Shown piece after piece: positions 1 through 64,000 of a stretch of 64,000 bases of DNA. Source of the DNA: Pomacea canaliculata (lineage: Eukaryota; Mollusca; Gastropoda; Architaenioglossa; Ampullariidae). Location: positions 25,954,695-26,018,694 of the forward strand of contig NC_037599.1 of the NCBI RefSeq assembly GCF_003073045.1, in the 5' to 3' direction. A program made the translations under genes and the position numbers. The notes beneath the pieces are model-generated. The model saw only the letters and a list, made by a program, of their open reading frames with translations, made no database searches and was not told the DNA's origin. Numbering within the stretch: position 1 is the first letter of the stretch; the number at the start of each line of letters is the position of its first letter.

Positions 1-1
1 G

Positions 2-316
2 TTGAAAGAGGCCGCAGATAGATATGCATGTGTTAGTCCTGATGCGCGCAACAACAAGGAAACTCGACAAAGAGATGCAGAATATTTGCTAAGTATTGTC
101 CATAAGCTCAGGGAAGATACAAAAGATTTTTACACCAACAGCATCGTGAGGAAATGCGATGACATCCTGAACGATAACGCCAAGGAAAAAGGAGTTAATG
201 TTGATGAAGTGAAGCAAGAAATTGTCGCCGAACAAGATAAGAATCTCTTAAAAACTTTATCCGAAACTGTTCCAACACAAGTATCAAAAAACAAAACCTT
301 TTGCTCGGTAATGTAA
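2..316 (+). CDS. GIMAP/AIG1-type GTPase, C-terminal part of 3' exon (gene enters from the left)
   Basis: The open frame starts at the window edge and ends in TAA at 314-316; the start codon and the whole G domain lie outside. The residues match the C-terminal half of the complete gene at 4593-5786: an LKEAADRY segment corresponds to LLEEADNR there, followed by a charged, probably helical or coiled-coil tail (VNVDEVKQEIV versus VSVDEIKDEMV). The last four residues are C-S-V-M, a CaaX prenylation signal; Met at the last position usually favours farnesyl. Family role (established for vertebrate IAN/GIMAPs): septin-like GTP-binding proteins that assemble on internal membranes and act in immune-cell survival and vesicle traffic. 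Lipid anchoring of this protein is inferred from the motif. Confidence 0.8.
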   Translation: MKEAADRYACVSPDARNNKETRQRDAEYLLSIVHKLREDTKDFYTNSIVRKCDDILNDNAKEKGVNVDEVKQEIVAEQDKNLLKTLSETVPTQVSKNKTFCSVM

Positions 317-1667
317 GCAGCATAAATGTAAAATGACTGTATCCTATTTTTTATTTTTAGAGGTAAAAATAATGTTTATTGCTATGATTTCTCTGAAATA
401 TGACCTGGTGAGACGGTTTATAATTATGTTAACTTTATTGTTACTAAGGAATGCTGCTGTTAGGATGAAGGTCTTGTATTGTTTCCAGCTCACTAATTCA
501 TATATGTTTCTGTTGGTTTTTTTTTTTTTTTTTCTCTCATATACATATATTTTGGACGCAGGGCACAGCTCCCGTGTTTAAATTGCCCATTGGGATTAAT
601 AAAGTCTGTTGTTATTATTTTTATTGTTATTTTTCTTCAAATAATTAGATTGTAATAATCTACAATGATCTAAGCCCTCTCTGGCTAAGTAATAATACAG
701 GAATTCAAAAATATAGAAATTCGAAACCCTGTTAATGGTCATATTAGGCTTTGACATTTATATACAGGTCTGTGAATAAACAGCAACTCAGGCGGAATGT
801 GTCAATCATGAAAGTAGTTACTGGCGCACTTAATTCTACTTTAGTGTTCTCGCTAATCGGAAATTCCCATTGGACTAATATTATCATTAGACCGGAAATA
901 GCCTTAGTCTGCAGCTTCTAAATCATTTCTTAGAAATATTTCCATGCGTTTCTAGAAAATCCTATAAATCTAAGAAACATAAACGACTTAGTTTACCTCA
1001 AAAAGTGACCTTTAACCTTGAGAAATCTATTTTTATTAATTTCGATCGCCCTGCTGCCAGTCTAAGCCAGACAGGGCGGAGCTACAGAACTGTCAATCGA
1101 AGTAGAATTTTGTAGCAGCACCACCTTGTGTGTGCGTGTGTAGGACATATTGTTAGACTGTTTATGTTAACATTACTGCCGGCAGGGAACGGATTATTAT
1201 TATTAGGTCAGCGCTTGCTTAAGTTCCAGCACTTTGTCTTGTTCTCTTTATTGCTAAGTTCTAGATGTTTTAATTTTAGAACTACGTTTTTTAGGCTTGT
1301 TCTGTATACAGTATATATTAAATATATGTTCAAAGTGGGGCATCTTTTTTATGAGCTAAATTGCTTGTGTGTGTGTTGAATGCGTGCTGGCTTGCTGAAT
1401 GAAGCTGAAGCATTTTGCTCATGGTTATCAGGATGATGGTTATTTACGGGAAACTGGATCAGCGTGACCTCTATTCGAATGTGCAGGTCTTCTCTACACA
1501 TACACACTTGCGTGTTTCTTCTTTTCACAGCCTCTCTTCAAAAGTACGCGAGTGTGGGAGAGAGGGAGAGTGTGAGTGTGTGCTTGCACGAGTGTTTTAC
1601 GTGAATGTGGTTCAAAAAACAGAATTCCTTTATTTTATTCACCCACAATACACTTTGTGATTTTTAA
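317..1667. other. Intergenic/3' flanking stretch, no gene seen
   Basis: AT-rich sequence after the first GIMAP stop, with T-runs (about 518-531) and an AATAAA-like site near 597. Open frames here are short, unsplit and resemble nothing recognisable. A GGGCGGAGCT box occurs near 1074 and is echoed near 3618 upstream of the next GIMAP gene; it could be a promoter element or part of an old duplication. Confidence 0.5.
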
Positions 1668-2025
1668 AGGGATTCTAAAGGCAAATTAAAACTGCTTAGA
1701 ATCGCGTAAAGAGTAGGATAAATTTGAAAAGAAAATTTTGAATCTTTTCCCATCTTTTCGTGGCAGTCGGGTGCAGCACATTCTCGAGGCATGGTTCTCA
1801 CTATGGAAACCACACGTCATAGGGTCACCTGACGGAGAACGTGACGGAGAACGAGACTTCGTGGAACCAAAAAAAGAGTCCCGTGTCATTTCTCTTATTA
1901 AACACATCATTCTACTAAAAACCTTCAACGTTTTCCACATGAACACACATATAAATAGACGAGATTCAAATCGATCCTACTCTTTACGCGATTCTAAGCA
2001 GTTTTAATTTGCCTTTAGAATCCCT
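1668..2025. mobile_element. MITE with about 50-bp terminal inverted repeats and TTAA duplications (piggyBac-like)
   Basis: The left end (1668 to about 1722, starting AGGGATTCTAAAGGC) is the reverse complement of the right end (about 1971-2025) over roughly 50 bases. The element is flanked by TTAA at 1664-1667 and 2026-2029, the target duplication typical of piggyBac. It is 358 bp long and has no coding capacity; open frames across it only reflect the inverted repeats. The superfamily is an inference from the TTAA flanks and the MITE layout. Confidence 0.75.
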
Positions 2026-3609
2026 TTAAAGTGGTTTTTAGTACAGGTGCAAATTCTAATGTAGAGACATCTGTTCTCTGCACAACCACACTTTTGTGAC
2101 TTGGATAATGTAGTCCCTCGGGTGAAAGAAGTGATCAGTTGGATTGCCATTTCAATCCCTGGTTTTTAAAGACAGTAAACTCTACAGGTTACCTAGTTTT
2201 TCCAGGAAAGATAAGACAATGATAATACAGTGGTGTCGCGTGACCACCCCCAGACGGCGGAGGATGCACGCCCGAAATCCGTTCGCACAGCCGGTACGAA
2301 CGCGCGACCCCCTCCGCTCGGCCGGAGACGGCTTGCTGACATACCATTCGAACCACAGGCTGAGCGCAGACCACACAGCGATGACGAAGACAAAGTTTAC
2401 AAAATAGACAGGTTTATTAACTAACATAAAATAACACTAATAAGAAAAACTAGCATCAAAACAATTCACAATAAAGAGAGCACTAATAGGCCTCTGTGTC
2501 CCAGTTTAAAAGGAAACTTATGACCAAACAGTGTGTAGGTTCTCTGTGCTATCAGAGATGTTCCCCATTACTACACTCTGATACTCAGGAACACTTATTT
2601 TTTTAAGGGTAGTGACCCAGATTTTGGGAAATAAACTCTTATATTCATATGTAACCATCATAAAAAACTGCACCTCTAAATCGTTAAGATAGACCTATGG
2701 AGATAGCGGAGAGCATAAAAGAAAGAATGAAAGAAAGGTGGGGAGCAAAACATTTACTTGAGGTCCATATGAGTTCTTTTTGTTAGTGCTTTATATTTAA
2801 ACCCCACTTAACTACTCCTGGGTTATAATTGCTCACAATCTCTATCGAAGGAGCTATCGACTGCTCACGTTTTTACTAGACTGTTTCAGCTTTGCCATCT
2901 ATGGAAGTTACATTTCGTTAAAATGTTCGCCCCTAGTGTATTTCTCTTAAAATTCGAATATATCACGAACACACAGCGATTTCAGAAATGGTTTGCTTTT
3001 GTGATTGGGAAGCGTCGTTTAAGTGAGATGTTTGCTATGTTCTTTCTTAAATATAATTCAACTATTCAAAAATTCTCGTACTGTATTTGTTTAATCATAT
3101 TTCTAAGAGCAAATGCTGCACCTTGATTAGTACAGACAAAATCAATCAATAAAGTGCATGAATCTATGCGCATGTGTTTACATGTATTAATGCGCAGACA
3201 TATGTGTATACAATCGTGTACAAGATTTCCTCGTCTGAATGTGTCGTACTGCTGCAGACTTCAAAGCATTTACTTAAACAGTTTCTGGAAAATGCCACCG
3301 ACAGGTTCGAAGGCGTGTACAGAGCAGAGTTTCAAAGGAACAAACAAATAAAACAACGTACGTGCCCCAACTTGTATTACTGGACTGCTTGCAGACAATT
3401 TTTTGTTCCAGTTAACTACTAAACCGATGCAGGTTTGTACAAGACTTTCTTGTTTATTCCTGTTCATTGCTTAGGCTCACATAGACTGACAACGGAGAGG
3501 CAATGGTCTCGGCAGACTGACAGCAGTCCCTCTATACACATGCCTGTGTATGCCTGGTGCTCCTGCTCTCAGCTATCTCTTCCTTCTCTCTCTCTCACCA
3601 TTTCACATG
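2026..3609. other. Intergenic stretch, no gene seen
   Basis: Nothing recognisable. A patch at about 2235-2385 is markedly richer in G+C and CpG than its surroundings and is open in several frames, probably a fragment of a different repeat. I found no family match and no splice-consistent exon. Confidence 0.4.
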
Positions 3610-3775
3610 CTAATGAGGGCGGAGCTGCATGACAAGCAGTTTCAGCAAAATATCAAATGAGGTTCTCCCATCTGTCAGTGCTGTCCTCGGGTCACAGATG
3701 GTCTTTGCCTTAAACTTTTCAGACTTCGTGTCTTCCAAACAACCTAATAAAAGCCAAGAGACAGTGATTTAAAAG
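3610..3775 (+). promoter_or_regulatory. Candidate promoter and 5' noncoding exon of the CaaX-type GIMAP gene
   Basis: A GGGCGGAGCT box (about 3618-3627) is followed by a stretch ending AAAAG at 3775 with a GTATGT donor from 3776. The next acceptor with a matching gene is at 4592, directly before the ATG of the GIMAP coding exon. A noncoding first exon would fit, since the coding exon starts exactly at its ATG. Low certainty: no TATA box or initiator was identified. Confidence 0.3.
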
Positions 3776-4592
3776 GTATGTTTGTCTTACATGTTGTGCG
3801 TATTTACATTACAATATATTCAAATATATATATATTATTTTTTGTTTTGAAAAACGACCTTCAAAAGTACCGAATTTATAATAATATATTTTAAGATCTG
3901 CTTGAGCAGCACACTGCATAGTTACTCAGTTCATGTTTTTACAATATTGTTTGCTGACGAACGTGAATAAGAGAAAGTATGAGCTGGCTCTGAAATCTGG
4001 CTAGTAGTCTGAAAATAATGCAAATGATATTAAGACATGGAACGATTGAAGCTCTTTTGCTTAGTATAGGCTATCTGATTTATTTATTGGACTATTACTT
4101 TTTTTGACTTTATTGTCAACTTTCCAACTGTCACTTTATTAGAGTCTAGTGTATTTATAAGCGGTGTCAGTATTTGTATTCTTGGTGCCCCCATAATGTG
4201 ATGGCAGATATTTGACAACTGCGGTTACATTGAAGGGAGATAAGGAAAAAGGAAAAATATTGCTTGTTGCTAATGTGTGTGTGTGCTCGCGCGCGCCACT
4301 CGGTTGCTCAGTTGTTCGTTTTTTCTCCCATCCCCTTATCTTTTGCCTCATTCGCGTTGTCAAAATGAATATTAATGCAAATTTGTTAGTGATCGAGCAG
4401 TCGGTGTGAATTTGACCTCAGAGTACACACAAACTGACACACCAACACACACGCGCGGGCGCGTGCACACCAAGATCAGATCATTTATAGATTAATGTGT
4501 GAATGAATGTTAGTGGTCTCACGAACATGGTTTACTCATACTGCACCACAGTGAGACAGAAAGACATAAAATTTTTATTGGTTTTTTTTCAG

Positions 4593-5786
4593 ATGTCAGC
4601 TTACCGCATTCTGCTGATAGGTAAGACCGGAAATGGAAAGAGCACTACGGGCAACGCCATTCTGGGAGAGCAGCATTTTAAGCCAAAGCGTGGAATGAAC
4701 TCAGTGACGGCTGTGTGTGCCTGGAAGAAGGGCTACAGATGTGGCTATCCCATTGAGGTTCTTTCAGTCTTTCAGTTTACAAAACTAACATAGCGCAGGA
4801 TTTAAGAAAGACATCGCAATTTTACCTTATAACAAATTGGTAAAAAAGGAAGAAATACAGGGTTCTAAAAACCATATACAATACTATTTTACCTCATAAT
4901 CAAGCTTTAACTAGTAGTACGAATTTTAACAGAGGTTAACTGTGCTGAGCTGGATATTGAAATATTCTAGAATTGTAGCTTGGATGTAAAAACTTGTATT
5001 GACCATTATTCCTTTCTATTTCCTTTGCTACACATTTCCCTCACTTTTTATTTTTTATTCCTATCTGTAGTACATATACCACTTCTGCAAAGCGCTCTGA
5101 GCAAATCACTGGAAAGGCGCAATTAATTGCTTATTATTATTAATGCATATCTTTAGTTATTTGCCTGAATGTTGTTACAGGTAACTGATACACCAGGGGT
5201 TTGTGACACTCATAAAACTGAAGGTGAAGTGGAAAGGGAGATCGCCAAGTGTGTAGGGACCATGGTGCCAGGACCTGACGCCATCTGCTTTGTAATCAAA
5301 GGATCGGATCGGTTTACGAAGGAGGAAATACAAGCGTATGAAAATTTAAAAGCTATTTTTGGTCAGGAAATGACTAAATACCTTATTCTTGTCCTCACCC
5401 GAGTCTCTGAAGAGGAATTCCTACAAGATTGGCGCAACAAGGAAAGTCCTCTTCCTGACAGTCTTTTAAAATTGCTCGAAGAAGCTGACAACAGGGTCGT
5501 CTGCTTCAGCGAGGATATCAAAAACCCATCCTCCACGGATGAAGAAGCGAGAAGACTGCTGCAACATGTGGTCGACCTTAAGACTAAGAATAACGGGTCC
5601 TATTACTCAAACGACCTTGTCAAGAGGGTCGACCAAGAAATTGCTGAAGAGGCTGAGAAGACAGGCGTCTCCGTCGACGAGATTAAAGACGAGATGGTTA
5701 AAGATATGAATTCGGGACTCTTAGCGAAGTTATATCATATTATTCCCAGTTTCTTAAGAGATAATATGTTTTGTGCTGTTATGTAA
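4593..5786 (+). CDS. GIMAP/AIG1-type GTPase with C-terminal CaaX motif, complete (2 coding exons)
   Basis: Exon 1 is 4593-4757, starting at an ATG directly after a T-rich acceptor. Exon 2 is 5181-5786, after an acceptor ending TTACAG. Both meet in phase 0 and give about 256 residues, the size of a single-domain GIMAP. Visible motifs: G1 P-loop GKTGNGKST (residues about 10-18), G3 DTPG just after the junction, the AIG1 conserved box (GPDAICFVIKGSDRFTKEE) and a G4-position TR in VLTRVS. A charged helical tail follows and the protein ends C-A-V-M. The exon 1 donor (GAG/GTTCTT) is weak but GT. Expected role: GTP-binding protein on a cell membrane through a prenyl anchor, probably immune-related (family knowledge plus inference). 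The paralogues at 2-316 and 8398-8604 share the tail, so this is a local tandem family. Confidence 0.88.
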
Positions 5787-7589
5787 TATGCATATTTGTC
5801 CGTTGTTCTCTAGCGGAACTCAGTGTGAATCAAGAATATAAGCACGGCTAAAATAGCTACCATCTATGGAATGCTCTTCCCTATAGCTCGCTCAGTGGCC
5901 ATCTGACTTCTCACTTCTATTGGTCTGCTTATTGTTCTCAACATCTTTGCCTCCATCTACTCAGCCTCTCTGTGTTTTGTAGTTTGGTTTGCAGCCTGTG
6001 ATGTTTAGTTTGATATTTCTATTACTACTTTGTTTTATTGCAATGAGCACGCCTCTATGCGGCACAGTGTGCCGTTATGCTGTTGATTGTGAAAAAATTA
6101 ATTCTTTACTTGCTAATGTCTCCAGCAATATTTGTAAACGTTTATGGAATACTGTAAATTTTTTACTTATTAAGATATTTATACACACTAGTTTTTGAAA
6201 GTAGAATCGTAAGAACGTGTTTTATTGTAAATTTGTAAAAGATTAAAAATCGGACAATGTTCCTCATATCTGGGGGATAATGGTCCTTAAATATCTCAAT
6301 AGAAATGAAAGTACTAAATACAAGGAATTCCGAATGTATATGGCAAGTATATCCTGTAGTCTTAGTTGTTATTTCAATATTAATAAATCTGTCTGTAAAA
6401 ACAAGCATTCTGTTAAAAAAGTTTTATCACAATCTTGTCATAAAACTTTTAGAAATATCTCACGTAATAAGCTAGCACACGTGTAACATGGAGGTATGGT
6501 CCTAATTGTAATAATGCTACCATTGTTATAACACATTTTTTATAGATTAATATGTACCGAGCATCGTAAGTGTTTATAAATGCTGCAATGTTCTTATTCA
6601 CACAAGCTATTTTGTATGGACTTTAAAAAACATAGATGTTTTAGAACTTACGTAGCATGGAAGACAGTTATGCTCCCTACATCTTAACCCTGCGTGGTAT
6701 TTCATTGGTTTCATTCCCTTGTTAGTTTTTCTATCAAAATTTGTAAACGAACTGATTAGAAATTAGAAAGCAGAGTTTGTCACGAATGAGCTTTTTGTTT
6801 CCTCTGTGGCCTTCCGTTGCCCTTGTAGCGTGTCGAAATAAAGGTGAAATAATATACAAAATAAACTTGGTGGTCATTGGTGCAAACTTCTTAAAAGCCT
6901 GAATGTTCAGCTTTTCAATGTATTCATGCATTTATACATGAATTCATACATTTATAAGTTCATGTATGCATTCTTAGACCTATATTTTGGCATGCTTCCC
7001 TCTCGCAATATGGTAAAAAGTTAGTTTGATGAACTGCAGCGTTTGTTGTGACTGTACATAGGAAGTTTGGAGAGGAGGTCCTATTGCATGTGTGTATATT
7101 GTCATTCAATGTGTTCGAGTCTCTCTTTCAACTTTCTTTCTTGTTGCCTCAATACCTGGTTGTCGTTAGATTTCATTCTGTCTCTATCTGTTGTGATCCG
7201 CAGGAGCAGACTTTCAATCTTGCTAGAGAGTTTTCATGTTGTCCTTAAAGCTTTAATTGCAGTGGTGTGTAACCACTCACATTGACTTTGTTACTCTAGC
7301 ATGAGATTGCACGAAGAAAACAATATCGAGCCACCTGAGGGGTCACTGGTCGATCTCTGCTCCTCGTAATGCTGACCTCTCTCCTCCCACTGCAGCTAAA
7401 ACTGGACCTTAACTGATATCATGGTATGGGCTAGATGACAAATTTCTTCTCGATAATTAGATGCAACGGACCAAGATTGCAAAATTGTTTACCTAATCCC
7501 TAGTCTGAGCTTTAGTTAAAGATGTTTTGCAAATTTGAAACAACATCGAGCCTTCGGTGGTAAAACACAATTATAAAATATATTCCACC
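5787..7589. other. Intergenic stretch, no gene seen
   Basis: 3' flank of the GIMAP gene and then AT-rich sequence. AATAAA-like sites occur near 6838 and 6860. Short near-repeats of TTCATGTAT/ATACATGAA type lie around 6925-6970. No splice-consistent coding exon or known family was recognised. Confidence 0.4.
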
Positions 7590-8290
7590 AGCAGTTGGTG
7601 CAACTTACCTTGTACCGGTGTGGTGGCTTGTGAACCTTGTTGATTCACAGACAGGAGCCTTGTGCTCCTGGCAGGTCTAACAAAGCCGAACAGGTCTGTC
7701 ATGGGAGAGGCCAGATTAAAATGTTGCACTCTGGGCCTCCAGGTTGGTGGTTTTCTTTGGGCTAACAACCCACTTATGTAAAAAAGGATGTTACAGAAAC
7801 CACAACAATACTACAAGGGCCTGGTCGGGAAGATTCCTCTCTAGAAGAGCTCATGACGCATGCTAGTGAAAGCCTTAGGGAAGCCAGCTTGCCTACTCAT
7901 CTTTTGACGACCAAGGCAAGAACCAGGATGGGGACCTAGAACAGCAAAACCCTCTATGAAAGCTGCAAGTCAGCTCAAGTGGCAAAAGAAATGAGAAAAT
8001 ACAACATCAGGGTTCTCGGGTTATGCTAAAACAGATGGAATGGAAGTGGTCAGACCAGACTAACATCAGGAGAAACCATTATTTACTCAGGCCGCAAAGA
8101 CCTGGACAACGATCATACCCAGGGAGTAGCACTGCTGATGTCAACAGAGACAACAAAGGCACTGATAGCCTGGGAACCAGTCTCACCACGGCTCATGTCA
8201 GCAAAGTTCAATGTCAAAGGAAGGAAGACCACCATCATCAAATGATATGCACCAACAAATGAAGAAGAGAAAGAGGAAAGAGCTCCTTTT
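7590..8290 (+). mobile_element. 5' fragment of a non-LTR retrotransposon: 5' region plus endonuclease domain
   Basis: From about 7890 the sequence reads, with disabling changes, as the apurinic-endonuclease-like N-terminus of LINE ORF2. Segments include YESCKSAQVAKEMRKYNI, RWNGSGQTRLTSGETIIYSG and, near 8215, KGRKTTIIK followed by YAPTNEEEKEE. At least two in-frame stops interrupt it. Upstream sequence from about 7590 looks like the untranslated leader of the same family. It ends abruptly near 8290, just before a GIMAP tail exon, so its 3' part (reverse transcriptase) is missing here. The endonuclease is the type often mis-annotated as craniofacial development protein 2-like in invertebrates. 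The remnants at 28080-28620 and 32540-32800 look like the matching downstream parts. Confidence 0.75.
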
Positions 8291-8397
8291 AGTGTATATT
8301 TGTATCTCGAGAACGAGTGGAACTTATATCTTATGTCTTATATCTATAATGTAAACAAAAACGTGTATGTGTTATTTCTTTTCGAGCTTAGTCAGAA

Positions 8398-8604
8398 ATG
8401 CTTCAAATATTTATTCTTGACCCAATTCGAAAGGAAAGCATTCTTCTGCGGACACAACTCTCTCTTTCCACAAATAAAATGCTGGATACTCTGAAAATCC
8501 AAATTGAGGAAGCATCTGAAGATCTCAAAGAAGTTTTGTGTGACGCGTACAACCGCTTTTGTGTTGTAGACAGTTTGCTGCTACCGAAGTGCTCTGTTAT
8601 GTAA
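8398..8604 (+). pseudogene. Remnant C-terminal exon of a CaaX-type GIMAP
   Basis: The open frame ends in TAA at 8602-8604. Its last about 45 residues (KMLDTLKIQIEEASEDLKEV onward, ending PKCSVM) align by eye with the helical tail and CaaX end of the genes at 2-316 and 4593-5786. No P-loop exon, DTPG motif or conserved box precedes it; a LINE fragment ends about 100 bp upstream. It is probably the surviving 3' end of a third tandem copy, cut by the retroelement. A short functional exon joined to something unseen cannot be ruled out. Confidence 0.55.
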
Positions 8605-10853
8605 TTAAAATACAGCTATCATCTTCTTTCGTGTCTTACTCAGCCAGTGTTTAGAAGACAAAACAAATTAATTCTGAGTCAAGAACCTGCCGCGAAATGA
8701 GCCAGGAAATTGATGTTCTGATTTAAGAAAGCACGTATAATTAATTACAATCCAACCAGTGGTTTCTGACACAGGACTCTAAAAGAGAGAGAGAGGGAAG
8801 AAATGTTGAATTGGAAACAGCACGACGTTCAACGATCCTTTAAAAGGTGGAATATTACACGAGAATTCGGGTATATTTTAGTTTAAAGCCAAAACTTTTA
8901 AAAACAACACATTTTTGCGCTGCCTTATATTTTCTGTATTGTAAAATCTACTTTCTGTTTTAAACAGAAATAAAATCCTTTTCAAACCTTTAAAAAACAA
9001 AGGGAAAAGATACAAGCTGATTTTCGAACTTTTACAGTTAAAGCAATATTGTACAGAATTGTGTAATATAATGTCTTACCTATTATCTTGAAAATACCGG
9101 CAACTCGTTAGAATCAACGCAGTTTACCTGAGCAAAATGTTAGGCACAGGTAGGAAACAACTCGGTCTACCCACACCAAGACTATTTGTATTAATCAATC
9201 AAGATTAACTTCTCAGGCCACTACTTGCAATAATCATACAAATATTGTCTTTGTTCTGCCAACGTATATAAGAGCCTTACCACGACAGTCTGGTGTTGTG
9301 AAACATTATCCTACCGCTCTCACTCTCACTATTTTACTCTTTAATCTCATATTGCTTTCTCGTGGTTCAAATATTTCATGAAATAACATGTCCGCATTTC
9401 ATTGTTTATATACTGTTTCCTCACCGGAGTGAATACCAAGTGCTCACTGCAAGACTCACATAACAGCAAAAGCAAATAAATAATGAAAGGCCACTATATC
9501 AAACATTGCCAATTGGTCCACAAGTTTTGCAAATGTACTCATCATCATGTTTCTTTTTCGCTTATTGAATAGCGCAGAATATTTGTAGTATACGATTTTG
9601 TCTAAATCGTAGATTAGTGTGTCTTGTAATTGTGCTTCACTTTTGCATTGTAAATAAAACTTCTGTCAAGTTCTTTGATTGCTTTTTATTGCAGTTTAAG
9701 CAGAAGACTAATATTTCTCAGCTAACTTTCCTTCTTAGTTTAGGACAGTAATAAAGTTAACATCCCTGGTTTGTTTTTTATGATTCCTTTCCTCTATGTA
9801 TTGTTCATTGTGTTATCTTTGATGCAAACCAGAAAACATTTTATCCCCTTTCACCACTCAGATAAGAAGGGTGAGGTCTATGCATGCATGCCTACTCCGA
9901 CTAATACAATGTACAGTATCTCTCCACATTTATCTAGGATGCAATAATAAAATAAATGGGTTGAGTGTTGTGTCGCGGTTATCTTTTTACAGGCCACTAA
10001 AGCCTATAACCTACCGCATGTACCCCTCATGTCCACTACAGTCCACACGAGTATCCAGTCGAACTTTAGTCCACTAATTTTATTACTGCTATAAAATATA
10101 TATATATACTATAAAAGCATATACAGATTTTAAAAAAAGATTACAACCCCATTTACTAAAAGTCAGAACAACACATTTTACTAAATACGTGTTTATTGCA
10201 AATTATTTACCATGTATATAATTTATAAAAACGATAAGAAGAAATGATAGATTACACATTAGGTTTCGAGAATATCTATATAAAGAAATCACGTAAACAT
10301 CAGAGCATTACAGGCAAGTTGAATGATATTATTCGAGCTGATGTAACATTAAAATTTTAATGTCCCAATTTTAATGTCTGCGCCAACAAGAGCAGTAAGA
10401 TGTTGACCAGAGGTAAGTCATAGCAGTTAGAAGGGGGAGCACATAATTTCTCTCCCTTCCCAGTATTTAACTGTTTCATTCAGTGCTGTGAGGGTATGGG
10501 GATTTTTTTCCAGACACTGATCTCGGCAAGACCTAAGCCCGCGAGAATTTACTCCTAAGACAAAGTATGAACCACACGAAGACTCCATAATAATGAAGTC
10601 TTATCGCCAATGATAAGAATAGTTTTTATTTCACACTTTCACGTCGAAATTGCGTTAGTCTGTTCAGTTCCAGAAAAGTAATTTATTTTAAAATCTCTTA
10701 AATCAACAGAAGTATTTCTAGATGTTACTATTTTTAACAGGTTTCGATTTTGCAGAAGGTATTTTCTCTTACAACTAATGTAGTCAAACGTATTAGCCTA
10801 GAAATACTACATGATGCAATAACCTTAAGCATATAGATGATTGTTTAGTCAAA
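8605..10853. other. Intergenic stretch, no gene seen
   Basis: AT-rich and without recognisable genes. It holds short A/T runs, a small (TA)n near 10096-10110 and several AATAAA motifs. Nothing was identified on either strand. Confidence 0.4.
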
Positions 10854-12920
<2,067 letters not shown>

Positions 12921-13699
12921 TCTTCAGAAATTTGAAACTGAAAATATAAATAGAACGCAATGCACTGCTGACTTTTTGACAAGAAATATAAATAGTTTAC
13001 GATAATTCAAGACATTTATAAATGAATTGTTTTAAGGCACAGCGCAATAAAAGCTATTGAAATAGTGAAGATAGCGAATCGAGAGCCTACTGGTCATAAA
13101 GAAAATGAATTGTACAGAAGTCTAGTCACGGGTGGGTGAATGGTGGGGACGGAACACAGCCCTCCCATAACATTCCAACCCCCGCTACACTTGAAGTATG
13201 AAGCAGGTACCTCTCAACTGATGTGTAGACAGGTCAGGTAGAACCCTCCAGGTACACGTCCAGGTAGTCCTCCCCAAACACGACCCTGCTTCACATGTAA
13301 ACAAAATAACAACTGTACAGTGTCGCTTATCCCTCCCCCCGCCTCCTCTTTGAATCGGTAAGTCTCTGGTAAGTGACTGGAATGTAGGTGGACTCTGACA
13401 ATGTAAGGGTAGCACACTAGCACACGACAGACATGGAAATTGAACGAAGGTAGAAACACACTTCTACATTCAGTCTGCAGTAAGGGGAAGGTCATAGCAC
13501 GGCTTTTGGACCGTTTCGACCCAGTTTCTTGATAATGAATGATGTCCTAATGTCCTTATCTCTTGCAAGTTTCTGGTAAATACAGCTTTAACACACACAC
13601 ACAAATACACACACTCACGCACCCACGAACACTTGCACAGATGCAGCTACAATCTACAGTTTTATTGAAACCAGCGCGGCTGTTGTAACAGCGGGTATG
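12921..13699. other. Spacer between divergent GIMAP genes
   Basis: No coding exon seen. Short CA-rich tracts occur near 13592-13622. The minus-strand gene's promoter should lie here, but no defining element was recognised. Confidence 0.35.
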
Positions 13700-13867
13700 A
13701 GTGACGCTGTCTGTCATCCCCACAAGCCCCGCCTACAACACTTCACGCTCGCGCCGCCAGGGTTAAAGGTAGTGCAAGCAAACGTCAACATCAAGTGCTC
13801 TTCGCAGCAGCGTACCGGTTTCGAGACAATTGTTCAGATTTCCAGAAAACAAGAGGTGATAGAACAG
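13700..13867 (+). promoter_or_regulatory. CpG-rich promoter-like region and candidate 5' noncoding exon of the triple-GIMAP gene
   Basis: A G+C- and CpG-rich patch (CCCCGCCTAC near 13726, GCGCCGCCAGG near 13752) in an AT-rich setting is followed by sequence ending AGAACAG with a GTAAGC donor at 13868. The next plus-strand acceptor feeding a coding exon is TTTTCAG at 14627. The same patch could drive the minus-strand GIMAP gene, which starts about 0.8 kb away, as a bidirectional promoter. No transcript evidence; the exon start is unknown. Confidence 0.4.
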
Positions 13868-14661
13868 GTAAGCTGACATCACTTCTTTATATTTCTGGTG
13901 TGACCCTAGAAAGTGTTACCTTGACGATAATTTTTGTTGTTTGATGGCGAAGTTGGCTCCTTACTAAGTCGCAGTTCTGACTTGTCCTTTGGACATAACA
14001 CAACGGCTTAGGCCCTTTAGGAATGTAAATGTTTGATCCTACTGATAGGTATGATGATATGTAGTAGCATAATCATCATCATGATCATTGTTTAAGAGTG
14101 GTCAGACAATAATATTACAATCAAGTATTCCCAATTTTCTCTGCAATGTTCCAAAATGAGAGCTTTGGATGTTTTCAGCACAGTTCACCTTGTGTCTACT
14201 TCTTCTATCGCTTGCAGTTGTTTATTGTAAGGTTTTCAAAGAGAGCACTCTGTGTAATTCTCTCATACCTGCACAATAGTGACTTATCTTTGTAAATAAG
14301 AAGTATATTTTTGTGCATCGTATCTCCCTGGACTTTATGTATGATTGCAGGACAGTACAAATATTGCATTCGCAAGTTTCTTGTATGAGCATCCTCTGGG
14401 AGCTATATGCCGACAGGTTGTCTGGTATCTATTCTACATAAATACGTAAACCTCAGAATCGTACACTAGACATGGAAGTAAGCTTTCCAAAGAAGTACAT
14501 GTAATCAGATTTTCAAATATTAAACAATTAGCTGTAACAAGTAATGGAGTTCATTTATCATCATCTTTTTATTCCAGACCGGTGCGTTTGTCTATAAAAC
14601 ATGACAAAACTGACAAAGTGTTTTCAGATATAGGTTGCCGCACCTCGCCTCGAAAAAAAGG

Positions 14662-15619
14662 ATGGCGGAAGCTGGAGCCTCTTCTGGCAACTATGTACCA
14701 ACCGGTATCGAAGACGATGACCCTGATCTAAATCAGACACGAGGTCAAGGTGAAATCCGGGTTCTTATCATTGGTGCTTCCGGCAGTGGGAAAAGTACAG
14801 TAGGTAATATTCTCCTCGGCAAGGACCACTTTCAGGTGTCAAGTGCTGTCACACTCGATAGTCAAACAAAAGAAGCGAGGATTGGAGAGAGCACGAGATA
14901 TGGCAGGCATCTAAAGGTGAGCACTTTTTAATGACATTATTCATTAAAACAGACAGAAGACACGATTTTAAGCTAGACATAATTTTGCAACAAACACACC
15001 ACATCTATTATATGGACGCCATTAACACTACTTCTTTAACAGCATTAACATCCATAGATATGGTGCCTCAAAAATACTACCAGTATGAGCATTAATTCTT
15101 CTAAATAAAATAAGTTATTGTTCTCTTGTCTTTGTAACTTAACCACAATTGAACACGACTTAAGCACCTTTAGAAACTATAACTAAAATCTCATCGATAA
15201 GCTTTCCTCGTAATGTGTCATTAATACACTTGTTGCATGTAAAGGTACTAGATACATTGGCAGTCATGAGTTCAAAGACGATGCCACGGCGAGGAAAGAA
15301 ATCAGAAAATGGGTGAAGATGTGTCCTGATCCTCACCTCATCCTTCTGACCATCCGCTGTGTACCACTCGATCTTGGAGCTGACGTGTTGAGGTTCAGAA
15401 GGTTCAAACATCTCTGCGAGGCAGAATTTACTCGCAGACGTCTGGCAATGCTCTTCACATGTGAAGACAAGCTGAAAGAGAGTGTAGAAGATTTCAAAAA
15501 GCGAACACACTCAGGTTTGGAAGAGATTTGGAGAGAAGCCGATACACGACATTTGTTTATTGGCGCCAGGGAACAAGAAACACTCCTTCACCAGGTCTTC
15601 CAGATTTGTGATGATCTGA
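14662..15619 (+). CDS. GIMAP G domain 1 of the tandem gene (frameshifted in G3)
   Basis: Exon 14662-14916 starts at an ATG following the acceptor at 14627. It encodes an acidic N-terminus and a good P-loop, GASGSGKST, ending at a GTGAGC donor in phase 0. Exon 15245-15619 follows an AAAG acceptor. It begins V-L-D-T in the expected frame, but the next recognisable residues (GSHEFKDDATARKEIRKW) lie in another frame, as if one base were missing around 15257-15262. The exon length is also one base short of the phase its paralogue has. The downstream frame is well kept (LILLTIRCVPL, a C-terminal helix region). Either it is a recent null mutation, an assembly indel, or an unusual acceptor (CATGAG, exon from 15271) restores the frame while skipping G3. 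Confidence 0.6.
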
Positions 15620-18600
15620 GTAGGTTACTTTTTCGCCTTAAAGCAAACACTTCATCAAACCAGCTCATGTGAATATTATTTATTCTCGTGCACAAAATTC
15701 AAGTAAATGTCCTTGCCTAAAACATATATTTTAAAATGATTATAAATTTAAGCATACATTTAATATTTATTGACGATAGAAACATGCAAGTCACATCATA
15801 AACCATAAAGTTTGCACAGAATAAACAAAAGACCCTTATTACAGGTATTATTTATATTAAAGGTAGTAATTTTCTTTATTTGTAAGAAGACTCGCTTCTC
15901 ATATTCTCCGGGATCCTTTGTCTTTCCTTTCGCTTTTTTTATCTGTGATAATCTTCTATATAGCCTGTTCTATAACAGTGTCAACAGAAAACTCAAAAGG
16001 GGATTGTATGGAGTGCGAAGAGGAGTCTGGATCCTGTGACGGATTCTTGGACTGCCGCACTTTGAAGCTAACAAGCAAGAAGAGACTTTCATGCAAAACG
16101 GCCATACGAAGAATGTACTTAGTATGTTTCCTCTTTTATTTTGCATAGTGTTTGAATGTGTTGATTTTGACCTGAATGAAGAAATTGTATATCTGGAACT
16201 AGAGAATCCACACTAAGAGCATTATGGGTGTACCGTTGGATGAGCATACAATGGTGTGACCGAGGACTTTCCTCAGATGGACACACCCAAAACATAATGT
16301 CTTCAGATAAGGGCTAAACTCTTTCAAGATCAACATCTTTCCAAACACCCTGATGAGGTTCTTAAGTTTCCTTTGGGTTTGTCGAGTCGCGACTAGGGTA
16401 AAGCAGATAATGTAATTTGTTGCAGAACGCGAACTGAAAGTGTTAATAATTGGCAAGACTGGAAATGGAAAAAGCAGTGTAGGTAACTCCATCTTGAACA
16501 CAGACGCCTTTCCCGTTACACGAGGTTTGGTATCATCTGCACAAACGGACCTGGAAAGGACAGCTCAGAAATTTGGAGTGACCATCAAAGTACGAATGTC
16601 TCCATCATGGCGTTTAAATATTTAATCAGTATACAAAGAACCAGAAAAAATAGACCATAGACGAAAATTATGACGGTAATGTTAAAATTATATGGCATTA
16701 TTTTTCATAATTTAAGAAAGTTTTTCAACTTTTAATAATTTACCACAATCTTTAAAAACATTAGCGTATTTCTAATGTGTGGATAAATAAAATTTAAAAA
16801 AAGTGGAGTGGATTTAATGTGTGCTTTAGGATAATATTCATATGCAATAGGCATGGTGCTGTCGAAAGCTTTTAACTATTGTATTTAAATAAATTATTAC
16901 ATATAATTAAATAACCTTTTTTAAATACATTGTTTTTGTAGGTAACTGATACACCTGACGTTAGCAATCTGCGTCTAGACAAAGAGGAAGCTAATGAAAG
17001 AATCATCAAGTGGAAGTCACATGACCCTGATGTCATACTGCTGGCCATTCGGTGTGACCTTCGCTACACCGCGGAGGAATACCAGATCTACGAGCAGATA
17101 AAGAAAGTATTAGGAGAAGAATACGTCAAGCCGAGGCTAACAGTGGCCTTCACCTTTGGTGATCGACAAGATACGGACATAGAAGAGGAACTAAAAATAG
17201 TCTGCAAAGAGCTGAAGGCGGTTCTGGAAGATGCTGAAGGACGCTACATCGTGTTCAGCAGTCAGGATAAAGATGAGGACAAAAAGCGGCAGGTTATTCA
17301 TCTCATGAACCTTGTGCCCAACTTCCGTACGTGTTTTTTTTTGTTTGTTTGTTTGTTTTTACTTTGAATGCTAGTTTTGATAATTACTGATTTTCTCTCA
17401 ATTTTTTAAAGCTATTTAATACAAGATGAAAACTCTGCTTGTCATTTAATATGGAAGTACAGTCGGACCTCGATAAGTCGACCTTCCCTACGTCGAAAAC
17501 CTCCCTGTATCGAATTAATTGTTAGTTCCCGGCCAAATACCTGCGTCTATTACGCAATTTTCCCTAACTCGAAAACTCCGTAAGTCGGTTTTTTTTCGGG
17601 TCCCTTTGAGTTCGACTTATCGAGATCCGACTGACTAATAATCATTTTCAAAAACGTCATTCATCTTTATAACATACAAAAATCAGACCTAATTCTTTCA
17701 TTAAAGAATATTGTAGTTTAATGTTGAGAGCATCCTTTTATTAGGTAGGATATATCCAGGGTATAGCTCTTATAGCCACAGAGGTTGTAAATTGTACATG
17801 TTTCTAAAATTTTATGCTTAAAAAATGAGATACAAGTCTACAAAATTCATTCCCATTAACCAAGCTTGACTCTCTATATATTTTATGTTTTTGTCTCTGT
17901 TTTGTCACACATTATTTTCCAAAAATATTCATTACGAAGTCCTTTGTCTGCTTATACAGAGTTTCCTAGTGACTTGAAGAGAATCCTTCTCCTTGGATCC
18001 ACAGCAAGCGGGAAAATCTCAGGAGGCAATGCACTTGTACGAAGAAAAGTCTTCAAGGCAGGCACAACAATGCCAAAGAAAACCAGCTACATAACTGAAG
18101 TCGATGGAATGTGGTTACAGGTAAAATTATTTAATCTTCGGCCTCATCCTGACACCTTGCCTAGATGTTCACTCTCGTAAAACTCTGCCCCTAGATGACA
18201 GCAAACAACGCAAAAAAATATGTGAATGTGTCAAACATTTTTCATGTAGATAATTTCTACCTAGTATGAAATCTTCTATAAATACATGATTATAAGATAA
18301 CCAGGATCTACTTCAGGGCTCCGGTGCATAGGCGGTCTTAACTTTTCGTCTTAAGATGCCTTGCTTAACTCGCTTTTCGTCTTGGCTAAGTTCGCTGTCT
18401 CAATCCTGTTGCATGAGCGATCTCAGCCCCTTGCTTAGCTGAGAAACGGGTCAGGTCAGCGCGGCGGTCGAGGTCAGTGATATAAATAAATTCGTCCGGG
18501 AGCGGCCTTGCCAACCGTATATTCCACCAATGAAAACTGCGCTACAGCGATGGTGCTGAGCCGCGAAATTCGTCTGCGCACCATGGTTGAAACGAAGGAG

Positions 18601-21600
18601 AGATGTGCGACAGCGAAATATTAGTCTTAATCGAGGAGGTTACCAGGGAGAAGAAGAGGCTTTACCAGAAAAAAGAAAAAGATGAAATAAAGAAATGAGC
18701 GGATTTAAGATCTTCCATAATTTCATTTCTCAGTCGTCAAAAACATCCACCCACGGACAGGGTGCCACCAGAAACACCCGTGATGAATGGAGAAAGTGAT
18801 AAATATTTTGGTAGATGATTTCAGAGAACTGATGGAAGGCACAAACATCGAAGGTTAGTCATTTTGTTTACCTGTGTAGATTTTTTTTTACGTCTGTGTC
18901 ATCCGCAGAAAAAGCTCTAGATACCGAGAGAATGCAAATGCAAAGCCTATAGTCAGCACACAACAGCCGGTTTAGAAAATAAATATTTCCATCCGAAATA
19001 CATTTATTTAAAATAACTAGATACATTTCTGATTTAGTTTTTGTTACAGGTGGTGAATCATTTACGCTGGTTCCTCCAGAAGTCTTTCATGATAGGGGAG
19101 AGTAATAAAATAATAATATTGACATATATAGGAGGTGCAATATAGAACACTCCAGTTCAATCTTCTAATTCAACAATGGAAATGCTTTTGCTAGAAGTAT
19201 ATCTGCAGATTTATTATTTTCATGCATAACAACAACAATGAATTGAACATTTCAGATGATGATGTTTTCAAATGGGAAATTTTAAAAATGTACTTTATAG
19301 AACAGATATTCCTGATGGTATTTTTGAACAAAACATGAAATATTAAGGAAAAGCCACCAAGGTTTTTGTCCTTTAGAGAGGGCAGCTACATATAATTTTC
19401 CACAGCTGGCTTAAAATTATAAATTGTTTAATTCAAGTGCCAAACACAGACTATGACATAATTTGGGAGATGTACACAGCAGGTTTGTCTTTACATCCAC
19501 AGTCAGTTTGGACATTTAACCAGTTTTAACTACAAGTCTAATACATGTTACAGTACCAGTGTTCTACAGTTTAGATTCCAGTAGACACTCAGCTTCTGAA
19601 TGACAGATTTGCAGTGTCTACATTCTTAAACAGTTGCAAATAAGATGTTATGAAGTTCTGAAATGGCTACACCTGAGTCCAGTGAAAAGTGCTAAATATT
19701 AACTCTAAAGAGAGAAACATGTCCTTCACAATCCTACTAGCAGCATGTAGTAAATATCAACATAACTGCTTTTTACTAGTTACTTGGCATCACAAAGAAT
19801 AACAAGCAACACAATAATCTATTTATATAGAAACCTTACACAGAAGAGTAATTCAAACAATACCTTTACATAACCTAATGCAATGGTAAGTACTCAGTGC
19901 TCCCAAGTAGAAGTGTCATGAATCAATTGTTCTAAGAAACATTTCTTTCGTGCAGCATCAAGACCACACAGAGTTCCACACAGCAATATTCAAAGCCATC
20001 AAAGCGGCTTAGACCTAGACAGCTGCACATTTCTGAAAAAAATCTTTTTGACTGTCAGATAAAAACACCAGGTGATGTACCAAGCAGCCAGAATTCCATC
20101 CGTCAACTGGGTCACCCGAAGAAAGCAAAATACCTGATGATACAAAAGAATGCACAACAAAGATAAGAGAACAAAAAACTTTGTAGCTCCTGGACAGTGA
20201 ACTTGAATCTTGTTAAAAAAGAATTGCAATTCATGGAAATCAAAATAAATCTGGCACAGGCTGAGGTAACAAATACTAGACAGAAAAACAGATGGAAATG
20301 GATTGGTAATGCCAGCTGCTGAAAGTGTTCACCAACTGATTGGGGTGGATGTTGCTATTCAGCCAAAGTCAAATTGAATAATAATGTGACCATTCAGTTA
20401 GAAATTATGACAGCACAATGGAACACATGATGATTTTTGCTGCTTTGGCAGGGATGTATCTGAAGTCACACAATATATTCTGAAGCATATGATATTAAAG
20501 GGGAGGAGTTCTTTTCCTTGTCTGCATTTAAAAAAAAGGGAAACTAAGCCAGTCCCTCAGCGGGTAGCCACTGTCTCCCATATTCATCCCATGTCAATGC
20601 CGTCAGCCACTACAACTTGCATTGTGCTTGTAGCGTAAAATTGTAATGCCACCATCACCTGCAAAAGACATAGGAAATATTATTGACCTCAATGATTTAT
20701 ATATTTTAGTATTCACATCTAAACAAAACTGTCCATTTTAGTTAAAAAGGACGATGTGAACATTAACCTATTATGATTATCTATCTCTTGAGCCACATGT
20801 TTACAACTTGAGACATACTGCAATGAACTGCCTGTCAAATTGATAAACATGTATTAAATCAAACTATATAAGAGATTCTGTGTGCTCTGCTACATTATTC
20901 TGTGTTGTTTTACTTAAATACAATGCCATCAATTTTTTAATAATGTTTACATACTCTAAAACAACACTTGGAGCACAGTGGATGGGCCAGAATTGTGCGT
21001 CTGCTCATATGACCCAAGTATAGCAAACTGAATTTTTTTGGATTATTGCTGTCACCAGAGTGAAAGTAGAAGATTTTCATTACTTTTATTGCAAAATTCA
21101 AGTTTTTTCCTTTCCAAATATATATAAGTTTTGTGGTCTCTTGTTTACCTGAGAGCAGCAATAATAACAACAAACATCACCCACTGTCGTCAACACCGTC
21201 TTAAGTTATACGCCATTGTTTTGTTATGTGATTATATTTTGAAGTCATGCTAACATTATTAAATATTTTTAACGTAATGCTGTCAATTACACTTATTAAT
21301 TATATATTTATATAGTGGTGGTGACTATAGTCTTACCTGCAGCAAAGGCGGAGTAGAGCCTTTTCGTTGAAAATGATGGTCGAAATCATTTTCCACTGTT
21401 ATGTTCGCTCGACGGAATCGAAAACAATGAAACAAATCGACGTCATACATTTCAAATGGATTTGATGGATCGCTGAAGTAGTGAAAAATCTGTATCTGTC
21501 AATGGTATACACAGGGCAACTCAGTAAACAACACGATCAAGCGCCACTGTTACTACGAAAGCCGCCGTACGGTCATGCGTAAGCAGCGTGTCGCGGCTAA

Positions 21601-22806
21601 GCAAGGAGTTAAGCCTGGGGGGGACCAGTCTCAAATTTTAAGACTAAGACCGCTTGCTTAGCGAGTTGAGACCGCCCATGCACCGCGCTTAGCAGGCGTC
21701 TTAGGTTAAGACAGCGTGCTTGGCTTAACTGCGGTCTTAACTCGAGTTAAGACCGCCTATGCACCGGAGCCCAGATGACTAAGGTTCTATCTTTTAAACC
21801 AACCCGTGTTTGTCGTCTTAATTAAATAAAACTAAATTAAATAAAAATCAACACAATACATGGAAAAGGAAAAATATCAATTGTCGTTGCATAATCAAAA
21901 ATAAATAAATAAATAAAAATTAAGAAAAAAAAAACAAACCAAATAGGGTTATCGCCATAAGTGTTTCTTGTTTGCTTATGTTAAAAATATCAAAATCTCA
22001 TTTACTTACAGTACCTCACATTTATGGATCATGATCATGTCATAAATTTCCTTCAGTCGTTGTGTCCTCCACCTACCCTACCCCCGATGCCCGCATATTA
22101 GTTTCGTAATAAGAATATCATCAAAAAGTCTAAGAAAATACAACAATATATCAAACGTTTAATTAAGCCTTTACTAACATATTTATGTTGAATACTGGTC
22201 TTTAAAGCAGACTTTTAAAAAAGCGGTCTACGGGAGTTAATTTTAGGTTTGATGTTAGCTTAGTTACTTCCCTTTATTTCTCTTAGCGGACGTTTTCGTT
22301 AGTCTTTATACCTTTTCAAATGTTAAATGTGCATATTTTCCACTTTGATGAAGATCATCAATACACCGGAGTTATCCCGTCTCAACACCCGTGACTTTAA
22401 AAAGCAGATGAGCTCGCTGCTGGAGGCCTCGGAGCCTGGTCCACATGTCATTCTGGTGTTTGTCAGGGAATCACAGGTGGCGTCTGAAGATTTCTCCTTT
22501 TTTGAGGGACTTGAAGCGTACTTCGGAGAGCGCCTTGAGCAACACTTGATAGTTGTTACTGTTACTGTTACAGACGAGAAGAGCAGCGCAGGAGATGACA
22601 GTCTGAGTAAACTTGACAAAATAAAATGCAGGGAAAAACTCTGCTTCGTAGACACCCAGACATCAAATGACAAGACCGAAATATTGACGACTAACATTAA
22701 AAATCTTCTTCAGGCTACACGTGGAAACTTCTTACCATTAAAGCGCATTCCTTGTGACCATCATGACACGGATACTCCTACTTCTCATAAAAAAGTCAAA
22801 TACTGA
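14662..22806 (+). CDS. Tandem GIMAP gene: exons for three AIG1-type G domains in a row
   Basis: Coding exons: 14662-14916, 15245-15619, 16426-16589, 16942-17326, 17960-18120 and 22354-22806 (stop TGA). They form three repeats of [P-loop exon, G3/G4 exon]. Each P-loop exon after the first starts with two bases completing a split codon, and each internal G3/G4 exon ends one base into a codon, so units join in phase 1. 17326/17960 joins cleanly. 15619/16426 joins if the donor GTAGGT at 15620 is used; otherwise domain 1 would end at a stop at 15670-15672 and be a separate gene. Domain 1 has a 1-nt frameshift, and domain 3 has degenerate motifs. No membrane segment or CaaX is visible; the tail is hydrophilic (ends SHKKVKY). 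Alternatives are two adjacent genes, or a partly decayed array. Confidence 0.65.
15918..16148 (+). other. Small open frame: hydrophobic N-terminus plus Cys-rich segment (76 codons)
   Basis: Lies in the intron between G domains 1 and 2 of the tandem GIMAP gene. The frame begins MSFLSLFLSVIIFYIACS, which looks like a signal peptide. Next come a short polar region with six cysteines (GDCMEC, GSCDG, LDCRT, LSCKT) and a hydrophobic C-terminus (YLVCFLFYFA). No family is recognised. It could be a small secreted or GPI-like peptide, a cassette exon, or chance in AT-rich intron sequence. Confidence 0.25.
16426..17326 (+). CDS. GIMAP G domain 2 of the tandem gene (intact)
   Basis: Exon 16426-16589 follows a TTGTTGCAG acceptor and encodes RELKVLIIGKTGNGKSSVGN (intact P-loop), ending in phase 0 before GTACGA. 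Exon 16942-17326 begins V-T-D-T-P-D (G3), then the conserved box around DVILLAIRCDLRYTAEEYQ, FTFGDRQDTDIEEEL at the G4 position, and EGRYIVFSS; it ends in phase 1 before GTACGT. Sequence identity with the membrane-anchored paralogues (10854-12920 and 50019-52487) is obvious by eye, so this unit belongs to the DTPD/FTFGDR subfamily. It is the only fully intact G domain of the three. Confidence 0.85.
17460..17633. mobile_element. Short palindromic MITE in the tandem GIMAP intron
   Basis: The left end CAGTCGGACCTCGATAAGTC is, with one mismatch, the reverse complement of the right end, about 17611-17633. It is 174 bp long, noncoding and foldable into a hairpin. TA precedes the left end, as in Tc1/mariner-pogo type elements, but no TA follows the right end, so the class is only suggested. 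Confidence 0.65.
17960..22806 (+). CDS. GIMAP G domain 3 of the tandem gene (degenerate, split by transposon-bearing intron)
   Basis: Exon 17960-18120 follows a TTATACAG acceptor and its first two bases complete the codon left by 17326. It encodes SDLKRILLLGSTASGKISGG: the P-loop has Ile where Ser/Thr normally follows Lys. Exon 22354-22806 (phase 0) begins I-I-N-T-P-E, a changed G3 (usual D-T-P-G/D). It continues with a recognisable box (GPHVILVFVRESQVASEDFS) and ends in TGA. The two exons lie 4.2 kb apart because a Harbinger element occupies the intron. It probably binds GTP poorly or not at all, a pseudo-GTPase module; this is inference from motif loss. Confidence 0.65.
18603..18698 (+). 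pseudogene. Myb/SANT-like protein fragment of the Harbinger element
   Basis: A 31-codon frame starting at an ATG reads SEILVLIEEVTREKKRLYQKK, resembling the first helix of the Myb/SANT-like protein that accompanies Harbinger transposases. It ends in TGA and later sequence is not open. Assigned by context as much as by sequence. Confidence 0.4.
20380..21500 (-). pseudogene. Harbinger transposase, broken
   Basis: Minus-strand exon ending at 21337 (GTAAGA donor) encodes FSDPSNPFEMYDVDLFHC and continues to GSTPPLLQ, the N-terminal region of Harbinger/HARBI1-type transposases. After an intron, sequence from 20658 downward reads VMVALQFYATSTMQVVVADG. It then jumps to GDSGYPLRDWL (DDE-domain motif around 20560) and RYIPAKAAKIIMC (near 20430). 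A large part of the catalytic domain is deleted and stops and frame changes interrupt it, so it is a fossil. Confidence 0.75.
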
Positions 22807-25089
22807 TTTTCTGAATTTGTTAAGTATTTGACGTTTAATTTTAAAAAATGAACAGAAAGAAGCTAATTTTTTCCTGAACAAGTGAACTAAAATTGCTGCA
22901 TGAAAAATGATGTATTGACATAAAGCTGTTCAGATATGTATATTTCTCTCAAGTGTCAAAACAATTTTTATATTCCATAGCACATTGAATATTTCTGTAA
23001 AGGTTACTTATATACATACATTCTGTCCAGAAAATTTATACAAAAAAGGACTACATCTGTATTGTACCTAGCTTCTAGATTCTAGATGACTGACCTAAAG
23101 ATCAAATATGCAAATATACTATTTGAAAGTGCACAAGTTCTGCTCTTCTTTTCAAAGGAGATAATCTAAGGGAATTTAAGAAGACACACAAAAAAAAAAC
23201 AATTTAACCAATAAACATCAGATAAAATGTTTCGTCTTATAATGCTCACCGTTTATATTTCATAATGCTATAACAATAGTTAATATTATAATATAAAGCA
23301 AAACTAAAGATTCATTATGTTGATCATTTAACACTGTTTTGGCTAAAGATTTTTGTGTGACAAAGACGAATGACTGCAATACTCTTCATTATTAAAATGT
23401 AAAAATACCAATTAAAAAAGTCTACATTTACAACAGTAAAGAAACGATTTTGAGATGATGAGTTGCTGCAAAATAAAGAGTTTTAGATGTATAGCTGTCT
23501 TTCTTAAATTTTAATTTTAATGAAAATAATGATAGGGGATTTCGAACGTCAAACTAGCAACAGATTATCGAGTGTCAACTTGGTCGTCTGTTACAGTAGT
23601 GTCAAATGTGCTTTACTTCTGTGTACAAGAATGAAAAACAACTATATCTAAAAGGGCAATGCAAGATATTGTTTGTCCTACATAATACACACATATACGT
23701 GTTAAACAATTTCTTCCACACACACACACATTTGCAGAAACAGTAGACACAGTTGGTGACCTTAGGTCACGTCAGGCAAGTACAAGATGACGGTCAGTAA
23801 AGTTGGTCAAGGGAATAGTCCGTGGAATGAATGAGTTGCAGTGACGATTGGTTCTACAGACAGACTACAAAAGTGAAAACTCACATGTCAACACATGGTC
23901 AGAAATAGAGAGGATATGGCATACCCTCCTAATGATTTGCTGATGACAAAAGCTGCCAAGTCCCTCTGTGTGATTCCGGTGTTCAAGGGAGACGAGACTT
24001 TTCACATTCCCAAGGGAGAGGCTGAGAAAGGGGCTAGCACAAACCCTGAGTGATGAATGAAAAAAGATGAGACTTTCACTTTTCAGACATCGAACAATTA
24101 TATTTAGGCATCGGCATTTTATTTGCGGCAACTACACTCGTCAAGTGATGATCAAAGATATTCTCTGAAAAAAAGCTTGTAAATTCTTAGACGTGTCTTT
24201 AAATGATGCTTTTGTCACTGTAATAAAAGCATTCGGCCTAGGATAACACGCCTCTAGGAGTAGCTATTATTTTTTTACTTTTTGATGTCACCATTAACTA
24301 AACAATATTGCTACTGTACTCAAGATGCACAGCAAAAGTAAAACCGATCCGAAAGTCATGGGAGATAACTATGACCTTCATGAGTTTTATTTTACGCAAT
24401 TCCTTCCCTTTGACCACAAGTATGACTAGGACTACCCTTTGGTATGCACTAATAACTTTTTACTAATACTGGTAGAAAAGGTAGATTATGAGAAAAAGTC
24501 ATCTTGGTGATAGATCCTACTAGTCAGAAAACTTTAGGTAATTTTGTCATGAGAAGACAAGGTACACTGAAAGTTGACCATCGGGCGCTTGGTGATCGTT
24601 GAGCTTCTGTACTCCAACTTAAACGAGTTAATGGTTTGCATTCTTAGCGTGAAACTGTGGTTAGTATATTTATAAGCATTCACCACTCGAAAGTATACCC
24701 TCTTCTTTACTCTGGAGAAAGCAACACAATGAGAAGACCTTGCATCATGGCATGTGTTGACAGTGAGTGATTTACTAAGTTGAAAGAGGAAGAATAAATC
24801 GTAGACATTATTTTTTATTCCAGGAAGGGAAAAGATCGAGGTATGAGCCATAGGGACTTTGTCAGCATAAAGATATAGACAAATAATATAAGCAATGAAT
24901 CATCAATCAAGATATTGTGTAAAGTTTGCACAAATCTAGAGCTTGAGTAGGATTTCTGTTTTCTCAGGGTGACCCTAAATAACGAGGTCACTCTGAAGAG
25001 CTTCATTGAAGCGCATTTTTCACTTTTTAGGATCATAGACAGAGGCGAAGTACGGGACTCTTGCTAAATCTGCTTGTATTGTACTTTAT
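22807..25089. other. Spacer between GIMAP array and CTLD gene, no gene seen
   Basis: AT-rich. A few CA/TG words (23715-23731) and longer minus-strand open frames (23865-24131, 24534-24851) show no recognisable protein. They may be the eroded continuation of the LINE fragment at 25090-25370. Confidence 0.35.
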
Positions 25090-25370
25090 TTCAGCCTATG
25101 TATGACAAAGAGATCAGGGTGCATGCTGTAAGTGAGCATGCTGTAAGGCAAGCAAGATGGCAAGGATTTCCGCTGTGAAAATAGAACATTGGTCTGCCAA
25201 TCGGACTGAAGCAGCCCGTTGTGGTTGGCAGGACGGAACTGCTGACACAGCGACTGGGCCACCACTTAGGATTTTGGAGCCATCTGTAAAAACTGAGCAG
25301 AATTTAGGATAGTCAGAAATGAGTTCATGAAAGTGTTGGAGGAAGATGAGGTCACTAGTGTCCCCCTTTT
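25090..25370 (-). mobile_element. LINE remnant: RNase H domain
   Basis: On the minus strand the sequence reads YPKFCSVFTDGSK followed by a glycine-containing turn, and then SIFTAEILAILLALQHAH, the two hallmark strands and helix of the RNase H domain found in Jockey/I-type non-LTR retrotransposons. The frame is open for about 85 codons and then hits stops. No reverse transcriptase was seen next to it. Confidence 0.65.
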
Positions 25371-26113
25371 TGAAAGCTTATAAACACGAGAAACACTCGT
25401 ATGTTTCATTGTTTATTGTATTCTTTGTACAAAATTCCAAAGCTCACTTTTCGCTTGGTTCTCGTTGCACTTTGTCTTTTTTTGTGTCCCATTTTGTTTC
25501 TTTTTTCCTTAACTGCCTTCCCCTTCTCCCTCTTGGGCTCTTTGTGGGCAACATTCTTGTGTACGCTCGAGCGATTGTGTGTGTGTGTGAGAAAACATCT
25601 CTATTTCGTTTTATTTGGCTTTGCGCATTAGGTAACAAAAGCAAAATGTATGGGTTTTTTTCCAGACAGTTCTGGTTTATTTTGCTATGGATAGCATATA
25701 AAAGTTCTTCCATCGCTAGTTAACGGCTTTTCCCAGCAGGACTTCAACGCAGACGGAAATAGATAACTCTTTACTTCCGCTAACAGAGTGAGACTATCAA
25801 TTCTATCTTGAGTCCCCTAGAAAACAGGAAGCGTAGCATCGGCTGGAGTTTCAGTGCTGATTCAAGAGCTCTGCCATTTGTAGAGACACTGTGATTTCTG
25901 AGGTTGGTATTTGCCTTTTTACTTAGGAAACGGTTCTATTCTCAGACTGTTACTTTAAGATAGTTTAATTCTAAATAGAGTCTCAGATACATGGACTATG
26001 TCCACAAAACTGTCAGAATTCACACTCTAAATTATTTTATTGTATAACGGACGAAAAATGTGTTGTATTTCATAGTAAACATTATACTTCCTTCTTTTCA
26101 ACCCTAGAAAAAG

Positions 26114-29100
26114 ATGCTTCGACTGGTTGTCATCGTTGCAGCTTCAGTTATCCTGTTCTTTTCTGGTTTTGGTGAGTGTAATTTTTTTTTACAAGTACCA
26201 GCAGTTCTGTAATACATTTAAGTTGTGAATCTTAGGGTGAGTTCGAAACACTTTATATGATGTTACACTTCATTATCTCAGACAAAGGAGGAAGTTCATA
26301 AATAAGTATTTCTAATGTAAGAGATGGATTTAAAATAGTGTCAACTGTAAATGTTGGTTACTTGTTACATGAATATACTCAACGTGCGGGAGACAGAGAC
26401 TTTTTGGCACAGATGACTTTGTTGTCCATAGACGACTCCATATAATCCAACCTTTTGACTAGGCCGAGCAACTATCTTTCCTATAGGGTCAACAACAACT
26501 AGTTTAGTAGTTACTATGTTTTCAATCCGAATTTCTTAAAATTTAACGCACATTTTTACAAAAAAAATCATAAAGAATAACTAAGTTGATTTTGCAAACT
26601 TCCCCCATACAAATTTTGATCTGTCTATTAGGCACCAATTTCGAAAAGAAATTTGAGTCTACTCACAACATTGACGGAGTTATAAGCTTTTCACAATGTT
26701 TGTTTTGGTAGCCATTTCGGATCGTTTTCGTGGCTACCGAAAATTTTTTAATGAAATCACTTCCAGGCGAAAACACTTTCCTGCAAAGCCGTCATATATA
26801 TATATGTGTGTGTGTTAGGGGGTGTGGGGGGCATATGTACTACTTACTGCTTTATAAATATGTAATTGATTGTCGAATAACAGACGCAGCTAGGGTAACA
26901 GAACCCTGTGACTACGGATGGAGTCCTTTCAACTCTGCTTGTTACCATATTTTCATGGAAAGGATGAACTGGTCAGCAGCTCGTGCAAGTTGTCAGGAAA
27001 AGGACGCTGATCTATTGTCTTTGAAACCTAGTGATAATGTGAAAATGGTAAGTATTGTCTGGACGGCAATTTTAAAACAAACTGTTTTACTAATTTACCC
27101 AATTGGATGTACTGCGGTGTAGATAACATAAATTAATGTGTTTGTTTGGGTAGGTGTTTTAATTTTTTTAGTTTTAACATAGTTAAGGCTGGTAACAGTT
27201 AACTGTGATAGTAAAATAATATACACACAAAGTTGAATCCGTATTTTTCATTATAAATCGTACTGTGTTTTGGGTGAGACTAGAGTATTTAAATTCATAT
27301 TTACCTCAAACTGCTGCCATACATAGATTTTATGCATATTTTGTTTATTAATCTCGACTATATTTTTCACTTTTTCTTTATCAGTTATACATAAATCAAC
27401 AGACAGAAAGCGTGATGAAACAGATGACCTGGTGGGTTGCCTTTGAAATGAAGTCACTTGAAGGCACCTTGGTATCTGTTCCTGTCAACTCTTCTTCCAC
27501 AGGCCATATCTCGTAAGAAGCCAGTTTACTCAGTCCATAGGCAAGCGCTGAAATTGTATTTCAAAGTGTAACTCATGTACACATATTAGGAGGGTAGCCT
27601 AGGCCCTTCTTATAGAACCTGTCATTCCTGTGAAAGATGCTTTAACCTTTATGAACTTAGGCTTCCGTGACTCACGTGGGTTACAGGGTGGACGTGAATC
27701 GCACCACAGATCGGAATGTATCGCAAAGAATATCACAGTTAACGACTGATTTATTTAATTTTGAGCACTCCTTCAGTGCAGCTGCGACATATATATATAT
27801 ACGTGAAAGTTATTGTTCTAAAAACATACACAAAGATATCTTAAGATTTAAACTACTTTGAACACTTCCTCGGATTTCTAATAAAAGTTATGTAAAAACT
27901 TAAAAAATACTTTTAAAATTTAATATACATTAATATTTAACAGCAACTACCGTTGAGGGTAGCACATGGACACGGCAGCCATTTACGCCTGTTTCTGTTT
28001 TGTTGTTTTGGGTTGTGTGTTTGGTTTTTTTTTTGGCGTTTTTTATTTTTAATTTTTTAATTTTTTTGCAATAGTGGGAAAGTCCTGTACAGGACAGTCA
28101 GTCTTTGTAGAGGGTGGCTCCCAAGTACGTCAAGCTGTTGACATCTTGGAGCTGTACTCTGTTCATGAAGATCTATTCTTTGTCGTTGCCAATAGGAATT
28201 ATTTTATTCTTATCATTGCTGGTTTCCATTCCATATGTTCAAACTATCAGTCTGTTACTAAGATCTTGGAGTTCTTTTATATTACCTGCTAGCAAGTTGA
28301 TGTCGTTGAAGTGTAGGCTACAAATTGGTATTTCATCGATAACAATAAAAGTGGGATGGTTGTAGAGGGTTTCACACTTGATCTTCTCCAAGATGTTTAA
28401 CATCACACATGAGAGAGGACACCCTTGACGTACGTCTACCGTCGTGTGGAAGTAAACACCTATTCGGTCGTCAAGCAGTACTGCTCTCGTTGAGTGATTA
28501 TGTAGTGCTTCAATAACTTGGATGAGGCCTTCTTCGATATGAAATGTTTGTATCGCATGCCGTTGCAGGTTCTGTCGATAGCCTTTCAAATACCATGAAG
28601 CTGCGACAGAAGTCCTGTTGTTCTATCAGGATGAGACAGATGAAGATCTAGTCAGCCATGCTCCTTCATGATCTTTTCTTCTGCTGCTAGGGGTTCCTCA
28701 TCAGGGGTGCTGGTGGGGCTCAGCGTTTATTTTCATGGGTAGCTGATAAGACTTATAGTTCTGTAGTTTCAAAGTTTGACACTTTATTGTTTCCTTTTCT
28801 GTGAAGGAATATGACTAATAACTGAGCTCTTTTTGATCCTGAATTTTAAAGGGGAAGTAGATAAGTTTATGGACCAATCCATTTGGTGAGTTCTAAGTGG
28901 CCGCCCTCAATTTCTTGTGAGGTTGTAACTTTTTGGTTAAGGTGAGGATGGCTCAGCGCAAGAACTCGGACTCTTGAGTCCCCAGTCCTTGATTTCGCAA
29001 AGCCCTTTTTTAACCCTCCGTTCCTGCCCATTGATGAAAAGCGTCTGTGCTGACCTTGGTGCTGCAGTCAACAATGGTTTCCTTTTTCTGGAACTGCTTT

Positions 29101-32100
29101 ATAACCTTGTGAAGTTGGTAAAACTCCTCCACGTCTTTGTATCCATGAGTGGAATTCGGACAATGTACTTAGAAAACAAATCTGGAAATCAGCCTATGGA
29201 TATGAGTAACAAGATTTGGAATACTTATGGTATACAGCCTGCTGGATATACAGATGCTGACGGATCTTAGCCTTTATCTATGTACGAGGAAGCCAAAGCC
29301 GTGCTGTACCACAGTTTCCTTCATCCGTTGTTGTCTCCCAAAATAGTGGTTATCTGACTTCCACCAGTCACACCGTTGTTGTCTCCCAAAATAGTGCTTA
29401 TCTGACATCCACCAATCACACCGTTGTTGTCTCCCGAAATAGTGCTTATCTGACTTCCACCAGTCACACCGGTACCGCTCTTGTTCTTGGGTGAGCTGTT
29501 TCACTTAGCCGTACTGGAAGACGTGCAAAATTAGGTTCCTGCCCTCAGCTTAATATCTGGCTAGGGCTTCCACTTGCACATTTTCTGCTATCCCCAACCT
29601 GGAACCTGCACAGCAGGGAACGTGATGTTGTTGATACGAGCCTCACCCAGAGTCCTCAACCTCGAACATCCAGGGTCTGCTCTCTTCATCCCGCAGTCTC
29701 TCAATATTTTAAAACACGCTACATATCTGCTCTCCCGTGGAGCTTTCTCAAAAAACTGTCCCCCGCATTCCCACATTCTAATTACTGCAATTTAACCTCA
29801 CTCGCCACCCTGCTAGGGATAAGTCCAGGTGTGCGCCTATAAATCTTTCTAGCTCTGCCACCCCTTCTCTGAGCGAAGACAGCCGACATGACATCAACTA
29901 GAAAGTCAACCCAGCATATCACCATCCGGGCACCCAGGCACGCTTACATCTCTCCACCACCGAAAAAAAAGGGAAAATCTCTGAACACATGTGGCGGGAC
30001 ACACGTCCCAGACACAGAGATGATGATTAGAAAAAAAAATTAATAAAAACATTAGAAGTAGCAAATAAATATATGAAAAAGAAATAGTCTGCAACGATGG
30101 CACTAGTAATCTATACTATCGTTACACCACGATTTTGACCTCTTCATGTGCATCTAGATGTTTGTAAGCGAATATCTTATATTGTAACAGCTTTTAACAC
30201 TTACCTAAAGGCTTTTCACAAATGAAGAAGTTTGAAGAGGTGCATGAAGCATCATAGAGAAGACCGTCAGAGTCCATTAATGCACAGTCGTAATTGTTTT
30301 GGTTGCTGGGGTAGTTTGGTTTCCAAGGGCTTTATTTCAGAGAGAGAGAGAAGGTAGTCATTAGTTTTTAGAATAAATAGACATATAAGTAAATAAAAAC
30401 TTAGAGTCATTATGATGAGCATCAAGTAATTTACTCCTGGCTCAGAGGAAGTATTCATTCCAGAGCACCACCAGCCCCAACAGCCAGGAGTAAATTACTT
30501 GATGCTCATCATAATGACTCTAAGTTTTTATTTACTTATATGTCTATTTATTCTAAAAACTAATGACTACCTTCTCTCTCTCTCTCTGAAATAAAGCCCT
30601 TGGAAACCAAACTACCCCAGCAACCAAAACAATTACGACTGTGCATTAATGGACTCTGACGGTCTTCTCTATGATGCTTCATGCACCTCTTCAAACTTCT
30701 TCATTTGTGAAAAGCCTTTAGGTAAGTGTTAAAAGCTGTTACAATATAAGATATTCGCTTACAAACATCTAGATGCACATGAAGAGGTCAAAATCGTGGT
30801 GTAACAATTCCCCTTAGTAACAAATGTTCCAAGCTGTCCAAATGACTGAGACCTTTACAACTTAAACATATCCATAAGCTTTCCTTGTCAAGGTAACGGT
30901 TCTACAAAGGCAAAACATGAGCCTCTCTATCTGGTGCTTCATACTAAAATCTTATCTATGAATTCTTCATTGGTCGAATAAATAATGTGGTCAACAATTC
31001 AACCAAACAATAAAAAGCTTTTACGAATATATTGGCTATCAATGACAAAGCTCAGTAACCAAATATCTGTTTTCCCTAGGTCCATGAGCCCTTAGATTTT
31101 GTCCAATATTCATATTGGGGGGAAAATCCGCCACTTGTTTCGAAGTTCAGCACATGAACTGCACAGTTTGCAAGTTTGATAGCCACAAAAAAAAGAAAAC
31201 AATCCTCGGAGTTAAAATGTAAAAATGATACACAAGAACATGTATTTTTGTTCCATGATTCACGGAAAGAAAATGAAATATTTTGTTAAAATGTCATTAA
31301 ACACACACAATATATCTTATAATGCAACTCATCTGTGTTGTGGGCTTGTAGAGAACTCAAACAAGATGAAGGAGTGTGAGAGTGGCTGGATCCCAGTAGC
31401 CTCTTCTTGCTACAAGCTGTCGACAGTCCAAAGAAATTGGTTTGGTGCCCTGAGGATTTGCAGTGCATATGGCGCTGACCTCATGTCTGTGAACTCTGTA
31501 CAGGAACTGGTATGTAGTCTTTATTTACACTTTGTATAGTGAGACTCATAATCCATCTCATGGTGTTATTTTTTGCAATTAGCGATTTTGCATTCTATAC
31601 AGTTTATGTGTGTATAAGAGAGAACGAAAGAACAAATATTTCATTGCAGAAGCCATCAATCCCTATCAGGAGGGTGACATCCTAATGACTAATTGTACAT
31701 TTCTAATGCATTAAACAAAGGTACGTTACAATGTGATGATTATATAAAATACGTGTATTCAATTACGACTGTATACATATTTGGAACCTGGGTGTAGTAT
31801 ACAATTGTCTATCAAAGCCCTAAAATCACAAACTTGTATTACAGTCGAAATCGAAAAAATCCCGTGTAATTTCTCTTATTAAGCACAACATTCTACTAAA
31901 AAATATGTAGTTGTTTCCATCGTGTAAAAAACTACAATACAAATGCAAAATAAATTAATTCATTGGACTGGGTATGTTTAAAACATATACTTCTGAGCCC
32001 TACTCCACTGATGAGTGCTCAATGGTTGCATGATGAATATAGTTGCAAACCAGACCCAGTCTCTTAAAAAGTCCGTTGGGGACTTCAGGGAAAATAGTGG

Positions 32101-35100
32101 CTTTAAGTTACTCAAATGAACAAGTTAATTAAGAGTTTAATCAGAGCTGTTCTTTGTGAAAGTAGAACAATTTTAGTAGTCATAGTTAATAAACACACAG
32201 TAATATCTTTGTTTACCTCATTGAATCTTTAGCAGACAAACAGATAGATCTTTTCTACTGCAGTTATTTGGTTTAGCCCCAAAATTTCTAAAGCATACAG
32301 TAACATGGATACAATTACTTCATTGAAAAGTTTGAAAAACACTCTTGCCTTATTACATTTTAGCTTGTCCATTGTATTTAACATTTCAGTTGTCCTTTTT
32401 TCTTTTGATTACCATATCATTCAATGCGTAATTAATACTTTATTTTGTGGAGAATCCAAGTCCTAGATATCTATCTGAATTTAACACTTCAAAAACATAC
32501 ACACAGGTCTAATAACAGTCTCCCGAAGGCTTTCAGCTCTTAATCCTCAGATTGTCTATCATGGCACAGCATCTCATTTCCCAGGTTCTTTCTATTGGAT
32601 GTTTCACTCACATAATCCATTTCTCCGACCTTATCACATGCCTGTATATTGCCCCCCCCCCCCCAACTTCAGTTGGGCACACGTGGTTCCGAAAGGTCTA
32701 GACCTTGTTGTTGATGGTGTTTGCCACTCTCCAGGTTTCAGAACCATACAGCAGGACAGCTTTCACATTGTTGTTGAAGATGTGGATCCCCTTTAGTATA
32801 CGCAAATTACATGTGTAATATGACTGGTAGCTGTGTTATATTTATTTTTATTTTTTAATTATTTCACGTTTCCATGTCTTGAAACATATCACATAGGCAT
32901 ACACTTTATCTAAAGCTGCAGATAAAAAAGGAGATAGGACTTGAAAGGACAGCATCAAGTTGGTGGGTAGGCTTACAGAAGATGCCGTGGCAGTGGCTCA
33001 TAGAACCCTCGCCATACAAGATGTTCACGTGAGTCGCTTGATAAATTTCTTATTTGAAAGAAGCTTTGAGTTAGAATCTTGTAATAAAATAAGGAGATTA
33101 GCAATAGTGGACTTTTTTTAAAACATTCCTCACAGTATTTGTTTCCCGAACTGAAAAATAAAAATAGTTATTTGCTTCGATCTGTAGGTGTATTACATGC
33201 TTTTCATTACATATATGAAAAAGTGTATTACAATCATTGTACTAAAAATTTTCTTATTGATGTTACAACCATCTCATCTTTACAATATTTTGTCACTCAT
33301 TTCAACCAATTACCTTAAAAATAACTTCTTAATCTGATTGTTTATCCTATGCAATATAGTCTAATGTAATTTACATGCACTATTATCCCTCAAAATAAAG
33401 TTTTCCTAAATTACCATGACTTCATGGCGATGTCTCTTGCAGTCCTGTGTAAACAGTTTCACGTTTTCATAAAGTAGTCTTATGTTCAATTGACTGTCCG
33501 TTCTATTTTTTTAAGAACGTCCGATGTAGATGTGCCTTTTCAAAAAAGAGCTATCAGTCTGTCGATTCTTACAGTGTCTGGACCAAATGAGTTTTCTGAG
33601 TTGAATCAAATTAAGCCACAGTCAATATCTTTCCATTTTTCCTTGAAGTTTTATCTTTGCAACCATAAATCCTTGGGAACCCCAAAAACTTTGGTTTCTA
33701 AGAAGATGCCTACAGAGTCGATGAAGCAACACCAATCGCCAGTTGGTCAGAAATACAACAGTATCTGATCGTCTTCACCCTCCGACTTTCACTCGCGACT
33801 AATGAAAACTAACTTGGCACATTTTTTGTAGTTGTTCATCTTTCAGTGATGCAAGAATTTCACTTCTAACACTGATGTCCCCCCCCCCTCCTTGTGCTTG
33901 ATAATCATTGTAACGAATCGGGTTTTAAAGCGAATGTTGTTTCTTGTTTCTAGTTGTTTGTTGTCTCAGGCCATAGGTCTCAGCTATGATACCAGGGGAG
34001 AGCAGTCGAGCGAATGCCGACGCAATCTCCACGTGAATTATTTGACATCATTCAATGGGTTAAGAAACGTTAGCGAGGAGTCACTATGGCGACTACAGTC
34101 CATCCAGGATGGCATCCATGCCGACAACACGGTACAAAGATTATGATTGGTCGGCATGGACCCCACGACGGGTCACTAAGCGATCATCCGAGTTATCCAG
34201 TGGCCAAAAACCGAAGTAAGGGGAAAATAAGATAGTTTGTATAACGTCTCCCAGGAAAGTCAGAGCTGAGCTGCTTGAGGAGTAAAACCGAAGTATATCA
34301 GGACATTGTTAACGGAGGCCAACGTTCATCCCCATAAGGTGGAGCTGAGTCAACGCCTTGTCTGCTGGAGGAGTGTAGTGTCTATATTGATGCGAGAAGG
34401 TATACAGCGGGAGATCTGTGTTGTGGACAGACTCGCGAAGTTTTAGCATCACATTGCAACGAATGCTAACTCTTATCTACCGAAGGGTGGACCTGAACGA
34501 CACCTTCCTACCGAGTAGTATAGAGACTACATCAGCACCACACGGGATACAGCGGGTTTCTGTGTGGAAGGACAGACTTTGGACGCATTGGCATCTCGTG
34601 CTTAACAGTCACTGACACTTCTCATACCGAAGGGTAGAGTTGAACAGAAGGCCTGAAGGATAGGACTTGTGACCTAAAGCCGTGCCACTGGATATCTGCG
34701 TGTGTGTGTGTGGATATCGAATTGCAAATATCTCTACAACACGAATCGGGCTACCGGATTGGCTTTCGAATCAGCTAAGTTCAAATTCTAAAAAATATCT
34801 GGAATGGGTGCTACGTAAAATATCAATTGCTTTTATTGTCAATTTCATGTTAATTGCAAAATATTATTTTTTATTGTTTTATTGCAAATTCTACCAACTG
34901 CCACCAATTCTTCTCGGGCTATAGACCATGGGAAATAGGTGAGCCAAACGACGACAAAGGCAATGGGAACTGCGTGGAACTAACCCTTGGAGGACTCTTG
35001 AATGATGCGTCCTGCGACACTTCTGTTCGATATATCTGTGAAAAATCTATGAGTATGAACATATTTTCTTTTTTTAACACATGTTTACTTGTTTGTTTTC

Positions 35101-38100
35101 AAATATATGAATGCTTTTTCCCCAATGATTTTTTTATTTCATAGTACGCAAAACACGTACAAGAGACAAATATACATAAAAATGCAATACTAAACATTAG
35201 AGGATGAGAAAAAACACATACACAGGAACATAGTGAAAAATAAGCCATCCAACGCTGTGTGTGCATGTCACAACCGTGTGACATACGGTGTTCACGCGCA
35301 TTCGAACAACACACAAGACAACGATCTGTCCATGGGCTTCTCGTCTTACTTTACTCAAATAGCCCGCTGGTACTTATGCCCACTCTAGGTGGGTAGCTGT
35401 CAACAGGTCGTACACAAATGGTAAACAAAATAAAGAGTACCGCGAAGAGCACAGATACACAAGCTTTTCTCTACTGCCTCAATAATACATGAAACACATC
35501 TCTCCCTCTCACTCGTCAAAACCGTCTATAGTACATTTCTAACTGGTCAGTCCTGTACCGAGAATCGGAGCACCAATCTGGAACTCGGTCCAGAGTACAA
35601 AAGGTCTCCCTGATAAGAAAATATGAAAACACGGTTACTGTTCGCCAGAATCACTTCAACAAGCATCAAAAGGTCCGACGTATCTCGGCGTCAGGAACAC
35701 TCCCAGTCAGTCCACGGCGAGCGTACAGGTTCACTGACACACTCCCACAACACACTACTAATGTGTGAGTAAGATTTACGGTGATGATGAATGTATCGAA
35801 AAATATATACCTGGGACATTGATCTTTTTTCATCGTGTTTTGACAGATAACGAGAACTGCAGTACTGAGTCGGCTGGCATGTCCTCTTGCTACACCGTTT
35901 CCACAACGAAAACGAATTATCGTGAAGCTCAAGAAACCTGCCTTGCAGATGGCGCTAACTTGCTGTCCATTGGCTCAGCTAAAGAACTGGTAGGTAGTCT
36001 TTATAGACATTCATTTACGACCGTCTTTGGAATAATTCCTTTTTCACCGCGCTGCTTGTTGTAAATGGCAGACCGTGCATTTTGAACACGAAGGGACGAA
36101 AAATATATTCTGATATATTTCAGATTTCGGTAAGCAAAAATTTGCATTTGTGGTAAGTTTGTATACTTACCTATGACGGCCTTTTGTAATGTCGTTTTCT
36201 TGTGTGGGATTTTTGATGCCCTGAATCTTTCAAACTTTTAAAATATTTCTGTTAAATCGCCGGTGACAGAACTCGTTAATATTTCAGCCATAAATGTAAG
36301 CTGCTTGGTCGAGGCACTTTTACTGGAAGCAATTTTAGGTATATAGGTAAATCATACCTAAAACAAATATTAAGCGAAAGCAGAGAATACGAAGACCAAC
36401 AATCTTTAGTTGGAATTAGGCAATAAACATAAAGCTTCACAATCGTATGATACTGTAAAGTAGTAGTGGTAATATAGAAAAAGAACTCAGTCTTCTTCAC
36501 AATCCTTCTCTTGTGACTTATTTTTTTTTAAACATTGTTTTACCTGTCAATTATTTTACATGAAGCTGCAAGTACGGGAGGAGATGAAACGAAGAGAACG
36601 TGAATCACACTGGTGGGTGGGACTTCGGAAGAACATGTCATCAAACAACACGTGGAAATGGCTTGAAGAGCCCCCATCTTTGACACCACTAGTAATGTGA
36701 GTCCTTTCACCAGGATCACAACTGGAATCAAATAAAGTCGCTGGCACGGAGTGATAGCCTGTAAAGTTACACGTATATGTTTAGGCATTTATACTTTGGA
36801 TCAACGGACAAGCCAACAAATACAACTTTCCGAGGTTAAGGAGGTGTCAGAGTGGGGTCATTTGTAAGGGTAGCGTGGGGCTGAGGGATGCAGGGCCACG
36901 ATTGGGAAAAACTGCTCTGGTGACCCCTGGTATCGGTACTGTTACTGTCCGCACGGGTCAGTCCTTTCTTGGTCTTAGAAAAGGACTCCACCAGGCGTTA
37001 AGTCTGCGGAAGACAGCAGGCGCAACAAATACGATATGAAGGTATTTCGGCAATTATTCAGTGCATGCGCAGTACGCGTTAGTAGGAGGTCAGAGCGGAT
37101 ACGGGGGTGCCTCTGTCACGGACCGTCCGCAGACACGCGCATTCTTTCCACAAACCAAAATAATCTGATCGCTTGAGGGTGGGCGTACCTCCTTAGAGGC
37201 ACCAATAATTATTGAATTCAAACACAATTTTAAATGAAAAATGACAAAGGATCAACAATCAGAGATTCACTCCTTCTTTCGCCACACAAGATATATTACC
37301 AATATATTACATCATTCATCCAACTTACTATTAGATTTAACAATAAAGTTGATTATCATAAATACTGTCACTGATGAAGTATTCCGCTGTTTCCGGTGCT
37401 GTCATTTCTTGATGTCAATATCCACTGTATTATAGTATAAAATGTTCGTTCTTGACGAAACCCAAACTTTTTTATATTACAGTCATTGCAACCCTCCCAA
37501 GTCTTCTATTCTAATGAGTAACACTAATCTTATTTCCTATAAGTCGATTTATAATTTTAAAAAAAGTGTTTGTTTTACGATACCGACAGTTTACAAGCAG
37601 AACGTCGCGGACTTGCACATGCGGTTGCCTCCTGGGTGTTTAGCAGGATGATGATAGGTGAGCTGAAGGCCGAGAGAAAACCTTCCCTCCACCGGCGGTT
37701 TAATCTCGGGCTGTTTGGAACTGTCTTCTCCGGGCGACGGATGGTGGTCGGTGCACCAGTTTTGCACCAAGTTTTCTGCTCTGGATCCGTCGGTTACTCG
37801 CTCACACCAGTGTGTGGTTTCTTGGCCCCACCAACAAACTGTACTGCGGGATGCCCATGCCACAGACCTCCCCACGGCGCGGACACGGACTACAGTAAAT
37901 CACTATCTGTGAAGTACATCCACTGTAGTATAGACACAGTATTACTTCCCCGGTAATACTAATTCCGCGGTCGCAGCAGTAGCGAGAAAGTCCAGAGAAA
38001 AACCACCAACTCCAACTTCTGTTCCGCCGTTTGCTCTCTGTTACCGTTTTTTCCTAACGTTATTTTCCTCTATCTTTTTCGTCACCTTATTTTGACATCA

Positions 38101-41100
38101 CAATTTACGTCATTTGCTCAAGGGCAAACAACTTCCAGCCCACTACCCTAGATCAGATCAACCACGGTTGTCGACCTTCCCGCCTTACCCCCTGTACCAA
38201 GTACTTATCCGTTACAGCCTCTTACCCATTAAGTTGCTTTTTACAGAGAAATTTGAAGGTAAAGAGGTGGGTGAAATAGATCACTGTTGTGTTATATCCT
38301 TATTACCTCAATAGTCCTTTAAAAGAGGAGAAAAATTCGCATTATAGTCGTTCCAGATGGTAAAATGCCTAAAGACCCGAAAGCTGAAAATTAATTGTTT
38401 TGGTGTAAGCGATGCGAAGAGAGAATTTCGTGCTGACAGCAAACTCAACAGCATGCAGTCGACATTTCGTATTTTCATTTTTACATAAATCACCCGTGTT
38501 TAATGAGATCCACCTAATATTACATCTTGGGTATAAAAGTGAGTACACATAATCGTCACCTCGACGAGCAAAACAACTGCTCACAGTGTTAGTTTGTTTG
38601 TTTATTATTGTTTGTTAATGCGCGATTAGTGCAGCAAAATTTCCCTACTCGACCCAGCTGGCGGGAATGGGTACTTAACTCCAGAAAGGGTTGGGGAAGG
38701 TAAGTCAGTGAGGGAGAGGAGCTGAACACATACATAGCTGGTACCGAAAAGGGAAGTCACCAACACCTCCCCCCCCCCCAAACGACCCGTAAAGGTTAGG
38801 GGTGACCTTAACCTTTTTTTACACACATAAGCACTCACGCACACATGCACACACACTCTCACACACTCTGTTGTTGAATTGACTACTAATGACTAATTGT
38901 TACATTGTTTTAAACTGAAGATTGTGGGATGTGAATCAACCAGACAACACTCGCAATATGGAGAATTGCGCTGAGATGCTTACTAGCGGATTCATGAACG
39001 ACGTGGACTGTTTCAACAATCGACCATACATCTGTGAAAAACATATCAGTAAGTTAATATTTGCTGGACACTCCAAGAAAAAAAGAGGAAAGAAATTCTT
39101 AAAAGAATTTTATGCGACAAAAACTGTTGAGCTAAAGATGAAAACAGCTATCAAATTATGAAGGTGACTACCCGAAACGAATAAAAAAAATCCTTTATGC
39201 TAGTCTTTGACATATAGTTTAAACTTTCGCTGGTGTTTTGAATATGTTGGACATTATCCATTATTAGGATTGAATTATTCACTAAAGCTTAGAATTTACT
39301 TTTTTTTTAAATTGGTTCCAAGCTGTAGAATCTACTTGCCGCTTATGTACATCGCCTCCCAATCCTGATCACACACACACACCACGAAATGATATCCCCG
39401 GAATACTGGCAGACGATTTTCTCCAGTCAACTACTTAAACGAGCCATGAGACTACAAAGCTTCCGGTTAAGTCACATTCTTTGTTACGGCTCGCCGAGAC
39501 TAACAGTAGAGAACTTCGCAAGATGCTAAACGTTGGTCTTGGCAGACAGACAGCAATCCACCTGTACACGTCCTTACACACACACTGCATGTGATATATA
39601 GATGGATAGTAGTCGTACAAGGCAAGGTCATGAGAGATGTATTACATAATCTAGTGGTTCCTTGGATTTGGTTTTTCAGACCACACCAGAGATTCAAAAA
39701 ACTGTGAAACTGGCTGGATCCTTATTTCTTCTTCCTGCTACAAGCTGTCTGTAGAGGACATGGTGTGGTCGGATGCTGAAGCGAGCTGCAATGCAGATGG
39801 CGCTGACATGCTTTCTATAAACTCTATAGATGAACTGGTATGTTCTCTCTATAGACACTGCTTTAAGAGCAAATTTCGAGAATTTATGATTGGAGTTGTT
39901 TTTCCCATTATTTATTTAACTGTGTGGTATGCACTTTTCAACGGGGAAGAAAAACTGTCTTTAATTTATTTATTGAAGCAGTGGTTTTGTCAAATTCGTA
40001 CTTTACCACTATTTAAGTACTTTTATTGCACACACATATATATATATATATTGTTACCGTTATATCTATTGTTATCTTTGATACCTTGGTTTGGTTTATC
40101 TAAAGCTGCATATAAAGAAAGAAATGGAACGTTTCCCCCTTATATCAAGATGGTGGGTAGGATTACAAAAGGTCCAACCATCCGGCAAATGTCAGTGGAC
40201 TGAAACATCGTCATATACACCTCTAGTCACGTGAGTTTTTTTCTCCAGAGGAGATCTGAAAGATCTCGCTTATTACATGTGACAAAGTCGTTTAAATTTA
40301 TATTTGCTTCGGATTTTTTAATTAACACGTATTCCCCTTGGTGAACTACCTTTTTACAGCTAGTTACTACTAGCACAGTCGTGTACACGATGTTTTAGAC
40401 ACGGTGCTTGTCTAGTCTATCGTTTCTCTAAATCTGTTTATCACCGCTGACCAATTCTCTTTGAACTAAAGAATGTGGGACACAGACGAGCCCAGGGACG
40501 AAGACAACAATGATTGCGCGGTGATGGGTCCTGACGGCCTCCTGAGTGCTGCGTCCTGTCAGCGGTCTCGCCGATACATTTGCAAAAAACAATTAAGTAA
40601 GTAGAAACGTTTGAAGAGGGCTTGTTGCTATAAGTTTTAAAATGAATTTAAATAGCAAAAAAAAAAAGCAGGAGTGAAGAATGTAAATTTAACCTGTGAC
40701 TATCCCATTTTTCAAAGCATTCTACGAAGAAACACATTTGGAGAGTTGAATGGTTAAAAATATTTAAGCACACTAGTGATAGGAGATTCCATATTCTAGC
40801 AACTGTAGAAAATGCGCTGCAAGCAGCGGACGTGCCTAATGACAAAAGCAGGTAATCAACACAATGGCCGGCGGTCATGATTCAAACACGGGTCACTTAC
40901 CTGTATGAATCTAAGGCGCGAAAACAGCGCTTTTTGAATTAAGAGTAATTATTTATACGAAAAATAGTTTTCAAGTTTATACTTGGTTGTCGTTTTACCT
41001 ACACATAACTATTTAATGACTTAGTGCAACCAATCCACATTTTAATCCTCTGCCCTTTCAAGGTGTGATAATCTGATTCTTTCTTTATATTCCTGTTTAT

Positions 41101-44100
41101 ATGAATTTGTGTGCGTGTGTGTGTGTCCATTAGCAGGGAATTTGACGGTAGATGTCTCTGCTGTTACTGTAAGTTATTACTTCGTAAAAGCTGATATTAG
41201 CATAGTTTCTATAATTTTTATAAAATTTCACTCTTCTACTGACAGTTTACCTCCAAACGATTTAGGAGTTGCCATAAAAATGAAGAATGCCGAAAAAATG
41301 TCCATTTTGACAAGTATTGAGCTTAATGCTTTTTATGGAACCTGTGTGTTTTCAGTATTCTCTGCCGCTAGAGTGATTTGTTCAAAGTTTTCTTGACAAA
41401 TTTTCAAACATGTAAATTTATACACATTAAACGAGCAGAAATACATTAAAATATTTTGTTATATATATAGTAAGAATTTGCACATTTATACATGGCAGTG
41501 TCTCTATATTATAGGGATGTTGTACCACAGAATAAACAAAATGCATTTTGTCTGTTGTGGGTGGCAGACAATGCAACAGCAGACTGTGGTGCTGGGTGGA
41601 TCCTCATCAATCGTTCCTGCTATAAGCTCTCCACTGATGCAGTTACATGGATGGATGCACAAGCAAACTGTACATTACATGGAAGTAACCTGTTCAGTGT
41701 GAGCTCTTTACAGGAGTTGGTAAGAGAACATATTGACCACTATTTGATGATTATTAAGAAATTTTTATCCTCGGAAAATATCATTGATGGTGACCAAGTG
41801 TAGCAAAGTTGTGACCGACGAGAAACAAAAATCCATGGTTTATGTGGGATGAAAGCACATTATTGGTTCATTGGAACAACATGTTCATCAATATCTAAAC
41901 TTGGACCAAAGTACAATTCAGTTGAATGAGTTAAATAATGTCATGACTGCTTAGTTCACAGCGATGTAGGCCGCATTGTTAAGGGTTTAACTTTTTTCTC
42001 GAGACCGACTTTATAGAGTGCATCTTTTATGCCTAAAGTGAGTGGAAGGCATCGGTTACAGATACAAATCAGACACAGATTAGAGTGGCGTCCCTTCGCC
42101 TAACAGGTTTGAGAGAGGCGGCTCTCCGCAATTTCTTTTTATTAGCTTATTGTGTTTTTGTGCCCATTGTGTAGGCTAATGTGTTTTTGTTTTGTTTTTT
42201 TTTCTTGTTTTTTTGCGTCGTTGCTGTGCACGTCTGTCTGACTTTTGTTTTCTTCTGCGACTTTCGGATTTTCTGTCGATTTTCCAACCTGTACATTTGA
42301 ACTCGGAGCCGTTGATTATCTATTTGTGTCTAACGGTCGGCTTGAATCAGTGGTTGTAGCGAAATTAGATAACTCGCAACCTTTTCACTGATACCAATTA
42401 AAGGAGTGAAATTAAGAGAATTTTATGTAGAGCAGTAAACTTCATTTTAATTGATTGTTTTGCTCCTTGTTTTCCCGTAGGTTTTGGTTTATTTTATTTT
42501 CTTCATGAAACAGTACTATTTGAGGTATAAAGAAAGGAAAAAGATTTGAGTAGAATTTGTTTAAGGTCTCACCAACTTTCATCCACTGGGTTTATGCTCC
42601 GTGAAGCGCACTATATATATATATGAGAGAGAGCAGAGTTTTGTCAGCAGATCTGCAATAGGTGTGTGCATGAAACACAACATTTATAGAAGATAAAGAT
42701 AAAATATATGAGAATTTCTTTTTTAAAATATATGAGAATTTCTGTGACGTTTTATCGAACAAAGTTAATGACTATTTGCTTCATTATCATTTGCGTATAA
42801 CAGATACATTACTTATATGTATATATATGGACTGTATAACCCAAAGATTTTTATGCAGTATACGAACGGTTTCTCTGTGTTACATTTTAAATAAAACCCT
42901 ATGCACACACAGCACTAATGATATAAATATTGTTACAGTGATGTGCTGCAAGCAAACATGTCGTATTACATCTAGAACTGTTTTATGTAAAGTTGCAGAT
43001 AAAGAAAAAAATCATAGAAAGACACCCCCTATCAGCATCGTGGGTAGGTCTACAAAAACTATCATCAGGAGACAGGGGATGGCGATGGTAGGGCGTGTCT
43101 TCCTCTTTTTCACCACGGGTCACGTGAGTTCTCTATTAATGCACTTTCAAGTTTAGTCGAATCTTTATCTTTGCCTGATGCGTGGAGGCGGAGAATGATC
43201 CACAAATTAGCCAGAAGTATTATAGTGAGAGTAAATAGTAAGCAAACTGCAATATGTACAATATTTGTAGATAGCTGTAAAGATGAAGAGTTAGTGCGAG
43301 CAACAGATCATTCAGTACTACTCCCTAAATTAAAAAGATAAAAAGAAAAGTTTTGTCTTCAAACTTTGTTACCTACAGCAATCTTTTCTGCGAATTCTTT
43401 TCCGTTCGCCACGGAATAGTTACCTTTCCTAGCGGGTACTCCTTTAGACCCACTGGATTGTTTATACTCAGTTGTCATTGCAATGGTTGATTATTCATGT
43501 TGTAAACTGTTAACTTTCGTCTCACATTAACTGTGCAAAATTTTTAAAGGACCAAACAGTTCTTGAATTTAAACGAATATTGAAAGCTTTAATATCTGCT
43601 ACAGTGCAAACTATTTTTTTTTTATAATTTCCGGATAGACATAATTATAATTACTCACAAAAAGCTAAGAACAGATTGCCCTTGCATGCATCATAAGTTG
43701 ACAATTTTGGACACGGAATGTAAATTGTGGCATCGTGGAACGAACTGGAAATTTTTAAAATGCGTGCATGGTATATAAAAAGCTTACCTGGTTTGCTTTT
43801 ACTGTAGCTGCCTGAAACTTCCCCACAGTGTTATAGAAACGCTTCATAAACTCAAATATGCAAGATGCTCTGGTGAACCAAAACTGTCACCGTACAACGT
43901 AATCACTGTATACCCCTGCCACCTATTGGCAGTATAAACTCTGATCAATATTATTTCTCAAAGGGTATTTAAAATGAGAGAGAATAAGGTTAGAACAAAC
44001 ATGAGTTAAGAAGACGTTGGACACCGGTGGTCTGCGCCCAGACTCTGGAATGACTTCAGAATATCATATCCAGAAAAGAAGTAGCCCGACAGTTGAGAGA

Positions 44101-47039
44101 AGGTTATTTAGCAACTGTTGAAACAATTTCAGACTATGGACATCACTAAGCATTGTATTGAGTGTATACAGTCCCAATAGACAGTACACCACGATGGCAA
44201 GTTTCTAAGTCAAATAGTTTTGAGAAACAGACCCATCTCTGATAACAGACCTGAAAATGGCAACACACCTCAATACCAATAGCAGAGCATCCACAACAGT
44301 CTACACCAGTATAACTTTGTACAATAAGACTGCTTCCGTGTGTGCTGCTGACACAGGCATTCTGGCAGGGAAAATGAAGTAGTGGGGCAAAAAAATATTT
44401 TCTGACATGGCAAGGGTCACTCTGGTCATGATAATCATGACAGACAAGTGTAGCAGCGTCCAGGAATACTATTCGTCGATTTGATGGTTTGAGAAGACAT
44501 CTATCTTCGTGGCAAAAACCCAGTTTGTCTGGCCATCACATCGACTTCACGTATGTCCAAAAGAATACGTTTTCTACATCCTGAAACGCCTCATTCAAGC
44601 CATCTACCCACCGGAATAATTGCTCTAGTCCTTGCAACGTGAATCACCTAACCACACCTCAAGAAACTTGTTAAGTCTATTATAAAAAGATCCACTTAAT
44701 AGGAGACCTCAGGATTATACATAGATACGTTTAAGTTGTCTCGGCTTCAACCAGTTTGTGCTTATTTCCGTTCTAAACCTTACTGCGAAGTCATATACAT
44801 CACCAGCCTCAGTCGAATCGACCCTACTATAACCATGTCCTCAAATCGTCCCAACACCAGAAGTCAAATGGCCTCATTTCCATGGAGGAAACGGGAGGGC
44901 AATGCTGCTAGACGATATGGTATTGTAGCTAAATGACCAGCATAGAAGGACTAGGACTATATGTTAAGTGGTGAGTTTCTGTGAAAAAAACGACAATAAT
45001 TATGAGCTTGAACTCTTTCTATGTGTGCAGATGTTTGTAGAAGCTTGTCTTAATAATGGGAGTTGTTTAACCATATTTTAGCAAACAGTACCTTATGTTG
45101 AGCGTAATCCAGTGATTGAAAACGTACTAGACTTTGAAGCTATACGTACATATAATAAAGTTTTGCAAAAACATTTCAAGAGAACAGTATTTAAAAAATT
45201 AAAACAAATAAATCTACAGCTGGAGGCTCAGTGGTTAAAGCACCTGTCTCCACGATAGTGAGAATCAGATGTCAGTGTATTTCATGCCTGATTAATGTGT
45301 GTGCTTGTGCACCTGTGTTTATGTATATGCAGTGCTATATGGATCAGGTAAGAAAAAATATATCTGTCTATTTGTCAAAGAACTGAAGAGAGGACATAAA
45401 ACTTAATAACTCCAATTGAAGCATTCAATAGCATGGACTGCTTCGAAAAAAACTGGAAGACTCCATGCGGGTCTTTATATAGCTCTTTTTTCGCCAGAAG
45501 GACAGGCTAAAAGGTGTTATTAAACAAGAAGCGGACAAGAAATTGAGGATATGCTATTTTAAACTTGCCACAAAATCTTGCTTAATTTGGCAGACAATGG
45601 AAGGAAGACGAGCTCGACAAGGTGTTGAGTCAGAAGGACTGTGTGATGATGGACTCTGACGGTCTGCTAAATGGTGTGGCATGTAACTCCTCTCACCACG
45701 TATTATGCGTGAAAATATCAAGTGAGCAATAAGAAATTTAATAATTAAAGTACATTGAATATTTTAATCACACTGCGTATTTTGACTCATAAGGATTTAC
45801 TCCATTACCTATTAGTTTACTGAATGTTGAATTCTGCTTGAAGAAGGAATACTGCACGGGGAAAGGAAGATTAGTAGATGGGACAGTATTACATGTATGC
45901 AGTACTCTAGAGGCATTGAAGAGTTCTTTACACATTTGTTCCATTGGGCGCCATATCGTCAGTGAGCACTTTTGCATGTTTACTATTATTACAGGATTAG
46001 GAATCAATGTCTGTGAAACTGGTTGGTTCTTGATCTCACACAATTGCTACAAGTTCTTCCCAATGATGATGCAATCTGAGGCCCAGAAGAGTTGCGAAGC
46101 AGAGGGAGGTAACTTGCTGTCGGTGAACACCTTTCACGAACTGGTATGTAGCGTTGACAAACACCACTAAACAAAAGTAAAGATTACAAAAATATTCTGT
46201 TTGTAGTTTTATGACTTTGTAATCAATATCTTTATACTTACATTTTTGATTACTATAACGATTAAGTTATACTAAAGTCATGAGCATAATGCGAATGAGT
46301 TATGTACCCTTTACATAGAAGTGGGTAATGATATGAACTCTCACGAATGTTTTCTGTGTTTGTGTGTTTGTGCTTGTAATTGTGTAAAGAGTTGTTCAAT
46401 TGAAAAAAAAATGAGATAACAAGTTTGTTGCCCTATAAGTTTACACGCTTTACAATGAAGTCGTGGTTTTAGTGGGATTCATGGTCGTGCATGAGCGCTC
46501 AGCTGGAAAACATCGTGACAAACTGAAGCACAGAGCAATCACAGACATTTAAAGTCTCTTATTAAGAAGGTGTTTAGCTTAGAGTACATATCAATCAATT
46601 CTGATAAATCTTACAGCATCGATATTTGATAATAAAATATGTAAGGCATGAAAACTATACCACAAAATGGAAGAATTTTTTTTCTTTTTTGCGATCACCT
46701 GTGATCAGTCATGGGTCTCAAACAAAAAACGTTCGCAGTAGGTTGTGCATGTGAAATCACAGTGTAATGGTAGTCATTACTGCCAGCCGATGTTGTAGCG
46801 ATTGTGAACAACCTATTTCTGGTTTTTTAAATAAAGATGGAGTTACTGAAAAATGATCAGATTGGAGAGCTCTCGATGGTGGGTAAACCTGCAAATAACA
46901 GATCCAGGTGCTTCAGCTTCATCTGTTACAAGCATTGGTAAGTCGGAGAATACTACGGGAACGTGTGGAGAGATCACTCCTGACGGCTTGAACTACGCGG
47001 ACTGCACGCTTGTTCGTTCCTACATTTGTCAAAAGAAAA
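26114..47039 (+). CDS. Multi-CTLD gene: signal peptide plus six C-type lectin-like domains (3' end unresolved)
   Basis: The first coding exon, 26114-26171 (MLRLVVIVAASVILFFSGF), is a clear signal peptide ending in phase 1 before GTGAGT. Seventeen further exons encode six CTLDs: 26884-27047, 27385-27512, 30597-30721; 31352-31509, 32916-33028, 34925-35052; 35847-35989, 36566-36696, 38921-39048; 39680-39837, 40106-40230, 40472-40596; 41568-41719, 42993-43123, 45594-45721; 45995-46143, 46837-47039. Phases run 1-0, 0-2, 2-1 for each domain throughout. The layout recalls mannose-receptor-type proteins. No terminal membrane or tail exon was found. A stop in CTLD5 and a frameshift in CTLD6 make the full-length product doubtful; a shorter protein with four CTLDs, or a decaying gene, are alternatives. 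Confidence 0.8.
26884..30721 (+). CDS. CTLD1 (exons A, B, C)
   Basis: Exon A 26884-27047 holds EPCDYGW, SACYHIF and RASCQEKDADLLSL. Exon B 27385-27512 holds MTWWVAFEMK, the WWVG-like core strand. Exon C 30597-30721 holds PWKPNYPSNQNNYDCALMD, LLYDASC and FFICEKPL. Six canonical cysteines are present (long-form CTLD). The EPN/QPD sugar-specificity triplet is replaced by KPN, so calcium-dependent sugar binding is doubtful. The B-C intron (3.1 kb) carries a LINE remnant, a tandem repeat and the left arm of a palindrome whose right arm contains exon C itself. Confidence 0.8.
28080..28620 (-). mobile_element. LINE remnant: reverse transcriptase core
   Basis: The minus strand reads IQVIEALHNHSTRAVLLDDR, VDVRQGCPLSCVMLNILEKI, then LHFNDINLLAGNIKELQDLS, where the catalytic F/YADD is changed to FNDI. 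Further on (around 28110-28200) come MNRVQLQDVNSLTYLGATLYKD and related 3' segments with stops. This is the palm region of a non-LTR retrotransposon, very likely the same family as the endonuclease fragment at 7590-8290. Opposite orientation to the host gene, inside its intron. Confidence 0.85.
29325..29468. repeat. Tandem repeat, three 48-bp units
   Basis: Three near-identical 48-bp units (each starting CCGTTGTTGTCTCCC) at 29325-29372, 29373-29420 and 29421-29468, differing at a few positions. Because 48 is a multiple of 3, the minus strand stays open as a 16-residue repeat containing RCDWWKSDKHYF. No evidence that it is translated. Confidence 0.85.
30121..30805. repeat. Near-perfect palindrome: 322/324-bp inverted arms, 39-bp spacer
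   Basis: Left arm 30121-30442 is the reverse complement of right arm 30482-30805. The only difference I find is one dinucleotide unit in a (GA)n/(CT)n run (6 versus 7 units). The 39-bp spacer is 30443-30481. The arms contain exon C of CTLD1 with its flanking intron. Either a very recent inverted duplication or an assembly/library chimera; the one-unit microsatellite difference would fit either. Confidence 0.95.
30205..30329 (-). pseudogene. Antisense copy of CTLD1 exon C (left palindrome arm)
   Basis: The left arm contains an intact 125-nt copy of the exon at 30597-30721 on the opposite strand, with its acceptor and GTAAGT donor. It cannot be spliced into the plus-strand gene. It can base-pair with the sense exon in any transcript crossing both arms. 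Confidence 0.85.
31352..35052 (+). CDS. CTLD2 (exons A, B, C), EPN-type
   Basis: Exon A 31352-31509: KECESGWIPVASSCYKLSTV and ICSAYGADLMSVNS, ending QEL before GTATGT. Exon B 32916-33028: LQIKKEIGLERTASSWWVGL then WQWLIEPSPY. Exon C 34925-35052: PWEIGEPNDDKGNGNCVEL, GLLNDASC and YICEKS. It has the EPN triplet followed by C and an LND in place of WND, so it retains the motif set of a mannose-type calcium site, though the WND change lowers confidence. Six canonical cysteines are present. Its B-C intron (1.9 kb) includes a degenerate 147-bp duplication. Confidence 0.85.
31845..31925. repeat. Fragment of the repeat found inside the 1668-2025 MITE
   Basis: About 45 bases (around 31859-31906) match the interior of the TTAA-flanked MITE (about 1878-1922) with few differences: both read TCCCGTGT.ATTTCTCTTATTAA then ATTCTACTAAAAA. 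No terminal repeats were found here, so it is a degraded copy. Confidence 0.6.
32540..32800 (-). mobile_element. LINE remnant: C-terminal part of ORF2
   Basis: The minus strand reads NNNVKAVLLYGSETWRVANT, the conserved segment after the reverse transcriptase in many non-LTR elements. It then becomes disordered around a run of G (C run at about 32652-32663). Probably the same family as 28080-28620. Confidence 0.7.
34402..34690. repeat. Degenerate two-copy tandem duplication, about 147 bp
   Basis: Words such as ATACAGCGG, GGACAGACT and TACCGAAGGGT recur at about 145-147 bp spacing (for example 34478-34488 and 34625-34635). Source unknown; it lies in the CTLD2 B-C intron. Confidence 0.5.
35847..39048 (+). 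CDS. CTLD3 (exons A, B, C), QPD-type
   Basis: Exon A 35847-35989: NENCSTESAGMSSCYTVSTT and TCLADGANLLSIGS. Here the usual GW after the first cysteine is absent (CSTESAG). Exon B 36566-36696: REEMKRRERESHWWVGL and WKWLEEPPSL. Exon C 38921-39048: LWDVNQPDNTRNMENCAEM, GFMNDVDC and YICEKHI. The triplet is QPD rather than EPN, the galactose-type signature, with MND at the WND position. Six canonical cysteines are present. The B-C intron (2.2 kb) holds several unassigned GC-richer patches. Confidence 0.85.
39680..40596 (+). CDS. CTLD4 (exons A, B, C)
   Basis: The most compact module (under 1 kb). Exon A 39680-39837: KNCETGWILISSSCYKLSVE and SCNADGADMLSINS. Exon B 40106-40230: HIKKEMERFPLISRWWVGLQ then CQWTETSSYTPLVT, with an extra cysteine. 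Exon C 40472-40596: MWDTDEPRDEDNNDCAVM, LLSAASC and YICKKQL. The specificity triplet is EPR and the WND position is LSA, so a classic calcium-sugar site is unlikely. It is the last module upstream of visible disabling changes. Confidence 0.85.
41568..45721 (+). pseudogene. CTLD5 (exons A, B, C) with an in-frame stop in exon B
   Basis: Exon A 41568-41719 is intact (ADCGAGWILINRSCYKLSTD, QANCTLHGSNLFSV). Exon B 42993-43123 keeps LQIKKKIIERHPLSASWVGL with good splice sites, but has TAG at 43089-43091 directly after WRW and lacks one of the two tryptophans of WWVG. Exon C 45594-45721 is intact (QWKEDELDKVLSQKDCVMM, LLNGVAC) and closely resembles exon C at 57474-57586 on the minus strand. Exon B length is not a multiple of 3, so skipping it would shift the frame. 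Confidence 0.7.
45222..45310 (+). repeat. Probable tRNA-derived SINE head
   Basis: The run GGCTCAGTGGTTAAAGC fits a tRNA-like A box region (TRGC..AGY.GG), and a degraded B-box-like GAGAATCAGAT follows about 30 bases later, the layout of tRNA-derived SINEs. No cloverleaf can be drawn, so it is not an active tRNA gene. It lies in the CTLD5 B-C intron. Confidence 0.45.
45995..47039 (+). CDS. CTLD6 (exon A and fused exon B/C), with a frameshift
   Basis: Exon A 45995-46143: NVCETGWFLISHNCYKFFPM and SCEAEGGNLLSVNT. The second exon, 46837-47039, holds both B and C parts without an intron: SSRWWVNLQITD, then CGEITPDGLNYADC and YICQKK, ending A/GTAAGT in the usual phase 1. The start of this exon (ATGGAGTTACTG) and the rest are in different frames; one extra base in the A5 run at 46849-46853 would explain it. 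The long loop carrying EPN/QPD is missing. A fused exon of the same type occurs at 56407-56596 on the minus strand. Confidence 0.7.
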
Positions 47040-49026
47040 GTAAGTAGAGAGTTAAATACTTCGCACAAAACGTAAAGATAAATTTAATTAAATTTAATTA
47101 TTGTATTATTTTTTCATTAAGTTTATTTGTCCAACATGAAATAATGCAAATAATGCCTATACGTCTTAAATCTGGTTACCTGGATTCCCAAAATATTTCT
47201 GTTTTAATTTTCTTGCATCATCCACCACCATACACTGCCACGAGGTCCTTTTTGTATGTGATGTTTGCATTCCAAAGATAAGGTAATGACTATTTATGTT
47301 ACGGTGAAAGGTGAAAATTAAGGCAGACCGGTTAACAAACTGTGCAAACGATGTGAGGCTCTGTTTCCTAACATTTCAGACAAAGTACATAAAAACAAGC
47401 TCTCAAGTTCACTCAAATTTATAAACATTCACATCTGGTCCCGATTGTTACAGAGATTTGCAGCAGAAATTAAAACTTCTCTTTTTTTTTCTTCGAGGCG
47501 CTTACCACGTGACTGATGGCGATTTCGACAGAAGAATTCGGCTCACCGTTACATTTTTTTCGCTGTTACGACTATCTAAGAATGGCGTCGTTGTTTTTAT
47601 TCGTTCGCACGTGGTATTTTGAGAAGAAATGAGCGTCTGGCAGGCACAATGAACACTTAATGTCTCTGAAAGAAAGTATCCCAGAACTAGCTTACTGTCT
47701 ACATTTGTTTACAACCGCAAGCCATGACAGTTGCATTGTGGGATACCCGAAAACTTCCGAAGCGTGTTCGTGTGACCTATGATCCCCTCCAGGTCGGCGT
47801 TAGTGAATTCTCATTGGGTATACGCAAAGAGTGTTTACGCATGCGTTCATATAAGGAAATGTCCGACCCTTTGTCTTGTCTCGAAAAGACCTCGAATCAG
47901 AGCGTGGGAACCTTTTATCGACAAAGACCTAGACTTTGATTGAAAGAAGATTGAACGCTCTATCCGAAGACCTGCGATGTGACCCAGTTTTTCAAACTGC
48001 CGGGTGTGTTGCTATGTCCCAAACATTCTCTATTCTCGCTCATTCTGCGTTCGGCAAAACTAATTATGAATTACCCAGCAAACACGCAAGATTCGGCCAA
48101 TCTTGGGCCAAGCTTGGGAAAAGCTTGTCACATTGGTTTGCCCATTGCCAAGCATCCCCAAGCAAGCGCCAACGTTCACGGTGCGCGCGCAGCGCTATCG
48201 TTCACATCAGCTGCGATGAGGACATTGGCAAAGACTGGCGAGCCGCTTACCCGCCAACATTCGCGATACAAGCGGGGTCACCAAGTTTGAGCCAACCTCA
48301 CTGACATGAATGATTTATGACTATCAAGACACGTTTTACAAAGTGTGTATTTGTAATTATTTTGTAGATTGTTAAGTAACATACGAATATATTTTATACT
48401 TTATGGTTGTCACAGTGTAAAAAACTATAAAGTATATATATATTATCAAGAACGCTCACTCGCGCAACCCTTCCCACATGGTCCGGTCTCGGCCATATAA
48501 TTGAGATTACCATATTTTTATACTACACAACAGGAAAGTGATATTTGTTTGATGCTTTTTAATTATTTTAAAGGATTTCTCTTTTTCGTGTGGTATAAGC
48601 CAATGCTGCACATAAATTATGAAATTTTAACGACAGAGATGTATCTAGAGGAGATAGTGTGTTAAATTTAAATGGATTGAGTATGAGTATACAGTATATA
48701 GGCATTGGAGGGGTTTTTCTGCTCAGAGCATATTATTCTTGTTAGCATTAGATATTTTCTGTCTGTTCAAAAATTACTGTATTGGGTGTGCTCATAATAT
48801 TAAATACACTAAATAGAAAATGCATGATCAATAAAAACAAAACAAAAAATTGTAAACAAGTTATTTAGATTGATATAGACCAGTGTCCAAAATGAAATGT
48901 CTGCAGTATTTTGATTAAAGAAATAAGATTTAGATAAGACATTTAATTTGTTAAAGCTATTATATAATCTTTTTCTATTTATTTCCTAAGTTTTGATGGC
49001 CTAACAAAACTTTTTCAATTTAAAAG
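47040..49026. other. Region after the CTLD gene: no exon seen, GC-richer repeat patch
   Basis: No membrane or tail exon for the CTLD gene was found. From about 47500 to 48300 base composition is more even, with CpG-rich words, open frames on the plus strand (47724-48304) and repeated TTGGCCAA/CCAAGCTTGGG-type words between 48090 and 48290. These are typical of a dispersed or minisatellite-like repeat rather than a gene. The rest is AT-rich. Confidence 0.4.
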
Positions 49027-49251
49027 ATGTACCACATTGTCTACCTATTTGACGATGGAAAGAAGTCTGCAGCCATCATGCCCGATGAATGGCTACTCCT
49101 AGAGAGCAGTAATAAATATTTCTGGCCTATCTCTAAAGCAGATTCCACCTGGGTCAAAAACAGAAAAAAGCCAGGCCCAAACTGGAATATTTTCACCTAC
49201 CAGCAGATAATTAAAAGCACATGTAATTCATTTTCTGTGTGTGCTCATTAG
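49027..49251 (+). pseudogene. Short open frame resembling the N-terminal domain of DUF4806-type/transposon-associated proteins
   Basis: Starts at an ATG right after an AAAAG acceptor-like site. It reads MYHIVYLFDDGKKSAAIMPD, then WLLL, YFWP and PNWNIFTYQQII. The pattern (VxFxDD, PxxWL, YWP, then W..Y) recalls the N-terminal module of DUF4806 proteins, often carried by mobile elements in invertebrates. It ends in TAG without an evident donor. Probably a stray exon or element fragment; the match is from memory of the family pattern, so low confidence. Confidence 0.35.
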
Positions 49252-50018
49252 ATTACTCCTTGTTTGTTAAAAAGTTTTTAAATTTCTTTTAATGCACTTA
49301 TGATAAATTGAATATAGTATATCATATAATGTTTGAAAGAAATTTAGTATTTTATATTTTATAAATTAAATAATTAATTTGTAAACTATAATTATATAAT
49401 TTTTTATTATGTTTATTTGTCCAAGCACACGAAGAATACTGCCAGATTGTCCTTATTTTGATAAAAGTAAAGCCATAAAGCATAATTGACGTTTGAAATG
49501 TAATATTTAAAACGGATAACAAATGGATTGATAAGCTAAACATGAAAAATAACGTCAGGTTAATGTGAAAGATCGCAGCGCACTGTTAAAAGAATTAAAT
49601 GAATGTATAAGTGTGTTCTATATATATATATAAAGCAAGTAAGTGAACGCATCTGTGATTTAGGTAATGATGACAAAGAGGGAGAGAAATATTTCTCCCG
49701 ACGTTTCATCCTGTAATTTATTATTTGATTTTATATACAACAGGTGATATGATTTTAAAAAATTTACATGATGGATAGAAGAAGTGAATGAAGCAGAAAA
49801 TTGATGTATTATCTGATCAGTGTGTGTGAGAGAGAGATAGAGAGAGATGAGGAACATAGGGAGAGTGAAAGAGAGAGAGGAATGAGCTGATGACGACATA
49901 CTACTATTGACGTCCTGTCAGTGACGACATATAAACTTTGACGTGGTGTAAGGTCACTCGAATCTGATGGACATTCAAGTTACCTGGGTTTTTGACCCTC
50001 CACCTGTGTGTGTCTGGA

Positions 50019-52487
50019 ATGGCGGATATGCGCCGTGAAACCAGCGTGTCTCACCGGACAGCCCCTGACCATGACCCGCTATCGCCATTCAGGCGTGACT
50101 ACAGTCACGTGTCCAACCAACTGAGAGCCAGTGATTACTCATGTGAGTCTCCAGTGCACGGTAATGAGTGAGGCCAAACTGGCGAAGTGCTAGCTTGTAC
50201 CTGCATGTGTAGCTACTCGAGTTGGTTTGATAGAATAGCTTACTGGGGAAAGTAGAAGAGGGACATCTGATCCCCAATATCTGTCTGTATGAACTAAAGT
50301 ATTTATATAAATAATAACAAGCTTTGCTGCACCACTCATGGAATCGCACAGTGGGAGGGCTCCAGTCACGTGTGTTACGTTCACGAGTATTGCCGGTGGT
50401 GTGGTGAGTCCCTTGGTGTGGTTGTCGTAGTCGGACGTGTCACTCACGTGTTTATGGTGTTGCTGGTGTCAACAAAGCTGTCAGTTGTACAAAAACATCT
50501 TCATACATATACACACCGTACACAATACTTATGTGGACAATACAAGTCTGCTGTCTGATGTTTGTACATCGACAGTTTATTCTAACTTCTGCCCGCTGTT
50601 AACAGACACGTGACCGTTGATTAGAATTCTTTCCAGTTGTCGCCATCCTAGAATCACAGTCTTTTACATAATCTGATTTGTTTACCATGATAAAGGAGTA
50701 AAGGATGAGACAAACAATCCTCAGCAAACGCTATGATGACCTTTGTCTTAGAATTTTTAATTAGTTTATTTAATATTGAAACAAAATATGAGCTACCATC
50801 TGAGGGTGTAGGTGAGAGGGAGAAACAGAGACAGGTAGGGTGAAGAGATTGTGATCGGGTGGATGGGAGTTGGGTAGTTAGGTGTTGGAGTGTGTCTAAG
50901 GTGTGTGCTCGAATGTCATTGTGTTGCTCTCTTTGAATTTTAATTTTTCTTTCCTTCATACAGGGCCCAGGTATGCACGTTACATAACAGCAGCCTCTCA
51001 CGTGTTTATCGTTGTAGGAAGGAGCGGCAGTGGAAAAAGCAGGATAGGAAACACTCTTCTCGGAAGACATGCCTTCGTAATCGGAGATGGTTCTTATCCA
51101 ATAACAAGGAAGTCTCAGATAAAATCAACAATAAGAAGACACACAATATCAACGGTGCGATGTTGCATAGTATTCTCATATTTATTCTCAAGCAACCGCA
51201 GATTCTTGCAAGAAATAATAGTTTTCTGCCTTACACACACACAAACAAACAAACAGATACAATTAAATAGACAGAGTAATGACTTTCTTATCTCGCTGCC
51301 ATGCCTCCAACACAAATGTCAGGTGACATAGCAAGTATACGATCCATCAGGGACAGGAGGGTCTGGTACCTTAGAGGAAATACGTTAGCCACCAAGTGTG
51401 GCGAGAAGTGGGGCATGTGAGATAATTGTATGTGGGATAATTAGTCGAGATATATTTGTTTAATTTTGAGGACTTCTATTTATACTGTTCCACGTGAATA
51501 GATGGAGAAAAGACAGGATCGGCTTTTATGAATGTAGGACGAGAGAGTGAGATACAATGAGAGAGAGAGGACCAGTCATCGTAACTTTATTTACAGGCTG
51601 ATTATAAATCTTTCAGGATATTTCTTTCTACTCTGTTTCACTAATAACGTATCTGCAATAAAATCGCGTCTTCCTGACTCGCAGTTCGATTTGGCAGACT
51701 GTCATAAAAATTTTTTATTCGTGCAAAGGTCTTGGATACTCCAGACATCTTCAGCCTGAGCTGCGAACCTGAAAATCAGATAACAGAAATTAAGAGGTGG
51801 AAGACACTGACATCACATGAAAAGCCGATCATCCTGTTGGCCGTGCGCCTCGATATGGAGTACATGATCGATGACTACGCCATCTACAAAGAGTTCAAGC
51901 GGCTCTGGGCAGACGACTCCGACATCGCAAGTCATCTGGTTGTGGCCTTCACCTTTGGAGACCGGATACACAGAGACTTTGTGAGGGAGTTGAAGGACAT
52001 AAGCGTGGAGCTCAAGAGTGTCTTGAAGGATGCCCACAATCGCTACGTGATTTTTCAAGTAGATACAGGTGTAGGTATTTATGTTTTACCTTGGTTTTCA
52101 TTTGTTGTAGGATAATGAGTGTGCGTGTGTGTGTTGTCATGCTGAGTTTGTGACTTATCAGATCTAGGGGCAGTGGGAGATCCTTAATTCTTCTTTCCTT
52201 TTGCTCCTCAGGAGAAAGACATCCACGAAGAGTTCGACCAGTTCTCTAGCGTCATCAACGAATGGCAAACACAGTACGGCTTCGTTCACATCCAGAAAGT
52301 CACGACCTCTGTGATATTCATCATAGCCCTAATAGCTGTGGTCTGCATTGTCATGGAAGTCTTGTACAATGGTATGGAGCTGATTGTGGCAGGTGGACTG
52401 CTGTGTCTCTTCATGGCTGTGCTGTGGTATTGGATGAGGCAACTGGGCAGGCTACCACCACCCAAAATAATCATGAGCCACATATAG
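50019..52487 (+). CDS. GIMAP/AIG1-type GTPase with two C-terminal membrane segments, complete (4 exons)
   Basis: Exons 50019-50142 (ATG, N-terminus MADMRRETSVSHR, phase 1 end), 50964-51154 (P-loop GRSGSGKSR, phase 0 end), 51729-52058 (330 nt) and 52212-52487 (stop TAG) join in frame, giving about 306 residues. The P-loop has Arg where Ser/Thr usually follows GKS. G3 is VLDTPD; the conserved box is around EKPIILLAVRLDMEYMIDDY; G4 position reads FTFGDRIH. The last exon has EKDIHEEFDQF, then hydrophobic runs VIFIIALIAVVCIVM and LIVAGGLLCLFMAVLWYW separated by about 9 residues, consistent with a membrane hairpin, and a basic tail. The exon-2 donor (ACG/GTGCGA) is weak. Exon plan and subfamily motifs match the minus-strand gene at 10854-12920. 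It sits between two convergent CTLD genes. Confidence 0.88.
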
Positions 52488-53204
52488 AGGCGATGCAAAA
52501 GTGACCAGCATCTTGTGTAGCTTTTACTTATATACTTCGACAGCAGCCAGTGCTTACTAGCCACCGTCATAATTTCCTATTAAAGGTCTGTTGAAGTGAT
52601 TACTCTTTTGTAATGATTTAGTAAACTTCAATTGCAAGCTATTTTTCAACCTTTCCAATAATCGTCCTTTTTCACACCCTTCCTTTTGCAATATCATGTT
52701 ACTCTCAGCTCTTGTTCTTGTTGTTTGGTTCCTCTTTGTTTTCTGTATTTGATTTTTTTCTTTGTTTAGTACGGTTGGTTATTCTTTTATAGTTTATTTT
52801 ATTTGTTTGTTTTCTTGTCCCTCGTATGCTGTCCGTGTTTTGTTTTTGTTCTTAAGTGCTTAGGGCATGCTCCTGAGGAGTGTGAGTATGCGCTTTACAA
52901 ATTTTGCATACTTTATATTATTTTTATTCTTGAGATACATGACCACAAACATTACCTTAGGAGGTCAAAAACACAGACATCAGGTTAAAATAACCCTGAA
53001 GGCGACAGTTACATACAATGCTCACACAGCAAGCGGTACACGACTCCCCATCCCTGCTCTTGCTTGAACAGAAAACTTGACAACGTGCGAATCAATGCAA
53101 GAAGAACAGATTTATCAATCATAGAATTATGTTAAATAAATGCAAAACACACTTGCTTATCTAATTCAAGTCTTATCCGTTATATTCCAAGCTACAGTGC
53201 TGTT
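52488..53204. other. 3' flank of the GIMAP gene, no gene seen
   Basis: T-rich sequence. At about 52855-52925 a TGAGTATGCGCTTTACAAAT-like stretch resembles the 3' tail of common invertebrate SINEs; a related GCGCTCTGAGC... tail sits at about 5090-5130. Too short for a firm call. Confidence 0.35.
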
Positions 53205-53345
53205 AACTCTCGTTATGACCACTATCCACTCTTTCATACATACTCTCGTCAACTTTGCTCATGCAGATGATATTGCCATCTACATCCTACAGCACACAGT
53301 GGAGTGAGTCGGGGTTAATAATACCACGTATATCCGCTGAATTGA
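53205..53345 (+). mobile_element. LINE remnant: reverse transcriptase active-site piece
   Basis: The plus strand reads HSFIHTLVNFAHADDIAIYI, an F/Y-ADD box with flanking strands as in Jockey-like reverse transcriptases, followed by stops within 10 codons. Only about 40 codons are recognisable. Confidence 0.55.
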
Positions 53346-56005
53346 CACCAATCTGATGCTATACCCTCCTCCCAAGTCCGGTGCTTTGGAACACGAGAAA
53401 ATAAACAGATGTCCTCCTCTCCTCTAAGAAAGTCGACGTCTTCTTCCTGCCTTAACTTTCAACATCCGCCTCTCAAAGTAGTCCCAGTTCTGGACACAAT
53501 TCCTTGGAGTTTGAATGATCCATAAGTGCGTGCGGCACAGAGCTGAACGAAATTTTTAGTTCATACTAAATGAAAAAACAAAAAGCTAAAAGGTCTTACT
53601 GGAAAGTCTGTTTGTTTACAACGTTCTTAGAGTATCAGCACAAGTAAAATGCAAAATAACAAATGTATCCAAAAATAATGAATCAAAGATAAATGTGTTT
53701 GAATAATAATAAAAAAAGAGAAAATTTACGACCTAGTCTCAGTCACTTTTCTGGTCACAACTCAGGGGACTTAACCCTATTCCATATTAGCATAGAAAAG
53801 TGGTTGCCTCCCTTACTATAGAACCTTTTAAATAAGCTTTTATACCATGTATCATCAACAAGAATAACAGGAAAACAGTAGAAATGTGCCTTTTATATGT
53901 ACCTTGAAAGAAGTGAGCTCTGCACACAATCCAGAAGCCTTTCTACTGAATCAGAATTGAATACTTACTTTCAGGGAAAAGAATCAGGACGATGAATGCA
54001 GATGCTACAAAGACCGCTGTATGGAGGCAACTCTGTTTGATTTTATGTATAATATTATAAAGCATTAATTATTATTGTAGAATATCACACAAAAATAATT
54101 TTCTACTTCCACATTTCCACTGACAGGATAGTAGCTCTTGTCGAAACCTGTTTTAAGAGAACATTCTGAGGTTAGTTACTAAGTGACTTCACAGTTTGAA
54201 TCTTTTACATACAGTATTCATTCAAATTACAAAATGTTTTCAAGGAACAGAAATATGTAAACTTAGACACGAGCAAACATAATTTAATAACCATGTTTTT
54301 GACTGATACTTGTTTTCTTTTTTTTCTCTGTCTCAGGGTTAAAAACCTCATTTTAAGCGTGATAGCGCTATAATTCATATCTTTTAGACAAACCAATCAA
54401 ATTTTCACAATAATGGAAAATACTCCTAGCTTATAATCCCCACCAGCGAGTTTGGGAACAAGAAAAAGGTCCCACTTCTATCTAGTCATGTATTACATCA
54501 AAGCAAATTATATATATATATACTGTGCGTGCATAATCACTTGCTACAAAACACAAAAATACAAACGTACAGACCTTACGACTCATTTTATCAAAAAGAT
54601 ATAATTCCATCCCATCTATCTTGGACGACTGTTGGAGTCTCATTTCTTTGTTCTTGACCACGTGAAGGAGAAAAGCTTCTCTTTTTACGAAAATTAATAA
54701 CTTTTGCTGATGGATACCTGTTGGCCTGAAAGATTACCAGTAATACTGACAGTCTTAGCGATTTTGTTTGGTACCCACTGAGCTTAAATCAACATTCTTA
54801 AATTATCACACAAACAACTTAGCCTGTGAAAAATGTGGGCAATATTGAGTTTTCGTGATAAAATAGTAATGTTGTGTTATTATGTTATCATCATCATCAT
54901 CATGGTTATCATGTTAATCATCATATCCAATTAATGAAAAGGCAAAAGTGTTCTGGCTATTTTTCTCACCTTTTCCTGGGAGGATCTGCAGAGGTTAAGT
55001 CCTCACCAACTGATTTTTCTAGGGGATAATTGTCAGCGGCTGGTTTGCGATAGAAATTTGCGGGTTACCTATCGGGATGTTCTCGGACCTAGGGCACTCA
55101 TCCCGATCGAGAGGTCCAAAACAACTTGGCAGTCAACTGAGTTGACTTACAGACATATTTTTCCGCGCCAATGTCCAGATTTGTGTAACCACGCATAACA
55201 CTAACCAAGCATAACAAACTAAATGTTCATGACACACCTCAGGAATTTAAAGGCACAGAGGTCTTAATTAATGCACGGCCATTTTGTCATAGATACCAAG
55301 CAAGTGCTTACTACTTGAACTTTCAGAGTATCCCTTACAATTGAGTTTTTATGTCGTAAATATACATCTTATGTTTATTATTTATGCTCATTGATTTTGA
55401 TAGAAAACATACCAAACGCTGTTAGTTCAGTTACTACAATTGTATAGCATCGATCATTTTTGATTCATTTTGATCCTATTTGGTCTTTTTCACAATGAGT
55501 GTTACAGAAAGTTTTGTTGTAGGTAGAACATTTTGCTTCCTCAGTGATATGTTGACAAATTTATCAATATATGACATAAATATGATTAAATTATACCTAA
55601 AATAGACTTTATAACCGAGAGTATAATTATCAGGAAGTAGCACTACTTTGAGGCAGTGGGGTGAGACACAAATGTGTGTGTGAATAATCAAAAGGATGAT
55701 CTGTGGATGGAATGACAGTAGTTCAGCTGTTCAGGGGTAGGAATGAATACTGAAGCATGCCTACACTTTATGTAACATTTTACTGCACACTTTTATTAGA
55801 AAAAAAGATTTTGTACACTTTTCCATATCACATGTGTCACAACAGAAAGTTTCTTTTATGATTTGAACATAATAGCTAAAATAAAACTAGAAAATATTAA
55901 AACAGTTTAGTGTTTTTAATTTTGGTTTCACAATCTATACTCCTTTTTTCTAGAAAATTGAAAAGATGATAACCATGTATCGTCATTCACATTAAGACAC
56001 TAACA
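53346..56005. other. Intergenic stretch, no gene seen
   Basis: AT-rich, with an (ATC)n run near 54890-54902 and a (TA)n near 54510. The 3' end of the minus-strand CTLD gene should lie here, but no further CTLD, membrane or tail exon was recognised. Confidence 0.35.
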
Positions 56006-56203
56006 CAGTGGTTCTTAACCGGGGTTCTATCGAACCCTAGGGGTTCGGTGAGTCGGTCTCAGGGGTTCGGCGGAGCGTCTGCCATGGAAGTCAAGACATA
56101 CCGGACTGATTATGTAAATTCGTGATGACACTAAAGAAGGGTTCGGTGAATGTCCATATGAAACTTGTGAGTTCGGTACCTCAAACAAGGTTAAGAACCA
56201 CTG
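56006..56203. mobile_element. hAT-type MITE
   Basis: Ends CAGTGGTTCTTAACC and GGTTAAGAACCACTG are perfect inverted repeats, the well-known hAT signature. Flanks 55998-56005 and 56204-56211 agree in 7 of 8 bases (xACTAACA), an 8-bp target duplication with one change. It is 198 bp and noncoding; GGGTTCG words repeat inside. Confidence 0.9.
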
Positions 56204-56406
56204 TACTAACATTACTAACATTATGACAATGCATTGATATCGAAAACATTGGCAATCCTCGTAACCTTTTAACTTGAAAACTGTATTTTTTTATGCTCTT
56301 TATAAGTAGCAAATATTAGGAAAATTTTAAAAATCTATCAATTCCCTCTATATATCTTCGTTATGTTTAAAATGCCTGTGAATTGCTAAAAATGTTTCCC
56401 ACTTAC

Positions 56407-57106
56407 TACGAGTTTTTTGGCAGATGTAGGAGTGTAATGCTGTGCAGTCCGTGAAGACCAGTGAATTATTCGAGGCGATCATTCCACACTTTTGTGAATC
56501 CTTGTCCTGCTTCAGATCCTCGTTACTTGGAGATGTCCTTCGCACTCCTACCCACCATGGCGAAGTCTTCATATCAATATCATTCTGTATCTTTATCTGG
56601 ATGGGAATAGAAAAAAATGTCATGGTAATATCATTTATAAATCAAATGACAACACATACACTATTCACATAATGTACACTCACCAGTAAAATGTCATCAT
56701 CAGACGATACGAAAGGTGCTAGATACATACGAACAAAATGATAGAGAGATAAAAAAAAAAAACACACACACAGAGGAATTCTTATATTCTTGAAAAATCT
56801 AACATAATTTTGTAGGTTAATGTTAATAGTAACACGATTTCAGCAGCGATATGGTCCCAGACATAAAATTGACAGCATTTGTTACCCTGTTAGCCAATCT
56901 AATATAGAAAGACTAAGAGAAATTTTTGAAAATATTTCTTGAACTGTGTTTGTCTACACTACAGACCAGTTGGCTTAAAGTTCTGACGATCAGCAGATTT
57001 GTTCCCTCGGCTTTGCAGGTCTCCTGGGCACCAGACCACGACATGGTCTTATTGGACAACTTGTAACAAAAAGGGGTTCGGCCGATCCATTCAGATTCAC
57101 AGTTGT
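56407..57106 (-). CDS. Minus-strand CTLD module 3 (exon A and fused exon B/C)
   Basis: Exon A 57106-56967: NCESEWIGRTPFCYKLSNKT and TCKAEGTNLLIVRT; its donor is GTCTGT. The fused exon 56596-56407 is 190 nt: IKIQNDIDMKTSPWWVGV, KCGMIASNNSLVFTDC and YICQKTR, ending in phase 1 before GTAAGT. The segment carrying EPN/QPD in long-form CTLDs is reduced. Counterpart of plus-strand CTLD6, but here the frame is intact. Confidence 0.85.
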
Positions 57107-59457
57107 CTACAAATAAAGAGAAAATGACCTGGTTGATGTTTTGAGATGCTTTTCAATATCATTATTCACACAAGCATTCATTGTCAGTGAGGACAAATAC
57201 CGGACACTAGCAAGAATTTATCTGTGTCAGCATGACATCTACTATTTAATGTATCTCATTCTTTCTACACTAAATATAGTTTGGCACTTTTAGCTCTTTG
57301 GTCTTACAACATGTTTACCCACACTTGTACACACTATTCACATCACAAGACACTTTAGTCAACGATGGGCGTGAATCCCTTCGTCATTGCTATGATCACC
57401 TGTTGGCATCCTGTTTTATGTATTTTGTTAACTTCATTAAAACGAATATAAATTGTAATTCTTGAGTATTCACTTGATTTCACACATATGAAGAATAGAG
57501 AGGAATCACAAGGCATGCCACTCAGAAAGCCATCAGAGTCCATCACCAGACAGTCCTCTGTGATGAGCACGTCCTTCTTCCACTGACTGAAGAGATACAA
57601 ATAGAAAGGTTGTCGTTAGGAGATGTGAAACAAGACAAAGAATGTATTTACATCTTTAAGCATGAAATCATAAATTTGATGGCAGGCATCAGCAGCGATC
57701 TGCAAGGCTTTACCAACAGGACGAATGTTTGAACTAAAGGAAATAGACTGGTATGCAGGTAGATATCTACCTGGATAGGTCTTTAATAAAATGGTAACTC
57801 ACGTTATTGCAGGGGATATCATCGGAGGCTTGCCAAACCACTGCCAATTGCCATCAGATATCTTCTGTAGCCCCACCCACCAGTGGACTATACTGGTGAT
57901 GTGATACATCTCGTTCCTGATCTGCAACTTCAGGCCAAACAAGTGGCGATGCACTGAGTAAATAGATGTATACTAAAGTATGAAATGTCACCAGCACCTG
58001 ATTTTGACAAGCATTTCTTATGCAACAATGTGTATTAACATGTGAGAAGATAAATTAATGTCTCCTTTCCCAAAAAAGCACTAAAATAAATAATTTAAGC
58101 AAGTTTGCCTTCTGGTAAAATGAGATCAAACAGTTAGAAATAAAACTTCGAGTCTCTGTTCTATTTATGTTCAAAAGATAAATAGTAAGCAAGAGTAATC
58201 ACATTTCAGACAAAATTAATTAATACTGTTGTAGACAGGTGGACATATAAACAGAGTAAAGCATGTTAAATGTTAATTCAGTATATAGAAACCTGAAGGT
58301 ATGAAGGTTGCATACCAGTTCGTCTAAAGACTCCAGGGTCAGCAAATTGGCGCCGTCCTCATTACACTTTCTCTGTGCGTCTTTCCACTGCTTATTCTGA
58401 CCATAAAGCTTGTAGCAGGAATCCAAGATCATGATCCAGTTCCTATCACAACTGTTCCTAGAGTGGTTAACGCGCTCTACGCAAGGAAACAAATGTGTCA
58501 TAGACTTTGAGTATGTAAAAGCTATTATCTAACGTTATATGAATATATATGTGCTTGGCTGACTCTCTCATTATGTATATATAGATGTAGATAAATGACT
58601 AATGTAGATATTATCAGCTGTCATAGCTACTCATCTACTGACAAATGGAATAAAAGGTGAATTTTTCTGAGTAAAGGTTAAAAATATTGTCCCCTAACAG
58701 CTGGGTTGACTGGGAAAGGCTGCTGAAGCAAACCAAACCCACGTGCTTCTAGTTTTGAAAACTTTCTAACTGGCGGTACTTACTTAAGTATTTCTTACAG
58801 ATGTAGAATTGTTGCCGTTCGCAGGGAACATCATTCAGTTTGCCCGTAGGGTACATCTCCACACAGTATTCGTGATTCTCTACATTGTTGGGCTCGCCAT
58901 CGTTCCACAATCTTTAATCAAAGAACATTTGGCAGCATCCAAAGTAAAAGGAGAAATATTGACTTTTATAGAATTCTCAAAACTGATATATTTCAAGATT
59001 TATTCACACCAGATCTTAAATAAGTGGGAGCGCGCAATAAGCGCCGAACTTTTCTTTCTGTCGTCCTCTTTATCTACAGAAGCCAGGTTGGGTCAATCTA
59101 ATACACATCCAGGTCTTTTATCATCTTTTCTTATTGAATACATATCATCGTGCACTTTTTTTTCTTAATTCACTCGTTTTAATTTACAAATTTTTGTTGA
59201 TGCAAATCTTCTTTATTACAGAAAAGTTGCACTTTCAATAAGGGAATGTTTTGTAAAAGTGATGAAAATATTAATGACAAAATTTGTATTAATTACAGCC
59301 TTAGGAACAACTACTCTATATAAAAGCTGACTTACATGATTTCCCCTGAGAAAGATGAGTTATCATAGAGGAACATTCCCTTGCTTTCACTTGAGTTACT
59401 TTGTAGTTTTACCCACCAGATTCCTTCAGAGGCAGCAAGTTCCATCTCTGACAGTTT
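56407..59457 (-). CDS. Multi-CTLD gene on the minus strand, three modules seen (5' and 3' ends unresolved)
   Basis: Exons in transcript order: 59457-59336 (B) and 58911-58784 (C); 58476-58316 (A), 57927-57803 (B) and 57586-57474 (C); 57106-56967 (A) and 56596-56407 (fused B/C). All have GT-AG sites and the same 1-0, 0-2, 2-1 phases as the plus-strand gene, and no stop or frameshift was seen. The first module lacks its A exon in the sequence up to 64000, and no signal peptide was found. The last two modules match CTLD5 and CTLD6 of the plus-strand gene in order and structure, so the genes are inverted paralogues in tail-to-tail orientation. Predicted role: secreted or surface lectin-like recognition protein. 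Confidence 0.8.
57474..58476 (-). CDS. Minus-strand CTLD module 2 (exons A, B, C)
   Basis: Exon A 58476-58316: NSCDRNWIMILDSCYKLYGQ and KCNEDGANLLTLES. Exon B 57927-57803: LQIRNEMYHITSIVHWWVGL then GNWQWFGKPP. Exon C 57586-57474: QWKKDVLITEDCLVMDSDGF, LSGMPC and FFICVKS. Exon C is short (113 nt) and lacks EPN/QPD. It pairs clearly with exon C of plus-strand CTLD5 (QWKEDEL, DCVMMDSDG). Confidence 0.85.
58784..59457 (-). CDS. Minus-strand CTLD module 1 (exons B and C), EPN-type
   Basis: Exon B 59457-59336: KLSEMELAASEGIWWVKLQS, then FLYDNSSFSGEIM; its acceptor could lie a few codons earlier. Exon C 58911-58784: LWNDGEPNNVENHEYCVEM, KLNDVPC and FYICKKYL. It has EPN plus LND, the best-kept sugar-site motif set of this gene. 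The A exon is not recognisable upstream, where 4.5 kb up to the window end contain a solo LTR and a MITE. Confidence 0.75.
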
Positions 59458-60527
59458 CTTTATTTCCAGAGTGACAACAAAATACAACAAAGCATTGCAG
59501 TACTTATTTGTAGCCCTATACTCCGTTTACATTATAAAAATATTGATGAAATGGTGGAAGCATGTTGAAAAGTACTAAATGTCTATTTACTCCTGTATAA
59601 GTTATGATTCGATACGAGTTTCCTGCCTGATATTTTGTTTCAGATTACGAAGGCTAAATAATTTCTGTGTTGTACTCAATATCATAAAATCTATCAAGCT
59701 TAACTAGGTCTACCATTTTTCTATCACACAGAGAAGAAACTTTCTTGCTATTTATCCCTCCGCTGTTTCTCTCTCAATATATATATATATCGTTTGGTTG
59801 GTATACATACCAGAAGAGCGATTTGGGGTTCCATAGGGTAGAAGGATTGGGAGAAGTGACTATACTCTAAGACTAAGACATGATATTTAAGTTAATTAGT
59901 TAAAATAATAACAATAATTATTAACATCTGTTGTTAATTAAAACAACAAAGCGGACATAAAGATATTAATGTAAACAGAAAGAAAAATATTTCAACAAAA
60001 AATATAGTAGCTGAAACAAAAAACATCAAAATAGACATACAGTAGACACGTCAATGCTAAAATGTGTTAAACATAATCTTATGTTACATTGTGGGGTAGG
60101 CCATAATCAAATCACATAAAGTGTTATAGTAATGAGCGTAAAGATGTTAAAATCTTTGGCGAAGGTAACTGGATCATCAGTTTGGATTTTTTTCTACCTG
60201 TCAATGATCACCTGTGGGTGACAACCTCCCTGATCGCTTTAGCTATTTAGTTAAGATGCTTGATGTGTGATGACCAAAGTACATGAGCCTTGGATGTATA
60301 GACAGCACATCTACTGCAAGAATGCCCTATGCACGAAGAACTCAGGCACCGCATTTGGACTGATGAGACGCCAGTATTGAGGAAGCTACACGCAGGGCCG
60401 CCGAGAGCCAGCCCGAGCCCCGGGACAGACGACCTCTCCGGGCCCCTTGTACTTGTAATCGTAAATTATTTTCCCAGTATATAATGTATGTTTACAATTC
60501 GAATTTCAATATCTACACTTTATTCAG
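59458..60527. other. Stretch upstream of the minus-strand CTLD exons, no gene seen
   Basis: AT-rich; small (TA)n at about 59778-59791. A GGGCCGCCGAGAG-type GC patch at about 60390-60455 looks like part of another repeat. No A-type CTLD exon was found here. Confidence 0.4.
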
Positions 60528-61781
60528 TGTCACGACCGGTAGTCGGACATTGCGCATTCTTTACGAAGAACGACAAGAGATCACTTCAGATTGAGACGTT
60601 CTGTTATTTATTATACACCAAAAAGAAAAAAATACTAAAAAAAACATAAATTGTAATACAAGAATTTCCAGGAGGTCAAATTAAACCATACAGCACAAGT
60701 TCACTGTTATCCGATCTAAATCAGAAAGTATACATCCTAGGTTGGTTCAACACCGACACTACGGCAGCGCGCAGGCTGCTACAACAGTTCTCATACATAT
60801 GTCCGTTTCAATCCACATCTAACGATACGTCTCTCCGAGCACCTTTCTAGCCACCAGCAATGTCCGTGTACTCATAAATGTTCATCAAACACATACACAC
60901 AGTCCGTGTAAACCGTTTTATTCTCCCTCTAAAGTTGACGGTGGAGATAAACAATGGGGGGTACGACCTTCCCCCCTCTCTCTCTGGAGGTAAACTCAAA
61001 AGGCAAAAGTCTTACTTTGCGTTGTCGGTACCAGCGGACAATCAAATCGTCAGTGTCCTCGACACTCCATTGCACGACTTTTAAAAGACGACAGCGACGG
61101 CCCTCCACGCGGTCGGTGTGTCGTCGTCGTTGTCAGGTACGAGAGTGGAGCCCCTTGCTCAACACTCCCCAGCTGTGATGAGATGCTGCCCGCCTATAGT
61201 CGTCGGCTCGGGTTGTTCTTCTCTGGAACTTCTCAGCTCGGCGATGTCCACCGCTCCCAGTAGCAGATTCGGCGAGGAACCCTTCAGCAGCAGTTCTACT
61301 GAAGTTGCGATCCCCAAAACACAGCAAACAGCGGCTCCGTAGCAAACACGGTAAAGCAAGTCCGTCATCAATACACTCCACTCACAATTAACACAATTAA
61401 CAGCCGCCGCTGTATCAATCAGCTTCTCGATCGCTGGATGGCTCTCTCCCCACCTCAACTCGCTGCTCGATACTTCCTCTTGTTACTCGTTTCTCCCTCC
61501 CCCCCACCCCCGACCGACGCTACGGTCCGCCTTAAATCTTCACCCCCAGTCTCCTAGACCAGGTGTCGCATTCTTTCAGCCGCACGTGATGTCCGAAACT
61601 CACGTGGGGTTCACGACCTCTATATCCGTCAACTAATTACGCCGTTGACTGTCCATCGCAGAGGGGCAACACACACACAGGGCTGGCTACGCCACCCCGC
61701 TCCCCCCTCCATTTCCTTTCACCAAACTCAGGCGCAATTGCCACAAAAAAAAACAAAGGAGGCACGGACTGATCCATGACA
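60528..61781. mobile_element. Solo LTR of a retrotransposon
   Basis: The 1254-bp block starts TGTCA and ends TGACA (TG...CA with short inverted ends). It is flanked by identical 5-bp duplications TTCAG at 60523-60527 and 61782-61786. The interior is GC-richer than its surroundings and contains no gag-pol coding region or second LTR, so it is most simply a solo LTR, possibly Gypsy-like. Open frames inside are not recognisable. Orientation is uncertain. Confidence 0.8.
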
Positions 61782-62224
61782 TTCAGTAACCAAATATAGA
61801 CTGCAAACAGTAGGACAAGTGCACTAGGATCTACATCACTACTTGAACATAAAGTTGTTTACATGCGAGTGGTTAGTAAATGAGGACAAATGATGTTAAA
61901 GGATCAGACTTGTAGCGCTTGAGGGGTATGTGCATGAGTGCGTGGTGCGCATGGCACTGGCATCGATATAAATCCACACATTTTGTCAAATTCAACTAAA
62001 TTTGACAGGAAGATTATCAGGCAAACGGACATCACCTGGACAAAATGCAGTACCCATGCTAGTAATGAATGCAAGAAAGTGAATGAAATTGTACCCGTTA
62101 CATTTTACTCTACCGTGGGTAAGTAGACCTCTTCGTTGCAAAGGCGTAAACTTTGAAAAAGATTGCTTATAAGGCCTGCAAGATCTCGCACAGTGTTCTA
62201 TTTAGTAAAAAAAATAGTAAAATA

Positions 62225-62743
62225 CAGTCAAATCTCTCTACTATTCCAACCCGCTACTATGCCACTCTCGGTATTGTGCCACTTTTGCTCGGTCCCGACT
62301 ATAAATTCAATGTAAAAAAAAATTTTACTATGCCACTATTGTGTGACTGTTAAAAGACACAAGTTGTGAAATTCCACGCAATGCTCGATTATTATACTGT
62401 ACGGTAGTGTGCGACATCGCAGTTAGTGGGGATGGAACCTAGCACGCACACAGGGAGGGTGGAGGCTGGCGATGTGGGGGGTGGTGGTCGCTGGCCGGGT
62501 GACAGCGGGAGAGCGGGATGGGGTCGACTAGCGACAGGATGCAGGTGCGCGGATGTGGTTGGGAGGGGTGGAGGATGAAGAGGTGAGGGGGAGAATGAGA
62601 GGAGACAGCTAGCGCCAGCCGACGATTCTTGAGAGCTTTGGACTGACAAGTAACTTGAGCAAATAAAGCCGTTTTTACGAACCCTCGCTACTAAGCCACT
62701 TTTGCTCGGTCCCGGTAGGTGGCATAGTAGGGAGATTTGACTG
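62225..62743. mobile_element. TA-flanked MITE (pogo/Tigger-like)
   Basis: The left end CAGTCAAATCTCTCTACTAT is nearly the reverse complement of the right end (ATAGTAGGGAGATTTGACTG, 62724-62743). TA flanks both sides (62223-62224 and 62744-62745). Both ends repeat GCCACTTTTGCTCGGTCCCG further in. It is 519 bp, with a GC-rich centre and no transposase; CAGT... ends with TA duplication fit pogo/Tigger-type elements. Confidence 0.85.
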
Positions 62744-64000
62744 TAGTGTCATACAATAATCACCTTTTAAAAACTGCCTAGGGCTAAGACGTATCTCTCT
62801 CGTAATCTCGTTAGTACCTCTTTTAATTGTCTTCTGTCTATCCCAACACTGTGGTATCACATAGCCCTTTTGTACTAAGCTCACTGACGTGCAAGGAAAT
62901 GTTCTCTATGTAAGTGATTTATACTTCTACATGTAAAGAGGAAGAACCAAAGAAGTAAATGCCTAAACAAGTCTTCATCGAGTGTCGTAATAACCTCATT
63001 AAAAAAGTGTTTGCTGCGACGAACAGCAGAGCACATCAGTTATCATTTTTATCAACTTACATAACAAACACGCAGCACCTATCGAAAGTCCTTCCTATAT
63101 TATTCCTTTAGCAAAACCGCACGCGCGCGCGCGCACACACACACACATTTTGAATTTATCCAACTTTTTACGAAGCATTAACTCGGTCGACTTCAACCCC
63201 CATCAGTCACTAGCCGTTAAAATACGTGCTCAGTTTTAGAAGACAAAGCAACTGTTTTAAAGACTAGTTAGCTAGTAAGTGTTAATACTTTTAATATTTA
63301 AGGAGATTACAAGGTTTTGTGACAATGACATAAAAATAGAAATGTTTAGTATATTTTAGCTGAATCGTAATAGTTCATAGAACAAAGTTATACAGTACTA
63401 ATATTGTCATTTTACCTGCTGACTAAAAACTTGTACCCAACATGTCAAATGGCTACGTAGAGGGGGCTGTCGTACCAGAAATAACACAGAGATTGAATTC
63501 CGCACTGAAGTTTTTTATTCAGTTTTGCTCAGCGTCTGGCCTAACTGCTCTCTCTCAAATTCACAAAAGCTGCCATCCCACTGTCAGTCCTACTATTTCT
63601 TCTCCCTACCCTCGAACATTCTAGCCCTTCTTCGCAGACATTTTACTGTGAACATTGCTACATTGTTGAACATCATTTCCTCCCTCTCACAAGACATTCT
63701 ACCTTTTACATTGCTGCCGTGCTGAACATTCTAGAATATAGATGCAAATCTACAACCCAAAGACATTATACTTCGTACACTACTAGAGTGCTACAAACTT
63801 AATAAGCTTTTCTCACAAACTTCATTATTGTCAGTCAATTTGAGACGCTAGTCACTCTCATTGACACTGATGTTCCTGCCTTGTCAAATGCTATTTGCCA
63901 ATAAACAGAAAATCACAGAAGCATAAATAAAAAATAGTGTACTTACCATAATAACAAAGTGCAGCGTATCTCGGCTTTTCGAGTGTAGAAGACAGCGTGC
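62744..64000. other. Right edge, no gene established
   Basis: AT-rich, with a (CG)n(CA)n run at about 63120-63146. At the edge, the minus strand has an open stretch ending at a strong GTAAGT donor (about 63947), one frame of which reads STLEKPRYAALCYY in phase 1. It could be an upstream exon of the minus-strand CTLD gene or of another gene outside the window. Confidence 0.3.

Follow-up and report, generated by a model that had tools for sequence, protein, structure and literature searches.

Multi-G-domain GIMAP-type genes in an array of Pomacea canaliculata, with a three-domain copy that was most likely silenced recently

Judged from the sequence, six exons of the 64,000-nucleotide window analysed here (the whole stretch C10:25954695-26018694) are real and constitute one copy of a GIMAP-type gene with three G domains, which we refer to as W. 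We are largely confident that W belongs to an array family of multi-G-domain GIMAP genes composed of two-exon cassettes joined by phase-1 introns, that it has the arrangement type 1-type 2-type 3, and that it was most likely silenced recently. According to its predicted splicing, the three-domain protein is not encoded by W as assembled; at the level of the family, the reading of the cassettes as one protein is well supported by predicted gene models. Positions without a contig name refer to the window.

Exons and domains of the window copy

Exon 1a (14662-14916) provides the start codon and the P-loop GASGSGKS of a type-1 G domain and ends in phase 0 at the donor GTGAGC; exon 1b (15245-15619, 375 nt; donor GTAGGT, phase 1) contributes the remainder of this domain. 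The type-2 domain is divided between exon 2a (16426-16589; acceptor phase 1, donor phase 0) with the P-loop GKTGNGKS and exon 2b (16942-17326; donor GTACGT, phase 1) with the G3 motif DTPD, the G4-like motif FTFGD and the G5 region. Exon 3a (17960-18120; acceptor phase 1, donor phase 0) carries the degenerate P-loop GSTASGKI of a type-3 domain, whose likewise degenerate second part, with NTPE instead of DTPG and the stop codon, was assigned to exon 3b (22354-22806) on the basis of sequence and an AIG1 match. All six exons lie on the plus strand, and the G motifs bear their customary names. G1 and G3 are both present in the type-2 domain of W; the type-1 domain has kept G1 and lost G3.

The division of these exons into three cassettes, each consisting of a P-loop exon and a G3/G4 exon, was proposed in a first-pass annotation and is borne out by GT and AG at all five introns and by matches to the AIG1 profile (PF04548), on which AIG1/GIMAP family membership was judged, in five of the six exon translations taken singly. 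Three of them (exon 2a 33.0, 2b 59.2 and 3b 32.5 bits) exceed the Pfam cut-off of 27 bits, and exons 1a (26.1 bits) and 3a (24.2 bits) fall below it; the translation of 15256-15669, the exon 1b stretch searched alone, gave no match to the profile. Exon 1a is 95% identical over 59 amino acids to its counterpart in the sister copy W2 described below. Correctly foreseen were also the codons completed between the cassettes, CAG at 17326/17960 and, by use of the GTAGGT donor, AAA at 15619/16426. The more general statement that the exon phases are compatible with one protein holds for these two junctions and fails at 14916/15245, where 7 nt are missing.

The intron before exon 3b accommodates a transposon-like insertion of 3.46 kb (18313-21775) with 31-bp terminal inverted repeats, the terminal arms of which are 97% complementary. 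It is absent from the locus of W2 (L032), and a further related locus (L033) presents an empty site, so the insertion arrived in W. An overlap of 3 nt at this empty site suggests a 3-bp target duplication. On the 3' side of the GIMAP gene lies an open frame (26712-27122) that presumably resembles a C-type lectin domain.

Related copies, cassette order and domain types in the array

The AIG1 profile search covered the 24-contig, 440,159,624-base Pomacea canaliculata assembly and yielded at least 155 exon-level matches in the genome, most of those listed being located on contigs C3, C10 and C2. On C10 the matches span about 25.81 to 26.52 Mb and form an array of ~0.7 Mb (contig end 26,524,634). 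The copies treated here are paralogues from a single assembly, not independent species, and full gene models are limited to W, W2 and X. W2, found ~100 kb from W on the minus strand (about C10:26085472-26080936), possesses the same six exons, all with GT-AG, which add up to 1800 nt including the stop codon and an open frame of 599 aa; its predicted protein contains three AIG1 stretches (228 bits). X (C10:25814-25819 kb) consists of eight exons, again all with GT-AG, with 2349 nt and an open frame of 782 aa, and its predicted protein contains four AIG1 stretches (300 bits). The presence of tandem G domains in one gene, as claimed in the first-pass annotation, is supported by W2 and X, both of them predictions, and does not apply to W as assembled.

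The four cassettes of X recur in X2 (L031), which lacks the stop codon of X, and in X3 (L030), which has a frame-damaged type-1 b-exon (1b); exon 1a was not found in the examined stretches of X3 or L035. Y is composed of one type-1 and three type-2 cassettes, and Z, L036 and L035 of type 1 and type 2. In W3 (L033) type 1 is absent and types 2 and 3 are damaged, and a type-1 exon at C10:26387924 has a P-loop match at C10:26385021 and no type-2 b-exon match beside it. W3, X3, X2, this type-1 exon and the last two cassettes of Y, which are near-identical and show no clear acceptor, have to be counted against the main reading.

The last two type-2 cassettes of Y (C10:25918574-25922366) are near-identical including the 75-nt flanks read and were either duplicated in tandem very recently or doubled in the assembly. 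The same two possibilities, a recent duplication or an assembly duplicate, apply to a near-identical pair of single-domain GIMAPs at 51008-52055 and C10:26024969-26026020, ~19 kb apart. The three-domain gene and a divergent single-domain GIMAP (11418-12616, minus strand) recur as a block at three places, namely at about 9.1-23.0 kb of the window, in L032 and in L033. The stretch of L033 equivalent to 14350-16102, which includes the type-1 cassette, is missing.

The cassettes follow a fixed order with type 1 first, one to three type 2 next and type 3, where present, last. On C10 and with hand-compiled labels, a type-1 b-exon is followed by a same-strand type-2 b-exon in 11 of 12 cases and a type-3 b-exon is preceded by type 2 in 6 of 9; 20,000 label shuffles gave means of 1.05 and 0.90, respectively, and none reached the actual values. 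This test used 66 rows, pooled every other copy under one label ('S'), dropped one duplicate row and left out weak matches as well as the type-2 fragment at C10:25828837 adjoining the type-3 fragment at C10:25830397, the inclusion of which would raise the second count to 7 of 9; some labels, namely the type-2 labels of the copies at C10:25899210, 26127608, 26357363, 26456611 and 26500009, were not based on the first tree described below. A repetition with 43 rows, 39 of them labelled by the best-matching query in agreement with the tree groups and four by tree placement, gave 8 of 9 and 6 of 8, values attained by 0 and 3 of 20,000 shuffles, respectively; the type-2 fragment of the R gene is not among these rows. 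All of these counts concern copies that share ancestry and are not independent events.

The splice phases recur as well. The donor position of exon 1b is found as A/GT in phase 1 in nine (W, W2, X, X2, Y, Z, R, L035 and L036) of ten type-1 b-exons compared, of twelve in total, the exception being X3, which is frame-damaged there. Type-2 cassettes have a phase-1 acceptor and a phase-1 donor in W, W2, X, X2, X3, Y (first cassette), Z, L035 and L036 and are in this sense symmetric. The acceptors of inner P-loop exons in general are in phase 1, with the exception of the last two of Y. In 11 of 15 inner P-loop exons no in-frame ATG occurs between the exon and the upstream stop, as also in exon 2a of W, and those exons therefore need a preceding exon. 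The first-pass annotation had ascribed the same phase-1 boundary to the P-loop exons of nearby single-domain genes. This was not confirmed: in 8 of the 12 the open stretch that holds the P-loop also contains an in-frame ATG ahead of it, and the phase-1 AG seen in 10 of the 12 within the 90 nt scanned upstream means little.

Trees of the individual domains were in both cases midpoint-rooted and omitted five b-exon matches that lacked a P-loop partner exon; the first, with 44 domains, also omitted the two damaged domains of W3 and contained as human rows fragments of GIMAP2, 4 and 5 only. Types 1 (7 rows), 2 (12) and 3 (7) each form one clade in the 44-domain tree (100/100, 99/97 and 100/100) and again in a 47-domain tree without human rows (96/100, 99/99 and 100/100), which implies that the domain types and their order are older than the gene duplications. 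The fusion, too, predates the duplications that gave the present genes. Separately from human GIMAP2/4/5, one group unites types 1 and 2 with local single-domain copies (97/91 in the 44-domain tree; the group has 83/83 in the 47-domain tree), and the long branch of type 3 falls outside this group with an unsure placement. The suggested origin by local duplication is accordingly supported for types 1 and 2 and does not extend to type 3. In the type-3 domain of W and W2, G1 reads GSTASGKI and G3 NTPE, compared to GPPKSGKS and DTPG in X. The frame of this domain has been kept open in W and W2 despite the non-canonical G1 and G3 residues, which makes a non-catalytic role plausible.

Three separate single-domain GIMAP genes in tandem, with phases compatible by coincidence, would agree with the frequency of single-domain cassettes in the array and with the open tail that results from reading through the 15619 donor up to the stop codon at 15670-15672, a transcript end which the first-pass annotation had considered as the contrary case. 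The length of this tail, however, is not conserved (17, 2, 3, 3, 31 and 14 codons in W, W2, X, X2, Y and Z, respectively), and a single-domain gene terminating at the 15670 stop is for this reason not favoured. Moreover, neither exon 2a nor exon 3a of W offers an in-frame ATG before the upstream stop, only 310, 587 and 597 nt, by the exon coordinates, separate the cassettes of X, and diverged copies show the same order and phases, so that separate genes appear very improbable. Scarcely any probability remains for an ancestor of the three-domain architecture shared with vertebrate GIMAP8. Three AIG1 domains per chain are common to both and the GIMAP8 protein is similar in size to the snail three-domain protein, but types 1 and 2 lie with the snail single-domain copies in the 44-domain tree, which does not include GIMAP8, the snail genes differ among themselves in having one to three type-2 cassettes, and type 3 is not clearly placed.

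Frame break in the first domain of W

In W, 7 nt present in W2 are missing from within the G3 codons of the first domain (exon 1b 375 versus 382 nt), and because of this loss the 14916/15245 junction is out of frame. After the natural splice a stop is encountered 23 codons into exon 1b, and the spliced W reads VLDT before the frame is lost at the place where W2 reads VLDTPDIGS; the open-looking frame of exon 1b in W enters from the intron. W as an intact three-domain gene was discarded, as its spliced translation leaves the frame in exon 1b, and so was a gap of about 1 nt, as the comparison with W2 gives 7 nt. The gap is the sole net frame-breaking difference between W and W2 across the six exons. 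With such a frame-breaking lesion relative to an open relative, as expected of a pseudogene, W is probably a young pseudogene or a null allele, provided that splicing does not shift to a weak in-frame acceptor at 15271.

Between W and W2, dS is 0.074 and dN 0.032, corresponding to a dN/dS of 0.44 (bootstrap 0.26-0.71) over 587 codons. Their exons differ in length by 12, 7, 0, 0, 0 and 12 nt, the value for exon 3b being made up of gaps of 1, 7 and 6 nt which give a multiple of three only as a sum; in introns 1-4, which diverge by 5.6%, none of 17 gaps is a multiple of three. Relative to X, dS is at least 1.29 or beyond estimation and dN 0.31-0.59 across the six exons; among the X copies, dN/dS is 0.48-0.57 overall and ranges from 0.17 to 1.21 for single exons. 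The upper end of this range and the gaps in exon 3b are further points counted against the main reading. If W had evolved neutrally since its split from W2, ~2.3 nonsense changes would be expected, a rough figure for which a nonsense fraction of 4.5% was assumed. None is observed, which suggests that the frame loss in W is probably recent, with polymorphism and assembly error as the other possibilities.

W might nevertheless be functional if the acceptor at 15271 (GAG/TTC) replaced that at 15245, which would give a three-domain protein with a first domain devoid of G3. The putative exon (15271-15619, plus strand, 349 nt) is in frame with both neighbours, the five other exons of W are open and every splice dinucleotide is present; however, this acceptor, with its poor pyrimidine tract, would compete with the upstream acceptor common to W2, and an intact type-1 G3 (DTPD) is kept in the b-exons of W2, X, X2, Y, Z, R, L035 and L036. 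A functional W of this kind is quite improbable. It is also conceivable, albeit unlikely, that most chromosomes carry an open three-domain gene at this locus and that the 7 missing nt reflect a mistake in assembly or polishing or a null allele still segregating. Such an explanation would suit the lack of any second net frame-breaking change relative to W2 in the six exons, and heterozygous contigs were filtered out of the published P. canaliculata assembly according to the accessible part of its description, so that alleles and copies may be mixed (PMC6129957). Against it, W and W2 look like separate loci on account of the divergence of introns 1-4, their opposite orientation and the transposon-like insertion in W only. 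A loss of 7 nt is, moreover, atypical of long-read errors. W is probably dead, and annotators are cautioned not to take it for a working gene.

Relation to known multi-domain GIMAPs

GIMAP8 contains three AIG1 G domains in one polypeptide, as stated in the accessible parts of two reports (PMC4201521, PMC8201404). Three AIG1 domains would likewise lie in one open frame in the predicted W2, and not in W as assembled. The snail genes differ from GIMAP8 in that two exons share the coding of every G domain, in that the number of domains ranges from two to four, and in the occurrence of three distinct domain types, types 1 and 2 being placed beside local genes with a single domain. Snail GIMAP genes with more than one AIG1 domain, often in tandem arrays, are known: they make up 8 of 91 in B. 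glabrata, and a Pomacea subgroup of second, C-terminal AIG1 domains clusters with bivalve sequences, as far as the accessible text of that study goes (PMC7053062); this subgroup may correspond to type 3 or type 2. The same text uses coiled coils to separate GIMAP from other AIG proteins, gives forms of G1 and G3, and describes the AIG1 domains of B. glabrata as mostly contained in one exon, in contrast to the two exons of each Pomacea cassette. A few GIMAP genes with two AIG1 domains are mentioned for B. pfeifferi in the available part of another report (PMC10075465), and several AIG1 domains are ascribed to lancelet and acorn worm in an accessible excerpt, possibly counted per genome (PMC3723955). 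Dual-AIG1 genes have already been reported in Pomacea and Biomphalaria with two domains, whereas the predicted genes of the family of W have three and four (compared with the accessible text of PMC7053062). In the literature searched, which left most subscription journals outside, no three-, four- or tandem-AIG1-domain snail genes were found, and no use of the term exon shuffling was found in the main text of the GIMAP paper examined for it.

On balance, we consider it rather probable that the snail genes form a multi-domain family independent of GIMAP8, with two to four domains of three types, duplication of cassettes in mid-gene and one subfamily closed by a pseudo-GTPase. In the proposed scheme, one G domain would correspond to a two-exon cassette in which a phase-0 intron separates the P-loop exon from the G3-G5 exon, and the phase-1 introns joining the cassettes would permit their gain or loss without a change of frame. 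The start codon would belong to a leading type-1 cassette, one to three type-2 cassettes would follow and a type-3 cassette would close the gene in two subfamilies, W and X. In W, the loss of 7 nt from the G3 codons of domain 1 would leave a truncated protein, as assembled. In its open sister W2, types 1 and 2 are expected to bind GTP and might pair via their G domains tethered in one chain, with the degenerate type-3 domain as a presumably non-catalytic partner. In PDB sequence comparisons, the type-2 domain of W2 matches GIMAP5 (5.6e-13), GIMAP2 (1e-12) and GIMAP7 (1.1e-10), and type 3 matches GIMAP4 (1.4e-9). The GTPase activity of GIMAPs is thought to be controlled by G-domain dimerization, according to the accessible part of a published account (PMC8201404). 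Dimers of human GIMAP2 and GIMAP7 are formed from separate chains, whereas the snail domains would, if they dimerize, be tethered.

The array would thereby offer a second, apparently independent case of multi-G-domain proteins, in which the value of tethering is testable by comparison, and its simple splice-phase rule shows how multi-G-domain proteins can grow.
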